Below are positions 1 to 64,000 of a stretch of 64,000 nt of DNA, in pieces. Numbering within the stretch: the stretch's first letter is position 1; each line of letters opens with the position of its first letter. The position numbers and the translations under genes were made by a program. A model generated the notes under the pieces. That model saw only the letters and a list, made by a program, of their open reading frames with translations. It ran no database searches and was not told where the DNA came from. This DNA comes from Collinsella sp. An268 (lineage in GTDB: Bacteria; Actinomycetota; Coriobacteriia; Coriobacteriales; Coriobacteriaceae). The stretch spans positions 62,001 through 126,000 of the forward strand of contig NZ_NFJH01000007.1 in assembly GCF_002159765.1 (NCBI RefSeq), given 5' to 3'.

Positions 1-1955
<1,955 letters not shown>

Positions 1956-1961
1956 GCGCGT

Positions 1962-2000
1962 CTTACCGATTCCTTACCAAATCCGTCATCTCCCCTTACC
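1962..2000 (+). promoter_or_regulatory. CTTACC triple repeat upstream of sigI
   Basis: The hexamer CTTACC occurs at 1962-1967, 1973-1978 and 1995-2000, twice followed by GA. It sits about 115 bp upstream of the sigma factor start. It could be an activator site or part of an alternative-sigma promoter; no standard -35/-10 pair is obvious. Function is a guess. Confidence 0.25.
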
Positions 2001-2114
2001 GAATGTGCGTCGGCGACCCGGTACGCTCGACGTTCCAGCAGTTTTGACCAATCTGCCCGCGCGACCCCAAAACGCGCGTGCGCGCTGCGCATCCTATGGG
2101 CAGAAGGGGAGACC

Positions 2115-2870
2115 ATGGGCTTGCGGAACGACATTGCCGCGCGCGTGCGGGCGGCGCAGAGAGATGCGCATCGGGCAGATGACCTGGTACGCGACTACCT
2201 GCCGTTCATCAAGGCCGAGACCGCAAAGTTCACGGGGCGAAGCCCCCAAGAGGGGTCTGATGACGAGCTGGGAATCGCTATGTTTGCGTTTCACGAGGCA
2301 GTGATGGCATATGATGCGCGCCGGGGTGCGTTCCTGCCGCTTGCGGCCCGCTTCATCAAAAACCGCCTCATCGACTACCGCCGCCGCGAGGCGCGCCACC
2401 TCACGGTCGTGTCGCTCGACAGCGCAACCGACGACACCGACGGTGACGAGCGTCCCGCTCTGGTGGACCAAATCGCCACTGAACATTCGGATATGGACGA
2501 GGGCATGGTTCGCGAGGCGACGCGAAAAGAGATTCGCGAGCTCGCTGCGCTCCTCGAGACCTACGGCGTGTCGTTTGCTGACGTAGCGGACAACTGCCCT
2601 AAGCAGGACCGCACACTCGAGACCTGCCGGACCGCCATCCGCTATGCGCGCGAGCATTTTGAGCTCATCGAGCAGCTTGAGGCAACGGGTAAGCTACCGC
2701 TTGCCGCCATAGCCTCAGGCGCGGGTGTCGAGCGCAAGACGCTCGAGCGCCACCGTCGCTACCTTGTGGCGATGCTTCTCATCTATACCAACGGCTTCGA
2801 CATCATTCGAGACCACCTCTACAAGTTGGTTGGTGCCGCGCCCGAGGCAGCGGGGGGTGATGCGGCATGA
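2115..2870 (+). CDS. sigI: SigI-family RNA polymerase sigma factor
   Basis: 251 residues. The region 2-like N-terminal part (DLVRDYLPFIKAETAKFTG, then FHEAVMAYDARRGAFLPLAA and FIKNRLIDYRRRE) and the C-terminal part with a helix-turn-helix (KLPLAAIASGAGVERKTLERHRRY) match the sigma-I family of Firmicutes rather than ECF factors. The start at 2115 has a good ribosome site (AGAAGGGGAG). The gene overlaps the next one by ATGA, and that gene encodes an RsgI-type membrane anti-sigma factor, which strongly supports the call. Expected to be held inactive at the membrane by RsgI until a surface signal releases it. Target genes cannot be read from here, apart from a possible link to the adjacent lipoprotein gene. 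Confidence 0.88.
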   Translation: MGLRNDIAARVRAAQRDAHRADDLVRDYLPFIKAETAKFTGRSPQEGSDDELGIAMFAFHEAVMAYDARRGAFLPLAARFIKNRLIDYRRREARHLTVVSLDSATDDTDGDERPALVDQIATEHSDMDEGMVREATRKEIRELAALLETYGVSFADVADNCPKQDRTLETCRTAIRYAREHFELIEQLEATGKLPLAAIASGAGVERKTLERHRRYLVAMLLIYTNGFDIIRDHLYKLVGAAPEAAGGDAA

Positions 2871-3646
2871 GGTACCTGGTGCTCGAGTGCGCTCTGAGCT
2901 TTGCCGTCGTGCTCGACGAAGAGGGCCGCGTGCGGCGCGTGCCCAACCTGGGCTACGCCGTGGGCGAGGTGCGGGAGGATATCTACCTTGCCGATACGCC
3001 CATAGACGACGCCGTGGCCCGGCGCCGCGGTCCGGCGCGCACGGTGTGGTGGCTGGCGGCTGCGGCTTGCCTCTGCGCCGCGATCATCGGCGGTGCGTGG
3101 TCCTGGCAGACGCCGCGAGGTACCGTGCACTTGGAGATCAACCCATCTGTTGCCATTGAGGTCAACCGGTTTGACCGTGTGGTTGGGCTTGCTGGTGAGA
3201 ATGCCGACGGTGAGGCCCTTATCGAGGGCTATTGGTCCTACGGCAAGGAGGCCGAGACGGTGGTCTTTGAGCTCACCGACCGCGCGGCCGACGCGGGGGA
3301 TCTTGCAGCAGGTGGCGCGGTGGCACTTGATGTGGCTTCGGACGACGAACCATGGCGCGCCGAGACCGAGGAGCGTCTGATCGCTGACCTCTCCGCCCAC
3401 GTGGGCGAGGACATCATGGTCGCTCGCAGGGCAGACATCGAGGCCGCGCAGGCAGCTGCTGACGAATTGCCCGAGGAGGTAATCGTCGAGGTGCCCGAGC
3501 CGGAGCCCGCGGACCCCGCACCGGTTGAGGCCGCGCCTGCGCTGGCAGCGCCCGCGCCTGCGCCTGCCCCCGCCCCGACGCCTGAGCCAACCTATAGCGA
3601 TGACAGCGGCTATGGGAACTCCGGCTACAGCGGTTACGACGATTAA
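2867..3646 (+). CDS. rsgI: RsgI-type membrane anti-sigma-I factor
   Basis: 259 residues. Residues 1-55 form the cytoplasmic RsgI N-domain; one membrane span at about 59-80 (WWLAAAACLCAAIIGGAWSW); then the extracytoplasmic RsgI middle domain starting GTVHLEINPSVAIEVN, with an Asn92-Pro93 pair. In characterised RsgI proteins this Asn-Pro bond is self-cleaved during signalling; that it is cleaved here is inference. Residues about 205-240 are a Pro/Ala/Glu linker of the kind that crosses a cell wall, and the last 20 residues are a Tyr/Ser/Gly/Asp tail (SDDSGYGNSGYSGYDD). There is no carbohydrate-binding module as in clostridial cellulolytic RsgIs. Translationally coupled to sigI. Confidence 0.85.
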   Translation: MRYLVLECALSFAVVLDEEGRVRRVPNLGYAVGEVREDIYLADTPIDDAVARRRGPARTVWWLAAAACLCAAIIGGAWSWQTPRGTVHLEINPSVAIEVNRFDRVVGLAGENADGEALIEGYWSYGKEAETVVFELTDRAADAGDLAAGGAVALDVASDDEPWRAETEERLIADLSAHVGEDIMVARRADIEAAQAAADELPEEVIVEVPEPEPADPAPVEAAPALAAPAPAPAPAPTPEPTYSDDSGYGNSGYSGYDD

Positions 3647-3790
3647 CGCTCGCGTTCTGGCTTCTCCTGCGTAGCGGCAAGAAAAAAGTCCAAAAAAGTA
3701 CTCGTGCGACCCCGGTTTGGGAATGGGTCCTCCGCAACCTATCACTGTCAGAAGGGAAGACCGGAAGAACCGGTGACCAAAGGAGGAAAC

Positions 3791-4834
3791 ATGTTGGCTA
3801 CAAGGACTCTCTCCCGCATCGCAGGCATCGGCGTGTGCGCTGCCCTGATAGCCGGGCTTAGCGGCTGCGGAACGCTGCTCCCCTCAACTCCCTCGGGTAA
3901 TGGCACGGCGGCCATCGGTAGCGTTCTTTTGAGCGTGAACCCCGAGATTGAGATCGCCTATGACAGCCAGGGTGACGTGGTGGCGGTTTCTGGCGCCAAT
4001 GAGGACGGCAAGAGCGTGCTTGCCGATTTTGACAACGCTATCGGTCGGCCGGCGACGATGGTTGCGGGTGAGCTCGTCGGCGAGATTGATGACGATGGCT
4101 ACTTTGAGAACGGCATCGGCGGGCGCGAGCGCAATATCGTTCTCAAGATCGCGGACGGGTCGCGGGCGCCTTCCGATAGCTTTATGGATGACATGGCGGC
4201 AAGTGTGCAGAGGGCGGCAAGCGACCGCGGTTTGGGCTCGAGCGCCTACGCCATCGGAGATGACGACCTGGACGATACCGGACTCATCGGCATCGATGCT
4301 GCCAAGCAGCTGGTATTGGGGCAGCTGGGACTCGATCCGGCGACGGTGACCTTCCACGAGCACGAGTATGAACTCGATGACGGCGTGTACGAGCTCGAAT
4401 TCACAGCGAACGGCACCGAATACGATTTTGAGGTTGACGCCAGTACCGGCAAGGTGCTCGAGGCCGACTTTGACCGCAACGATGACTGGGACGACCGCGA
4501 TACGTGGGATGATGGCAATTCTGGCTACGACGACGGCAACTCAGCATACGACGATGGAAGCTCGGCCTATGACGACGATATGGGCGACCACGACGACGGA
4601 AATTCCGCGTATGACGACGGCGCGAGCGACTACGGCGTGACCGCAACGGTCTCGACCGCCGCTCCCGCCCCAGCTCCCGCTCCGGAGCCCACTCCAGCAC
4701 CCGCTCCCGCCCCGTCATCCTCTTACGATAGCGACAGTGGGTATGACTACGACAGCGGATACGATTACGATGACGGAAACTCGGGCTACGACTCTGATAG
4801 CGGCTACGACGCTGACAGCGGATACGACGATTAG
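3791..4834 (+). CDS. lipoprotein with RsgI-like Asn-Pro motif, PepSY domain and DSGYD tail
   Basis: 347 residues from the ATG at 3791, chosen because AAAGGAGG lies just upstream and a lipoprotein signal (LIAGLSGCG, Cys26) follows directly. Residues 43-110 (GSVLLSVNPEIEIAYDSQGD) resemble the RsgI middle domain, including an Asn50-Pro51 pair. Residues about 168-225 form a PepSY-like domain (AAKQLVLGQLGLDPATV ... YDFEVDASTGKVLEA). The last 110 residues are low complexity: repeats of the type DDGNSAYDDG and DSGYD around an Ala/Pro block. The neighbour RsgI ends in the same kind of tail. 144 bp separate it from rsgI, so it may have its own promoter. Likely an envelope partner or target of the SigI system; function unknown. 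Confidence 0.75.
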   Translation: MLATRTLSRIAGIGVCAALIAGLSGCGTLLPSTPSGNGTAAIGSVLLSVNPEIEIAYDSQGDVVAVSGANEDGKSVLADFDNAIGRPATMVAGELVGEIDDDGYFENGIGGRERNIVLKIADGSRAPSDSFMDDMAASVQRAASDRGLGSSAYAIGDDDLDDTGLIGIDAAKQLVLGQLGLDPATVTFHEHEYELDDGVYELEFTANGTEYDFEVDASTGKVLEADFDRNDDWDDRDTWDDGNSGYDDGNSAYDDGSSAYDDDMGDHDDGNSAYDDGASDYGVTATVSTAAPAPAPAPEPTPAPAPAPSSSYDSDSGYDYDSGYDYDDGNSGYDSDSGYDADSGYDD

Positions 4835-4854
4835 CGCATCTGAAAGTCTCCTAC

Positions 4855-4883
4855 AGGGGCGGCCCCAGCGGTTGCCCCTTTCG
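4855..4883 (+). terminator. probable terminator after lipoprotein gene
   Basis: AGGGGC at 4855-4860 pairs with GCCCCT at 4874-4879, with some inner pairing, followed by TTTC. It lies 20 bp after the lipoprotein stop. Short T-run, so only probable. Confidence 0.5.
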
Positions 4884-4965
4884 CATGTAGTGAGAACGCG
4901 TTTATCGCAACCGGCAAAACGATTCTCTGTCGGTTGCAAGATAGTGACAAGCTGGCGCAACTGTC

Positions 4966-4995
4966 TTGACAGGCGTGGTAGCGTGAAGTAATAAT
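4966..4995 (+). promoter_or_regulatory. promoter of the marR-ABC exporter operon
   Basis: TTGACA at 4966-4971 and AATAAT at 4990-4995 with an 18-bp spacer, 40 bp upstream of the MarR start. A near-consensus housekeeping promoter whose -10 end touches the operator palindrome. Confidence 0.7.
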
Positions 4996-5021
4996 TGATA
5001 AGTCAACAATTGACATATCAA
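4995..5021 (+). promoter_or_regulatory. 27-bp palindromic MarR operator
   Basis: TTGATAAGTCAA, three bases, then TTGACATATCAA: the 12-bp half-sites are inverted copies with one mismatch. It lies between the -10 box and the ribosome site of marR, where bound repressor would block transcription. MarR dimers typically bind such TTG-rich palindromes, so autoregulation is inferred. Confidence 0.75.
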
Positions 5022-5036
5022 GTATTGCGAGGAGCT

Positions 5037-5636
5037 ATGCAAGACAACGAACGTGCAAATTCCCCAGAGGCAGACGCAACCGATCAAGTCAATCTTGGTG
5101 CCTACCGCATGCTGCTCTTTAGGGCGTCTCATGCGCAAAAACAGCTGCTTCACCCCTATATGGCAAGCATTGGGTTGGGTACCGGTCAGCCCAAGCTGCT
5201 GAGCTACTTGGCCGAGAACGGTTCCTGCACGCCCCGCGAGCTCGCCGACTTTTACGAGCTCGATCCAGCGGGCGTCTCGCGCATGCTCGACGCACTTGAG
5301 CGCAAGGGCTTTGTGAGTTTTGCTCCGCATGCGGACGACCGTCGCTGCAAGGTGGTTTCGCTAACCAGCGAGGGGGAGCGCGTCGCCCGCGCGTGGAACG
5401 CCGCATGCGTGGAGGAGGCACGCGCCATGCTCGACGGCTTTACGCCCAAGGAACGCGAGGCGTTTGCCGACTACCTGCGCCGCGCGCACGCGAACCTGCG
5501 CACCTACGGGCAGAAGCTCGCTGCCGCCGCGGCAGATAGTCAGGCCACCGGCCGCATACCCGCCGAGCCCGGCGCGAGTGAGGCGCCCGGCGCGAGCGAG
5601 GCACTCGGTGCAGGGGAGGCGACCTCCCGTGCATGA
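5037..5636 (+). CDS. MarR-family transcriptional regulator
   Basis: 199 residues from the ATG at 5037 (GAGGAGCT just upstream; an in-frame TTG at 4995 falls inside the operator and is unlikely). Winged helix-turn-helix: GSCTPRELADFYELDPAGVSRMLDALERKGFV then the wing HADDRRCKVVSLTSEG. Flanking helices would form the dimer interface. The C-terminus is a short Gly/Ala/Ser-rich repeat (GASEAPGASEALGAGEA). Its stop overlaps the start of the ABC exporter gene by eight bases, so it probably represses its own operon and the transporter in response to a transported or toxic small molecule; the ligand is unknown. Confidence 0.88.
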   Translation: MQDNERANSPEADATDQVNLGAYRMLLFRASHAQKQLLHPYMASIGLGTGQPKLLSYLAENGSCTPRELADFYELDPAGVSRMLDALERKGFVSFAPHADDRRCKVVSLTSEGERVARAWNAACVEEARAMLDGFTPKEREAFADYLRRAHANLRTYGQKLAAAAADSQATGRIPAEPGASEAPGASEALGAGEATSRA

Positions 5637-7416
5637 GATCGGACGCATCGTCTCCTATCTGGGGCACTATCGCAAAGATGCCATCCTCGGCATTCTGCTC
5701 GTGGTCATCGAAAGCGCCTTTGAGATGGTCATCCCCATCCTCATGGCGGACATCATCGACGTTGGCGTTGCCCAGCGCGACCTCGCCTACATCACCCGGC
5801 AGGGCATGCTCATGGGCGTATGCGCCATCCTCGCCCTCATCACCGGGCTTCTCTATGCGCGCTATGCCGCCCGCGCCTCGTACGGTTTGGGGGCGCACCT
5901 GCGCGCCGCTGAGTACGAGCGCGTGCAGGAGTACTCGTTTGCAAACCTCGATCACTTTGAGACGTCATCGCTCATCACGCGCATGACCACCGACGTAACC
6001 GTCATCCAAAACGCCCTCAACGCAGGCTTTCGCCCCATGGTGCGAGGGCCGGTGATGCTCGTTATCGGCTTTGCGCTCGCGTTTTACCTCAACGCGGAGC
6101 TCGCGCTGGTGTTTTGCGCCGTGGTGCCGGTCATGGCGATCGCCATCGTGGTGATCGTCCGCCGCGTGAGCCCGCTGTACGGCGTGCTGCAGGCCACGGT
6201 CGACAAGCTGAACGATGTGGTGCAGGAGATGCTCACGGCGGTCCGCGCGGTCAAGGCCTACGTCCGCGGCGACTACGAGTGCGAGGAGTTCCGCCGCGTG
6301 AACGAGGGGCTCGCCGCCACAAGCGAGCGGACCTTCCGCCTGGCGGTCTTCAACATGCCCGTGCTCTATGTATCGATGTACACGGCCACGACCCTCATCA
6401 TGTGGTTTGGCGGGCAGATGATTTTGGGCGGGGCGCTTCAGGTGGGCGAGCTCACGGGCTTTCTCTCCTACGTCATGCAGATCCTCAACTCGCTCATCAT
6501 GATTTCCAATGTGTTTTTGCTGCTTACGCGTTCGCTGGCGAGCGTGCACCGCATCTCTGAGGTACTGGACGAGCCCGTTGATCTCACCTCGCCGAAGGGT
6601 GCGCTGACCGAGGTTGCGGACGGATCGGTTGTTTTTGACGATGTCTCCTTCAAGTACCGCGCTGACGCGCAGGAGTACGTGCTCGAGCACATTTCGCTCG
6701 CCATTCCCGCTGGCGCCACGGTGGGCATCCTCGGCGGCACGGGCTCGGGCAAGACTACGCTTGTGCAGCTGATTCCGCGTCTCTACGATGCGACTGAGGG
6801 TGAGGTCCGCGTAGGCGGGCGTGACGTGCGTGCCTATGACCTCGCCGCCCTGCGCGACGCGGTTGCCATCGTGCTGCAGAAAAACGTGCTCTTCTCGGGC
6901 ACGGTGCGTGAGAACCTGCGTTGGGGCAACCCCAAGGCGACCGACGAGGAGCTTTTGGCGGCCTGCCGGCAGGCGCGGGTGGACGAGTTTCTCGACCGTT
7001 TGCCGGGTGGTCTCGACTACGACCTCGGCCAGGGCGGCGTGAACGTCTCCGGCGGTCAGAAGCAGCGTCTCTGCATTGCACGCGCGCTTCTGAAGCACCC
7101 CAAGGTCATCATTTTTGACGACTCAACGAGCGCGGTTGACATGGCGACGGACGCACAGATTCGCGCCGCGCTTGCCGAGCTCACCGGTGTGACCAAGATC
7201 ATCATCGCTCAGCGCGTGAACTCGGTGGAAGACGCCGACCAGATCATCGTGCTCGACGACGGCCGTGTGAGCGCCGTTGGCACGCACGACGAACTCCTCG
7301 CCAGCTCCGAGATCTACCGCGAGATCTACACCTCGCAGCAATACGGCACAGTTGGGGACGGGGCCGTTTCGTGCACTGCGACAGGCACCCCCGCCTCGAA
7401 GGGAGGTGAGCGCTAA
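5629..7416 (+). CDS. ABC exporter half-transporter, degenerate-ATPase subunit
   Basis: 595 residues from GTG 5629 (GGGGAGG ten bases upstream; overlaps marR). N-terminal six-helix type-IV exporter membrane domain, then the nucleotide-binding domain: Walker A GGTGSGKTT near residue 370, signature VSGGQKQR, Walker B VIIFDD. Asp498 stands where the catalytic Glu should be, and the switch His is Gln528 (IIIAQR). These two changes are the hallmark of the degenerate half of heterodimeric exporters of the TM287/288, LmrCD and BmrCD type. Its own signature is canonical, so it would complete the active site of the partner encoded immediately downstream. The last ~20 residues contain a dispersed-repeat copy (GTVGDGAVSC). 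Confidence 0.92.
   Translation: MHEIGRIVSYLGHYRKDAILGILLVVIESAFEMVIPILMADIIDVGVAQRDLAYITRQGMLMGVCAILALITGLLYARYAARASYGLGAHLRAAEYERVQEYSFANLDHFETSSLITRMTTDVTVIQNALNAGFRPMVRGPVMLVIGFALAFYLNAELALVFCAVVPVMAIAIVVIVRRVSPLYGVLQATVDKLNDVVQEMLTAVRAVKAYVRGDYECEEFRRVNEGLAATSERTFRLAVFNMPVLYVSMYTATTLIMWFGGQMILGGALQVGELTGFLSYVMQILNSLIMISNVFLLLTRSLASVHRISEVLDEPVDLTSPKGALTEVADGSVVFDDVSFKYRADAQEYVLEHISLAIPAGATVGILGGTGSGKTTLVQLIPRLYDATEGEVRVGGRDVRAYDLAALRDAVAIVLQKNVLFSGTVRENLRWGNPKATDEELLAACRQARVDEFLDRLPGGLDYDLGQGGVNVSGGQKQRLCIARALLKHPKVIIFDDSTSAVDMATDAQIRAALAELTGVTKIIIAQRVNSVEDADQIIVLDDGRVSAVGTHDELLASSEIYREIYTSQQYGTVGDGAVSCTATGTPASKGGER
7346..7374 (+). repeat. dispersed GGGGACGGGG repeat, in frame at ABC gene 3' end
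   Basis: Core TTGGGGACGGGGCCGTTT bounded by GCAC and GTGC. It lies within the last codons of the first ABC exporter gene and encodes VGDGAVSC. Same family as the copies at 8514, 21486, 21564, 31317 and 34341-34550. Confidence 0.75.
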
Positions 7417-9458
7417 TGCCGGCACCGGGAAACAAGCCCAAAAATCTCCTGCATACCCTGCACGAGCTCATGTCCTATCTGGGTCGTCACAAGCTGCTCT
7501 TCTTGGCTGTGGCGATGCTCGTCACCATCTCTGCGGTGGCCAACCTCGTCGGGACCTATATGATTCGCCCCGTGGTGGATGCGCTCGCCGCGGGCAACTA
7601 CGAGGCCTTCGTCAAAAACATCCTGCTCACCGCTGCCATCTATTGCGCGGGCGTACTCGCCACCTTTGGCTACACCCAAACGATGGTGCACGCCGGGCAG
7701 AAGGTGCTTGTCGATATCCGCCGCGACCTCTTTGCGCACATCCAGACGCTGCCGCTGCGCTACTTTGACTCGCGCAGCCGCGGCGACATCATGAGCTACT
7801 TCACCAACGACGTCGACACCGTGGCAGAGGCCATGAACAACAGCTTTGCCATGGTCATCCAGAGCTTCATCATGATCGTGGGCACGCTCACCATGATCTT
7901 TATCTTGAACTGGCGACTCTCGCTTATTGTGGTCGTGGGCTATGCGGTGATGTTTGCCTACATCAGCTTCTCCACCCGCCGCAGCCGCCGGTACTTCCAA
8001 AAGCAGCAGGCGGTGCTCGGCGAGCTCGATGGCTATGTGGAGGAGATGGTCACCGGCCAAAAGGTCGTAAAGGTCTTTAACCACGAGTCAGCCAACGTGG
8101 CGGAGTTTGGCGATAAGAACGAGCAGCTGCGCGTCGCCGGTACGGGCGCGCAGGCCTACGCTGCGTCGATGATCCCCGCTGTGGTATCCATCAGCTACGT
8201 GAACTACGCCATTGTGGCGGCGGTCGGTGGCTGGATGGCCATTACCGGCGCGACCGACGTGGGCGCGCTCGCGAGCTACCTGGTCTTTGTGCGCCAGACC
8301 GCTATGCCCATCAACCAGTTCACGCAGCAGTCGAACTTCCTGCTCTCGGCGCTTGCCGGCGCGGAGCGCGTCTTTGCCGCCATGCACGAGAGGCCCGAGG
8401 TGGACGAGGGCCGCGTGCGACTCGAGCAGACGGGTCGCGGCTCTTGGGTATGGCGCATTCCCGAGGGTTGGGGTATCGGCGCCTGGGGCTCGCTTGTAAA
8501 AGTCGCTGACGGGTGCACAAATGGGGACGGGGTCGTTTCGTGCAGCTCAGCTGGCCTCGCGGCCGGCCCGGTAGCCCCCTCGCCAGCTCCCGAGTCGGAC
8601 AATGCGGCGCGCTCTGAGGTTCCCGCCGCTACCGCTGCGCCGGCTGCCCTCGAGGCGGGCGCCAAGGTGGGTGCCACCGCGCGCGGCGTCGATGGCACGC
8701 TGCTGGCCGTGGGCGCGCTGCCGCTTTGCGGCGACGTGCGCTTCCATAACGTGAGCTTTGGGTACGAGCCCGGTCACGAGGTGCTCCACGACATCAACCT
8801 GTTTGCGAAGCCGGGGCAGACCATCGCGTTTGTGGGGTCGACGGGCGCCGGCAAGACGACCATCACCAACCTCATCAACCGCTTCTACGACGTGCAGACC
8901 GGCGAGATCACCTTCGATGGCATCAACGTCAAGAACATCGAGAAGGACTCGCTGCGCCGTTCGCTCGGTATTGTTTTGCAGGACACGCACCTGTTTACGG
9001 GCACCATTGCAGATAACATTCGCTTCGGCAAGCTCGACGCCACCGACGAGGAGGTGCGCGCGGCGGCTCGCATCGCCAACGCGGACAGCTTCATCCGTCG
9101 CCTGCCGCGGGGGTACGACACCATGGTCACCTCGGACGGTGCGAACCTCTCCCAAGGCCAGCGCCAGCTTCTCGCCATCGCGCGCGCCGCGGTTGCCGAT
9201 CCTCCGGTGCTGATCTTGGACGAGGCGACCTCCTCGATCGATACGCGCACCGAGATGCTCATCAGCCGCGGCATGAGGCAGCTCATGGAGGGCCGCACGA
9301 CCTTCATGATCGCGCACCGTCTCTCCACCGTGCGCGACGCCGACGCCATCATGGTGCTCGACCACGGCCGCATCATCGAGCGCGGCACGCATGATGAGCT
9401 CTACGCGCTCGGCGGCACGTACTGGGAGCTCTGTCAGGGGCTCAAGGAGCTGGATTAG
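7416..9458 (+). CDS. ABC exporter half-transporter, catalytically competent subunit
   Basis: 680 residues; ATG overlaps the previous stop (TAATG) after GGGAGGTGAG, so the two halves are made together. Six-helix membrane domain (about 20-320), then the nucleotide-binding domain with Walker A GSTGAGKTT, Walker B LILDE (Glu603) and switch His634. Its signature is LSQGQ instead of LSGGQ, which fits it completing the degenerate site of the partner. Between the domains sits an unusual ~85-residue Ala/Pro/Gly-rich insertion (about 345-430) that makes it longer than the usual 580-600 residues and contains a repeat-derived stretch (NGDGVVSC). Probably a multidrug or lipid exporter; substrate unknown. 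Confidence 0.92.
   Translation: MPAPGNKPKNLLHTLHELMSYLGRHKLLFLAVAMLVTISAVANLVGTYMIRPVVDALAAGNYEAFVKNILLTAAIYCAGVLATFGYTQTMVHAGQKVLVDIRRDLFAHIQTLPLRYFDSRSRGDIMSYFTNDVDTVAEAMNNSFAMVIQSFIMIVGTLTMIFILNWRLSLIVVVGYAVMFAYISFSTRRSRRYFQKQQAVLGELDGYVEEMVTGQKVVKVFNHESANVAEFGDKNEQLRVAGTGAQAYAASMIPAVVSISYVNYAIVAAVGGWMAITGATDVGALASYLVFVRQTAMPINQFTQQSNFLLSALAGAERVFAAMHERPEVDEGRVRLEQTGRGSWVWRIPEGWGIGAWGSLVKVADGCTNGDGVVSCSSAGLAAGPVAPSPAPESDNAARSEVPAATAAPAALEAGAKVGATARGVDGTLLAVGALPLCGDVRFHNVSFGYEPGHEVLHDINLFAKPGQTIAFVGSTGAGKTTITNLINRFYDVQTGEITFDGINVKNIEKDSLRRSLGIVLQDTHLFTGTIADNIRFGKLDATDEEVRAAARIANADSFIRRLPRGYDTMVTSDGANLSQGQRQLLAIARAAVADPPVLILDEATSSIDTRTEMLISRGMRQLMEGRTTFMIAHRLSTVRDADAIMVLDHGRIIERGTHDELYALGGTYWELCQGLKELD
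8514..8544 (+). repeat. dispersed GGGGACGGGGTC repeat, in frame inside ABC linker
   Basis: Core AAATGGGGACGGGGTCGTTT with complementary ends TGCAC and GTGCA. It encodes NGDGVVSC in the insertion between membrane and ATPase domains of the second exporter subunit. Confidence 0.8.
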
Positions 9459-9605
9459 CGCCCGCGGGCGGCCGCGGCCCCTCGTGCCCAAGCCGCCCGG
9501 GCCCGTGCCCGCCGGGGCGGCCGTATGCGTCGCGGGCCTGTGCGATTGCGCTCGATTCATTCTGATGCGAGAATAATGCTGGAATCGAGACGAGGGGAGA
9601 TGCGC

Positions 9606-10697
9606 ATGACGGAAGAGCTGCACGACGGCTTCGGTCGCGGTATCACCTACCTGCGCATCGCCGTGACGGACAAGTGCAACTTCCGCTGCGTGTACTGCAT
9701 GCCCGAGGAGGGCGTGCCCGCCCGCGCGCATGACGAGCTGCTTTCTGCCGAGGAGATCGCCCGATTCGTGCGCATCGCCGCCGCCGAGGGCGTCCGCCGC
9801 GTGCGCCTGACCGGGGGAGAGCCGCTTGTCTCGCATCGCATCGTGCCGCTCATCCGCGACCTTCGCGCCATCCCCGAGATCGAGGACATATCGCTCACCA
9901 CCAACGGCGCGCTGCTGCCGCGCATGGCCGCCGAGCTCAGGGACGCCGGGCTCGATCGCGTGAATATCTCGCTCGATACGCTCGACCCTGCCCAGTTCTC
10001 GGCCATCACACGTCTCGGCCGTCTCGAGCAGACGCTCGCCGGGATCGACGCCGCGCTCGCGGGCGGCTTCGCGCCCGTGAAGGTCAACTGCGTGGTCGTC
10101 CGTCGGCTCGAGCAGGACGTCTTCGGTCTTGCCCGGCTCTCGCTCGAGCGGCCGGTGCACGTGCGCTTCATAGAGTACATGCCCATCGGCAACGAGAAGA
10201 CCGGGGTCGACCGGGCGCACGATGCCGCCGAGGACCTTGCGCGCGGCAAGACCGCCGATCCGCACTGCCCGGGCGGCGTCGATGCATCTGCCTGGGACGC
10301 GAGCGACACCGTCCCGTCCGCGGAGCTGTGCGAGCGCATCGCACGCGCCGGCGAGGCGGCCGGTGTGGGCGCGCTCGAGCCGGTCGCCGCCGGCAGCGGG
10401 CCGACTGGGGCGGGGCCGGCCGCGTACTGGCGCTTCCCCGGCGCCGCGGGCACCGTCGGCTTCATCTCCGCCATGTCCAACCACTTCTGCTCGTCGTGCA
10501 ACCGCATGCGCCTGACGGCGGACGGCGCCATTCGCCCCTGCCTCTTCTCCGATGCCGAGTACCGCGTCCGGGACGCCCTGCGCGCTGGCGACGACGCGGC
10601 GGTCGCGGCGATCTGGCGCGACGCGGTGGCGCACAAGCCCGAGGAGCACCATGTCATCAACGGGACGGAGCGCTTCATGTCCCAGATCGGAGGATGA
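9606..10697 (+). CDS. moaA: GTP 3',8-cyclase MoaA
   Basis: 363 residues from ATG 9606 (GAGGGGAG seven bases upstream; the ATG at 9600 abuts the ribosome site). Radical SAM enzyme for the first step of molybdenum cofactor synthesis, acting with MoaC. Seen: [10 protein letters not shown] (SAM cluster Cys), TGGEPL, the C-terminal second cluster ([18 protein letters not shown]) and the terminal Gly-Gly needed for catalysis. An extra ~70-residue Ala/Gly-rich stretch (about 205-280, including [18 protein letters not shown]) lies before the C-terminal cluster. Weak promoter candidate upstream (TTGCGC near 9546). Followed by moaC-mobB with overlapping/adjacent start. Confidence 0.95.
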
Positions 10698-10702
10698 GGG
10701 CC

Positions 10703-11917
10703 ATGACCGACGATCCGCGCGCAGGGGCGCGCGACGCCTATCGCGACGAGCTGACGCACGTGGACGAGCACGGTGACGTGCGCATGGTGGATGTGTCCGA
10801 GAAGGCGACGACGCGCCGCGTCGCCATCGCCGAGGGGACCATCCTCATGCATCCCGAGACACAGGCCATGGTGCTCGAGGACCGCGCCAAGAAAGGTGAC
10901 GTCCTCGCCTGCGCCCGCGTCGCCGGCATCATGGCGGCGAAGCGCACGAGCGATATCATCCCCATGTGCCATCCGCTCATGATCACCAAGGCGAAGGTCG
11001 ATATCGCGCCCATCGCCGCGCCCGGCGCCGTGTCCGCCGCCGCGCCCGGCGAACTCGGCGAGCCCGGCGGTGCCGGCGTGTCGCCGGAAGGGTGGGCCCC
11101 GCCCCGGGAGGACGGCCGTGTGGGCTTTCGCGTGACCGCCACGTGCGGCGTCACCGGTGTGACCGGTATCGAGATGGAGGCGCTTACCGCGGCGAGCGCG
11201 GCGTGCCTGACCATCTACGACATGTGCAAGGCGGTCGACCGTGGCATGGAGATCGTCGACGTGCGCCTGCTTCGCAAGGAGGGCGGCCGCTCCGGGCTCT
11301 GGGAGCGCGGGACGACGGACGATGATGGTGCGGCTGAGGCCGAGGATGAGGGCGGCGCCCCCGCGCCGTCGAATACGCCGGCCGCCGCGCCTGCGCGCCC
11401 CGCGCCCGCCATCGCGTTCATCGGCTACCAGAACTCCGGCAAGACCACGCTCGTGGAGAAGGTCATCGCGGTGCTCACGCGCCGCGGGGTGCGCGTGGGC
11501 ACCGTCAAGCACCACGGCCACGCGGGCTTTGACATCGACGTGCCCGGCAAGGACTCCTGGCGCCACGCCCGGGCGGGTAGCCGCCACGTGGGCATCGTGT
11601 CGGCCGCCCGCTACGCCGAGTACGCCGACACCGAGACGGAGCTTTCGCTCGAGCGCCTGCTTGCGCGCTATACCGATGTCGACGTGGTAATCGTGGAGGG
11701 TTACAAGTCGGCCGGTCTCCCCAACATCGTGGTCGCGCGCTCGGGCGTCGACCGCCTGCGCGGGGCGAATTCGCTCGACCTCGTGGATGGGCGCACGGTG
11801 GCGATCGCCTGTAACGACGCCCTTGCGCGCGGTGCGCGCCCCGAGGCACCCGTGGTGGACCTCAACGACGAGGAGGCCGTCGCCGACGTGGTGGAGCGCT
11901 GGCTGCAGGAGGGCTAG
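10703..11917 (+). CDS. MoaC-MobB fusion (cyclic pyranopterin synthase + molybdopterin-guanine adaptor)
   Basis: 404 residues from ATG 10703 (GGAGG nine bases upstream; ATG 10694 overlapping moaA is an alternative). Residues 15-200 are Moa[23 protein letters not shown], then [18 protein letters not shown], interrupted by a ~30-residue Ala/Gly/Pro insertion. After an acidic/Ala-Pro linker, residues about 235-404 are MobB, a P-loop GTP-binding protein ([33 protein letters not shown]). MoaC completes cPMP formation from the MoaA product; MobB helps attach GMP at the end of the pathway. Fusing an early and a late step is uncommon. Other pathway genes are not in the window. Confidence 0.93.
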
Positions 11918-11961
11918 GGCCTTCGTTTGGGAATGCCGGCTGCTTGCGGCATCTTGCATTG

Positions 11962-11970
11962 TGGTATAAG
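11962..11970 (+). promoter_or_regulatory. extended -10 promoter for PTS IIB gene
   Basis: TGGTATAAG is an extended -10 element about 95 bp upstream of the IIB start. A weak -35 (TTGCGG at 11944) is 15 bp away. It starts a new unit after moaC-mobB. Confidence 0.45.
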
Positions 11971-12063
11971 AAGCCTTACCGGCGCGTGCCGCCTTCTTGC
12001 GGCGGCAGCGGCGTCGGCAGCCCATGCGACGGCGCGCGTCGCACCGTGTAGAGAGGACAGACG

Positions 12064-12360
12064 ATGAGGGTTCTTTTGGCGTGTGCCGGCGGCATGTCGA
12101 CGTCGATGCTCATGAGAAAGATGGAGGCCTATGCGGCCGAGCATGGGATCGACGACTTCCATATCGACGCGGTGGGCATCGGCAAGTGCAAAGAGGTCTG
12201 GCAAAACTACGACTGCATCCTCCTGGGACCGCAGGTGGGGTACAGCAAGGGCCAGGTGACCCGCTATGTCGAGATTCCCGTCGAGGTGATGGCGCCCATC
12301 GATTACGGCCGCCAGAACTGCGAGGCCATCTTCAGGCAGATCGAGGGCATGCTTGGTTAA
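12064..12360 (+). CDS. PTS lactose/cellobiose-family IIB protein
   Basis: 98 residues. Carries phosphate from IIA to the incoming sugar on active-site Cys7 (LLACAGGMSTSMLMRKM), the signature of the Lac/Chb IIB family; the rest (CILLGPQVGYSKGQVTRY, IDYGRQNCEAIF) agrees. Length is normal for a stand-alone IIB. Neither IIC nor IIA of this family is adjacent, so it must work with a permease encoded elsewhere. The next gene is a 6-phospho-beta-glucosidase, which fits uptake of a beta-glucoside or cellobiose as its 6-phosphate. GAGAGG precedes the start. Confidence 0.93.
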   Translation: MRVLLACAGGMSTSMLMRKMEAYAAEHGIDDFHIDAVGIGKCKEVWQNYDCILLGPQVGYSKGQVTRYVEIPVEVMAPIDYGRQNCEAIFRQIEGMLG

Positions 12361-14046
<1,686 letters not shown>

Positions 14047-14075
14047 GCACGCTCCCCGCGCGGCCCGGTGCCGCC

Positions 14076-14119
14076 GCACCCGACGTGACCGCGCCCACGC
14101 ACCCGACGTGACCGCGCCC
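14076..14119 (+). repeat. 23-bp tandem duplication
   Basis: The 21-bp unit GCACCCGACGTGACCGCGCC(C) occurs at 14076 and 14099, i.e. a 23-bp period, in the spacer after the first GH1 gene. No function seen. Confidence 0.7.
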
Positions 14120-14120
14120 T

Positions 14121-14157
14121 CGCGCCGCCCGTATGCGCAAAGCGTGCGGGCGGCGCG
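14121..14157 (+). terminator. hairpin after GH1 paralogue 1
   Basis: CGCGCCGCCCG (14121-14131) pairs perfectly with CGGGCGGCGCG (14147-14157). Only a short T-rich end (TCTGT) follows, so it is a possible terminator or transcript-stabilising hairpin. Confidence 0.5.
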
Positions 14158-14286
14158 TCTGTATGGAGATGCCGCGCCCTGTTCGCGTCGTCGCGACGCA
14201 AATTGGGTACCATAGGAGGATCCAAAGGTGCGTTCTCGCCGCGCGTGCCGAGGTAAGACCCACGCGGCGTACCAAAGGAGGCTCAG

Positions 14287-14985
14287 ATGAACGAGCTCGA
14301 ACAGTACGAATCCCCCATCTATACCGAGGAGGCGCCCGGCTCTGCGCCGCGTCTCATCTCGCGGCGCATGTACAACCTGGTCCTGACCGGCCTTGTGCTC
14401 CTGTCGTTCGCGATCATGGGCGTCTGCTCGCAGATGACCTCGACGCTTGAGTTCTGGATGTTCGTGGGGCGCAACCCGCTCATGTTCATGCTGCTCACGC
14501 TCGCGGGCTCCATCGGCGGCATCGTCGCCATGAGCATCGGCCGGGCGCGCGAGAGCCTGACGATCGGCATGATCGGCTACACGCTGTTCACGCTGACGTT
14601 CGGGTTTACCACGTCGATGACGCTCTCGATGTACGCGCTCGACACCATCTCCGCCGCCTTCACGGCGACTGCGGGCATCATGGTCGTCTTCGGTCTGGCG
14701 GGCATCGCGTTCCCGCGCTTCTTCGAGCGTATTGTGGGCGTGTGCGCGCTCGGGCTGCTCGCTGTGATCGTCGTGGAGGCCGCGCTCATGCTCTTCGGCA
14801 TCCAGCAGAGCGTGACCGACCTCGTGGTCATCCTGCTCTTCTGCGGCTTCATCGGCTACGACGTGCATCGCGCCGCCACGGCGGTGCCCACGCTCACCAA
14901 CGCCGTGTGGTACGCCATCGAGCTCTACCTCGACATCATCAACGTGTTCCTGCGCCTGCTCGCCATCTTCGGCCGCCGCGAGTAG
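14287..14985 (+). CDS. Bax inhibitor-1/YccA family membrane protein
   Basis: 232 residues, start supported by AAAGGAGG. Seven predicted membrane spans between residues 30 and 228 (for example LVLTGLVLLSFAIMGV, GLAGIAFPRFF, LVVILLFCGFIGYDVHR, WYAIELYLDIINVFLRLLAI). The TM7-region pattern GYDVHR ... ALYLDIINVFLRLL-type is characteristic of the BI-1/YbhL/YccA family, implicated in membrane calcium leak and stress or protease modulation. The cellular role in this organism is unknown. Monocistronic: a hairpin lies upstream and a strong terminator follows. Confidence 0.9.
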   Translation: MNELEQYESPIYTEEAPGSAPRLISRRMYNLVLTGLVLLSFAIMGVCSQMTSTLEFWMFVGRNPLMFMLLTLAGSIGGIVAMSIGRARESLTIGMIGYTLFTLTFGFTTSMTLSMYALDTISAAFTATAGIMVVFGLAGIAFPRFFERIVGVCALGLLAVIVVEAALMLFGIQQSVTDLVVILLFCGFIGYDVHRAATAVPTLTNAVWYAIELYLDIINVFLRLLAIFGRRE

Positions 14986-15035
14986 CGCGCGGCGCGCCCG
15001 GCTGACGGGGCGCGGACAGGCAGACGGTGCGAAGG

Positions 15036-15069
15036 GCCCGGCGAGTGCGAGCGCTCGCCGGGCTTTTTC
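15036..15069 (+). terminator. rho-independent terminator after Bax inhibitor gene
   Basis: GCCCGGCGAG (15036-15045) pairs with CTCGCCGGGC (15054-15063), followed by TTTTT. Confidence 0.9.
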
Positions 15070-15098
15070 CGTGCGCCGGGGAGCCGCTGTGAGCGGAT

Positions 15099-15190
15099 GC
15101 GCCGGCGGCAGGAGGCGCACCGGCGGCAGAGGCACCGGCGGCAGAAGGCGCACCGGCGACAGAAGAGGCGCCAGCGGCAGAAGGTGCACC
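15099..15190. repeat. GC-rich imperfect tandem repeat
   Basis: About five units of 15-18 bp of the form GCGCACCGGCGGCAGAAG lie between the terminator and the 3' end of the RpiR gene. On the minus strand a shifted frame would read a Gly/Ala/Pro/Ser repeat, similar to the low-complexity tails elsewhere in this window, so it may be a decayed protein tail or a simple VNTR. Confidence 0.7.
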
Positions 15191-15204
15191 GTCGACGTGC
15201 GGGC

Positions 15205-16155
15205 TCAGCGCATGCTCTGGACCATGTCGAGCGCGGTGCTTCCGCCGCCCGTCGGCTCGCCCGGCCCCGAAGGGCTCAGGGTCGCCCCGCGCCGCGCCCC
15301 CGTATCCTCGGGGTGCCCCAGGTAGGGGAGCGAGGCGCGCAGGAAGTCGAGGTCCTCGCGGTAGGAGCGGGCGAAGAAGCAGCTGAAGAGCGTGTCGAGC
15401 GTGTACTGGACGGCGATATGGCTCGCAAACTGCGTGATGCGGTTGCGCAGGCTCTCGCTGTCGCTCACGTGCAGGTAGGCGTCAAGACCGGGGTGGCGCC
15501 GCGCCGCGTAGGGCGTGCCGATGAGGATGATGGGGCATGAGCGCTCGCGCAGTATCGGCAGCAGACGAAAAATCTGGCTGGCAAGGCCCGAATACGAGAT
15601 CATGAGCGCGGTGTGGCGCTCGTTGCCGGAAAGGGCGGTTCTGGTCTGGCGTTCGAGCGATTCGTGGCATGTTGCGGCGCGCCCGGCCGAGAGCAGGCGG
15701 TCGCAGAACATGTTCGCCGGGTAGAGGTTGTGCGAGGTGGTGTAGATGTCCACCTGCTCGGCCCGGTCGATGAGCTCGGCGGCGCGATCGACCGCGGCGG
15801 CGTCGAGCATCTCGCGCGTCTCGCGCAGCGTCTTGGCGTAAAGAAGCTCCATCCTCGGCCCGATATCCTGCGCGGTCTCGCCCGCTTTGAAGGGGAAGTT
15901 GATGTCGACGGCGTCTGCCGGCGCGACGCGCCGCGCCTCGGAGCGGGCGAGCTCGACCTTGAGCTCCTTGTATCCCTCCAGCCCGAGCTTGCGGCAGAGC
16001 CGGTGGATGCTCGCGATCGAGGTCGAGGTGGCGCTCGCGAGCTCTTTGATGGTGTAGCCCTGAACGCGATCCCCCATGGCGAGGACTGTGTTGGCGAGAT
16101 GCTGCTCGGTGGGGGTGAGGTCGCGCGCGCCGCGTATACGGTAGACGATATCCAA
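15205..16155 (-). CDS. RpiR/MurR-family sugar-phosphate regulator
   Basis: 316 residues; start is TTG at 16155, supported by AAGGAG just upstream on the minus strand. N-terminal helix-turn-helix of the RpiR type (LTPTEQHLANTVLAMGDRV, YTIKELASATSTSIASIHRL) and a SIS sugar-phosphate-binding domain at about 105-245 (QVDIYTTSHNLYPA, ALMISYSGLASQIFRLLPIL). The C-terminal 30 residues are low complexity. Divergent from the second GH1 gene, with repeated GTATCA sites between them, so it likely controls the GH1/HAD/ROK genes in response to a phosphorylated sugar. Whether it activates or represses is not visible. Confidence 0.9.
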   Translation of the reverse strand: MDIVYRIRGARDLTPTEQHLANTVLAMGDRVQGYTIKELASATSTSIASIHRLCRKLGLEGYKELKVELARSEARRVAPADAVDINFPFKAGETAQDIGPRMELLYAKTLRETREMLDAAAVDRAAELIDRAEQVDIYTTSHNLYPANMFCDRLLSAGRAATCHESLERQTRTALSGNERHTALMISYSGLASQIFRLLPILRERSCPIILIGTPYAARRHPGLDAYLHVSDSESLRNRITQFASHIAVQYTLDTLFSCFFARSYREDLDFLRASLPYLGHPEDTGARRGATLSPSGPGEPTGGGSTALDMVQSMR

Positions 16156-16168
16156 GCCTGCTCCTTAG

Positions 16169-16193
16169 GTATCAAAACGTATCAGAGGTATCA
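16169..16193. promoter_or_regulatory. three direct GTATCA repeats, probable RpiR sites
   Basis: GTATCA at 16169, 16179 and 16188, spaced nine to ten bases, i.e. on one face of the helix, immediately upstream of the rpiR ribosome site. Probable operator for RpiR autoregulation; assignment is inference. Confidence 0.5.
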
Positions 16194-16275
16194 TAGGCCA
16201 CAAACCAGTTGCTGGAAAGAAGTATCCGAACGCCCGCTTGCCGGCGTAAAGTGCCCCGCAGCGGTGCATACTTGA

Positions 16276-17790
<1,515 letters not shown>

Positions 17791-17814
17791 GGATTTCGGA
17801 AAGGATTACCGGCG

Positions 17815-18669
17815 ATGTCCGATAAGAAGATCATCTTCCTCGACGTGGACGGCACCATCACTGACTACGAGAACAACATCCCGCAGTCGGCGAAGGACGC
17901 CATCAAGCTCGCCCGCGCCAACGGGCACCGCGTCTACATGTGCACCGGCCGCAGCAAGGCCGAGAACCCGCCCGAGATCTGGGAGATCGGGTTCGACGGC
18001 ATGATCGGCGGCAACGGCTGCTACGTGGAGGACCACGACCACGTGGTCATGCACCAGCTCATCACCCTCGAGCAGTGCCGCCATATCGTGGACTGGCTGC
18101 ACGGCCGCGGCCTCGAGTTCTACCTCGAATCCAACAACGGCCTCTTTGCGAGCGAGCACTTCCGCGAGGCCTCCCAGAAGGTCATGGTCGAGTACGCCAA
18201 GGGCAAGGGCGCAAGCGAGGAGGAGGCCGAGAAGTCGGCCCACGCGTTCTCTGACGTGCTCATCTACGGCGGCGAGCTCTACCGCGACGACCTCAACAAG
18301 GTGAGCTTCATCCTCTCGAGCTACCAGGACCATCTCGACTCCATCGAGGAGTTTCCCGATCTGGTGGCCAACACCTGGGGTGGCAAGGGCGAGCATGCGC
18401 TCTTTGGCGACCTCGGCGTGAAGGGCATCGACAAGGCGCACGCTGTGCGCGTGCTCGTGGACTACCTCAAGGCCGATATGGCCGACACCATCGCCGTGGG
18501 CGATGCCAAGATCGACATCCCCATGTTCGAGTGCTGCGCGCAGAGCGTGTGCATGGGTTCGGGCGGCGAGGAGGCCAAGGCCGCGGCCGACTGGGTCACC
18601 ACCGATGTGGATGACGACGGCATGTGGAACGCCTTCGTGCACCTCGGTCTTATCGAGGACAACAGGTAA
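17815..18669 (+). CDS. Cof-type HAD-superfamily phosphatase
   Basis: 284 residues. HAD motif I FLDVDGTIT (nucleophile and acid Asp pair), motif II in CTGRS, Cof-type (C2B) cap with GGNGCYVEDHDH, and motif IV AVGDAKIDIPMFECC. Such enzymes dephosphorylate sugar phosphates or flavin/PLP phosphates in the cytoplasm. In the same transcription unit as GH1 paralogue 2, so a sugar phosphate is the likely substrate. A second HAD of this class lies at 51356. Confidence 0.9.
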   Translation: MSDKKIIFLDVDGTITDYENNIPQSAKDAIKLARANGHRVYMCTGRSKAENPPEIWEIGFDGMIGGNGCYVEDHDHVVMHQLITLEQCRHIVDWLHGRGLEFYLESNNGLFASEHFREASQKVMVEYAKGKGASEEEAEKSAHAFSDVLIYGGELYRDDLNKVSFILSSYQDHLDSIEEFPDLVANTWGGKGEHALFGDLGVKGIDKAHAVRVLVDYLKADMADTIAVGDAKIDIPMFECCAQSVCMGSGGEEAKAAADWVTTDVDDDGMWNAFVHLGLIEDNR

Positions 18670-18751
18670 GGCGCGGGTGCTCGGCGGCGGGCTCGGCGCG
18701 CCCCTGCGCGGGCGTCGCGGCGCGTCGCTGCGACATAGCTCCCTCTTCTGT

Positions 18752-18785
18752 GGGCGGCGGACCGGTGGGGAACGGTCCGCCGCCC
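18752..18785 (+). terminator. strong hairpin between HAD and ROK genes
   Basis: A 13-bp perfect stem, 18752-18764 (GGGCGGCGGACCG) with 18773-18785, in the 298-bp spacer. No T-run follows. It may end the HAD transcript or stabilise its 3' end; the rest of the spacer shows nothing definite. Confidence 0.55.
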
Positions 18786-18967
18786 GCTTGCGTACGCCGC
18801 GTCCCGTCCCGTCTGATAAGAGGGCGCGTCCGCCTGCCCGCCGCTCCTTCGGCCCGCCGGATGCTCGCGTTGCCCGATTTGCCGCGACTGCCGCCGTGCT
18901 CTCGGGGTATGCTTGCTGCGTACCTTCGGTTCGGGCGGCGGCGCTTGCCGCCAAGGGAGGAGACCCC

Positions 18968-19894
18968 ATGAACGTAGTGGTTTTCGATGTGGGCGGCACG
19001 TCGGTCAAGTACGGCCTCATGCAGGACGACGAGCTCAAGGCGCAGGGCAAGGTACCCACGCCGCAGGGGGCGGACGCCACGCAGGAGGAGTTCCTTGCCG
19101 GACTCGACGGCGTGATCGACAAGCTCCGCGCCGAGGCAGGAGGGGCACTCGACGGCGTGGCCATGTCGCTCCCTGGTACCATCGACGTGGACGCGCGCTA
19201 CATCAAGACGGGCGGTGCGCTTCTCTACAACTATGAGACGGACGCCAACACCTGGGCTGCGCGCTGGGGCATGCCCGTCGAGATCGAGAACGACGCGCGC
19301 TGCGCCACCATCGCCGAGTACGACCTCGGCAACCTCCAAGGTGCCAAGACCGGTGTGGTGCTCGCCTTTGGGACGGGCATCGGCGGCGGCATCATCATCA
19401 ACGGCGAGGTCTACAAGGGCACGCACCTCTATGCGGGCGAGGCGAGCATGATCTACATCGAGACGCCGCCCGTGACCCAGGAGCTCGTCAGCGGCACCTC
19501 GTTCTCGGACAAGTGCAGCACCGTGTCGCTTACCCGCCTCATGGCCGAGGCCAAGGGTCTGGATGGCTGCTCGGGCGAGGAGGCGCTTGCGTGGGTGAAG
19601 GCGGGCGACGAGGTTGCCTGCGGGGTGTTCGACACCTATCTGGAGAACCTCTCGCGCGAGATCCACAACATCCAGTGCCTGCTTGACCCAGATGTGGTCT
19701 GCCTCGGCGGCGGCATCAGCCAGGATTCGTTCTTCGTGGAGAAGGTGCGCGAGGCCGTGCGCTACTTCAACGAGGACTTGCTGCCCTTCGCCTTCCCTGT
19801 ACCCGAGATCCATGCGTGCAAGTTCTTCAACGACGCGAACCTGGTGGGCGCCTACCGCCACTTCCTCCGCATGCAGGCCAAGCGCGCCGCGTAA
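18968..19894 (+). CDS. ROK-family sugar kinase, BglK-like
   Basis: 308 residues from ATG 18968 (AAGGGAGGAG upstream). ATP-binding FDVGGTSVKYGL at the N-terminus, catalytic region IENDARCATIAEY, then VLAFGTGIGGGIIINGEV and LCLGGGIS near the end. The classical ROK zinc motif (CxCGxxGCxE) is absent, as in beta-glucoside kinase BglK, which phosphorylates cellobiose-type sugars on the 6-position. With three 6-phospho-beta-glucosidases around it, a beta-glucoside kinase role is attractive; a plain glucose or N-acetylmannosamine kinase is the alternative. Confidence 0.87.
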   Translation: MNVVVFDVGGTSVKYGLMQDDELKAQGKVPTPQGADATQEEFLAGLDGVIDKLRAEAGGALDGVAMSLPGTIDVDARYIKTGGALLYNYETDANTWAARWGMPVEIENDARCATIAEYDLGNLQGAKTGVVLAFGTGIGGGIIINGEVYKGTHLYAGEASMIYIETPPVTQELVSGTSFSDKCSTVSLTRLMAEAKGLDGCSGEEALAWVKAGDEVACGVFDTYLENLSREIHNIQCLLDPDVVCLGGGISQDSFFVEKVREAVRYFNEDLLPFAFPVPEIHACKFFNDANLVGAYRHFLRMQAKRAA

Positions 19895-20008
19895 ACCGCC
19901 CCGTTGCGCCGCCGTGCGGGCGCTCACCGAAAGACGCCCCTCGTTCATCGTCCCAAGCAAAACGAATGCGCGGAGATGGGCATTTTCTGCTCTGCAGTGC
20001 AGATTTGA

Positions 20009-21475
<1,467 letters not shown>

Positions 21476-21485
21476 CCTATTTGGC

Positions 21486-21510
21486 TCATTCGGGGACGGG
21501 GTCGTTTTGA
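21486..21510 (+). repeat. dispersed GGGGACGGGGTC repeat
   Basis: Core CGGGGACGGGGTCGTTTT with ends TCA and TGA, eleven bases after the GH1 paralogue 3 stop. Confidence 0.75.
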
Positions 21511-21563
21511 CCCATGGGGCGGCGCGTTCGGGCAACCGGGTGCGCCGCCCCCGCATGTTGGGC

Positions 21564-21625
21564 GCATGTTTGGGGACGGGGTCGTTTTATGCAGGCATGC
21601 ATAAAACGACCCCGTCCCCAAATGC
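21564..21625. repeat. inverted pair of GGGGACGGGGTC repeats forming a 24-bp hairpin
   Basis: One copy at 21564-21592 and its inverse at 21599-21625; 21569-21592 and 21599-21622 are perfectly complementary (24 bp) around a six-base loop. It lies 33-90 bp before the AEC permease start, so it could act as terminator/attenuator or be a twin-REP insertion. Confidence 0.85.
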
Positions 21626-21657
21626 GTACAATGGAGGGTGAGCGAGGGGGCTGGCGT

Positions 21658-22578
21658 ATGGATGTGGGACAGACGATGTCGATCATGGTCACGCAGACGG
21701 TGGCCATGTTTCTTATGATGGCTATCGGCATCGCGCTCCATATGGCGCACTACCTCGATCGCAAGGGCGCCCAGCAGCTTGCGAGCATCGCCGTCTACGT
21801 GGCGACGCCGGCGGTCGTGGTGAGCTCGCTCGCCACCGACTTCTCATGGGACAAGCTCGCGAACGCGGGCATCTGCGCGGTGCTCTGCGTGGTCCTCACG
21901 TTGGGCTCCGCCGCCATCGCGTGGCTCGTCTACCGCGATCGGCAGCGCATCTCGCAGTTTGCCATCATGATCTCAAACATGGGCTTCATCGGCATCCCGC
22001 TGGTGCAGAGCGTGCTGGGCGAGGAGTACGTCTTCTACGTCTCTGCCGCCATCGCCGCGCAGGTGCCCATTTCGTGGACCTATGGCATCTGGCTCGTCTC
22101 GCAGGACAAGAGCCTCATGTCGCCGCGTAAGGTGCTTACAAACCCCTCGGTGATTGCCGTGGCCGTCGGCATCGTGCTCTTCTTCTGCTCGGTCAACCTC
22201 TCGGGCGTGCTCGAGGTCACGGCGGTCGATATGGGCAACCTCAACACGGGGCTCGCCATGCTCGTGTTGGGAAGCTATCTGGCAGAGACCGACTTCCGCT
22301 CCATTCTGCGCAACAAGAACGTCTACCTCACGAACGTCATCCGCCTCGTTGTCGTGCCGCTCGCCACCATCGCGCTGCTGGCGCCGCTTCCGGTGGCGCT
22401 CGAGGCCAAGCTCGTGATGCTCATCGCCTTTGCCGCGCCGTGCGGCACCACGACGGCGATGTTCTCGCAGATGTTCGGCGGCGATTACCGCTTAGGGGCG
22501 GGCTTGGTCTCCGTCTCTACGCTGCTCTCGATGCTGACTATGCCCGCAATGCTGTTCTTGGGGCTACTGGTGTTTTAA
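21658..22578 (+). CDS. AEC-family (auxin efflux carrier type) permease
   Basis: 306 residues from ATG 21658 (GAGGGGG upstream; ATG 21631 is possible but adds a hydrophilic leader). About ten membrane spans in two five-helix bundles (VTQTVAMFLMMAIGIALHMA ... FAIMISNMGFIGIPLVQSVLG ... AFAAPCGTTTAMFSQMFGGD ... LSMLTMPAMLFLGLLVF). The inverted-repeat layout and NMGFIGIPLV motif are typical of the AEC/malate-permease family, exporting or importing organic acids or amino acid derivatives. Substrate unknown. Confidence 0.9.
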   Translation: MDVGQTMSIMVTQTVAMFLMMAIGIALHMAHYLDRKGAQQLASIAVYVATPAVVVSSLATDFSWDKLANAGICAVLCVVLTLGSAAIAWLVYRDRQRISQFAIMISNMGFIGIPLVQSVLGEEYVFYVSAAIAAQVPISWTYGIWLVSQDKSLMSPRKVLTNPSVIAVAVGIVLFFCSVNLSGVLEVTAVDMGNLNTGLAMLVLGSYLAETDFRSILRNKNVYLTNVIRLVVVPLATIALLAPLPVALEAKLVMLIAFAAPCGTTTAMFSQMFGGDYRLGAGLVSVSTLLSMLTMPAMLFLGLLVF

Positions 22579-22611
22579 TCCTGTGCGGCCGGCAAGGGAT
22601 TGTTGGCTCTA

Positions 22612-22652
22612 CGAGAAAAGGGCCGGTCGCATCCTGTTGATGCGACCGGCCC
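22612..22652 (-). terminator. rho-independent terminator, mainly for the surface-protein gene
   Basis: 14-bp perfect stem 22620-22633 / 22639-22652 with a five-base loop. On the minus strand it is followed by TTTTCTC, so it ends the surface-protein transcript; it also lies just after the AEC stop and may work both ways. Confidence 0.85.
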
Positions 22653-22723
22653 ATGCATGACCGCGGTATGGGTTCTGGCTGCGGCGGGCGCGCTTGCCCA
22701 CGGATGCAGCCGGCAGCCACACG

Positions 22724-24673
22724 CTACTTGCGGCGCTTCGAGCCCACAGCCACAAGCCCTGCGCCGGCAAGGCCCGCCGCCGCAGCTCCCGCGCACGTAA
22801 TCAGCGAAGCATCGCCCGTGCTCGCGAGCGTGCCGTTTGCCGGGCCGTTGCCGTTGCCGGTGGGGGAACCCGTCTGCCCGCCGGCTGCGCCCGCGACGTT
22901 TGCCAGCACAAACGTGGAGAAGTGCGAGGTCGTGAAGCTCACGGTGCCGGCACCGGCGTTGACGGTGGCATTCATATCGGTCACCGTGCCGTCATCGGCC
23001 ACATGGAAGACGCGCAGCCCTTCCAGGCTCATGCCGAGCGGGACGCGCATGGTAACCGTCACTTGGTCGCCTGCGGGAATCTCGAACTCCGCACCCGTGG
23101 GGTCCTCAAGGTGGATGTCGTAGACGTACATCTTGGTGACGCCCGCGATGGCGGCGTTGATAGCGTCTCCCGCCGCAGTGGCCACGTCACCGTCCAGCCA
23201 ATCGGTCACGAGGGTGAGCATGCTCCATATCGCATCATCGGAGTAGGAGCTGCCGTCTTCTCCGACTACGGTGCCCGCCTGATGGGTGAGCATGGCGCCG
23301 TCCTCGTTGGCAATAACCGTTTCGGACGCTGCGCGCAGCTTGAGCGTGGAGGGTGCAGAGAGGTTGATGGAGAGGGTGTTGGGTCCTCCTACGCGGCTGA
23401 TGGTGCCCGCCCCCTGGGAGAGCTCGTAGGAGAGCGCTTTATCGGCGGGATAGGTAACCAAAAGGTCGGTCGACATGCCTTGGCCGTCGCCGCGTACAAA
23501 ATAGATGCCAGAGTCGGGCTGGCTGCTGAAGAGCGGATCGTCCTCATCGAGAGCGGCCGCATCGATCGTCATGGTCCAGGCTGTGCCGCCGCCCGGGTTG
23601 CTAAAGCTGATGCCCTCGTCTGCCTCGACCGTGAGCTGGTACCACGAGCCTAGCTCAGGATGATCGGGGAACGTCATGACGCCGTTCTCGATGGTGTAGG
23701 GGAGGAGGTTCCCGTCCGCGCCCCACGGCTCTGCAACGTTCTTGTAGGTGTAAAACGCGTACGTGCCGGTCGCAGTCATGTCATTGATGACGAGGTTTCC
23801 GCTCGCATCATGGGTGATCGACATGGTTTCCGGCTCGCCACCGTCCTCGGGGAGGCGCATGGCCCACACATCGGTAAGGTCGTCCACGCCGAGGGTGTCT
23901 TCGAGGCCATAGAACGTGAGGTCGAACGTTACGCCGTCGCTCGCGGCAAGGTCGTGCTGCGCCACATCGAGCGTGCCGTCGCTGCCGTCGGTGAGGTATT
24001 CGTCGAAAGCGATGTCGACGGTCTTTAGGCCTTCGAAACCACCGTTGGCGAGATGAGTGTCATACGCCTGCTGCTGGGCGGCGTTGAGGGTGGTCGTGTT
24101 GACGGCGATGGGGTACTCGTTGGCGCCCGCGCCGCCGATGCGGTCGCAGAACGCCTGCCAGGCGTCGATGCAGGAGGCATCGACCCTGCCGTTCGCGGGA
24201 ATCTCGCTCGCGTTGGATGCGGCGATGAGGGTGGTGGCACCCGTCCACCGCGCGGTGAGGACGATCTCGTGGATGCCGTTGCTACCGGTATCGCGGAAGT
24301 CGGAGGCGGCAAGCTCCTTGTCGAAGGCGATCTGCTCGAACCCGGTCGTCCAGCCTTGGAACGTATGCACGGTACCGTCGTTGAAGGTCACCGTTTGCCC
24401 TGCGGTGTAGTCGATGCTATAGCGCGCAAGGACCTCATCGATGGTTTCGCCCAGCGTGACGCTAAGGCTTTGGTTGGGCAGCGTGCCCGTTGGATCGTTG
24501 AGGTACAGCGAGAGCTGGTAGCTCGCATCTGCTTGTGCGCTCACGGCGGCGTCATCCGCCCATGCGCCCGTGGGCGCGAGCCCCGCCGTCACGGCCGCGA
24601 CGCCCGACGTGGCGAGCAGCAGCGCCGCGGCCAGGGGCGCAACGCGCCGGGCTGCTCCGTTCCATCTTCTCAT
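22724..24673 (-). CDS. sortase-anchored surface protein with InlB-B-like repeat
   Basis: 649 residues; ATG 24673 preceded by AAGGAGGG. Signal peptide about 1-40 (MRRWNGAARRVAPLAAALLL ... GAWADD). Residues 60-150 resemble an InlB B-repeat/Listeria-Bacteroides repeat (VTFNDGTVHTFQGWTTG ... IVLTARW). The middle is Asp/Gly/Thr-rich and unrecognised. C-terminus: FTTSHFSTFVLANV, Gly/Asn-rich wall spacer, sorting signal LASTG, hydrophobic helix and KRRK tail, i.e. an LPxTG-type anchor with Ala for Pro. Last gene of the minus-strand locus that starts with a LytTR regulator and three kinase-like proteins; probably controlled by them. Confidence 0.85.
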   Translation of the reverse strand: MRRWNGAARRVAPLAAALLLATSGVAAVTAGLAPTGAWADDAAVSAQADASYQLSLYLNDPTGTLPNQSLSVTLGETIDEVLARYSIDYTAGQTVTFNDGTVHTFQGWTTGFEQIAFDKELAASDFRDTGSNGIHEIVLTARWTGATTLIAASNASEIPANGRVDASCIDAWQAFCDRIGGAGANEYPIAVNTTTLNAAQQQAYDTHLANGGFEGLKTVDIAFDEYLTDGSDGTLDVAQHDLAASDGVTFDLTFYGLEDTLGVDDLTDVWAMRLPEDGGEPETMSITHDASGNLVINDMTATGTYAFYTYKNVAEPWGADGNLLPYTIENGVMTFPDHPELGSWYQLTVEADEGISFSNPGGGTAWTMTIDAAALDEDDPLFSSQPDSGIYFVRGDGQGMSTDLLVTYPADKALSYELSQGAGTISRVGGPNTLSINLSAPSTLKLRAASETVIANEDGAMLTHQAGTVVGEDGSSYSDDAIWSMLTLVTDWLDGDVATAAGDAINAAIAGVTKMYVYDIHLEDPTGAEFEIPAGDQVTVTMRVPLGMSLEGLRVFHVADDGTVTDMNATVNAGAGTVSFTTSHFSTFVLANVAGAAGGQTGSPTGNGNGPANGTLASTGDASLITCAGAAAAGLAGAGLVAVGSKRRK

Positions 24674-24823
24674 ACGGTTCCCTCCTTCTCCGCGCCGGAA
24701 GTGCGGCGCGTCCAGATGCAGTCTTCCGTATTCTCCCAACAGGCAGCGGGCGATAAAAGAGGTTTGGCAGGACAGGTGGCCTCTGCGGCAGCATCGGTCG
24801 GTGCGGCGGCGTCGTGCGCCTGC

Positions 24824-25798
24824 CTACGCGTGCAGCTGCCGGCGGAGCTCCGCCGCGTAGTCCCGGGCACGGTCCAGCTCGCCGCGCTCCACGAGCATGC
24901 CGATCACCTGCAGGTGGTTGCGCTGGTCGTGCCTGAAGCGCGCCGCCGCCTCGGCCTCGCGCGCCATGCGCCGTGCGGCATCCGCGTGCACGGCAAGCTG
25001 CGCCTCAAGGCCCGCGGCGCGCGCCCGCTCGCGCTGCGCGGTGCTGAACCGACGCAGGGAGAAGACGGCCGCGATGTCCGCAGCGGCGCAGAACAGGGTC
25101 ACGCCTAGCATCACGAGCGCGAGGGGCGTGGGGATGACGCCCAGCCCGCCGCAGAAGTAGGCAGTGTAGAGGACGAGTATCACGAACCCCTGCGTGGCCA
25201 GAAACCGCCCGTATGGGGCAGCATCCTCCGCGTCCTCGACCTGCCCGCTTCCATCTAGTGCAGCGCGGTCCAGGGGTCTCGAGCCGTCTGCCGCCGTGCG
25301 GTCGTATGCAAGGATCGCCTCCCGCTGCCGGGCGAAGAGCCGTCGGAGCGCCAGGCCGAGTATGGCGAGCACCACCAGCCCGGCAACGCGGACCGCAAAC
25401 TCGAGCGGGCTGCTCGTTACCTGAGCCGTGAGGGGGAGGCCCAGCACGCTGTAGAGCACCATGGTGGAGGTTTCTACCGTCAGCTCCGCAATGACCCCGA
25501 TGGCGATTGCCGCGGCGCGCACCGTGCGCGGGCCGCGCCAGCACAGGTAGGGGATGAGCACGTAGTCGGTAAGATACCAGAGCACGCGCTGGGTGGGATC
25601 GGGACCGATGGGCAGGAGCATGTTGCCGACGATCTGGCACGCGATCGCCGCCGTCCAGTACACGCGCGGGTTTTTGATGGGCAGGACCCATGCGCAGACG
25701 GCATGGTAGACCAGGTCGAAGGCAACGTGCTTGACGGTGAAGTTGAAGAGCAGGATGGCGAGGGCGCCGGTATCGGCGGCTTGGAGGAAGGGCTGCAT
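24824..25798 (-). CDS. AgrC-like membrane sensor with phosphoacceptor helix but no ATPase domain (receptor C)
   Basis: 324 residues. About six or seven membrane spans in residues 10-235, interrupted by a polar loop around 160-200, then a coiled-coil/dimerisation helix ending in FRHDQRNHLQVIGMLVERGE, where His290 matches the phosphoacceptor of AgrC/VirS-type GHKL kinases. The protein stops 34 residues later (RRQLHA), so the whole ATPase domain that normally follows is missing. The following DNA contains no GHKL remnant in any frame I could see. It starts 10 bp after the stop of the ATPase-domain protein and is a paralogue of the protein at 26752-27957. Inferred to be phosphorylated in trans. 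Confidence 0.8.
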   Translation of the reverse strand: MQPFLQAADTGALAILLFNFTVKHVAFDLVYHAVCAWVLPIKNPRVYWTAAIACQIVGNMLLPIGPDPTQRVLWYLTDYVLIPYLCWRGPRTVRAAAIAIGVIAELTVETSTMVLYSVLGLPLTAQVTSSPLEFAVRVAGLVVLAILGLALRRLFARQREAILAYDRTAADGSRPLDRAALDGSGQVEDAEDAAPYGRFLATQGFVILVLYTAYFCGGLGVIPTPLALVMLGVTLFCAAADIAAVFSLRRFSTAQRERARAAGLEAQLAVHADAARRMAREAEAAARFRHDQRNHLQVIGMLVERGELDRARDYAAELRRQLHA

Positions 25799-25807
25799 GG
25801 AGGGCTC

Positions 25808-26755
25808 CTAGTCTTTCCAGAGGGCGCTCAGGGTAAAGACGCCGTTCTCGCGCGTGCAGGCGAGGTCGCCGTCGCGCCGCTCGACGATCTGGCGCATGAT
25901 GGCGAGACCGAGCCCGTGGCGGGGGAGCGCTCCCGTGCCGTGGCGGGCGGCATCCGTCTCCCGTCCGGCGCCCTCTCTGCCTGACGTATCAGGCGCCGCG
26001 ACCGGGTTCTCGACCTCCAGAAGGAAATAACCCTGTGCGGGGTGCGCGTAGAGGCGGATCCAGCGCTTGCCCGTCGGCAGTGCGGTGCAGGCGTGCACGG
26101 CGTTGTCGAGCGCGTTGGCGAAGAGCGCGCAGAGCTCGACGTCAGGGGTGGCGAGGTCTCCCGGCACGGTCGCGTCCGCATCGAGCTCGACGCCCTCCTC
26201 GGCACACCACGCGGCCTTGGCTGCCAGAAGCGCGTCGACCACGGGGTGCTCGCAGAAGCGGTCGTCCGGCGTGCGGACCACCTCGGCCGCGCCTGCCAGG
26301 TGGGTGAGCGCGGCGGCATCGTCGCCCGTTGCGAGGGCGGCCTCGACCTGGGCGAGCTGAGCATCGAGCTCCGTGCGCACGCGGTCGCCTTCGGCCTGCG
26401 TGCGCCGCATGAGCAGGGCGTAGTGCTCCTGCGCGGCCACTTGGTCCTCCAGAAGCGCCGCTCGCTCGGCCTCGATGCCAGCTCGCTCGGCGTCGAGTAG
26501 GCTGCGGAAGAACAGCGGGTTCAGACAGGCGCAGACCACGCCCATGGCCGCCGCCAGGAGCGCCACGGCCTCCCAGGCGGCGAAGTGCGGGCGGAGCAGG
26601 AACGCGCTGGCCACGAAGAGGATCTGGCTCGCCGGCATGAGCAGGTTGACCGCACGGCGCGCAAGCGGCAGCTCGCGGAGGAGCCACCACAGGTAGACGG
26701 TCGAGACGGCGAGCGCGCCGAATGAGACGGCTCCCAGGGCGTAGACGATGTTCAT
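25808..26755 (-). CDS. membrane GHKL ATPase protein lacking the phosphoacceptor His (kinase B)
   Basis: 315 residues. Three membrane spans (about 4-26, 35-54, 60-83), then a long coiled coil (83-150). Where the AgrC-type helix should have RHDxxN it reads LMRRTQAEGDRVRTEL, with no His at that place. Residues 160-315 form an HATPase_c_5/GHKL domain: N-box LFANALDNAVHAC (Asn214, Asn218), ENPV, and GLGLAIMRQIVERRDGDL (G2 box). So it has the ATP-binding half of a histidine kinase without its own acceptor. Its ATG overlaps the stop of the upstream paralogue (four-base overlap). Best read as the catalytic subunit for its two neighbours. Confidence 0.8.
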   Translation of the reverse strand: MNIVYALGAVSFGALAVSTVYLWWLLRELPLARRAVNLLMPASQILFVASAFLLRPHFAAWEAVALLAAAMGVVCACLNPLFFRSLLDAERAGIEAERAALLEDQVAAQEHYALLMRRTQAEGDRVRTELDAQLAQVEAALATGDDAAALTHLAGAAEVVRTPDDRFCEHPVVDALLAAKAAWCAEEGVELDADATVPGDLATPDVELCALFANALDNAVHACTALPTGKRWIRLYAHPAQGYFLLEVENPVAAPDTSGREGAGRETDAARHGTGALPRHGLGLAIMRQIVERRDGDLACTRENGVFTLSALWKD

Positions 26756-27957
26756 GGGGTTTCCTCAAGGATCGGTGCCGTTCGAGAGGCGGCTGGACAC
26801 GGGGCGCCGGCGGCGCCGCGAGGCCCGCGGCGGGACTCGGGTCGCGCTGGGCGGGGCGGCGGCGCGTCGGCGACGGATGAGGAGGAGGTCGGGCTCGGCC
26901 GGGTGTCTGGTGTCGCGATATCCCGTGCGCCCGGCGTCGCGGCCGCGGGCTCGGCCACGGCGGGTGCCTCGCCGATGCCGCGGCGCAGATCGCGCGCGTA
27001 GGCCAGGGCACGCCTGCGCTCTCCACGCTCCACGAGCACCCCGAGCACCTGCAGGTGGTTGCGCTGATCGTGCCTAAAGCGCGCCTCCGCCTCCGCCTCC
27101 CGCATCGTGCGGCGCGCGGCGTCTGCGTGCACGGCGAGCTGTCGCTCGAGCGCCTCCGCCCGTTCACGCTCCCGGAGCGCCGCGCCCAGGCGCCTGAGCG
27201 AGGCGAGGGCGAGCACGTCGGCGCCGAGGCAGATGGCGACGAGAGCCGCCATGATGAGGTAGGGGGCGGGCGAGATGTTGCGGTGCGCCATGATGACCGC
27301 CGAGCCGACGAGCAAAGATCCCAGCTGGGTGGCGAGGAAGAGCAGGTACGGTCGGTCGGGTGTCCGGGCGGCGCGACGGTCGCGCTGGTGCGGGTGCGCG
27401 GCGCTGCGCAGGCGGTTTGGCGACGCTCCTGCATCTGCATCGCTCGCTGCAGCCTTCGCGTTGCCCGCTCGCCTCGCGCCTCGTCCGCATCCGCCCGCAG
27501 CGGACCCCTGCCAGCCGGCGCGCCGGACGGCGATCGCCATGACTCGGCCGATGGTGAGCATCGATACCCCGCACAGGATTCGCGCAACGATGCCGGTCGC
27601 ATCGACCGCATCGCGGTTGACGCTGAGTCCGGTGAAGAGGATGAGGATCCCGAAGACCATCTCGCTGGAGATCTCGGTCGCCACGAGCACGAGCGCGCAG
27701 ACTGCGCGCCGCGCCCAGGGCGCCTTCCAAAATAGACAGGGGATTACGAGGTAGTTGAGGACGTACCCCGCGATATTCCAGGACGTCAGGGTGGTCGGGC
27801 TCGCCAGCGCAAGCGCAAGGGGGCTGATCGCGAGCATGCAGGCGAAAAAGGCGGCGGGCCGCCGGACGGGCAGCAGCCAGGTGGCGACGACGGCGATGAC
27901 GGCGTTGACGCCAAGGAGCACGATCTGGTTGAGGGCGGACAGCGCGAGCAGCTGCAT
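26752..27957 (-). CDS. AgrC-like membrane sensor with phosphoacceptor helix but no ATPase domain (receptor A)
   Basis: 401 residues. Six or so membrane spans (8-245) with a ~65-residue Ala/Arg/Asp-rich insertion near 155-215, then a helix with FRHDQRNHLQVLGVLVERGE, acceptor His296. After residue ~325 there is only a 75-residue Ala/Pro/Ser-rich tail (PAVAEPAAATPGARD ...) in place of an ATPase domain. The membrane-plus-helix part is clearly paralogous to the protein at 24824-25798. Starts 10 bp after the response regulator stop and overlaps the ATPase-domain gene. Confidence 0.8.
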   Translation of the reverse strand: MQLLALSALNQIVLLGVNAVIAVVATWLLPVRRPAAFFACMLAISPLALALASPTTLTSWNIAGYVLNYLVIPCLFWKAPWARRAVCALVLVATEISSEMVFGILILFTGLSVNRDAVDATGIVARILCGVSMLTIGRVMAIAVRRAGWQGSAAGGCGRGARRAGNAKAAASDADAGASPNRLRSAAHPHQRDRRAARTPDRPYLLFLATQLGSLLVGSAVIMAHRNISPAPYLIMAALVAICLGADVLALASLRRLGAALRERERAEALERQLAVHADAARRTMREAEAEARFRHDQRNHLQVLGVLVERGERRRALAYARDLRRGIGEAPAVAEPAAATPGARDIATPDTRPSPTSSSSVADAPPPRPARPESRRGPRGAAGAPCPAASRTAPILEETP

Positions 27958-27966
27958 GGGCGCGGC

Positions 27967-28731
27967 CTACCGGCGACGGGCTCGCAGATGGGCGAAGAGC
28001 GCGGCGCGCACCTCGGCACGCATGCGGCGGCTTACGGGGACCTGCTCGCCGCTTACGAGCGTGATCGACGAGGCGTCGAGCGAGGTCACGGCATCGAGGT
28101 TCACCGCGAAGCTCTGGTGGCAGCGCACGAAGCGCGCGGGCAGCGCGTCGAGCAGGTCGGAGAGCTTGCCGTAGACCTCCAACACGCCGCGCGCCGCGTG
28201 GACGCGGACCACGTGGAGCCGGCTCTCCAGGTACCGGATCTCGGCGGGCTCCACCACCTGGTCGGCGCCCTTGACCTTGAGGCAGAGGGGTTCCTCGGCC
28301 GTGCGCGCGCGGGCGGCCAGCGCGAGGTCGAGGGCGTAGGCGACGTCCTCGGCGCAAAACGGCTTGCGCAGGTAGGCGGCGTGGGGCGTGCGGTAGACCT
28401 GCGTGTGGAACGCGTCGTAGCCGCTCACGTAGATGATCTGCGTGAGCGGGGAGCGCGCGAGCAGACGGTCCACGGCCTCGATGCCGTCGGCGGCGGGGCC
28501 GGCGGTTGCGGGGTCGAGCACGATGTCGATGAAGACGATGTCGGGGACGTAGGCCTCGTCGAGCTGGCGCGCGAGCTCATCGGCCGAGGCGAAGCAGCGT
28601 ACCTCGAAGAAGGCGCCTTGCAGGGGCTCGCTCGCTGCGGTCGGCGCATCGGACGGTCGGGAGGCGGTCACGAGCCGTGCGAGTGCCTCGGCGTCCGCGG
28701 GGATGTCATCGACGATAGCGGCGGCGTACAC
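27967..28731 (-). CDS. LytTR-family response regulator
   Basis: 254 residues from GTG 28731, chosen because GGGAAGGAGG lies directly upstream; an in-frame ATG at 28752 has no ribosome site and would start about ten bases after the predicted transcript start. Receiver domain: acidic pocket AAIVDDIPAD, phosphoacceptor Asp in VPDIVFIDIVLD, Lys in YLRKPF. C-terminal LytTR DNA-binding domain at about 150-250 (IRYLESRLHVVRVHA, KLSDLLDALPARFVRCHQSFAVNLD, VSRRMRAEVRAALF). AgrA/VirR-like; such regulators pair with AgrC/GHKL kinases, here the three kinase-like genes that follow. First gene of the locus. Confidence 0.92.
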   Translation of the reverse strand: MYAAAIVDDIPADAEALARLVTASRPSDAPTAASEPLQGAFFEVRCFASADELARQLDEAYVPDIVFIDIVLDPATAGPAADGIEAVDRLLARSPLTQIIYVSGYDAFHTQVYRTPHAAYLRKPFCAEDVAYALDLALAARARTAEEPLCLKVKGADQVVEPAEIRYLESRLHVVRVHAARGVLEVYGKLSDLLDALPARFVRCHQSFAVNLDAVTSLDASSITLVSGEQVPVSRRMRAEVRAALFAHLRARRR

Positions 28732-28769
28732 GGATCCTCCTTCCCGGTTCATGGCTACGCAATGCTCAC

Positions 28770-28775
28770 ATTATA
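28770..28775 (-). promoter_or_regulatory. -10 element of the LytTR/kinase locus
   Basis: A perfect TATAAT on the minus strand, 39 bp upstream of the GTG start of the regulator. No convincing -35, as expected for an activated promoter; autoregulation by the LytTR protein is plausible but not shown. Confidence 0.55.
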
Positions 28776-28945
28776 GGTGCGCCCGGCTTCTTGCCCGCGA
28801 TGGAGGCCCTAAGCTGCCGAAGCTGATGAAAATCGAGCCGAATATGCATGCCCCCGGTGCATCCCGCGCTCGAGCGAGCGCCGCCGCGAGCGTTGCCATT
28901 GCGTGACCGCCGCGCCCGTCGGCGGGGCGCGCGCAGAGGGCCGCG

Positions 28946-28951
28946 TATAAT
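28946..28951 (+). promoter_or_regulatory. -10 element of gatCAB
   Basis: TATAAT 31 bp upstream of gatC, weak -35. The 210-bp spacer is shared with the divergent LytTR promoter. Confidence 0.55.
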
Positions 28952-28981
28952 GATGCGGATTGACGTACGGAAGGAGCGCCC

Positions 28982-29290
28982 ATGGCACTCACCCAAGAAG
29001 ACGTGCGCGGCATCGCCGATTACGCGCGCATCGCGCTGGAGGGCGACGAGCTCGCTCAGATGACGGCCTACATGAACGACGCCGTGGCGATGCTCGAGCC
29101 CGTGCTCGCCTACAACCTGCCCGATGTGGAGCCCACGTTCCATCCCATCGGCGACCTCTCCAATGTCATGCGAGAGGACGCCGCGGCGCCGGAGCGCGAC
29201 CTTGCGCGCGACGCCGCGCTCGGCAACGCCGTCGCGACGCGCGGCGACAGTTTCCGCGTGCCCTCGATTCTGGGGGAGGGTGAGGCGTGA
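28982..29290 (+). CDS. gatC: Asp/Glu-tRNA amidotransferase subunit C
   Basis: 102 residues. Small structural subunit that wraps GatA and GatB (LTQEDVRGIADYARIAL ... VEPTFHP, DSFRVPSIL). AAGGAG precedes the ATG. Its stop overlaps gatA (TGATG). Needed where Gln-tRNA or Asn-tRNA is made by transamidation of misacylated tRNA, the normal route in Actinomycetota. Confidence 0.95.
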   Translation: MALTQEDVRGIADYARIALEGDELAQMTAYMNDAVAMLEPVLAYNLPDVEPTFHPIGDLSNVMREDAAAPERDLARDAALGNAVATRGDSFRVPSILGEGEA

Positions 29291-30813
29291 TGGCGCGTTC
29301 CTTCGATACCCTCACCGCCGCGGAGATCGCGGCCGGCATCGCCGCGGGGGATTTCTCTGCCGCCGAGGTATGCACGGCTGCGCTCGACGCCATCGCCGCG
29401 CGCGAGCCGGAGGTGCAGGCCTTCTTGCAGGTGACGCCCGAGCTGGCGCAAGAGGCTGCAGCGCGCATTGACGCCGCGCGCGCCGCCGGCGAGGCGCTGG
29501 GGCCGCTTGCGGGCGTGCCGCTTGCCATCAAGGACAACATGAACCTGGCGGGCACGCGCACGACCTGCGCCTCCCGTATGCTCGAGAACTACGAGAGCCC
29601 CTATACCGCCACCTGCGTGGCGCGCATGCTCGCCGCCGGCTGCATCCCCGTGGGCAAGGCCAACATGGACGAGTTCGCGTTCGGTTCCTCGACGGACAGT
29701 TCGGCCTTCCACCCCACCAACAACCCGTGGGACACCGCCCGCGTGCCGGGCGGCTCCTCGGGCGGCTCGGCGGCGGCGGTCGCCGCGGGCATGGTGCCGC
29801 TCTCGCTCGGTTCCGACACGGGCGGCTCGATCCGTCAGCCGGCGGCGCTCTGCGGCGTGGTGGGCATGAAACCCACCTACGGTGCGGTCAGCCGTTACGG
29901 CGTGGTCGCCTTCGGCAGCTCGCTCGATCAGGTGGGGCCCTTCGGCCGCACGGTTGCGGATGTGGCGCTCGCCATGGATGCGCTCGTGTCCGGCGGGCGC
30001 GACCCGTATGACTCGACGGCGCAGGACGTCGTCCCGGGCTTTGTCGCCGCTGCTGCCTCGGCAGAGGACCTCGCCGGCACGCGCATCGGTCTGGTGCCGG
30101 CGTTTATGGAGGCCGAGGGCCTGACGGCCGAGGTCCGTGCCGGTGTCGAGCGCGCCGCCTCCGCGCTCGAGGCGGCGGGTGCCGAGCTCGTCGAGGTCGA
30201 TCTGCCGCATGTCGACGCGGCGATCGCGGCCTACTACGTCATCGGTCCCGCCGAGGCGTTCTCCAACCTCGCCCGCTTCGATGGCATCCGCTACGGCTAC
30301 CAGGAGCCCGGCTGCGCGAACCTCGCCCAGCAGAGCGCCCTTTCGCGTGCGCATGGCTTTGGCGACGAGGCCAAGCGCCGCCAGATGCTCGGCGCCTATC
30401 TGCTCTCGAGCGGTGTGTACGACACCTATTACTATGCGGCCCAGAAGGCGCGCACGCTCATCACGGCGGACTACACGGCGGCGTTTGCTCAGGTCGACGC
30501 CATTCTCATGCCGGCAACCCCGCACGCGGCCTTCCGCCACGGCGAGATCTCCGATCCCACGCAGATGTACCTCTCCGACATGTATACCATCTCGCTCAAC
30601 ATCGCCGGCAACGGCGGCATCGTCGTACCGGTGGGTCTTGGCGAGGACACGGGGCTTCCCATGGCGGCCCAGCTCGTGGCGCCTGCGTTTGCCGACGAGC
30701 GCCTGGTGACCTACGCTGCGGTCATCGAGCGCGCGCTGGCCGATGCGGCGACGGGGGCGCCCGTGCTCGGCGTCGCCCCGGCCTGTGCCGGGAAAGGGGG
30801 TGAGCTCGCATGA
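29290..30813 (+). CDS. gatA: Glu-tRNA(Gln)/Asp-tRNA(Asn) amidotransferase subunit A
   Basis: 507 residues from ATG 29290 (GTG 29287 is an equivalent start). Amidase-signature enzyme that releases ammonia from glutamine. The Ser-cisSer-Lys triad is visible: Lys in AIKDNMNLAG, Ser in GGSSGGSAAAVAAG and the acyl-forming Ser in GSDTGGSIRQPA. Normal length. gatB starts within its last codons (ATGA overlap), giving a tight CAB operon. Confidence 0.97.
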   Translation: MARSFDTLTAAEIAAGIAAGDFSAAEVCTAALDAIAAREPEVQAFLQVTPELAQEAAARIDAARAAGEALGPLAGVPLAIKDNMNLAGTRTTCASRMLENYESPYTATCVARMLAAGCIPVGKANMDEFAFGSSTDSSAFHPTNNPWDTARVPGGSSGGSAAAVAAGMVPLSLGSDTGGSIRQPAALCGVVGMKPTYGAVSRYGVVAFGSSLDQVGPFGRTVADVALAMDALVSGGRDPYDSTAQDVVPGFVAAAASAEDLAGTRIGLVPAFMEAEGLTAEVRAGVERAASALEAAGAELVEVDLPHVDAAIAAYYVIGPAEAFSNLARFDGIRYGYQEPGCANLAQQSALSRAHGFGDEAKRRQMLGAYLLSSGVYDTYYYAAQKARTLITADYTAAFAQVDAILMPATPHAAFRHGEISDPTQMYLSDMYTISLNIAGNGGIVVPVGLGEDTGLPMAAQLVAPAFADERLVTYAAVIERALADAATGAPVLGVAPACAGKGGELA

Positions 30814-32552
30814 GGGAGCTCAAAGAGGTGCTTGAGGACTGGGAGGCCGTGATCGGCCTCGAGATCCATACCGAGCTCACGACGCTCGACACCAAGATGT
30901 TCTGCAACTGCAAGCTCACACACGACGACGAGCCCAACACGCACGTCTGCCCCGTGTGCCTGGGCCTCCCCGGTGCGCTGCCGGTGCCCAACCGCCGCGC
31001 GATCGAGAGCATCGTGAAGGCCGGTCTCGCGACCAACTGCGAGATCCAGAAGCACTCGATGTTCTACCGCAAGCACTACTTCTATCCCGATATGGCCAAG
31101 AACTTCCAGACCACGCAGGGACCGGTCGCCTTCTGCATGCACGGGCGCCTGGATCTGGAGGTCACCGGCCGCGGTGCCGAGGAGCGCCCCGCGTGCGCCT
31201 TCGGCGAGGCGGAGGCGGCGAGCCTGGCCTCGGCGTCGGCCGGTGCGGTGGGGCTTTCGGCAGACCTCTCCCGTCGCGCCGACAGCCAGCCGGCGCCGAC
31301 GGGTGCGGACGCGTGTGCGCAAAACGACCCCGCCCCCAACGATGCGGGCGGCACGGCGCTCGCGGGCCTCTCGTCCTACGACACCGCCGCACTCGCCACG
31401 GCAGAGCGCCGCGAGGACGGCTCCTACACGGTGCCCATCCGGATCCTGCGCATCCATATGGAGGAGGACGCCGCCAAGATGGTGCATGTCGGCGGCGAGG
31501 AGGGGCGCATCGGCGGCGCGGCCGAGTCGCTCATCGACTACAACCGCTGCGGCACGCCCTTGATCGAGCTCGTCACCGAGCCCGACCTGCGCACTCCCGA
31601 GGAGGCGCGCCTCTTCATGGAGAAGCTGCGCCGCATCTTCCTCACGCTCGGCATCTCCGACTGCTCGATGGAAAAGGGTTCCATGCGCTGCGACGGCAAC
31701 GTGAGCCTGCGTCGCCGCGGCGACGCGAAACTCGGCGTGAAGACCGAGCTCAAGAACCTCAACTCCTTCAAGGCGCTGCACGACGGCCTCGCCTACGAGA
31801 TCTGCCGTCAGGCCGAGGTGCTCGAGGCCGGCGGCGAGATCTACCAGGAGACCCGCCACTGGGAGCCCAGCCGCAAGCGCACCGTCGTTATGCGCACCAA
31901 GGAGACGGCGGACGACTACCGCTTCTTCCCCGATCCCGACCTGGCGCCCTTCGACCTCACCGATGAGTTCATCGCGCACTGCGCGGCCGAGATTCCCGAG
32001 CTGCCGGACGCCAAGCGCGACCGCTACCAGCGCGATTTCGGTATCAAGCGCGCCGATGCCGAGCAGATCGCTGGCGACCCGGCCTGTGCGGACTTCTTCG
32101 AGGAGGCCGCCGCGGGTCTTGCCGGCAAGGCGGCGCAGACCGTGGCGAACCTCATCGTGAACGAGCTCACCGGCTATCTCAACGCCGCCGGCGCTGAGGT
32201 GACGCTCGAGACCTGCGGCATCGCGCCCGCGCAGGTCGCCTCGCTCGCGCGCCTGCTCGCCGAGGACGCCATCAGCTCCAACCAGGCGCACGAGGTCTTT
32301 ACCCTCATGGCAGAGACGGGCGACGACCCGGCGAAGATTGTGGACGAGCGCGGCATGCGCCAGGTGAGCGACACCGCCGCGCTGCAGCCGATCGTCGACG
32401 CGGTGCTCGCGCGCTGCGCGGACCAGGCGCAGCAGTACCGCGACGGCAATCAGAAGGTGCTGGGTTTCCTCGTGGGGCAGTGCATGCGCGAGAGCCGCGG
32501 CCAGGGCAATCCCAAGCTCTTCAACGAGCTGTTGCGCGCCTCGCTCTCCTGA
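30810..32552 (+). CDS. gatB: Asp/Glu-tRNA amidotransferase subunit B, with unusual insertion
   Basis: 580 residues, about 90-100 more than usual. Kinase/transamidase core: VIGLEIHTEL, CPVCLGLPGALPV (zinc-site Cys), YFYPDMAKNFQ, HMEEDAAKM, CDGNVSLRRRG, and the C-terminal helical and YqeY-type tail (FLVGQCMRES). The extra length is a low-complexity block at about residues 120-200 between the strand LDLEV and RILRIHMEEDA; part of it (AQNDPAPND) is encoded by an inverted copy of the dispersed GGGGACGGGG repeat. As an essential gene it must be functional with the insertion, so the block probably loops out of the fold. Confidence 0.95.
   Translation: MRELKEVLEDWEAVIGLEIHTELTTLDTKMFCNCKLTHDDEPNTHVCPVCLGLPGALPVPNRRAIESIVKAGLATNCEIQKHSMFYRKHYFYPDMAKNFQTTQGPVAFCMHGRLDLEVTGRGAEERPACAFGEAEAASLASASAGAVGLSADLSRRADSQPAPTGADACAQNDPAPNDAGGTALAGLSSYDTAALATAERREDGSYTVPIRILRIHMEEDAAKMVHVGGEEGRIGGAAESLIDYNRCGTPLIELVTEPDLRTPEEARLFMEKLRRIFLTLGISDCSMEKGSMRCDGNVSLRRRGDAKLGVKTELKNLNSFKALHDGLAYEICRQAEVLEAGGEIYQETRHWEPSRKRTVVMRTKETADDYRFFPDPDLAPFDLTDEFIAHCAAEIPELPDAKRDRYQRDFGIKRADAEQIAGDPACADFFEEAAAGLAGKAAQTVANLIVNELTGYLNAAGAEVTLETCGIAPAQVASLARLLAEDAISSNQAHEVFTLMAETGDDPAKIVDERGMRQVSDTAALQPIVDAVLARCADQAQQYRDGNQKVLGFLVGQCMRESRGQGNPKLFNELLRASLS
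31317..31345 (-). repeat. dispersed repeat inside gatB
   Basis: Inverted orientation copy, core AAAACGACCCCGCCCCCAAC with GCGC and ATGC near the ends. One change relative to the consensus (CCCC for TCCC). In frame within the GatB insertion. Confidence 0.7.
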
Positions 32553-32568
32553 TAGGGGGCGCGGCGGT

Positions 32569-32620
32569 CGGGTCGGGGCGCGCGTCGGCCTGGGGTCGGC
32601 GCGTCCCGCGCCCCGACCCG
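32569..32620 (+). terminator. long hairpin after gatB
   Basis: 14-bp perfect stem, CGGGTCGGGGCGCG (32569-32582) with 32607-32620, 17 bp after the gatB stop. No T-run. Likely 3' end structure. Confidence 0.55.
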
Positions 32621-32713
32621 GTTGACCGCCCCGCGCATTCGCTCGTCTGCGGGCCCGCGCGCCGAGAGGACGCTCCGCTGATGGGCGCCAAACGCCCGCC
32701 CGCCGATATGACA

Positions 32714-32729
32714 ACTTGTCTGAACAAGT
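32714..32729 (+). promoter_or_regulatory. ACTTGT/ACAAGT inverted repeat before malQ
   Basis: ACTTGT-CTGA-ACAAGT, followed by CTAGGCTACCCCTAG. It lies 87 bp before malQ, in the likely promoter region; probably an operator for a sugar regulator. No confident -35/-10 pair. Confidence 0.4.
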
Positions 32730-32815
32730 AGCATGCTAGGCTACCCCTAGGTATGACACGGGCGTGCGGGCCGTCTGCCGCAGGCGGCCCGCGCGCCATC
32801 GCAAAGGGGGAGCAT

Positions 32816-34327
32816 ATGCGCAAAGCCGGTGTACTGATGCCCATCACCTCGCTGCCGAGCCCGTGGGGCGTCGGCACGATGGGCGCCGAGGCGCGGTCGT
32901 TCGTCGATTTTCTGGCGCAGGCGGGGGTGGCCGTGTGGCAGATCCTGCCGCTCGGGCCCACGAGCTTCGGCGACTCGCCCTACCAGTCCTACTCGTCGTT
33001 CGCCGGCAACCCCTATCTCATCGACCTCGACGACCTCGCCGCAGAGGGCTTGCTCGAGAAGGCGGAGTACGCCGGACGCCCCTGGGGTAGCGACCCGGCG
33101 CGGGTCGACTACGGCGCGCTCTACCGCGAGCGCTTCGACGTGCTCGCCGCGGCCGTCGCGCGCCTTGCGGAGCACGCGCCCGCCGAGCTCGACGCGTTTT
33201 GCGAGCGCGAGGCGGCGTGGCTCGAGGACTACGCCCTGTTCATGGCGCTCAAGCGCGCGCACGGCGGGGCCCCGTGGAGCCAGTGGGAAGACGGCATCCG
33301 CTTGCGCGAGCCCGCCGCGCTCGATGCGGCGCGCGCCGAGCTCGCCGACGAGGTGGCGTTTTGGAAGGGCGTGCAGTACCTGTTCTTCCTCCAATGGGGC
33401 CGCCTCAAGGGCTACGCGCACACCGCCGGCATCGAGATCATGGGCGATCTGCCCATCTACGTGGCCGAGGACAGCGTGGAGGTGTGGGCGCACCCGCAGG
33501 AGTTCCAGCTGGATGAGAACCTGCGGCCCGTCGAGGTCGCCGGCTGCCCGCCGGACGGCTTCTCGGCCACCGGCCAGCTCTGGGGCAACCCGCTCTTTGA
33601 CTGGGAGCGCATGCGCGAGGACGGTTACCGCTGGTGGATCGGCCGCATCGCGCACCAATACAAGTTCTACGACATCCTGCGCATCGACCACTTCCGCGGC
33701 TTCGATTCCTACTACGCCATCCCCGCGGGCAACACCACCGCGGCAGGGGGCCGTTGGCGCGAGGGGCCGGGTATCGGCTTTTTCCAGGCGGTGGAGGAGC
33801 GCCTGGGACCGCGTTCCATCGTGGCCGAGGACCTGGGCTTTCTCACGCCGTCGGTGCACAAGCTCCTCGCCGACACGGGGTATCCGGGCATGAAGCTTCT
33901 GCAGTTCGCCTTCGACAGCCGCGACGGCGGCGCAGACGCCTACCTGCCTTTCGTCTATCCCACCAACAGCGTGGCCTACATCGGCACGCACGATAACGAC
34001 ACCGCGCTCGGCTGGCTCGAGACCGCGCCCGCGGCAGACACTGCCGCGGCGCGCGCGTACCTGGGTCTGAATGCCGCGGAGGGCGAGGGCTGGGGCCTCA
34101 TGAGGGGCATTCTGGCGAGCCCGTCCGACCTCGCAGTGCTGACCATGCAGGACCTCCTGGGCCTGGGGAGCGAGGCACGCATCAACACCCCCTCGACGCT
34201 CGGCGGCAACTGGACGTGGCGGGCGCTTCCCGGTTTCGCGACCGAGGAGCTCGCCCACACGCTCCGCGATAAGCTCGCGCTCTACCGACGGCTGCCGCCC
34301 GAGGTGGAGGTCGCCGAGGCGGTCTAG
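32816..34327 (+). CDS. malQ: 4-alpha-glucanotransferase (amylomaltase), GH77
   Basis: 503 residues from ATG 32816 (AAAGGGGG upstream). Transfers alpha-1,4-glucan chains, releasing glucose, in maltodextrin or glycogen use. GH77 features: ITSLPSPWGVGTMG, WQILPLGPTSFGDSPYQSYSSFAGNP, catalytic nucleophile region RIDHFRGF, acid/base Glu in VAEDLGFLTP, and IGTHDNDTALGW. Normal length for the short bacterial form. Stands alone between gatCAB and a repeat-rich spacer. Confidence 0.96.
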   Translation: MRKAGVLMPITSLPSPWGVGTMGAEARSFVDFLAQAGVAVWQILPLGPTSFGDSPYQSYSSFAGNPYLIDLDDLAAEGLLEKAEYAGRPWGSDPARVDYGALYRERFDVLAAAVARLAEHAPAELDAFCEREAAWLEDYALFMALKRAHGGAPWSQWEDGIRLREPAALDAARAELADEVAFWKGVQYLFFLQWGRLKGYAHTAGIEIMGDLPIYVAEDSVEVWAHPQEFQLDENLRPVEVAGCPPDGFSATGQLWGNPLFDWERMREDGYRWWIGRIAHQYKFYDILRIDHFRGFDSYYAIPAGNTTAAGGRWREGPGIGFFQAVEERLGPRSIVAEDLGFLTPSVHKLLADTGYPGMKLLQFAFDSRDGGADAYLPFVYPTNSVAYIGTHDNDTALGWLETAPAADTAAARAYLGLNAAEGEGWGLMRGILASPSDLAVLTMQDLLGLGSEARINTPSTLGGNWTWRALPGFATEELAHTLRDKLALYRRLPPEVEVAEAV

Positions 34328-34340
34328 TGCTGATTTGGGT

Positions 34341-34402
34341 GCTGATTTGGGGACGGGTTCAAGCCGTGCATGGCGGCATTTGGGGACGGGTTCAAACCAT
34401 GC
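34341..34402 (+). repeat. two dispersed GGGGACGGG repeats after malQ
   Basis: Copies at 34341-34364 and 34376-34402 (GCATTTGGGGACGGGTTC ... ATGC). This variant has GGGTTCAAA instead of GGGTCGTTT. Same orientation, about 36 bp apart, starting 14 bp after the malQ stop. Confidence 0.75.
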
Positions 34403-34498
34403 GTTGCCCGTCCCCGTCGCGCGTGCAGGAACGTGGAGGCAGGGTTGCTTTGCCCGAGGCGGCGGAGAGCAACCCCGCCTCTGCCCCTGTCCGAACAC

Positions 34499-34550
34499 TG
34501 CATGTTTTGACCCCGTCCCCAAATGCACGTTTTGACCCCGTCCCCAAATG
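34499..34550 (-). repeat. two inverted dispersed repeats before the peptide importer
   Basis: Copies at 34499-34527 and 34525-34550 (TTTTGACCCCGTCCCCAAAT, ends TGCA), overlapping by three bases. With the forward pair at 34341-34402 they would form large hairpins. This accounts for most of the gene-free stretch 34328-34722. Confidence 0.75.
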
Positions 34551-34622
34551 AGTCCCGAACCCCTCGCCCCGGGCCCCGCCTTTGCAGGGGGTTTGTTTCG
34601 AACGCGTTTCCGACCTATGACC

Positions 34623-34640
34623 ACTTTATTTCGATAAAGT
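34623..34640 (+). promoter_or_regulatory. ACTTTA/TAAAGT palindrome before dpp operon
   Basis: ACTTTA-TTTCGA-TAAAGT, 83 bp upstream of the substrate-binding protein gene, in an AT-rich patch that is unusual for this window and should hold the operon promoter. Related half-sites (AAAGTA) recur near 34683. Confidence 0.4.
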
Positions 34641-34722
34641 AGCAAATAACTCTCTCCGCTCCCGAGCGCACTCTAGCGCGCTAAAGTACCGTTTACTTCG
34701 GTAACAGGGAAGGAGAACCATT

Positions 34723-36333
34723 ATGTCCATGGCAGAGATTTCGAGAAGGCGCTTCATCCAGGCGTTTGGCGCCGTCGCGGCCACGAGCTCGTTTGCGCTC
34801 GCTGGTTGCGGTGCCCAGCGCGCGAGCGAGGCGGACGGCAGCGCTGCGGCAGGCGGCACGGCCGATACCATCACCTTCGCCCAGGGTGCCGACCCCCGCG
34901 GTCTCGACCCCGCGTACGTGGACGACGGCGAGTCCGCAAAGATCATGTGCAACATCTACGACACGCTGCTTCGCTATGACACGGAGACCTGCGACATCGT
35001 ACCCGGTCTGGCCGAGCTGCCCGATGTCTCCGACGACGGTCTCACCTACACCTTCACGCTGCAGGAGGGCGTCAAGTTCCACGACGGCACCGACTGCAAC
35101 GCCGAGGCGGTCATGACCTCCATCGTCCGCCAGCTCGAGCCCGAGCGCACCGAGGACATGCCCTACGCCTCCTTCGTCTTTGGTTCTGAGGCGTCCAACA
35201 ACGGCGTCGCTTCCGTCGAGGCGCCCGATGACACCACGCTCGTCATCACCCTGCGCGCCGCATCCACCCCGTTCATCAAGAACATGGCGATGGCGCTCGC
35301 CGCGCCCGTGGTGGCGCCGTCCGCCATCGAGGCCGGCGACTCCAACGAGAACCCCATCGGATCGGGCCCCTACAAGTTCGTCTCCTGGTCCAAGGGCGAG
35401 AACGTCGTGCTCGAGGCCAACGAGGACTACTGGGATGCCGACCACATGCCGCAGACCAAGAACGTCATCTTCCGCTTCATCGCCGAGAACTCGAGCCGCG
35501 TGACCGCCCTCAACAACGGCGAGGTCGACATCATCGACGGCATCGACGCCTCCGTGGTGCCCACCATCACCGACGCGGGCAACGAGCTCTTCGAAGAGGA
35601 CGGCATGAACATCAACTACATGGCGTTCCGTAATGACGAGGGCGTGTTCTCCACGCTCGAGGCGCGCCGCGCGTTCTGCCAGGCGGTGAATGTCGAGGAG
35701 ATGGTCGAGAGCCTCTACAGCGATTACGCCGGCGTCGCGACCTCCGTCATGCCGCTGTGGATGGCCCCTTACGATAAGGACATCCAGCAGACCGCCTACG
35801 ATCCCGAGACCGCCAAGGCGGCGTTTGCCGAGCTCGGCATCACGAGCTGCACCATGCTCACCTACACCAACCCGCGTCCCTACAACTCCATCGGCGGTCA
35901 GGCGCTCGCCGAGGCGATCCAGGGCTACCTGGCGGATGCCGGTGTGGACATGGAGATCGTCTCCTATGACTGGACGACCTATCAGACCAAGGTGGAGACC
36001 GACGCCTTCGACTGCTGCCTCTACGGCTGGGTGGGCGACAACGGCGACCCGGACAACTTCATGAACCTGCTCGCCGACGAGAACGTCTCCATGAACGTCG
36101 GCCGCTATCGCAGCGATGCGTACAACGCCCTCATCCAGCAGGGCTTGGCCACACCTGAGGGCGACGAGCGCGACAACATCTACAAGCAGTGCGAGCAGAT
36201 GGTCGCCGACGAGATGCCCTGGATGCTCATCAGCCACTCCAAGAACCTCGCGGGCTACAGCCCCAAGGTCAAGGGCTTCTACTATCACCCGACCGGCGTC
36301 GTGCACCTGGAGGGTGTCACGAAGGAGGCGTAG
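34723..36333 (+). CDS. peptide ABC importer, substrate-binding lipoprotein
   Basis: 536 residues; GAAGGAG before the ATG. The N-terminus combines a twin-arginine type motif (SRRRFIQAFG) with a lipobox (FALAGC, Cys29), so it may be a Tat-exported lipoprotein. The rest is an SBP_bac_5 (DppA/OppA) protein: ADPRGLDPAYVDDGES, LRYDTETCDIVPGLAE, then the long C-terminal lobe ending YHPTGVVHLEG. Binds di- or oligopeptides, or nickel-type ligands, outside the membrane and hands them to the DppBC channel. First of five co-directional importer genes. Confidence 0.93.
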   Translation: MSMAEISRRRFIQAFGAVAATSSFALAGCGAQRASEADGSAAAGGTADTITFAQGADPRGLDPAYVDDGESAKIMCNIYDTLLRYDTETCDIVPGLAELPDVSDDGLTYTFTLQEGVKFHDGTDCNAEAVMTSIVRQLEPERTEDMPYASFVFGSEASNNGVASVEAPDDTTLVITLRAASTPFIKNMAMALAAPVVAPSAIEAGDSNENPIGSGPYKFVSWSKGENVVLEANEDYWDADHMPQTKNVIFRFIAENSSRVTALNNGEVDIIDGIDASVVPTITDAGNELFEEDGMNINYMAFRNDEGVFSTLEARRAFCQAVNVEEMVESLYSDYAGVATSVMPLWMAPYDKDIQQTAYDPETAKAAFAELGITSCTMLTYTNPRPYNSIGGQALAEAIQGYLADAGVDMEIVSYDWTTYQTKVETDAFDCCLYGWVGDNGDPDNFMNLLADENVSMNVGRYRSDAYNALIQQGLATPEGDERDNIYKQCEQMVADEMPWMLISHSKNLAGYSPKVKGFYYHPTGVVHLEGVTKEA

Positions 36334-36484
36334 CACACGGTGCCGTAACGGCACGTATGAGCGCTAAGACCTGGTAGACAGACGGGCCGGGCTCACCCTC
36401 GGCCCGTCGATGTTTTCCGCCGCGCTCCGCGCGGCACCGGCGTGTGGCAGGCGCGCCGCAGATATTGGGGAGGAGGAAGGTAGC

Positions 36485-37501
36485 GTGCTGAAATACATCT
36501 TGAAGCGCATCTTGCTGGCGATTCCCGTGCTTCTGGGCGTCTCCATCATCGTGTTCCTCATCATGCGCGTGTTTTCAGCTGACCCGGCGCCCGTGGTGCT
36601 CGGGCAGCACGCTACGGCGGAGGCCATGGAGGCATGGCGCGACGCCAACGGGCTCAACGACCCGCTTATCGTTCAATACTTCAACTTCTTGACGGGGGCG
36701 CTCACGGGCAACCTCGGCGAGAGCTACTACACGCACACCCCCGTGACGCAGGAGCTGCTCAGCCGCTTCCCGGCTACGGTGGAGCTCGCGCTGGTGGCCA
36801 TCGTCATCGCCGCGGTCGCGGGCGTGGCGCTCGGCGTGGTCTCGGCCACGCACAAGAACTCGCCCATCGACGGCTTGGCGACGATCCTCGCGCTCGTGGG
36901 CGTGTCCATGCCCATCTTCTGGTTGGGCGTGCTGCTCATCATCCTGTTCGCCGGCGTCTTTCATATACTGCCGAGCTCGGGGCGAATCGATCCCTTGCTC
37001 CAGCCGGTGGGCGGGACGGGCCTCTATCTTATCGATACCCTCCTCATGGGCGACTTCGAGGCGTTTGCCGACGCAGCGAGCCATATCGTGCTGCCGGCGC
37101 TCGCGCTCTCGATGTACTCCATGGCGGTCATCACCCGCATGACGCGCTCGAGCATGCTCGAGACACTCAACGAGGATTATGTGCGCACCGCGCGCGCCAA
37201 GGGCCTCAAGAAGCGCCGCGTCGACATCCATCACGCGCTGCGCAACGCCATGCTGCCCGTGACCACGGTCATCGGCCTGCAGCTGGGCAGCCTGCTCGGC
37301 GGCGCCATGCTCACCGAGACGGTCTTCGCTTGGCCCGGTATCGGCAAATACGTCGTCGACTGCATCCTGAAATCGGACTTTCCCGTCGTGCAAGGGGCGG
37401 TGCTCCTCATCGGCGTGATCTTCATCGTGATCAACCTCGTGGTGGACGTCATCTACGCCTACCTCGATCCGCGCATCACCTATACCAAGGAAGAGGGGTG
37501 A
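36485..37501 (+). CDS. peptide ABC importer permease, DppB-like
   Basis: 338 residues from GTG 36485 (GAGGAGGAAGG upstream). N-terminal span LKYILKRILLAIPVLLGVS typical of DppB/OppB, six membrane segments, and the EAA loop for ATPase contact (NEDYVRTARAKGLKKRRV). Large extracytoplasmic loop after TM1. Forms the channel with the next gene product. Confidence 0.95.
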   Translation: MLKYILKRILLAIPVLLGVSIIVFLIMRVFSADPAPVVLGQHATAEAMEAWRDANGLNDPLIVQYFNFLTGALTGNLGESYYTHTPVTQELLSRFPATVELALVAIVIAAVAGVALGVVSATHKNSPIDGLATILALVGVSMPIFWLGVLLIILFAGVFHILPSSGRIDPLLQPVGGTGLYLIDTLLMGDFEAFADAASHIVLPALALSMYSMAVITRMTRSSMLETLNEDYVRTARAKGLKKRRVDIHHALRNAMLPVTTVIGLQLGSLLGGAMLTETVFAWPGIGKYVVDCILKSDFPVVQGAVLLIGVIFIVINLVVDVIYAYLDPRITYTKEEG

Positions 37502-37506
37502 TACGC

Positions 37507-38451
37507 ATGGCAGCTGCATCCGTCAACCTTGACAAGCGCCGCGCGGGCGCGCCCGAGGGTCCCGACGGCGCCCCCCAGGCGCCCGCCGCTGAGAAGACCG
37601 AGTCGCTCTGGAAGGACGTCTGGTACGCCCTCAGCCAGAACATCCCCGCTATGGTGAGTCTCGTTATCATCGCGGCGCTCGCGCTCGTGGCCATCGTCAC
37701 CTTCATCGCACCGGGCATCTTGCCCTACGACCCCTATCAGCAAGACCTTTCGGCCTCCTTCGAGGGACCGAGCCTCGCGCATTGGTTCGGGACCGACCAG
37801 CAGGGGCGCGATATCTTCTGCCGCGTGCTCATCGGCAGCCAGATCTCGCTCACGGTCGGCCTGCTCTCCGTGGCGATCTCGCTCGTCATCGGCGTGACGC
37901 TCGGCGCCATCGCCGGTTACAAGGGAGGTGTCGTAGACACCATCATCATGCGCTGCATGGACATGATGCTCGCCATCCCGTCGATCCTGCTCGCCATCGC
38001 CTTCATGGCGGCGCTTGGGCGCGGCATCGACAAGGCGATCATCGCCATCGGCTTCGTGTCCATTCCCGAGTACGCGCGCATCGTGCGCAGCCAGGTGCTC
38101 GCGGTCAAGCAGTCGGATTACGTGGCCGCCGCCCGCGTCATCGGCGATTCGGACGCGACCATCATCTTCCGTCACGTGCTCCCCAACGTCATGCCCTCCA
38201 TCATCGTCCGCGCGACGCTCGGCATCTCGAGCGCCATTCTCGACGCGGCGGCGCTCGGTTTTCTGGGTCTCGGCGTGCAGCCGCCGGCGGCGGAGTGGGG
38301 CGACATGCTCGGCCGCGGCCGCAACTACATCTTCGCGGCGCCGCACGCCATGATCTTCCCGGGTCTCGCCATCACCGTCACGGTGCTTGCGTTCAACCTG
38401 CTGGGCGACGGTATCCGCGATGCGTTTGACCCCAAGAGCAGGGCGAGGTGA
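37507..38451 (+). CDS. peptide ABC importer permease, DppC-like
   Basis: 314 residues from ATG 37507, five bases after dppB. N-terminal Ala/Pro-rich cytoplasmic stretch, TM1 [18 protein letters not shown], motif [17 protein letters not shown] of the DppC/OppC family, EAA loop [33 protein letters not shown] near the end. Stop overlaps the following ATPase gene's alternative GTG start. Confidence 0.95.
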
Positions 38452-38456
38452 GTGCC

Positions 38457-39572
<1,116 letters not shown>

Positions 39573-39575
39573 CAC

Positions 39576-40727
39576 ATGGCAATCGATAAGACGGATAACC
39601 TGATCGAGGTGCAGCACCTCACGAAAAGCTTTGTGGCCGACACCAACTTCTTTGGCAAGCCGACGTCCTTCGTGCAGGCGGTGGACGACGTCAACTTCAC
39701 CATCCGGCGCGGCGAGGCGTTTGGCCTCGTGGGCGAGTCGGGCTGCGGCAAGACCACCATCGGTAAGATGATCGTGGGGCTCCTCAAGCCCACGAGCGGC
39801 CGCATCCTGTTTGAGGGCGAGGACATCACCGCGCTCTCGCAGCGCGACCGCCGGCGCCTGAGCACCGACATCCAGCTCATCTTCCAGGACCCGTACGCGA
39901 GCCTGAACCCGCGCATGACCATCGGCCAGATTGTGGCCGAGCCCATCCTCACCAACAACATCCTGCCAAAAGACCAGGTGGATGCCCGGGTTGATGAGCT
40001 GCTGGAGCGCGTGGGCCTGGCGAGCTACATGAAGAACCGCTATCCGCACGAGTTCTCGGGCGGGCAGCGCCAGCGCGTCGGCATCGCCCGTGCGCTCGCC
40101 GTCAACCCCAAGCTCATCGTCTGCGACGAGCCGGTCTCGGCCCTTGACGTCTCCATTCAGGCCCAGGTGCTGAACCTTCTGGACGACCTGAAGGACCAGT
40201 TTGGCCTCACGTACCTTTTCATCGCGCACGGCCTGAATGTCGTCAAGCACATCTCCGACCGCGTGGGCGTTATGTACCTCGGCCGCCTGATGGAGGTTGC
40301 TCCCAAAAACAGCCTCTACCACGAGCCGCTCTGCCCCTATACGCAGGCGCTCCTCTCCGCCATCCCGAGTCCCGACCCCAAGCTGCAGCGCCGTCGCATC
40401 ATTCTCGAGGGCGACGTGCCGAGCCCCATCGACCCGCCCGCGGGCTGCCGGTTTGCGAGCCGCTGCTTCGCCAAGGTGGGCGCGTGCGACGTCTCGGCGC
40501 CCGAGCAGCGCGAGGTCCTGCCCGACCATCTGTGTTCGTGCCATCGCTACGACACGGTCGATGCCGATGACGTGCGCCAGCTCGCCCTCGACATCCAGTA
40601 CGCCGCCGCCCGCCCGAGCTACGGGCGCGGCAGCGACCTTATGAACGCCGACCCGGTCGTCACGCCCGAGGCCGACCTCGCAGCCGAGGGCGATGCCTCC
40701 GGCGCCACCCCGGCCGCAACCGACTAG
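39576..40727 (+). CDS. peptide ABC importer ATPase, DppF-like
   Basis: 383 residues; AAGGAGGTG upstream, three bases after the DppD stop. Walker [12 protein letters not shown], signature [10 protein letters not shown], Walker [13 protein letters not shown]; the switch residue is His in [10 protein letters not shown]-terminal Cys motif [14 protein letters not shown]. Second of the two different ATPases that drive the DppBC channel. Followed by a terminator, so the operon is complete with five genes. Confidence 0.95.
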
Positions 40728-40802
40728 CGGCCCTACTGCGACCTCCTTCCCCGGGGCGCGGGTCTGTTCCTGCCATGCCGGACCCACTGCCCCCATCGAG
40801 GT

Positions 40803-40838
40803 GCGGCCCCGCGAGCATATTGCCGCGGGGCCGCGTTC
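40803..40838 (+). terminator. terminator of the peptide importer operon
   Basis: GCGGCCCCGCG (40803-40813) pairs perfectly with CGCGGGGCCGC (40824-40834); GTTCTT follows. A TATAAA at 40846-40851 may be the -10 of the next gene. Confidence 0.75.
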
Positions 40839-40880
40839 TTGTGGGTATAAATGCCCTTAGCCGCTCGCAGGAGGTACGCC

Positions 40881-42257
40881 ATGTTCAGCCCGTTTCGCGA
40901 CGAGCAGGGTCGGCCGCTCGGCCTTGCCGCCCTCACTTACGCCGACCTCGCCCAGCTTGCGACCATGGACGAGGGTTACGTGCTCGAGTTCAAGCGCTCG
41001 TTCGCCGCGAGCGTCAAGGCAAAGGTGCCCAAGATCATCGCCTCGTTTGCCAACTCGGGCGGCGGATGGCTCGTCATCGGCATCGCCGACGACGACCATG
41101 CCATCTGCCCGGTACCCAGGCTCTCGGCGGACTACAGTCAGATTATCGGCGAGCTCTGCCGGCGCCATGTTTCGCCCGCCCCGCCCTTCGACGTGCGCTT
41201 CATCGCCGATCCCAACAACGATGCGCAGGGCGTGGTCGTCGTGCGGGTGGACGAGGGCAGTTTTCCGCCGTACGTGGCCGACGGCATCGTGGAGATTCGC
41301 GAGGGCTCGACGTCGGGGCCGGCTACGGGCACCGCGCTCGTGGAGCTCTACGACAAGGCGATGCGGCGGCGCTCGCACATCGCCGAGTTCTGCCGGCGCA
41401 CGGTGTTCTTCGCCCGCCCGGTGCCGCTCTTTGACCTGTACCTCTACCGGATGGACGGCCCCTCGCGTGACGTGCCCTCGCGCGACGAGGTGAGCGCATG
41501 CGCCGCCGCCATGCGCCGCGCCTTTGCCGCCCAGAGGCTCGACTGCCATGTGCAGCATGCGCACGACTCGCTCATCTTCCGCACCTCGATCGCCTTCGAC
41601 GGCCTGGTGCCGCACTCGGCCATCGAGCTCTTTCCCGATGAGTCGATCAAGCTCACGGTTCCCGCCGTGCTCTGCGCGCCGGCCGAGCGGGCGGAGGCCC
41701 TGGCGTCGCTGCGCGCCGCCTGCGGTCCGCTGCTCGGCGGGGTGGGGGAGGCCGCCCTCGCGCAGGGGAGCTCTGCCGCTGAAGCGGGCCCTGCTCAAGG
41801 TGAGGGAGCGGTGTCGGGCGTCTCGCCCGCGGGCGGGGGCGCATCTGTGCCAGATGGCGCCCAGCCCCGCGTCATGTCCGCCTCCGACACGCTCCGCCGC
41901 GTCACGCGCATGGCGTCGCTGCTCGACCGTTATATCCGCGAGCGGGGCGGGCGATGGCAGGCGTATGCCGCCGCCTACGAGCTCGAGAACATGGCCGGTG
42001 TTCTTCTGTGGTCGCGCGACCCCCTCTATCTCGATTACGTACGGGGCCACGGCCCGCTCTTCTGCGGTACGACGGATTGCCGCAGCCGGGTGCGCTACCT
42101 CGATGACGGCGAGCACGACTCGTTTCGGGCGCGGCAGTTTGCGGGCAGCCATTTCTTCGAGGCGTGCGGCCTGCCGCTCGGCTCGCCCGATCCCGAGGAC
42201 AACGCGCTGGTCGATGCTCTGCTGCGCACCGAGCGCGGTGCCCGGCGCGGCGAGTGA
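40881..42257 (+). CDS. AlbA_2 (divergent AAA-4/Schlafen-core) domain protein
   Basis: 458 residues from ATG 40881 (AGGAGGTA upstream). Residues 20-150 form an AlbA_2 domain: EGYVLEFKRSFAASVKAKVPKIIAS, FANSGGGWLVIGIADDD, VVVVRVDEGSFPPYV. This domain is common in putative regulators and nucleic-acid-binding proteins related to Schlafen. The usual C-terminal winged helix cannot be recognised; the middle (180-300) is unassigned, followed by an Ala/Gly-rich block (about 300-335) and a C-terminal region with two Cys (FCGTTDCRSRVRYL). Monocistronic. Function unknown; could be regulatory or defence-related. Confidence 0.75.
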   Translation: MFSPFRDEQGRPLGLAALTYADLAQLATMDEGYVLEFKRSFAASVKAKVPKIIASFANSGGGWLVIGIADDDHAICPVPRLSADYSQIIGELCRRHVSPAPPFDVRFIADPNNDAQGVVVVRVDEGSFPPYVADGIVEIREGSTSGPATGTALVELYDKAMRRRSHIAEFCRRTVFFARPVPLFDLYLYRMDGPSRDVPSRDEVSACAAAMRRAFAAQRLDCHVQHAHDSLIFRTSIAFDGLVPHSAIELFPDESIKLTVPAVLCAPAERAEALASLRAACGPLLGGVGEAALAQGSSAAEAGPAQGEGAVSGVSPAGGGASVPDGAQPRVMSASDTLRRVTRMASLLDRYIRERGGRWQAYAAAYELENMAGVLLWSRDPLYLDYVRGHGPLFCGTTDCRSRVRYLDDGEHDSFRARQFAGSHFFEACGLPLGSPDPEDNALVDALLRTERGARRGE

Positions 42258-42463
42258 CGGAGCTGGGTGCGCAAGGGAGGCGCTGATGAATTCGGCCGGG
42301 GACGGCGACGCCGCCACGCGGGCTGCCGAGCGGTGCGCATCTTTGAGAATCCGCCCCGCGGCTGCCTGCTTTTCGTCGGATGGTGCCGCTCGGTGCCCCG
42401 CGCCCTGCCGGTTGTGCGATACTGTGACGCCGGAAATAAACCGGACGGCGCCGGGGGACGCAC

Positions 42464-43447
42464 GTGGATATTCTCATCATCATGGTCGTGGGCATGCTCG
42501 CGGGGCGCTTCGCGGTGCCCGAGCGCTTTCGGCCCTATAACGGCAAGCTGCAAACTGTCTGCACCTGCCTGCTCATCGGCTCTATGGGCGCCTCCATCGG
42601 CTCGGGGGAGGGCTTTCTCGCCAGCGTTGCCGCCTGGGGTGGCAAGAGCCTCGTTTTCTGCCTCATCCCCACGGCATGCTCTGTGGTGCTCGTCTACCTC
42701 CTGACCGCCCGCCTGCTCGACGCGCCCGCGCCAGGCTCCATTTCCTCCGCTTCCGCTTCTGCCGGGGGCGCAGTCGCCCCTGCCGCCGACCCCGCCGCTC
42801 CCGCGGCCGACCGTGCCGGCGGGAAGTCCAAGCTGCGCCTGCCCATCGATGGCATGGCGGTCGCCGCGCTCATCATGCTCGCTCTCGGCATCGCCCTCGG
42901 CGTGGCTGCGCCGGACAGCGCGCTCGTCCGCGTGCTGGGGGATGCGAGCGAGCCCGTGCTCTGGCTGCTCATGGCGCTTGTCGGCATCGGTGTCGGCATG
43001 CACCGCGGCCTGGTGGCGAGCATTCGCGAGCATCATCTCAAGATGCTCGTCATCCCGGCGGGCGTTGTCATCGGATCGCTCGTGGGCGGTGCGCTCGCGG
43101 CGCTCCCTCTCGGCTTCACGGTGCAGGAGGGCATGGCGGCGGCGAGCGGTCTGGGGTGGTACAGTCTCGCCGGGGTCACCATCGAGAACGCCGTGGGTGC
43201 CGAGCTCGGCGGCATCGCCTTTCTCGCCAATCTCATGCGGGAGCTGCTCTCGTTTTTCTGCATCCCCTGGATCGCGCGGTATCTGAACGGGTACGCCTGC
43301 ATCGCCGCCGGCGCCGCCACGAGCGAGGACACCACGCTCCCCATGATGATCCGCTATACCGACGAGCGCTGCGTGGTCTACTCCCTCATCAACGGCGTCA
43401 TCTGCTCGGCATGCGTGCCGGTGCTCATCGCCCTCTGCCTGGGTTAG
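42464..43447 (+). CDS. lysO: LysO-family (DUF340) lysine exporter
   Basis: 327 residues from GTG 42464 with a weak ribosome site (GGGGGA). Two-part membrane protein with about eight spans: MDILIIMVVGMLAGRF, FCLIPTACSVVLVYLL, then GMAVAALIMLALGIALGV, MALVGIGVGMHRGL, LVIPAGVVIGSLVGGAL, and the family motif GLGWYSLAGVTIENAVGAELGGIAFLANLMREL. E. coli LysO (YbjE) exports lysine and toxic analogues. An Ala/Pro/Ser-rich ~35-residue insertion separates the two halves (about 90-125). The 206 bp upstream hold a weak -10 (GATACT near 42418) and nothing else convincing. Confidence 0.88.
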   Translation: MDILIIMVVGMLAGRFAVPERFRPYNGKLQTVCTCLLIGSMGASIGSGEGFLASVAAWGGKSLVFCLIPTACSVVLVYLLTARLLDAPAPGSISSASASAGGAVAPAADPAAPAADRAGGKSKLRLPIDGMAVAALIMLALGIALGVAAPDSALVRVLGDASEPVLWLLMALVGIGVGMHRGLVASIREHHLKMLVIPAGVVIGSLVGGALAALPLGFTVQEGMAAASGLGWYSLAGVTIENAVGAELGGIAFLANLMRELLSFFCIPWIARYLNGYACIAAGAATSEDTTLPMMIRYTDERCVVYSLINGVICSACVPVLIALCLG

Positions 43448-43469
43448 CGCGTCTTTGGCGAGCGCTGGT

Positions 43470-43740
43470 ACATCACCGTGCACATTGCTGCGTACATAGC
43501 CGCGTACATTGCGAGCCCTTTTGCCGGGGCGCCGGTGCAATATGGCCCGCAATGCACCCGGAAATGCGCTGCAGAGGAGAAAACGGACCCGGGAGTACAT
43601 TGCAAGGGGAAATGTACAGCCCGCCACCTGCGGTTCTGTCGACCGTACATTCGCGGGTTCATTGCCGGGCTCATTGCCGCGAGAAATGTCCCGAGGCCCG
43701 GGCAAAACGCGCGGCAATGAACCCGCGAATGTACGGTGGG
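43470..43740 (+). repeat. structured three-hairpin element, copy 1
   Basis: Noncoding stretch after lysO built from hairpins bounded by GTACATT and AATGTAC: H1 43504-43557 (GTACATTGC/GCAATGCAC), H2 43595-43617 (GTACATT/AATGTAC, eight-base to nine-base loop), H3 43642-43667 / 43712-43737, a perfect 26-bp stem starting ACCGTACATTCGCG with a 44-base loop. The same element occurs in inverse orientation at 63178-63434, with the H3 loop nearly identical and the H3 stem changed at three positions with matching changes in the other arm. Could be a noncoding RNA or a MITE-like mobile unit. Confidence 0.85.
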
Positions 43741-43827
43741 GCCGCGGGGCCGCTGACGGGGCGGCAGGTGCCGATGAAGCGACGCGGCTACCGCGGCATG
43801 GCTGCCGGGTCGATGGCGCGGGGCTGA

Positions 43828-43968
43828 ATCGACGGGGAAGCGTTACCTTCGGCAGGCCTCTGCAAACGCTTGCGCGAGCGCGAGCTCGGCCGCCGCGTCA
43901 CGGGGGTGGTCGGTCTGGGCTTCGCGCTCATCGTGGCGGCATGTCTTTTGTACCTTGTCATCGTCTAG
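43828..43968 (+). pseudogene. possible remnant or tiny membrane protein
   Basis: An open stretch without ATG (a TTG at about 43876 is the only internal start) reads KRLRERELGRRVTGVVG then a hydrophobic segment LGFALIVAACLLYLVIV and a stop at 43966-43968. The charged segment followed by one clean membrane span looks protein-like, unlike the surroundings. It may be the C-terminal relic of a lost gene or a ~30-residue membrane peptide. No ribosome site was identified. Confidence 0.3.
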
Positions 43969-44050
43969 GCGAGCCGGCTTCGCGCGAGGTTGCGCGAGGA
44001 GCTGCTGCTGTCTTCGTTGGTGCGCAGGGTGCACGCCCGTGCTATAAGAA

Positions 44051-44097
44051 GGAAAAAAAAGAGAGACCCTCTACCTGCACGTAGGTAGAGGGTCTCT
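44051..44097 (-). terminator. rho-independent terminator of ssrA
   Basis: 15-bp perfect stem AGAGACCCTCTACCT (44062-44076) with 44083-44097, six-base loop, and on the minus strand a run of eight T (A-run at 44053-44060). Confidence 0.95.
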
Positions 44098-44145
44098 TAC
44101 AAGGCGGAGGCGCTCCGAAGAGCACGGTTCGCCCACATGCTGCGT

Positions 44146-44513
44146 TGGTGGAGGCGCGGAGAATCGAACTCCGGTCCACGAAAGCCCCCTGATCGGCATC
44201 TCCAGGCTCAGTCGCTGGTTTGATCTCGGACGCGTTGCGCGCAGCGACACGCTCGCGGCATCCCAACCGGTTCGGTCTTAGCCCGCGCCATACCGATTAC
44301 GTGCGCGGGAGCATTCCCCTGAAATGACACCGCACCCGGGGCGGGGAAATCCCGGGATTGGCGTGCCAGCTATAAACTAAGCGGCAAGAGCCAGCTGGGG
44401 CTCGTAAGAAGAGTTCTTGTCAATTCATTTTGACGGTACCCCTGTTTAACGTGGCGAGGAGACCACGGCCTGCTTCCTCTCTCAGAGCTATCGCGTCGAA
44501 ACCAGTCGCCCCC
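44146..44513 (-). ncRNA. ssrA: tmRNA (transfer-messenger RNA)
   Basis: One-piece tmRNA of 368 nt. The 5' end GGGGGCGACTGGTTTCGACG (44513 downward) pairs with the 3' end CGCCTCC-A-CCA (CCA at 44148-44146) to form the acceptor stem; the T-arm reads GGAGTTCGATTCTCC. The tag frame near 44400 reads DKNSSYEPQLALAA and stop TAG, preceded by the alanine charged on the tmRNA. Rescues stalled ribosomes and marks the product for proteolysis. Has its own promoter and a strong terminator. The resume codon is taken as GAC; that choice is inference. Confidence 0.97.
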
Positions 44514-44540
44514 ATCACAAGAGACTGCCGGCGTCCCCAC

Positions 44541-44569
44541 CAGATAGGCGAGGCCATCGACCTTGTCAA
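44541..44569 (-). promoter_or_regulatory. promoter of ssrA
   Basis: On the minus strand TTGACA (44569-44564), 17-bp spacer, TATCTG (44546-44541), about 28 bp upstream of the mature tmRNA 5' end, leaving a short precursor leader. Confidence 0.7.
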
Positions 44570-44778
44570 TGTTCCCATCGCGCGACACGCAATCGAATCG
44601 CGCTGACATTTCATCATACCACAAGATGGTCCGGTGCATGCGCGCGGCCGTCTCGCGCGGTGCCGGCGGGGTTGCGGTGCGCACGTTTCGGGGCAAATCG
44701 ACACAAGAGGGCCTGACAGGCGTCGCACCATTGGGGTACAAGAAGCGCGTTAGTCTGCGTATGGCAAAGGAGCGCATC

Positions 44779-45660
44779 ATGACGACGGCTGCGGGTACCA
44801 CGGGCAAGACGGCTCTCGTGTTGGAGGGCGGCAGCTTCCGCTGCCAGTTTACGGCGGGTGTGCTCGACGTGCTGATGGAGAACGGCATCACGTTCGACGC
44901 GTGCTACGGCGTGTCGGCGGGCACCCTCTGCGGCCTCAACTTCAAGTCCCATCAGATCGGTCGCGCCAACCGCGTGAACCTCGCCTTCTGCAACGACAGC
45001 CGCTACATGGGCTCGCGCGCCGTCGCACAGTCGGGGAGCCTCGTGGGCTACGACTTTATGCTCTATGACGTGCAGGACCGCATCGACCCGTTTGACACGC
45101 AGGCCTATCTCGCCAACCCTATGCCGCTCTTTGCCACCGTCTCGGACATCGTCTTCGGCACGCCCGCGTATCTGGAGGTTAAGGACCCGATCCTCGACAT
45201 CGACGCGGTGCGGGCCTCGACGTCGATGCCGCTCGTGACCCCTCCGGTCGAGATACAGGGGCATTTCTACCTCGACGGGGGCATTACCGACTCGGTTCCG
45301 GTGGAGCGGGCGCTCGAGCACGACGGCTATAGCCGGGCGCTCGTGGTGCTCACGCAGGACCGCTCTTACGTTAAGGGCCCCTACGATCTCATGCGCGCGG
45401 CCCGAGCGCGCTATGGCGAGTACCCGTATTTCCTGGACGCGCTCGAGAACCGTCACGAGCGCTACAACGAGCAGCGCGCTCACATCGACGCCTATGAGGA
45501 GGAGGGTCGCGCCCTGGTGGTGGCGCCGCCCACGCCGGTTGAGGTCGGCCATGTGGAGCGCAATCCGGAGAAGCTCCTCACCCTCTACATCCAGGGTCGC
45601 CAGGAGGCGCAGCGCCTTCTGGGGAGCATTCGGGAGTTTGTTCACCAGAATCATGCATGA
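44779..45660 (+). CDS. patatin-like phospholipase family protein
   Basis: 293 residues from ATG 44779 (AAAGGAG upstream; in-frame ATG 44761 is an alternative). Ser-Asp dyad lipid acyl hydrolase: oxyanion motif LEGGSFRCQFTAGVLD, nucleophile Ser in YGVSAGTLCG, catalytic Asp in YLDGGITDSVP. Of the YjjU/RssA-like short bacterial class, intracellular, no signal peptide. Probable lysophospholipase or esterase. Divergent from ssrA with a 265-bp shared spacer. Confidence 0.9.
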   Translation: MTTAAGTTGKTALVLEGGSFRCQFTAGVLDVLMENGITFDACYGVSAGTLCGLNFKSHQIGRANRVNLAFCNDSRYMGSRAVAQSGSLVGYDFMLYDVQDRIDPFDTQAYLANPMPLFATVSDIVFGTPAYLEVKDPILDIDAVRASTSMPLVTPPVEIQGHFYLDGGITDSVPVERALEHDGYSRALVVLTQDRSYVKGPYDLMRAARARYGEYPYFLDALENRHERYNEQRAHIDAYEEEGRALVVAPPTPVEVGHVERNPEKLLTLYIQGRQEAQRLLGSIREFVHQNHA

Positions 45661-45696
45661 CATGCGGAGACTCTGAGAATGACCAGCGGTTGACGG

Positions 45697-45724
45697 TTGA
45701 CGGCGGAGCGTAGGGCGGTATACT
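45697..45724 (+). promoter_or_regulatory. promoter of rplM-rpsI
   Basis: TTGACG (45697-45702), 16-bp spacer, TATACT (45719-45724), giving a leader of about 60 nt before rplM. A second TTGACG at 45690 overlaps. Confidence 0.7.
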
Positions 45725-45789
45725 CGACAAGTTACTTTTCAGAGCCCCGTGAATCTCTGTCAAGACACGTAACTGTTGGAGGAGTCCAA

Positions 45790-46233
45790 GTGATTTCTAA
45801 GTCGACTCACTACGCCAAGCAGGGTGAGGTCCAGCGCAACTGGGTTCTCATCGATGCCGAGGGTGCCGTGCTGGGCCGTCTTGCCACCCAGATCGCCATG
45901 ATCCTGCGTGGTAAGAACAAGCCTCAGTTCACCCCCAATTCCGACTGCGGCGACTTTGTGGTGGTCATCAACGCCGATAAGGTCCAGCTTACCGGCAACA
46001 AGGCCGCTCACAAGACCTACTATCGTCACAGCGGTTGGAACGGCGGCCTCAAGGCGGAGAGCTTCCGCGCCGCTATGGAGAAGCACCCCGAGCAGGTCAT
46101 CGAGCGCGCCGTCCGCGGCATGCTCCCCAAGACCACGCTCGGCCGCAAGCAGCTGACCAAGCTCAAGGTCTATGCTGGCACCGAGCATCCCCATGCTGCC
46201 CAGAACCCCGTCAAGATCGAGCTGGAGGCGTAA
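45790..46233 (+). CDS. rplM: 50S ribosomal protein L13 (uL13)
   Basis: 147 residues from GTG 45790, supported by TTGGAGGAG and by the family N-terminus ([21 protein letters not shown]). Core motifs [47 protein letters not shown]. Early 23S rRNA-binding protein. Usual pair with rpsI, three bases apart. Confidence 0.97.
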
Positions 46234-46236
46234 ACC

Positions 46237-46632
46237 ATGGCTGAGAACTCCGTTGTCTACCAGGGCACCGGCCGTCGCAAGAATGCCGTGGCCCGTGTCC
46301 GTCTCGTCCCCGGCACCGGCAAGGTGACCGTCAACAAGCGTGACGCTCTCGAGTACTTCGGTCGCAAGAACCTGCTCGACGACGCGCTCGCTCCCTTCAA
46401 GGTGACCGACACCCAGGGTGCCTTCGATGTCATCGCCCTCTGCGATGGCGGCGGCATCTCCGGTCAGGCCGGCGCCCTTCGCCTGGGCATCGCCCGCGCG
46501 CTTCTCGATGCCGGCGATTACCGCGCCGACCTCAAGCGTGCCGGCTTCCTCACGCGCGATGCGCGCGTGGTCGAGCGCAAGAAGTACGGTCTCAAGAAGG
46601 CCCGTCGCGCTCCCCAGTTCTCCAAGCGCTAA
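46237..46632 (+). CDS. rpsI: 30S ribosomal protein S9 (uS9)
   Basis: 131 residues. [41 protein letters not shown], and the C-terminal tail [11 protein letters not shown] that reaches the ribosomal P site. Co-transcribed with rplM and followed by a terminator. Confidence 0.98.
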
Positions 46633-46660
46633 TCCGCACGAGACATCGCTGGTTGTATGC

Positions 46661-46690
46661 GGGGCCGCCTTTGGGCGGTCCCGTTTTTTT
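46661..46690 (+). terminator. terminator after rpsI
   Basis: GGGGCCGCC (46661-46669) pairs with GGCGGTCCC (46674-46682, one G-U), followed by GTTTTTTT. Confidence 0.92.
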
Positions 46691-46793
46691 GTGCCATCTC
46701 CATCTGTTTTTCTTTAGAAAAGTTCTCCTAGCCGGTGTTGGCTCCAGCCTGTGCATCTGCGCCGCGCAAAGGTGGATGGCGAGGACGATAGAC

Positions 46794-46809
46794 ACCCCAA
46801 ATTGGGGTA
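46794..46809 (+). promoter_or_regulatory. ACCCCAA/TTGGGGT palindrome before PTS IIA gene
   Basis: A perfect 16-bp palindrome (7-bp arms, AA centre) 49 bp upstream of the IIA start. Probable operator or promoter-associated site; the binding protein is unknown. Confidence 0.5.
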
Positions 46810-46858
46810 CCATTGAGACGTAACCGAAGGCGGATGCGTCGAGTGGGAAAGGGGGATC

Positions 46859-47356
46859 ATGTTCAGCCGTTTTCTGAGTTCGCTATCATCGCGGAGTAAG
46901 AGCGAGGTGCTTCTGGCGCCTTTGGCTGGTACCGTGATACCGCTTTCCGAGGTGCGCGATTCGACGTTCTCCTCGGGGGCGCTGGGCGATGGCGTGGCCA
47001 TACGTCCCACGGGCACCACGGTGGTCGCCCCGGCAGACGGTAAGGTAAAGGCGATATTCCCCACGGGGCACGCGGTCGCCTTGCATACCGATAACGGCCT
47101 CGATGTCCTGATCCACCTTGGGCTTGACACCTATAAGCTGGAGGGCCGTCATTTTACGGTCCATGCGCAAGTGGGCGATACGGTCAAATGCGGCGACGTG
47201 CTCATCGAGTTCGATCGGGACGCCATTCTGGCTGAGGGTTATGATCTGACCGCGCCGATTCTCATCTGCAACGCGGTCGAGTTCTCTAGCATCAAAGGTA
47301 GCGTGGGAGAGACGGTCCATGAGCTCGACAAGCTTATGACGGCTCGAGAACGATAG
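46859..47356 (+). CDS. PTS glucose-family IIA protein (Crr-like)
   Basis: 165 residues. Soluble phosphocarrier: phosphorylated His86 in VLIHLGLDTYKLEG and partner His71 in TGHAVALHTDNG, as in EIIA-Glc (15-residue spacing as in E. coli His75/His90). VLLAPLAGTVIPLSEVRD and VVAPADGKVKAIF complete the fold. Stand-alone, so it can serve several IIBC permeases and possibly regulate other uptake. Next to nagB, which points to N-acetylglucosamine or glucose uptake. AAAGGGGG precedes the ATG. Confidence 0.95.
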   Translation: MFSRFLSSLSSRSKSEVLLAPLAGTVIPLSEVRDSTFSSGALGDGVAIRPTGTTVVAPADGKVKAIFPTGHAVALHTDNGLDVLIHLGLDTYKLEGRHFTVHAQVGDTVKCGDVLIEFDRDAILAEGYDLTAPILICNAVEFSSIKGSVGETVHELDKLMTARER

Positions 47357-47428
47357 GTGGGGTAACGGGCGGCGCACGTCACGGCGGGTGCCGCTTTTGG
47401 TAGATAGCTCTTTGAAAGGGGCCGCGCT

Positions 47429-48163
47429 ATGAAGATCGTTCGTGCTCGTGATTACGATGATATGAGCCGCAAGGTTGCCAATATCATCTCCGCTCAGGTT
47501 ATCCTGAAGCCCGATTGCGTGCTGGGCCTGGCTACGGGTTCCACCCCCATCGGCGCGTACAAGCAGCTCGCCGAGTGGAACCACAAGGGCGACTGCGACT
47601 TCTCCCAGGTCTCGACCTACAACCTCGATGAGTATCGCGGTCTTTCGCACGATGACCCGCAGAGCTACCACTATTTCATGAAGACCAACTTCTTCGACCA
47701 TGTGAACATCGACCAGTCCCGCACCCATGTGCCGGACGGCTCCAACCCCGATGCCGAGGCCGCGTGCAAGGAGTACGACCGCATCGTGGCCGAGGCCGGG
47801 TATCCCGACCTGCAGCTGCTGGGCATCGGTAACAACGGTCACATCGGCTTCAACGAGCCCGACGATCACTTCTCCAAGGGCACGCACTGCGTCGACCTCA
47901 CCGAGTCGACGATTCAGGCGAACAGCCGCCTGTTCGATCGCATCGAGGACGTGCCGCGCCAGGCGTACACCATGGGCGTGCAGACCATTATGTTCGCCAA
48001 GATGATTGTCATCGCCGCAAACGGCCCCGCCAAGGCGCAGGCCGTCTACGACATGTGCTATGGTCCCGTGACGCCCAAGTGCCCGGCCTCTATCCTGCAG
48101 CTGCACGATAACGTGGTGGTTGTTGCCGACGAGGCGGCGCTCGCGCTCTGCCCCAAGGAGTAG
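47429..48163 (+). CDS. nagB: glucosamine-6-phosphate deaminase
   Basis: 244 residues. Converts glucosamine-6-phosphate to fructose-6-phosphate and ammonia. Family motifs: LGLATGSTPIGAYKQL, YNLDEYRGLSHDDPQSYHYFM, LLGIGNNGHIGFNEP (catalytic His loop), and the C-terminal SILQLHDNVVVVADE. Normal length. 72 bp after the PTS IIA gene and probably on the same transcript; nagA is not in the window. Confidence 0.97.
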   Translation: MKIVRARDYDDMSRKVANIISAQVILKPDCVLGLATGSTPIGAYKQLAEWNHKGDCDFSQVSTYNLDEYRGLSHDDPQSYHYFMKTNFFDHVNIDQSRTHVPDGSNPDAEAACKEYDRIVAEAGYPDLQLLGIGNNGHIGFNEPDDHFSKGTHCVDLTESTIQANSRLFDRIEDVPRQAYTMGVQTIMFAKMIVIAANGPAKAQAVYDMCYGPVTPKCPASILQLHDNVVVVADEAALALCPKE

Positions 48164-48244
48164 CGCGGGGTGCTGCGTGCTTGAATCGCGCAGGCGCCGG
48201 CTCTGCGTCTGATGCAGACGCGCCGGATCAGAAACCAGACGATG

Positions 48245-48275
48245 AGGGCGGTCCGTATGCTCGGGCCGCCCTTTC
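48245..48275 (+). terminator. terminator after nagB
   Basis: AGGGCGGTCCG (48245-48255) pairs with CGGGCCGCCCT (48262-48272, one G-U), followed by TT. Confidence 0.75.
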
Positions 48276-48334
48276 GCGTTGCGTGGCGGCGTTGCCGCGC
48301 TCCGCTGGCGCGGCGTACGCTGTGCCAGCGGGCC

Positions 48335-49183
48335 TTACCACGTGCCGACGAGCACCTCGGCCTCGACGGTCGCCCGCGTGAGACCCGACCAATCGATGGC
48401 GGCGGCGTCGACCGAGAACAGAAGCGGCGTCATGGCGATGAGCGCATCGCGCACCTTAGGCGTGAGCGCGAGGGTATGGGAGACCGTCGTGCGGCTGATA
48501 AGCCTGCACGATGCGGCAAAATGGTCGATGACGCGCCGGTTGGAGTATGCGCTGTGGCGCAGCTGGTCGGCGGCGAGCTCGCGCACCTCGTGCAGGTGAT
48601 GCGCCGTGGGGACGACCTTGATGACGCACCCGCCGGGGGCGAGCACGCGCCGGAACTCCCCGTAGTGTGCGGGTGAGAACACGTCGATGACAGCGTCGAT
48701 GGCTCCGTCCTGCACGGGAATGGCGGCAAGGTCGGCCACAAACCAGAGGATGCCGTCCTCGGCGTTTTGCCCTGCGGCGAGCTGTATGGAATCGCGCGAG
48801 ATGTCGAAGGCGCACACCGCGGCGCCCGTACGGCGCACGGCCTCGGCGAAATAGCCCTCGCCGCAGCCGGCGTCGAGGACGCGCAGCGGTTGGCCAGATG
48901 AGGGCGACCTCTCGGCGAGCGCCGTGACGACAGCTTGGGCCACCGGGGCATAGAGGCCGCTTGCAAACACGCGTCGACGCTGCTCAAATGAGGAGCGGTC
49001 GTACGCGTCGTGCGCATGGGCGCCGCGGAGAAGGTTGACGTAGCCCTGGCGGGCGATGTCGAAGCGGTGCCCGTGGGCGCAGGCGAGGCATGTGCCCTCG
49101 CGTGAGACGGGCTGCTTGCAGATGGGGCATGCGAGTACCTGCGCGCATGCGTCAAAACGGTGCAGTTTACGTTGGTCCATCAT
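48335..49183 (-). CDS. 23S rRNA (guanine-N1)-methyltransferase, RlmA family
   Basis: 282 residues. N-terminal zinc finger ACPICKQPVSREGTCLACAHGH followed by RFDIARQGYVNLLRG, the RlmA signature, then a SAM-binding methyltransferase domain (RVLDAGCGEGYFAEAV, motif I; VIDVFSPAHYGEFRRVLAPGG). Methylates G745 or G748 of 23S rRNA; the G748 enzyme gives tylosin resistance. Which of the two applies here is not decided by eye. ATG at 49183 follows AAAGGG. Confidence 0.88.
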   Translation of the reverse strand: MMDQRKLHRFDACAQVLACPICKQPVSREGTCLACAHGHRFDIARQGYVNLLRGAHAHDAYDRSSFEQRRRVFASGLYAPVAQAVVTALAERSPSSGQPLRVLDAGCGEGYFAEAVRRTGAAVCAFDISRDSIQLAAGQNAEDGILWFVADLAAIPVQDGAIDAVIDVFSPAHYGEFRRVLAPGGCVIKVVPTAHHLHEVRELAADQLRHSAYSNRRVIDHFAASCRLISRTTVSHTLALTPKVRDALIAMTPLLFSVDAAAIDWSGLTRATVEAEVLVGTW

Positions 49184-49270
49184 GCCCTTTCGGCTTACCG
49201 TGTCAGGCCGCTACCGCAGGCCGTATGCAGCAGTATAGCCAACGGGACGGCGTGGGGTGACGTGCGCGTG

Positions 49271-50182
49271 TTACGCGCGCAGAAGCGACGTCAGCTTGAA
49301 CACGGAGCGGAGCTGCTGCTCGAGCTTGAGGTACGCTTCGCTCTTAGTCGTCTTGAGGGTGACGAGGCAGATGGGAATCGAGATTGCCTCGGATGCGTCG
49401 ATGGGGACGACGCGGCTCTCGCGAAACGGCTGGCCAAAGGGAGACAGGTACACCGAGAAGTACACGGCCTTGGTGAGGTCGGTATCGGCGGGGTCGCACG
49501 TTCCGTCCTCGTTGATGCGCACGATGGGGGCGGTGAGCCCCCGCTCTCGGTAGACGGTGCAGATCGAGCGGTTGAACGAGTCGAAGTCCTCGGACCAGAT
49601 GATGGGGTAGGGGGCGACATCGGCAAGGCTCAAGGTTTTGCGCCGCGCCAGAGGATGGCCCTTCGTCATGCCCACGCCCGTCGGCAGGCTGCCGATGGCG
49701 ATGCAGTCGGTGTCCGGCGCGCTGTATGAGCCGATCATGCAAAGGGCGTCGACGGTGCCGGAACGCAGCGCCTCGAGCGATGTTTTGCCGGGGGCGATGA
49801 GGATCTCGATTTCGATACCGAGCTTGGCGCCCACGATATCCGCAAGGCGCTTCATAGCCACGTCGCCACCCTCAAACGGCGGCGCGCAGAAGGAGAGCAG
49901 CAGCCGCTCGCGCGAGTGCTGGGTGGTGACGCGGTCGGAGAAGGCCTCCAGCTCGTTGAAGCTGTCGAGGATGCGTCGCGCGCGGTTGTAGAACCCCTGC
50001 CCGACCGCGGTGGGCTTGACGCCGTGATTGCTGCGGATGAGCAGCGGTGTGCCCACCTCCGCCTCGAGTTCGGAGATGCCTTTGGAAACGGCTTGGACGG
50101 TCACAAACTGCTGCTTAGCCGCTGAAGAAAGCGAACCGCCGTCGACGGCGGAAACTAAATAGCGTATGTGACGAATGTCCAT
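49271..50182 (-). CDS. LysR-family transcriptional regulator
   Basis: 303 residues. N-terminal winged helix (RYLVSAVDGGSLSSAAKQQFVTVQAVSKGISELEAEVGTPL is the helix-turn-helix region) and a C-terminal effector domain with two lobes (LLLSFCAPPFEGGDVAMKRL ... LSLADVAPYPIIWSEDF). The effector is unknown. Divergent from the ZIP transporter gene; a palindromic site lies just upstream of its start. Confidence 0.92.
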   Translation of the reverse strand: MDIRHIRYLVSAVDGGSLSSAAKQQFVTVQAVSKGISELEAEVGTPLLIRSNHGVKPTAVGQGFYNRARRILDSFNELEAFSDRVTTQHSRERLLLSFCAPPFEGGDVAMKRLADIVGAKLGIEIEILIAPGKTSLEALRSGTVDALCMIGSYSAPDTDCIAIGSLPTGVGMTKGHPLARRKTLSLADVAPYPIIWSEDFDSFNRSICTVYRERGLTAPIVRINEDGTCDPADTDLTKAVYFSVYLSPFGQPFRESRVVPIDASEAISIPICLVTLKTTKSEAYLKLEQQLRSVFKLTSLLRA

Positions 50183-50215
50183 AGGTTCTCCGGCATGATA
50201 GGCGGCAACTTGAGA

Positions 50216-50231
50216 TGGCAGAAAGCTGCCA
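50216..50231. promoter_or_regulatory. TGGCAG/CTGCCA palindrome, probable LysR site
   Basis: TGGCAG-AAAG-CTGCCA, within a longer imperfect dyad (TTGAGA ... AAGACA), 34 bp upstream of the LysR start. Position fits autoregulation. Confidence 0.45.
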
Positions 50232-50428
50232 AGACATAAGTCTAGGCTCCGAGGAAGGCCGGGCGAAAGGTTCCGGCGGCGTGTTCAACTACTTGTTGAT
50301 GGGGGGTGCGCACGTGCGCGCGCGGGCGCGGAGGGATGCACGAGGGCGTCACGCCTCCCGCCTCTGTGTACGCGGGGTGCAGGCGGGGTATCCCTATGAG
50401 TGCTATGACGCACGTTGGAACAACCGAC

Positions 50429-50454
50429 GGCCGCCGCACCTAAAGACGGCGGCC
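50429..50454 (+). promoter_or_regulatory. leader hairpin before ZIP transporter
   Basis: GGCCGCCG (50429-50436) pairs with CGGCGGCC (50447-50454), ending eight bases before the ribosome site AGGAGG. It may control translation or be a short terminator; no known metal riboswitch was recognised in the 289-bp spacer. Confidence 0.35.
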
Positions 50455-50471
50455 ACGCGAGGAGGTATCGC

Positions 50472-51293
50472 ATGTTTGACCAGCAGACGCTCCAGGCGCT
50501 CGCATGGGCGGCGCTCGGCTGCGGCTTTACGTGGCTTATGACGACGGCGGGCTCAGCCGTCGTGCTCTTCACCTCAAACGACCCGGAGAAGGGACGGCTC
50601 ACGCATCACATCTTTTTAGGCTTCGCTGCGGGCGTGATGATCGCGGCGAGCGTCTGGTCGCTGCTGAACCCCGCGATCGAGCAGGCCGAGGAGCTCGGCC
50701 AGATAGGTTGGATCCCCGCTGCGGGCGGGTTTCTGCTCGGCGTCGCGTTCCTCATCGCGCTCGATACCCTGCTGCCCCACCTTCACGCGGGGGAGAAAGA
50801 TCCCGAGGGGCTGCCCTCGTCGTGGAAGCGCACGACGCTTCTGGTCTCGGCGGTTACGCTTCACAACATCCCCGAGGGTATGAGCGTGGGCCTGCTTTTC
50901 GCCATGGCGTCGCAAGCACCGGGTGCGGCGGGCGAGGCGTATCTCGGTATGGCGTTCGCCCTCGCCATCGGTATCGGGCTGCAGAACTTCCCCGAGGGGG
51001 CGGCCATCTCGCTGCCGCTGCGCCGCGAGGGGTTCAGCCGTGTAAAGGCTTTTGCAGCCGGCTCGCTTTCCGGCATCGTCGAGCCCATATTTGGTATTCT
51101 CGTAGTGCTGGCGAGCGGCTGGATCGCTCCGTTCATGCCATGGCTCCTGGCCTTCGCGGCGGGTGCCATGATCTATGTCGTGGTGGAGGAGCTCATCCCC
51201 GAGGCGCATCTGGGCGAGCACTCCAACGTGGGCACGCTCGGCGTCATCGCGGGCTTCGTGATCATGATGGTGCTCGACGTCGCTCTCGGGTAG
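50472..51293 (+). CDS. ZIP-family metal transporter
   Basis: 273 residues from ATG 50472 (GAGGAGG upstream). Eight spans; the metal path motifs HNIPEG (TM4) and QNFPEG (TM5) of the GufA/ZupT group are present, the second with Gln/Asn instead of His as in many GufA members, and EELIPEAH near the C-terminus. Imports zinc, possibly iron or manganese, without ATP. Confidence 0.93.
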   Translation: MFDQQTLQALAWAALGCGFTWLMTTAGSAVVLFTSNDPEKGRLTHHIFLGFAAGVMIAASVWSLLNPAIEQAEELGQIGWIPAAGGFLLGVAFLIALDTLLPHLHAGEKDPEGLPSSWKRTTLLVSAVTLHNIPEGMSVGLLFAMASQAPGAAGEAYLGMAFALAIGIGLQNFPEGAAISLPLRREGFSRVKAFAAGSLSGIVEPIFGILVVLASGWIAPFMPWLLAFAAGAMIYVVVEELIPEAHLGEHSNVGTLGVIAGFVIMMVLDVALG

Positions 51294-51355
51294 GGCACCC
51301 TCTCCCGGGCCCGCCCTTGCCGGCGCGGTACCAAGAGAGAACGGATGCTCACCTC

Positions 51356-52213
51356 ATGATCAAGCTGTTTGCCTGCGATCTGGACGGCACGTTGCTGAAC
51401 GTGCGCCATGCTACCGACCGAACCATTCTGCGCTGCGTCGAGGCCGTCGTCGCGGCGGGCGCGCACATCGCCGTCGCTACCGGCCGCGCCGTGCAGACCA
51501 CCCATGACCACGGTTTTGACGGGGCTCCCGTCGACATGCTCGGATCTAACGGCACGATCGTGCGCGACCGCGAGGGCAACCTGCTCAAGACCTTCCCCAT
51601 CGACCCCGCCGTGCTCGAGGACCTGCTCACCACGTTTCCCACCATCCCCTTCGATTGCGCCACGCCGGAGGGCATGTTCATCCGCGGTTCCAAGGAGCAG
51701 CACGACGAGGGCTTCAGACGCGACAACCCCATCAAGCGCATCATCGTCCGCGGCATGCGCGGCCCCGTGGGTCAGAACCAGATGCACTTCGACCAGACGA
51801 CGGCAGACATCTTGAAGCTGCATGATGTCTGCAAGGTCAACTGCCGCGTCGTCGACCCGGGCTTGAGCCGAGAGCTCGCCGCCTATCTTGCCGCACACGA
51901 GGATACGCTCGTAAACGCGCCCTTCAATCCCATCATGTTCGAGATCTCCGACCGCGATGCCAACAAGGGCGCCGGCGTGGCGTGGCTCGCCTCGTACTAC
52001 GGCTACACCGAGGACGAGTGCGCCGTGTACGGCGACGGCGGCAACGACATCGCGATGCTCAAGCGCTTCCGGCATTCCTATGCGATGGCCAACGGCAGCG
52101 ACGAGGCAAAGGCTGCCGCGAGCGCGGTCATCGGCAGCAACGCGTTTCACGCGGTGCCGCGCCACATCATGGCAACGCTCCGGCGCGAGCGCGGGCGCGT
52201 GAGCATCGCGTAG
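51356..52213 (+). CDS. Cof-type HAD-superfamily hydrolase
   Basis: 285 residues from ATG 51356. Motif I FACDLDGTLLN, motif II VATGRAVQTTHDHG, cap domain with MLGSNGTIVRDREGN, motif IV VYGDGGNDIAMLKRF and AMANGSDEAKAAA. Typical broad-specificity sugar or cofactor phosphatase, cytoplasmic. The ribosome site is weak (AGAGAG). 62 bp after the ZIP gene, may be co-transcribed; no functional link is obvious. Confidence 0.92.
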   Translation: MIKLFACDLDGTLLNVRHATDRTILRCVEAVVAAGAHIAVATGRAVQTTHDHGFDGAPVDMLGSNGTIVRDREGNLLKTFPIDPAVLEDLLTTFPTIPFDCATPEGMFIRGSKEQHDEGFRRDNPIKRIIVRGMRGPVGQNQMHFDQTTADILKLHDVCKVNCRVVDPGLSRELAAYLAAHEDTLVNAPFNPIMFEISDRDANKGAGVAWLASYYGYTEDECAVYGDGGNDIAMLKRFRHSYAMANGSDEAKAAASAVIGSNAFHAVPRHIMATLRRERGRVSIA

Positions 52214-52287
52214 GCGCCCGCTTGCGTTTCCCGGCATCGCCTGCCGGGTGCATGTGGAAACAAGGTGCGCGGTACCTCCTGACGTTT

Positions 52288-52312
52288 AGTATTGCACGTA
52301 ATGTGCAATACT
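52288..52312 (+). promoter_or_regulatory. TetR operator, 10-bp arms
   Basis: AGTATTGCAC-GTAAT-GTGCAATACT, a perfect inverted repeat, 38 bp before the TetR start. A further half-site TGCAATA lies at 52323. Strong candidate for autoregulation of tetR and the downstream activase gene. Confidence 0.75.
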
Positions 52313-52349
52313 ACTCATGTCGTGCAATAACGCAGACGAAGGAGAACGC

Positions 52350-53147
52350 GTGGCACACGTCACATCTATGGTGGCGCTCGGGGAGGACCGTGCAGCGACG
52401 TCGCCCACAGACGACGTCGTGGCGGACGACGTGCAGGCGGCGCGGCAGGATGCGCCCGCCACAAAACTCGATCGCCGCTCGGCGCGCAGCCAGCACCTGA
52501 TGCGCGCGGCGCTCGCCGAGCTCATCAACGAGGGCGAGGACCTCTCGCGCATCACCGTGGCATCGCTCACCGAGCGCGCGGGTCTTACGCGGCGCACCTT
52601 TTACACCCACTACAAGGACATCCCCTCGTTTGTGGGGCATACCGAGGAGCTCATCTTGGCCGAGATCCGCGCGCGTATCGCACGGATCGCCGCGACGGAT
52701 CTCGCCGGGCTCTATCGCAACATCGACGACCTCGCGCCCGCACCCGGTGCCGTCGAGCTGCTCGGCTATCTCAAGCGCAACGGCGCCCTCATCGGCGCGC
52801 TCATCGGCCCCGGCGGCGACCCGGCTTTTGCCCAGCGCATCCAGGCCATCGCGCGAGACACCGTGGCGAGCCGCATGAAGACGGGCATCTTCCCCGGCGC
52901 GCTCGGCACGTTTTTCGATTATTACCTTGCCTACGTGGTCGCTGCCGAGATGGGCATCGTCTCCCGCTGGTTCGAGACGGGCCTCAAGGAGAGCCCCGAG
53001 ACCATGGCGCGCATCATGACGGTGGTCGCTTTTGTGCGTCCGGGCGATCTGTACGGCAAGCCGATTGACATCAACGTGCCGGCATACGGCATGAAGCTCA
53101 TGGGTCTCAACGTACACGGGACCCCTTCCGACACGGCAACAAACTAG
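52350..53147 (+). CDS. TetR/AcrR-family regulator
   Basis: 265 residues from GTG 52350, chosen because GAAGGAG sits five bases upstream and the in-frame ATG at 52317 lies only four bases after the operator. A ~35-residue acidic leader precedes the helix-turn-helix (SRITVASLTERAGLTRRTFYTHYKDIPSFV). The ligand domain ends with an unusual extra 30 residues (GDLYGKPIDINVPAYGMKLMG). Stops ten bases before the large activase gene, so the two are almost certainly one transcript; probable repressor of it. Confidence 0.88.
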   Translation: MAHVTSMVALGEDRAATSPTDDVVADDVQAARQDAPATKLDRRSARSQHLMRAALAELINEGEDLSRITVASLTERAGLTRRTFYTHYKDIPSFVGHTEELILAEIRARIARIAATDLAGLYRNIDDLAPAPGAVELLGYLKRNGALIGALIGPGGDPAFAQRIQAIARDTVASRMKTGIFPGALGTFFDYYLAYVVAAEMGIVSRWFETGLKESPETMARIMTVVAFVRPGDLYGKPIDINVPAYGMKLMGLNVHGTPSDTATN

Positions 53148-53157
53148 GAGGCCATCT

Positions 53158-56100
53158 ATGGTTAAGATTCCCGTCGAGGGTGTCACTGCTCCGGTGCCCG
53201 AGGGCGCCATCTGGCAGCCCGAGAACAACTACGGCACGCTCCATCTGGGCATCGACGTGGGCTCCACCACCGTCAAGCTGGCGGTGCTGAATGACGACAA
53301 CAAGATCGTCTACGCCAAGTACCAGCGCCATCACACCGATGTGCGCGCCTGCGCTCGCGATCTGTTTGTGGGCGCCGAGGGCCTGCTCAAGACGGCGCCG
53401 ATGACGTGCGCCATCACGGGCTCGGGAGGCCTTCTGCTCTCGCAGTGGCTGGGCCTCGAATTTGTGCAGGAGGTCATCGCGAGCAAGCGTGCTGTCGAGA
53501 CGCTTATCCCGCGCACGGACGTCGCCATCGAGCTCGGCGGCGAGGACGCCAAGATCATCTACTTCGACCAGGGCATCGAGCAGCGCATGAACGGCACGTG
53601 CGCCGGCGGTACCGGCGCGTTCATCGACCAGATGGCGACGCTTCTGCACACCGACGCCTCGGGGCTCAACGACCTCGCCCGCCGCGCGACGACCATCTAC
53701 CCCATCGCGAGCAGGTGCGGCGTCTTTGCCAAGTCGGACGTGCAGCCGCTGCTCAACGAGGGCGCCGCACCCGAGGATGTGGCTGCCTCCATCTTCCAGG
53801 CGGTAGTTACGCAGACCATCTCCGGCCTCGCCTGCGGTCGCCCCATCCGCGGCAACGTCGCCTTCTTGGGCGGCCCGCTCCAGTACCTCTCCGAGCTTCG
53901 CCGCCGCTTCTACCTCACGCTCGACCTCGACGAGGAGCACCGCATCGTGCCCGAGAACGCCCACCTCTTTGTGGCGTCCGGCGCGGCCATGGCTCACGAG
54001 TCGACCAAGCTCGCGACGTTCCCCGAGCTCATCGCTGCGATCGACGCCCTCGGCGATACGCAGGGGTCCGAGGTCGCGCGCCTGGAGCCGCTCTTTGCGG
54101 ACGAGGCGGCCTACCGCGAGTTCAAGGAGCGCCATGACCGCGAGGTCGTGCCCAAGGGCGACCCGGCCACCTACACCGGCAAGCGCGTGTTCATCGGCAT
54201 CGACGCCGGCTCCACCACCATGAAGGCCGCCATGGTGGGCGAGGACGGCCAGCTTTTGCACACCTGGTACGGCAACAACAACGGCGACATCCTGGGCACG
54301 GCCAAGGTCATCATGGCCGACTTCTACGCGCACATCCCCGCGGGCGCGACCATCGGCCACGTAACCACCACCGGCTACGGCGAGGCCCTGCTCATCGAGG
54401 CCCTCAAGGCCGACTCCGGCGAGATCGAGACCGTGGCGCATCTGCGTGGCGCTAAGGCGTTTCTGCCGGGCGTCGAGTTCATCCTCGACATCGGCGGGCA
54501 GGACATGAAGTGCCTGCGCGTGCGCGACGGCGTGATCGAGCACATCATGCTCAACGAGGCGTGCTCGTCGGGCTGCGGCAGTTTTATCGAGAGCTTTGCC
54601 GTCTCGATGAACATGGACGTGCGAGCCTTTGCCCAAGCGGCCATCGCCGCCAAGAACCCCGTCGATCTCGGCAGCCGCTGCACCGTCTTTATGAACAGCC
54701 GCGTCAAGCAGGCGCAAAAGGAAGGCGCCACGGTGGGCGACATCGCCGCCGGCCTCTCCTACTCCGTCATCAAAAACGCCCTCTTCAAGGTCATCAAGCT
54801 GCGCGATCCCAAAGAGATCGGCACGAAGGTCATCGTGCAGGGCGGCACCTTCATGAGCGACGCGACGCTGCGCGCCTTCGAGCTCCTGACGGGCGTCAAC
54901 GCCATCCGCCCGGATATCGCCGGGTGCATGGGCGCCTACGGCGCGGCGCTTCTCGCCCGCGACCGGGCGGGCGCTGAGGGCGTCTCGACGATCCTTGCAG
55001 CCGACGAGATTGCGACCCTCACCGTCACGCAGAAGCACGCGCGCTGCGGCCGCTGCTCCAACAACTGCCTTCTCACCATCAACGACTTTGGCGGCGGGCG
55101 CCGCTTCATCACGGGCAACCGCTGCGAGAAGGGCGCCGGTCACAAGAAGGCTAAGGTCGAGGTGCCTAACCTCTTTGCGCAGAAAAACGAGCTGCTCTTC
55201 AACCGCCCCGTGCTCGAGGAGGCCGACGCGTCGCGCGGCACGGTGGGCCTGCCCCGCGCGCTCAACATGTACGAGAACTACCCGTTCTGGCACGCGTTTT
55301 TCACCAAGCTCGGCTTCCGCGTGGTGCTCTCCGACGATTCGAGCAAAAAGACGTACGATGCGGGTATCGAGTCCATGCCGTCCGAGAGCGTGTGCTATCC
55401 GGCCAAGCTCTCCCACGGCCACATCATGAACCTGATCGATAAGGACGTCGACTTTATCTGGATGCCGTGCATCCGCTGGGAGCGCAAGGAGGATCCGGCG
55501 GCGGGTAACTGCTACAACTGCCCCATCGTCATGAGCTACCCCACGGCGCTGGGCCTCAACATCGACGACATCGCCCAGAAAAACGTCGAGTTCCTCTATC
55601 CGTTTGTGCCCTACCACGACAAGGTTGAGCTCAAGCGCCGCCTCTACGAGATCCTCGCCGTCGAGCGCGTGGCGGATGCCGAGGCGGGGCGCGGACGCGT
55701 GCGCGGCCCCAAGCTCACGCGATCCGAGGTCGACGCCGCGGTGAACGCCGCCTACGAGGCGGATGCCGCATTCCACGAGGACATCCAGACCATGGGCGAG
55801 GAGGCGATTCACTGGATCGAGGAGCACGGCGGCCACGGCATCGTGCTCGCCGGACGCCCCTACCATAACGACCCCGAGATCAACCATGCCCTCCCCGAGC
55901 TCATCGCGAGCTTTGGCTTTGCGGTGCTGACGGAGGACTCGGTCGCGCACCTGGTCAAGCCGGACCGCCCCATCCGCGTGGTTGACCAGTGGATGTTCCA
56001 CAGCCGCCTCTACCGTGCGGCCAAGCTCGTGACGCTGCGCAACGACCTCGACCTCATCCAGCTGAACTCGTTTGGCTGCGGCCTCGATGCGCTCACGACC

Positions 56101-57837
56101 GACCAGGTGCAGGAGATCCTCGAGGGGTCGGGCAAGATTTACACCGTGCTCAAGATCGACGAGGTCTCGAACCTCGGCGCGGCGCGCATCCGCATCCGCT
56201 CGCTCATGGCGGCGCTCAAGGACCAGGAGGCCGAGCGCGCCGCCGCGGCCGCTGCCGCCGGCGAGGCCTATACGCAAGGCGACGCCGCCCCGGTTGCCCC
56301 GAGCGGGGACGAGCCGGCGTTCTCCACGCACAAGTACGCGCTCGCGGCGCAGCGGCGGGCCAACTCCGCCGCCTTCGAGAAGGTTCCCTTTACCGAGGAG
56401 ATGCGCGACGCGGGCTACACCATCCTCTGCCCGCAGATGGCGCCCATCCACTTCGACCTCGTCAAGGAGGTCATGAAGGCCGCGGGCTACAACTTCGAGC
56501 TTTTGCCCTCCACCGACCGCGGCGCCGTCGAGGCGGGCCTGCGCTACGTCAACAACGACATCTGCTACCCATCGATCCTGGTGACGGGCCAGATTATGGA
56601 GGCCATCGAGAGCGGCCGCTACGATCTCTCCAAGACGGCCGTGATTATCAGTCAGACGGGTGGCGGCTGCCGCGCCACCAACTACATCGCGCTCATCCGC
56701 AAGGCGCTGCGCGAGAGCGGCCACCCCGAGATCCCCGTCATCTCGCTCTCGGCCGTTAAGCTCGACGAGAGCAACCCCGGCTTCAAGCTGTCGCCGGGGC
56801 TCCTCAAGGCCGCGGTCTACTGCGTGCTCTTCGGCGACGTCATGATGCAGATGCTCTACCGCTGCCGCCCCTACGAGGCCGAGCCCGGCGCCGCCAACGC
56901 CCTGTTTGAGGACTATATGGCCCGCGCCCGCAAGCTCGCGCCCAGCTTTACCCGTCGCAGCTTCACCAAGCTCGCGCGCGAGGCCATCCGCGCCTTTGAC
57001 ACCATGCCGCTTGTGGGCGAGGGCACCAAGCCGCGCGTGGGCGTGGTGGGCGAGATCCTCGTCAAGTTCCATCCCACGGCCAACAACCATGTGGTAGAAG
57101 TCATCGAGAACGAGGGCTGCGAGGCCGTCGTGCCGGGGCTTCTGGACTTCTTCCTCTACTCCATGAGCAACGCCAAGGTGCAGAAGGACGAGCTCGGCAG
57201 CTCGGCGGCTTCGCGTGCGGCCATGGATGCGGTGATCGGCCTCGTAGACTGGATGCGCAAGCCCGTGGACGAGCTGCTTGAGAAGTCGGCGCGTTTCGAG
57301 CGCCCCGAGCCCATCTCGGTCATGGCCGAGAAGGCGACCCGCGTGCTCAGTCTCTGCAACAACATGGGCGAGGGGTGGCTGCTCACCGCCGAGATGCTCG
57401 ACCTCATCGACCACGGCGCGCCCAACATCATCTGCACGCAGCCGTTTGCGTGCCTCCCCAACCACGTGGTGGGCAAGGCTGTGATCAAGGAGCTGCGCCG
57501 CCAGCACCCCGAGAGCAACATCGTGGCCGTCGACTACGACCCCGGTGCCTCCGAGGTGAACCAGCTCAACCGCATCAAGCTCATGATCTCGGTGGCGAAG
57601 GAGAACATGCGGGCAGGCAAGGGCTTTACCATGGAGAGCGTGAAGCCACTCGCCATGGACATGGACGACAGCAAGTTCCGTCCCGACCACACGGGCGATG
57701 CGGGCCACGGGGCCGCTGGCGCCGTGCGGGGCGGCGCGGCTGCGGTGGGCTCGTGCACGGCGTGCGGCGCGGTGACCGAGGATGCCGTGGCGTCTGTTGC
57801 CGAGCGGCTCGGTGCGGGCGTCGGCACCGATAGGTAG
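53158..57837 (+). CDS. large 2-hydroxyacyl-CoA dehydratase activase (BadF/BcrA-type ATPase, fused)
   Basis: 1559 residues, TAGGAGG before the ATG. Two activase ATPase domains: first GIDVGSTTVK (Asp33) with cluster Cys148 (CAGGTGAF) and Cys187 (SRCGVF); second GIDAGSTTMK (Asp349) with Cys469 (CSSGCGSF) and Cys508 (SRCTVF). In both the two Cys are 39 apart, as in HgdC, whose dimer holds one [4Fe-4S]. Next come a four-Cys module (CGRCSNNC ... NRCEKG), a DUF2229 domain (VGLPRALNMYENYPFW, NCYNCPIVMSYP) and a C-terminal HgdB-like part (VNNDICYPSILVTGQ, SQTGGGCRATNY). Such fused proteins are thought to inject electrons, with ATP hydrolysis, into radical dehydratases. The dehydratase itself is not adjacent; the partner is unknown. 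The last 55 residues are Ala/Gly-rich with CTACG. Confidence 0.9.
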   Translation: MVKIPVEGVTAPVPEGAIWQPENNYGTLHLGIDVGSTTVKLAVLNDDNKIVYAKYQRHHTDVRACARDLFVGAEGLLKTAPMTCAITGSGGLLLSQWLGLEFVQEVIASKRAVETLIPRTDVAIELGGEDAKIIYFDQGIEQRMNGTCAGGTGAFIDQMATLLHTDASGLNDLARRATTIYPIASRCGVFAKSDVQPLLNEGAAPEDVAASIFQAVVTQTISGLACGRPIRGNVAFLGGPLQYLSELRRRFYLTLDLDEEHRIVPENAHLFVASGAAMAHESTKLATFPELIAAIDALGDTQGSEVARLEPLFADEAAYREFKERHDREVVPKGDPATYTGKRVFIGIDAGSTTMKAAMVGEDGQLLHTWYGNNNGDILGTAKVIMADFYAHIPAGATIGHVTTTGYGEALLIEALKADSGEIETVAHLRGAKAFLPGVEFILDIGGQDMKCLRVRDGVIEHIMLNEACSSGCGSFIESFAVSMNMDVRAFAQAAIAAKNPVDLGSRCTVFMNSRVKQAQKEGATVGDIAAGLSYSVIKNALFKVIKLRDPKEIGTKVIVQGGTFMSDATLRAFELLTGVNAIRPDIAGCMGAYGAALLARDRAGAEGVSTILAADEIATLTVTQKHARCGRCSNNCLLTINDFGGGRRFITGNRCEKGAGHKKAKVEVPNLFAQKNELLFNRPVLEEADASRGTVGLPRALNMYENYPFWHAFFTKLGFRVVLSDDSSKKTYDAGIESMPSESVCYPAKLSHGHIMNLIDKDVDFIWMPCIRWERKEDPAAGNCYNCPIVMSYPTALGLNIDDIAQKNVEFLYPFVPYHDKVELKRRLYEILAVERVADAEAGRGRVRGPKLTRSEVDAAVNAAYEADAAFHEDIQTMGEEAIHWIEEHGGHGIVLAGRPYHNDPEINHALPELIASFGFAVLTEDSVAHLVKPDRPIRVVDQWMFHSRLYRAAKLVTLRNDLDLIQLNSFGCGLDALTTDQVQEILEGSGKIYTVLKIDEVSNLGAARIRIRSLMAALKDQEAERAAAAAAAGEAYTQGDAAPVAPSGDEPAFSTHKYALAAQRRANSAAFEKVPFTEEMRDAGYTILCPQMAPIHFDLVKEVMKAAGYNFELLPSTDRGAVEAGLRYVNNDICYPSILVTGQIMEAIESGRYDLSKTAVIISQTGGGCRATNYIALIRKALRESGHPEIPVISLSAVKLDESNPGFKLSPGLLKAAVYCVLFGDVMMQMLYRCRPYEAEPGAANALFEDYMARARKLAPSFTRRSFTKLAREAIRAFDTMPLVGEGTKPRVGVVGEILVKFHPTANNHVVEVIENEGCEAVVPGLLDFFLYSMSNAKVQKDELGSSAASRAAMDAVIGLVDWMRKPVDELLEKSARFERPEPISVMAEKATRVLSLCNNMGEGWLLTAEMLDLIDHGAPNIICTQPFACLPNHVVGKAVIKELRRQHPESNIVAVDYDPGASEVNQLNRIKLMISVAKENMRAGKGFTMESVKPLAMDMDDSKFRPDHTGDAGHGAAGAVRGGAAAVGSCTACGAVTEDAVASVAERLGAGVGTDR

Positions 57838-57881
57838 GCGCGCGGGCTCCCGCCCCGGTCGCCCGAGCCCCCTTGCTGAAA

Positions 57882-57935
57882 GAAATCGCGTTTAGGTCAC
57901 ATCTCCCACGTGATAGAGGGCCTAAACGCGATTTC
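57882..57935 (+). repeat. intergenic hairpin 1 after activase gene
   Basis: Perfect 15-bp stem GAAATCGCGTTTAGG (57882-57896) with 57921-57935; inside it TCAC/GTGA extends pairing. TTCCTTG follows, so it may end the activase transcript. Confidence 0.7.
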
Positions 57936-57983
57936 CTTGAGATGCCGGCCATTCTTGCTCGCAAGATCGCCTCCCTTGCATAA

Positions 57984-58031
57984 CGTCACGCTTACGGTCG
58001 TTTGCAGTATTCGACTTGACCGTAAGCGTGA
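57984..58031. repeat. intergenic hairpin 2
   Basis: Perfect 15-bp stem GTCACGCTTACGGTC (57984-57998) with 58017-58031, 18-base loop. Same architecture as hairpin 1, 48 bp away, different sequence. The rest up to about 58235 is gene-free, with a small CCTCGC/GCGAGG hairpin near 58093. Confidence 0.7.
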
Positions 58032-58255
58032 CTATTCCAAAAAGAGGGCGGGGGTCGCCCCCCCTCGATCGTGTCTGCGGTGGCAATATGGTTCCTCGCT
58101 TTCGCGAGGGAGGGACTTGAAGCGCAACCGTACGACCGTGCGGTGTCCGTGCGGTGTCCGAGCGGTGCTCGTGCTCGGGCGCGTGTCGGCGGTTTTGTGC
58201 CATTTGCACCCGTCTACGTGGATGCAGCGTGCGCTGTGCTAACATATCGACCAAC

Positions 58256-58537
58256 GCGTTGACGGAGAGGGTTGCACCCGCCGCGTCGCCGCCAAGAGAG
58301 GGAGGGTCACCGGCTGAGAGCCCACCTGCGGAGGCAAGGATGCAGCGTTCACTCCCGAGCAGCGACCTGAACGGTACGGCGGCGATGAGGGGCACTCATG
58401 GCCGCGGCTGAGTAGGGAAGCCGTTGCCCCACGAGACGGGGTCAAAGGGGGTACGGGGGGAGACAACCCTCGGCCAAACAAGGTGGTACCGCGGTATATG
58501 AGCCGTCCTTGGGATTCGTTCCCAAGGACGGTTTTTT
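58256..58537 (+). promoter_or_regulatory. T-box riboswitch for pheST
   Basis: Contains the T-box sequence AACAAGGTGGTACCGCGG (58477-58494) and a strong terminator just after it (CCGTCCTTGGGA at 58503-58514 with 58520-58531, then TTTTTT). Upstream helices span about 58256-58470; a TTC followed by A at 58348-58350 is the likely Phe specifier. Uncharged tRNA-Phe would favour the antiterminator and turn on pheST. An extended -10 (TGCTAACAT, 58237-58245) gives a start just before the element. Confidence 0.92.
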
Positions 58538-58562
58538 ATTGGCTCTACCAGAAAGGACACGT

Positions 58563-59639
58563 ATGAGTCTGATAGAGGATCTGGACGCGCTCGAGGCCCG
58601 CGCGCGCGAGATGATCGAGGGCGCAGACGGCGCCGATGCGCTCGAGGCGGCGCGCGTCGCGCTCCTCGGTAAGAAGGGCGAGATCACGGTGCTCATGCAC
58701 ATGATGGGCAAGGTCGCCCCCGAGGAGCGCCCGGTGCTCGGCAAGCGCGCCAACGAGCTGCGCCGCATCGTCGAGACGCTGATAGAGCACGCCTCGAGCG
58801 ACCTCAAGCGTCAGGCGATGGCGAACCTCATGGCGACCGAAGCCGTTGACGTGACGCTTCCCGGCGCCCGCCCCACCCTCGGCCATCAGCACCTCATCAA
58901 CCAGATCGCCCAAGAGATCGAGGACGTGTTCTGCGCCATCGGCTACACCGTCGAGGCCGGTCCCGAGGTCGAGACCAGCTGGTACAACTTCACGGCGCTC
59001 AACGCCCCCATGGATCACCCCAGCCGCTCGGCGCGCGACACGTTCTACGTGGTCGATAACGCGCCCGGCAGCGTCGTGCACCCCGAGCCGCACGCCGCGG
59101 GTGAGTCCGACGTGCTGCTGCGCACGCAAACCTCGGGCGGGCAGATTCATATCATGGAGCACCAGGAGCCGCCCATCTACGCCATCGTGCCGGGTACGGT
59201 CTACCGCCCCGACACGGCCGACGCCTGCCATCTGCCGCAGTTCCACCAGGTCGAGGGCCTCGTGGTGGACGAGGGCATCACGTTCGGCGACCTTAAGGGC
59301 ACGCTCGACTACTTTGCGAAGGCCATGTTCGGGCCCGAGCGCAAGACGCGCTACCGCCCGCATTTCTTCCCCTTTACCGAGCCCTCCTGCGAGCTCGACG
59401 TCTCGTGCCATGTCTGCGGGGGCAAGGGCTGCAGCTTCTGCAAGCACTCCGGCTGGATCGAGATCTTGGGCTGCGGCATGGTCGACCCCAACGTTCTCAT
59501 CAACTGCGGCGTCGACCCGGAGCGCTACACCGGCTTCGCCTTTGGCATCGGCGTGGAGCGCGTCGCGGCGCTGCGCTACGACCTGCCCGACCTCCGCGCG
59601 CTCATGACCGGCGACATGCGCTTCTTGGCGCAGTTCTAA
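58563..59639 (+). CDS. pheS: phenylalanine-tRNA ligase alpha subunit
   Basis: 358 residues from ATG 58563 (GAAAGGAC upstream, right after the T-box terminator). N-terminal coiled coil, then class II catalytic core: PTLGHQHLINQIAQEIEDVF, motif 2 FHQVEGLVVDEGITFGDL, Cys-rich CHVCGGKGCSFCKHSGW insertion found in many bacteria, motif 3 GFAFGIGVERVAALRY. Works with PheT as an alpha2beta2 enzyme. Confidence 0.97.
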   Translation: MSLIEDLDALEARAREMIEGADGADALEAARVALLGKKGEITVLMHMMGKVAPEERPVLGKRANELRRIVETLIEHASSDLKRQAMANLMATEAVDVTLPGARPTLGHQHLINQIAQEIEDVFCAIGYTVEAGPEVETSWYNFTALNAPMDHPSRSARDTFYVVDNAPGSVVHPEPHAAGESDVLLRTQTSGGQIHIMEHQEPPIYAIVPGTVYRPDTADACHLPQFHQVEGLVVDEGITFGDLKGTLDYFAKAMFGPERKTRYRPHFFPFTEPSCELDVSCHVCGGKGCSFCKHSGWIEILGCGMVDPNVLINCGVDPERYTGFAFGIGVERVAALRYDLPDLRALMTGDMRFLAQF

Positions 59640-59655
59640 GAAAGGGGAGATACGC

Positions 59656-62118
59656 ATGCGCGTTTCCTATAGTTGGCTAAAAGATCTGATCGACGTGCCG
59701 GAGAGCCCGGACGAGCTCGCGCGCGAGTACATTCGCACCGGTACCGAGGTCGAGGCGATCGAGACCGTGGGCGATGCCTTTGAGCACGTCGTCACCGCGC
59801 AGGTCGTCTCCAAGGAGCCGCATCCCGATTCCGACCACATGTGGGTGACGATGGTCGACGTGGGGTCGTACAACCTGGGCGAGGACGGATCTCCCGCCCC
59901 GCTCCAGATCGTGTGCGGCGCCCAGAACTTCGAGGCGGGCGACCATATCGTCACGGCGCTCGTGGGCGCGGAGCTCCCCGGCGGCATCAAGATCAAGAAG
60001 AGCAAGCTCCGCGGTGTGGTGTCGTTGGGCATGAACTGCTCGGCGCGCGAGCTCGGGCTCTCGGGCGACCACTCGGGCATCATGATTCTGCCGAAGGACG
60101 CGCCCGTGGGTGTGCCGTTTGCGGAGTACCACGAGACGGCCGACACCGTGCTCGATTGCGAGATCACCCCCAACCGCCCCGACTGCCTCTCGATGATGGG
60201 CATGGCCGTCGAGACCTCGGCCATCTTCGATCGCGACACGCACATCGAGCTGCCGCAGATCCAGCACGAGGACGAGAGCGTGCACGTGGACGACATCGTC
60301 GAGGTGACGATCGCGGCCCCGGAGCTCTGCAGCCGCTACACGGCGCGCGTGGTGCGCGGCGTCAAGATCGGCCCCTCGCCCGACTGGCTCGCGAGCCGTG
60401 TCGCGGCGGCGGGCATGCGCCCCATCAACAACGTCGTCGACGTGACGAACTACGTCATGATGCTGACGGGCCAGCCGCTGCACGCCTTCGACCTCGGCAA
60501 GCTCTCCGAGCGCGAGGGGCGTCGCCACGTGGTGGTGCGCGCTGCGCGCGCGGGCGAGACGATCCAGACCCTCGACGGCCAGGAGCGCACGCTCTCGGCG
60601 GACATGTGCGTCATCACCGATGACGGCGAGCGTCCCGTGTGCCTTGCCGGCGTGATGGGCTCGCTCGATTCCGAAATCGACGAGACGACGCACGACGTGC
60701 TGCTCGAGGCCGCGTGCTTCGACGCGAGCCACATCTCGCGCACGAGCCGCAACCTCTCGCTCATCTCCGAGGCGTCCATCCGTTACGAGCGCCAGGTCGA
60801 CCGCACCCGCTGCCCGGAGGTCTCGCGCATCGCGGCGGCGCTCTTCGAGCAGTGCTGCGGCGCGACGGTGGTCTCGGGGGCGATCGACGTCTACCCCGTG
60901 CCCGTGGAGCCGCGAACCATCGCGCTGCGCCCGGCGCGCGCCTGCGCCATCGCTGGCGCCGAGATCTCGACGGACTTCATGCGTGCGCGTCTCGCACGCC
61001 TCGGCTGCACCGTGGCGGACGGCGAGGCCGACGCGCTTACCGTCACCGTGCCCACCAACCGCCCCGACCTCGAGCGCGAGATCGATCTGATCGAGGAGAT
61101 CGTGCGCCTCTGGGGCATGGACCGCGTGCCGGCAACCATCCCGGCGGCCAGAAACCACATCGGCGGCCTCACCCACGATCAGCGCCTCGTGCGCGAGATC
61201 GGCCAGATCATGCGCGCCTGCGGCCTTAACGAGACGCTCTCCTACGCGTTCGCCGCACCCGGCGACCTCGACCGCTGCGGTATGACCGACGAGGGGCGGG
61301 GCGTGCCGGTCAAGATCATGCGCCCGCTCGTGGCCGAGCAGTCCGAGATGCGCCGCACGCTGCTGCCGGGCCTTTTGACGAGCGTCGCCTACAACGAGGC
61401 GCACGGACAGGAGAACGTGCACCTCTACGAGATCGGCACGCTCTTCCACGGTCGCGAGAACGCGAGCCTGCCCAAGGAGCGCCAGAGCATCGCCGGCGTG
61501 CTGTCCGGGGCGTGGGACGACATCACCTGGAACCAGAAGTACCGCCCCCTGCGCTTCTTCGACGGTAAGGGTATCGTCGAGGAGCTCCTGGCCCAGCTGC
61601 GTGTGGAGAAGGTGCGCTTCCGTCCCGCCGAGGGCGCGGGATACGCGTTCCTCCAGCCCGGCCGCGGCGCCGAGGTGCTTGCCGGCGGTACCGTGCTCGG
61701 CTGGGTGGGCGAGATTCACCCCGAGGTGCGCGAGCGCTACGATATCGCGCTACCCGTGGTGGCATTCGAGCTCAGCCTCGACGCCCTCATGCGCGCCGCG
61801 CGCGATCAGGGCGCCTACGCCGGGTTCTCCACCTACCCGGCGGTGGATGTCGACCTCGCCATCGTGGTGGACGAGAGCGTGACGTACGAGACGCTCGTCC
61901 AGCGCCTGACCTCGGCGGGCGGCAAGCTCCTGCGCGACGTGCGCCTGTTTGACGTGTACCGCGACGATGCGCGCGTGGGCGCGGGCAAGAAGTCGATGGC
62001 GTTTGCCCTTACCTACCGCGCCGACGACCACACGCTCACGTCCGATGAGGTCGAACGCGTGCACGGCAAGCTGGTCGAGAAGGTGTGCCGCGCCGTCGGC
62101 GGCGAGGTGCGCAGCTAA
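59656..62118 (+). CDS. pheT: phenylalanine-tRNA ligase beta subunit
   Basis: 820 residues, GAAAGGGGAG before the ATG, 16 bp after pheS. N-terminal RVSYSWLKDLIDVP, EMAP/OB tRNA-binding domain (about 40-155: VVSKEPHPDSDHMWVT), B3/B4 editing domain, B5 domain (near 400-480), catalytic-like domain and C-terminal anticodon-binding FDX-ACB domain (FSTYPAVDVDLAIVVDE ... KKSMAFALTYRADDHTLTSDEV). Normal length. Confidence 0.97.
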   Translation: MRVSYSWLKDLIDVPESPDELAREYIRTGTEVEAIETVGDAFEHVVTAQVVSKEPHPDSDHMWVTMVDVGSYNLGEDGSPAPLQIVCGAQNFEAGDHIVTALVGAELPGGIKIKKSKLRGVVSLGMNCSARELGLSGDHSGIMILPKDAPVGVPFAEYHETADTVLDCEITPNRPDCLSMMGMAVETSAIFDRDTHIELPQIQHEDESVHVDDIVEVTIAAPELCSRYTARVVRGVKIGPSPDWLASRVAAAGMRPINNVVDVTNYVMMLTGQPLHAFDLGKLSEREGRRHVVVRAARAGETIQTLDGQERTLSADMCVITDDGERPVCLAGVMGSLDSEIDETTHDVLLEAACFDASHISRTSRNLSLISEASIRYERQVDRTRCPEVSRIAAALFEQCCGATVVSGAIDVYPVPVEPRTIALRPARACAIAGAEISTDFMRARLARLGCTVADGEADALTVTVPTNRPDLEREIDLIEEIVRLWGMDRVPATIPAARNHIGGLTHDQRLVREIGQIMRACGLNETLSYAFAAPGDLDRCGMTDEGRGVPVKIMRPLVAEQSEMRRTLLPGLLTSVAYNEAHGQENVHLYEIGTLFHGRENASLPKERQSIAGVLSGAWDDITWNQKYRPLRFFDGKGIVEELLAQLRVEKVRFRPAEGAGYAFLQPGRGAEVLAGGTVLGWVGEIHPEVRERYDIALPVVAFELSLDALMRAARDQGAYAGFSTYPAVDVDLAIVVDESVTYETLVQRLTSAGGKLLRDVRLFDVYRDDARVGAGKKSMAFALTYRADDHTLTSDEVERVHGKLVEKVCRAVGGEVRS

Positions 62119-62263
62119 GTACTGTCAGCGTCGCGCCGCGGGACCTTTTGCGCGCCTTGCACGCCCCTCGCCGCCTGAGGCGGGGGTGATGTGCGAGGCG
62201 CGCCCGCAGCGCCGGTGCGGAGGTAGAGTTCGGGCGAGGTCCAAACGTGGGGGAGTGCAGGGT

Positions 62264-63100
62264 ATGCCCAGCTGGAACATACATATCGCGCAGACGGAGC
62301 GCCTGTTTCAACGCGGCGGCGCCGTGGCGCGGACGGTCGTCGATCGCAACGCGTTCCTCTTCGGCAGCCTCATCCCCGATATCTACGTCGGCTACATGAC
62401 GCCGGCCATCAGGGAGCCCATCCCCTACCGCATCACGCATTTCGCCACGCCGTCCCACATTCCCAAGCCGCGTGAAGGCGAGTTTTGGGATACGTATGTG
62501 GCGCCCGCGGCAGAGCGCCTGGGCGTGCGTCCGGGCGGGTGCGCGGTGAGCGAGGCCGACCGCATACCCGCGGCGTCCCTGCGCGTCGAGCAGGACTATG
62601 TCAGCCGCTCCCATTACCCGCAACGCTACGAGGACGCCGAGCCGCCGGTGTGGCAGGCCGTCTCCGCCGACGATGACGTATCGCCCGCGGCCCTCGAGCG
62701 TTCGCTTTTCGACCTGTTGCTGGGTACGTGGTCGCATCTTATGGCGGACAATCTCTGGAACACGCGCGTCAACGAGTTCCTCGACGCGCACGGCGGCAAG
62801 CCGAGCGAGGAGTTTCGCATCAAGAAGCAGGGCGATTTCGACCTGTTTGGCAAGGCGCTCCCGCTCGACCTCATCCCGCGCGCCACGCCGCGCCTCATAG
62901 CTACGGTGCGGGCGTTTCCGCAGTATGAGATAGATGAGCAGGCGATTCTCACTACCATTGGCGTTGCGCACGAGACGGTGCGCACCAACCATGGGGATGA
63001 GAACCCGCGCTACCGGCTGCTGACGTCGGACTTTTTTGAGCACGTGTTTGCCGAGAACCTCGATGCGGCGGATGAGGCGGTGGCGATGCGCCTGCCGTAG
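62264..63100 (+). CDS. zinc-dependent phospholipase C-like family protein
   Basis: 278 residues from ATG 62264 (GGGGGAG upstream). Several conserved His/Asp/Trp motifs point to the zinc-dependent phospholipase C/S1-P1 fold: PSWNIHIAQTERLF at the N-terminus, FGSLIPDIYVGY, THFATPSHIP, and LLGTWSHLMADNLWNTRVN. There is no signal peptide, so it acts, if enzymatic, in the cytoplasm. Such proteins are mostly uncharacterised. Monocistronic after pheT. Confidence 0.75.
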   Translation: MPSWNIHIAQTERLFQRGGAVARTVVDRNAFLFGSLIPDIYVGYMTPAIREPIPYRITHFATPSHIPKPREGEFWDTYVAPAAERLGVRPGGCAVSEADRIPAASLRVEQDYVSRSHYPQRYEDAEPPVWQAVSADDDVSPAALERSLFDLLLGTWSHLMADNLWNTRVNEFLDAHGGKPSEEFRIKKQGDFDLFGKALPLDLIPRATPRLIATVRAFPQYEIDEQAILTTIGVAHETVRTNHGDENPRYRLLTSDFFEHVFAENLDAADEAVAMRLP

Positions 63101-63177
63101 GCGGACGCATCGCCCGCTCGGGCTCGCCACATCGGCGCGAGCGCCCGGCCAAGACCGCACCGGCCGTCCGCCGCGCA

Positions 63178-63434
63178 CGGACCGTACATTCGCGCGCACA
63201 TTGCCGCGCGTTTTGCCCGGGCCTCGGGACATTTCCCGCGGCAAAGAACCCGGCAATGTGCGCGCGAATGTACGGTCGGCAAACGTGCAGGTAGAGACCT
63301 GTGCATTTTCCCTTGCAATGTACTCGCCGCCCCGTTTGGGCCCTCGCAGCGCACCATTCCGTACATTGCGCCCGATATTGCACCGAGGCGCCGGCAAAAG
63401 AGCCTGCAATGTACGCGGTGATGTACGGTGGCGA
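63178..63434 (-). repeat. structured three-hairpin element, copy 2 (inverted)
   Basis: Inverse orientation of the element at 43470-43740: H3 63181-63206 / 63251-63276 (26-bp perfect stem, 44-base loop nearly identical to copy 1), H2 63301-63323 (GTGCATT/AATGTAC), H1 63361-63414 (GTACATTGC/GCAATGTAC). Spacing of the three hairpins matches copy 1 exactly or almost so. It follows the phospholipase-like gene by 80 bp. Confidence 0.85.
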
Positions 63435-63698
63435 GGAGGCGTCGACGGGTGCCCGGCGAAACGCTCCGCAAGGTAGCCGCACTACGGGAGATGCCGCCAG
63501 AGCGCCCGGCAAAACGCCGTGCAAAGCTCTCGCAGGGGAGGCTGCCGGCACGTCTTTCCCCAACCGGTGGTTAGCACCTCGGTAGCGCCTCGGGACGCGG
63601 TCAAACGGAGCTCGTAGGATTCGCGCGGGACTCGCGTGCTGCTACGGTGCGGGAGGTGCGTCGGTTCGTCATGCAACGGAAACAGGGATAGCGTAGAC
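63435..63698. other. gene-free spacer
   Basis: No open reading frame, hairpin of note or repeat was recognised here between the structured element and the symporter promoter region. Confidence 0.5.
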
Positions 63699-63704
63699 TA
63701 CAAT
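63699..63704 (+). promoter_or_regulatory. -10 element of symporter gene
   Basis: TACAAT 42 bp upstream of the symporter ATG, weak -35. A TTGACG lies downstream at 63731 and is not in a promoter position. Confidence 0.4.
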
Positions 63705-63746
63705 CTTCGCACACCGTTATACGAGAACCGTTGACGAGGAACATGC

Positions 63747-64000
63747 ATGTTTGACCAATTTATGTCGCTTTTGGCCGCACTCAACGCCAACGTGCTGTGG
63801 GGTATCCCCATGGTCGTGCTCATGATTGGAACGGGCGCATTCTTGCTCGTGGTCACCCGGGGCGTCGTCTTTGCACGCTTCAACGTCGTGATGCGCTATA
63901 CCACCAAGACGCTTTTCCGCCGACCGGACAAATCCGAGTTGGAGCAGGGCGCCATCTCGCCGTTCCAGGCGGTCTGCACCGCCCTTGCGGCAACCCTCGG
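63747..64000 (+). CDS. alanine/glycine:cation symporter (AGCS), 3' end cut by window
   Basis: First 84 residues only, from ATG 63747 (GACGAGGA upstream). Starts FDQFMSLLAALNANVLWG, first membrane span IPMVVLMIGTGAFLLVVTRG, then FARFNVVMRYTTKTLF and GAISPFQAVCTALAATLG, which are the family-typical N-terminal motifs of AlsT/AgcS sodium:alanine symporters. Imports Ala or Gly with Na+ or H+. Confidence 0.88.
   Translation, partial: MFDQFMSLLAALNANVLWGIPMVVLMIGTGAFLLVVTRGVVFARFNVVMRYTTKTLFRRPDKSELEQGAISPFQAVCTALAATL

Follow-up and report, generated by a model that had tools for sequence, protein, structure and literature searches.

The R-A-B-C Operon and Its Surroundings

The window is a stretch of 64,000 nucleotides from a Collinsella genome (G000; 2.37 Mb in 26 contigs) whose nearest named relative is Collinsella sp. 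An7, with C 97% identical. It contains an operon of four tightly spaced minus-strand genes, R, A, B, and C, and a further gene, S, begins 150 bp beyond C. R and A are separated by 9 bp, A and B overlap by 4 bp, and B and C are separated by 9 bp.

R (27967..28752, minus strand) is a LytTR response regulator with an intact receiver domain (Pfam LytTR 4.5e-19). A GTG at 28731, preceded by GGAGG, is a likelier start than 28752. With its receiver Asp and LytTR domain, R meets the criterion for a LytTR two-component regulator, and its homologues retain the acceptor Asp and Lys (50/50) and the Ser/Thr (50/50). A (26752..27957, minus strand) is a membrane receptor with an HPK10-type DHp (His296, HDQRN), no ATPase domain, and a Pro/Ala-rich, weakly constrained tail. 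B (25808..26755, minus strand) is a three-span ATPase subunit with a DHp-like hairpin that carries Thr128 in place of the His (Pfam HATPase_c_5 1.3e-12). C (24824..25798, minus strand) is a second membrane receptor, consisting of seven predicted TM helices, a long helix with His290, and a short second helix, after which it ends. S (22724..24673, minus strand) is a secreted surface protein with a sortase-type C-terminal signal (LASTGD...KRRK) and is the likely output gene.

Comparison of the window with Collinsella sp. An7 gives dN/dS values of 0.31-0.51 for R, A, B, and C, which indicates that all four are under purifying selection. At the DNA level, the B-C block (window 24822-26720) is mostly 97-99% identical to An7, while R, A, and the C-S gap reach only about 50-89%. 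Judging from this contrast, the block looks recently exchanged between species. Inside this otherwise nearly identical block, the part of B near the ATP lid (window 25936-26040) is highly variable, with 71% identity and an 18-residue length difference. The tail of A (window 26752-27070) is Pro/Ala/Ser-rich, missing from most relatives, and weakly constrained (dN/dS 0.82).

Paired direct repeats lie in front of both R and S. Two direct repeats about 21 bp apart are the arrangement expected of a LytTR regulator's binding site. The first, CATATTCGG-N12-CAGCTTCGG (28817..28846, minus strand), is a putative R binding site without binding data; its two CATATTCGG-like copies are 21 bp apart and lie 41 bp before a TATAAT. 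The second, ACCGATGCTGC-N10-ACCTGTCCTGC (24767..24798, minus strand), lies between C and S, has the same 21-bp spacing, and is a putative R binding site in the opposite orientation. Both of its halves are conserved in five species while their surroundings differ. On the opposite strand, the S box CAGCATCGG agrees with the R box CAGCTTCGG at 8/9 positions, and the second S box is a poorer match. Each pattern has a single zero-mismatch match in the genome, at R and at S respectively; a third repeat-like site with one mismatch (G000:C22, L176) was taken as a chance occurrence. When all loci are considered, a spacing of 21 bp outdoes the others only modestly, and 9/48 loci have at least 8 of 9 matches. 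The binding-site claim therefore rests on close relatives.

S has no relative in Pfam or the PDB, and by the first pattern searched it is the only sortase-type protein in the 64-kb window. At about 13 loci of two families, a split-kinase cassette is followed directly by a sortase-type surface protein; these loci include L057, L058, L075, L062, L064, L068, L074, L149, L153, and L155. One such protein belongs to a second cassette of the window genome (L062 6085-7545). Because the repeats occur at both R and S, each once in the genome, S is a likely target of R, although binding by R and control of S are both inferred.

Division of the Kinase between Receptors and B

A and C both carry FRHDQRNH in an HPK10-type DHp helix and end soon after it, with 105 residues following His296 in A and 34 following His290 in C. 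Pfam finds no ATPase domain in either protein. Nor is a frameshifted ATPase domain present behind them: a six-frame profile search of 22600-29300 matched B only (25811-26263, 215 bits). The AlphaFold2 model of C has good confidence (pLDDT 87, pTM 0.75) and contains seven membrane helices, the last of which continues as one long helix (224-304) that holds His290 and is followed by a turn and a short helix (308-323). Neither the fold search nor the profile search gave a significant solved relative for the sensor part of the receptors (best E values 0.38 and 0.099, respectively).

B spans the membrane three times and carries a GHKL ATPase domain, which corresponds to HATPase_c_5 (PF14501, E 1.3e-12) and has an intact N box (NALDNA, 214-219) and G box (HGLGL, 280-284). 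From the DHp onward, a profile of B aligns with the AgrC kinase module 6e52 (E 8e-5). The residue aligned to the acceptor His is Thr128, within VRTELDAQL, and the distance from this column to the N box is 86 residues, compared with 87 (88 in one case) in one-piece kinases. Among 51 B proteins, the acceptor column holds a His in only 3, whereas 20/20 one-piece kinases linked to LytTR regulators in the class have it there; most of these 20 are near-copies from one genus. The other B proteins have Thr, Ala, Glu, Asp, Arg, Leu, or other residues in this column. Two of the three His-bearing proteins are near-identical and lack the HDxxN context, and one of the three is B2 of the second cassette in the window genome. 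The N and G box residues are conserved across B proteins, with Asn214 and Asn218 each retained in 50/51.

The sequence-only reading of this locus had described the same genes, coordinates, overlaps, and residue numbers, and these held; its end of R at 28731 is the likelier GTG start. Its acceptor residues His296 in A and His290 in C, with no ATPase domain behind them, were likewise confirmed, as were the three spans and GHKL ATPase domain of B and the absence of an acceptor His. Its placing of the lost His at MRRTQAEGDR (117-126) failed, and the aligned residue, Thr128, lies about 10 residues away.

Conservation and Fusion across the Coriobacteriales

The division into A and B is not peculiar to the window: about 50 loci, spread over three families of Coriobacteriales, have it next to a LytTR regulator. 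Protein and profile searches of 67 genomes of the window's family and 300 of its class yielded 61 receptors and 51 B proteins, some of them from metagenome assemblies. Receptor and B genes adjoin at about 16 loci of the window's family and at 33 loci of the two other families. They are adjacent and often overlap, and R adjoins them in nearly all loci. All 61 receptors retain RH[DE], 59 of them have the Asn at +4 (HDxxN), and their ends lie 34-110 residues past the acceptor His. By Pfam, HATPase_c_5 is present in 45/45 scanned B proteins and an HATPase domain in 0/47 scanned receptors, while a SPOB_a-type DHp family is found in 30/47 receptors and in no B protein. Outside the Coriobacteriales, the sampled phylum gave only two weak matches, both inside longer frames of 464-467 aa whose content was not read.

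A and B form a single chain beside R in three genomes of two genera (L157, L158, and L162). These fusions keep the His in the A half and have Glu or Arg in the B half. In a mixed A + B alignment, the receptor His aligned with Glu452 of the fusion; this alignment placed A rows on the B half and was left out of folding. In a kinase-core tree, a single branch (SH-aLRT 99) separates the one-piece kinases from the B proteins and the fusions, with the fusions grouped as one clade nested inside the B proteins. The tree is rooted on a small set of one-piece kinases and contains long branches. No intact kinase orthologous to the split one turned up; the class does have one-piece kinases, but these sit on a branch of their own. 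The A-B fusion model is of moderate quality (mean pLDDT 71, pTM 0.56). The turn regions of both DHp hairpins are among its most confident cytoplasmic parts, and DesK- and HK853-type kinase cores are the best matches to its B half.

Eleven loci contain two to four receptors. Within a locus, the sensor parts are 25-45% identical (between-locus median 26%), whereas the signalling helix and DHp are 41-93% identical (median 32%). A and C of the window share 30% identity in the sensor and 71% in the DHp; the corresponding values are 42% and 93% for the receptors of the second cassette and 29% and 81% at locus L143. In the L135-L137 group, the contrast between sensor and DHp is small. Divergent sensors combined with similar DHp regions are expected if paired receptors read different signals yet fit the same B and R. 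The likeness of the DHp regions is thus indirect evidence for a common B.

The second cassette of the window genome, R2-A2-C2-B2 (L062 2060-5962, G000:C23), is diverged and has two receptors and one ATPase subunit. Its A2 and C2 read HDARA and lack the Asn of the phosphatase motif, while in its B2 the acceptor column does hold a His, though not in an HDxxN setting. The largest array seen (L159 2596-9774, G235) combines four receptors, two ATPase subunits, and one regulator in one cluster. A B2-type ATPase subunit in a further genome (L063 4188-5207, G001) lies about 0.9 kb from a contig end, and no receptor was found beside it or elsewhere in that genome.

A Proposed Split Kinase with Interchangeable Receptors

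The locus is likely to encode a split LytTR-type histidine kinase with interchangeable receptors (probability roughly 0.83). The split itself, its conservation, the fusions, the common DHp of paired receptors, and the repeats are shown by sequence. That the subunits form a complex, that phosphorylation occurs in trans, that the receptors act as phosphatases, and that R binds the repeats and controls S is inferred, with no biochemical data and no predicted complex. In the proposed mechanism, A and C would be seven-span receptors whose cytoplasmic part is a DHp hairpin with the acceptor His, and B would be a membrane-anchored kinase core that has kept ATP binding and a DHp-like hairpin but lost the His. 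B would pair with A or C, probably via the hairpins, and its ATPase domain would phosphorylate the receptor His in trans. The phosphate would then pass from the receptor His to the Asp of R, and R is predicted to bind the paired 21-bp repeats that precede both its own operon and S. Judging from their HDxxN motif, A and C may also be able to dephosphorylate R. The evidence fits either two activating inputs or one activating and one restraining input from A and C. The sequence-only reading had proposed a heteromeric receptor in which one ATPase subunit phosphorylates two sensor subunits in trans, an arrangement that could integrate two ligands. That reading is supported overall, while trans phosphotransfer, stoichiometry, and two-ligand integration remain inference. 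Further weight comes from the fusions, from the phosphoacceptor domains that paired receptors have in common, and from the fact that the only two HATPase_c_5 proteins of the window genome are B subunits that are His-less or non-canonical.

One rival holds that A, B, and C are what is left of intact AgrC-like kinases after a frameshift, a deletion, or an assembly error. In its favor, A and C stop right past the DHp, and the low-complexity tail of A has a dN/dS of 0.82. Against it, about 50 loci in three families conserve the split, R, A, B, and C are all under purifying selection, no hidden ATPase frame exists, and the domains divide cleanly between the proteins. The sequence-only reading had named as refuting outcomes an ATPase domain restored by frameshift correction, intact orthologues, or a trio missing from all relatives. 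None of these came about: the six-frame search gave no frameshifted ATPase, no intact orthologue turned up, and relatives conserve the split at about 50 loci. The split is neither an assembly error nor decay, and this rival retains almost no room.

Two further rivals accept the genes as they are. B could be a DivL-like pseudokinase modulator or a Spo0B-like phosphotransferase, with another one-piece kinase phosphorylating A and C. Like DivL (PMC4211667), B has no acceptor His, and an ATP-binding domain alone is no proof of catalysis. However, the N and G box residues are conserved in B, and the fusions join one A to one B. In addition, B and B2 of the second cassette are the only two HATPase_c_5 proteins in the window genome, so no one-piece kinase of that type is available to phosphorylate A and C. 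This explanation is highly improbable. Alternatively, the split kinase could be real while C, rather than adding a second activating input, acts as a competitor or a phosphatase-dominant decoy, either tying up B or removing phosphate from R. The cassettes of three related genomes lack C (L057, L058, and L075: R, A, B, and S), although in L075 A and R sit on another contig, and in the CheA3 model a receptor without its own ATPase is a phosphatase by default (PMC3591291). Conversely, C retains His290 and a DHp 71% identical to that of A, and several loci have second receptors whose sensors differ, which leaves the decoy role improbable, if less so than the pseudokinase role of B.

Split kinases as such are known. 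CheA3/CheA4 of Rhodobacter sphaeroides is a biochemically characterized example (PMC3591291) and resembles the Collinsella system in placing the acceptor His and the ATP-binding domain on different proteins, one without the His and one without the ATPase. CheA3/CheA4 is of the CheA type, has its His in a P1 domain, and phosphorylates CheY6, whereas the Collinsella system combines an AgrC-like membrane DHp with a LytTR regulator, has as many as four receptors at a locus, and has a kinase subunit that itself spans the membrane. No CheA-family domains (P1 Hpt, P3, P4, P5) are found in it; Pfam gives a SPOB_a-like DHp and HATPase_c_5 instead. HisKA proteins without HATPase make up 3.66% of HisKA proteins in SMART and are candidate split kinases (PMC3591291). 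That count is a domain tally restricted to the HisKA model, and the passage reporting it describes no partner, operon, or multi-receptor layout. DivL is a histidine kinase homologue without an acceptor His, and its catalytic domain is described as repurposed for sensing the phosphorylation state of a regulator (PMC4211667). B shares the missing His with DivL but is tied to His-bearing, ATPase-less receptors.

AgrC/AgrA and other LytTR-linked HPK10 kinases share with the Collinsella system the multi-span receptor, the RHDxxNH DHp, HATPase_c_5, and the LytTR regulator. AgrC is one polypeptide, whereas the Collinsella system has all of its features on two or three separate proteins. No AgrB was seen in the sequence-only reading, and this held for the whole window genome, which has no PF04647 match; the search covered AgrB only, with AgrD outside it. 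At this time, no papers on such a system in Collinsella or Coriobacteriia, or on a heterodimeric histidine kinase, were found in the literature searched, which left many journals uncovered. Within that literature, the membrane, AgrC-like, multi-receptor, and order-wide version appears undescribed.

The motif H[DE]xx[NT] is named as a phosphatase motif (PMC3591291), and its presence in the receptors suggests that free receptors may dephosphorylate R. Modelling indicates that a split bifunctional kinase can be ultrasensitive or bistable (PMC3591291). A bolder reading, toward which the evidence does not quite lean, is an order-wide plug-in architecture with a common His-less ATPase subunit and exchangeable receptors that compete for it. 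A B-bound receptor would act as a kinase and a free receptor as a phosphatase, and through the ratio of occupied receptors, gut Coriobacteriia would combine several inputs into a switch-like decision on a surface protein.

Because the receptors carry no ATPase domain, searches for kinases by that domain would miss them. The split kinases form a large natural family in common gut bacteria, in which a locus has between one and four receptors and the natural fusions serve as controls. With such a family, the benefit of splitting a kinase becomes a directly testable question. The proposed system could give Collinsella-like bacteria a way of linking several external signals to a single surface protein.
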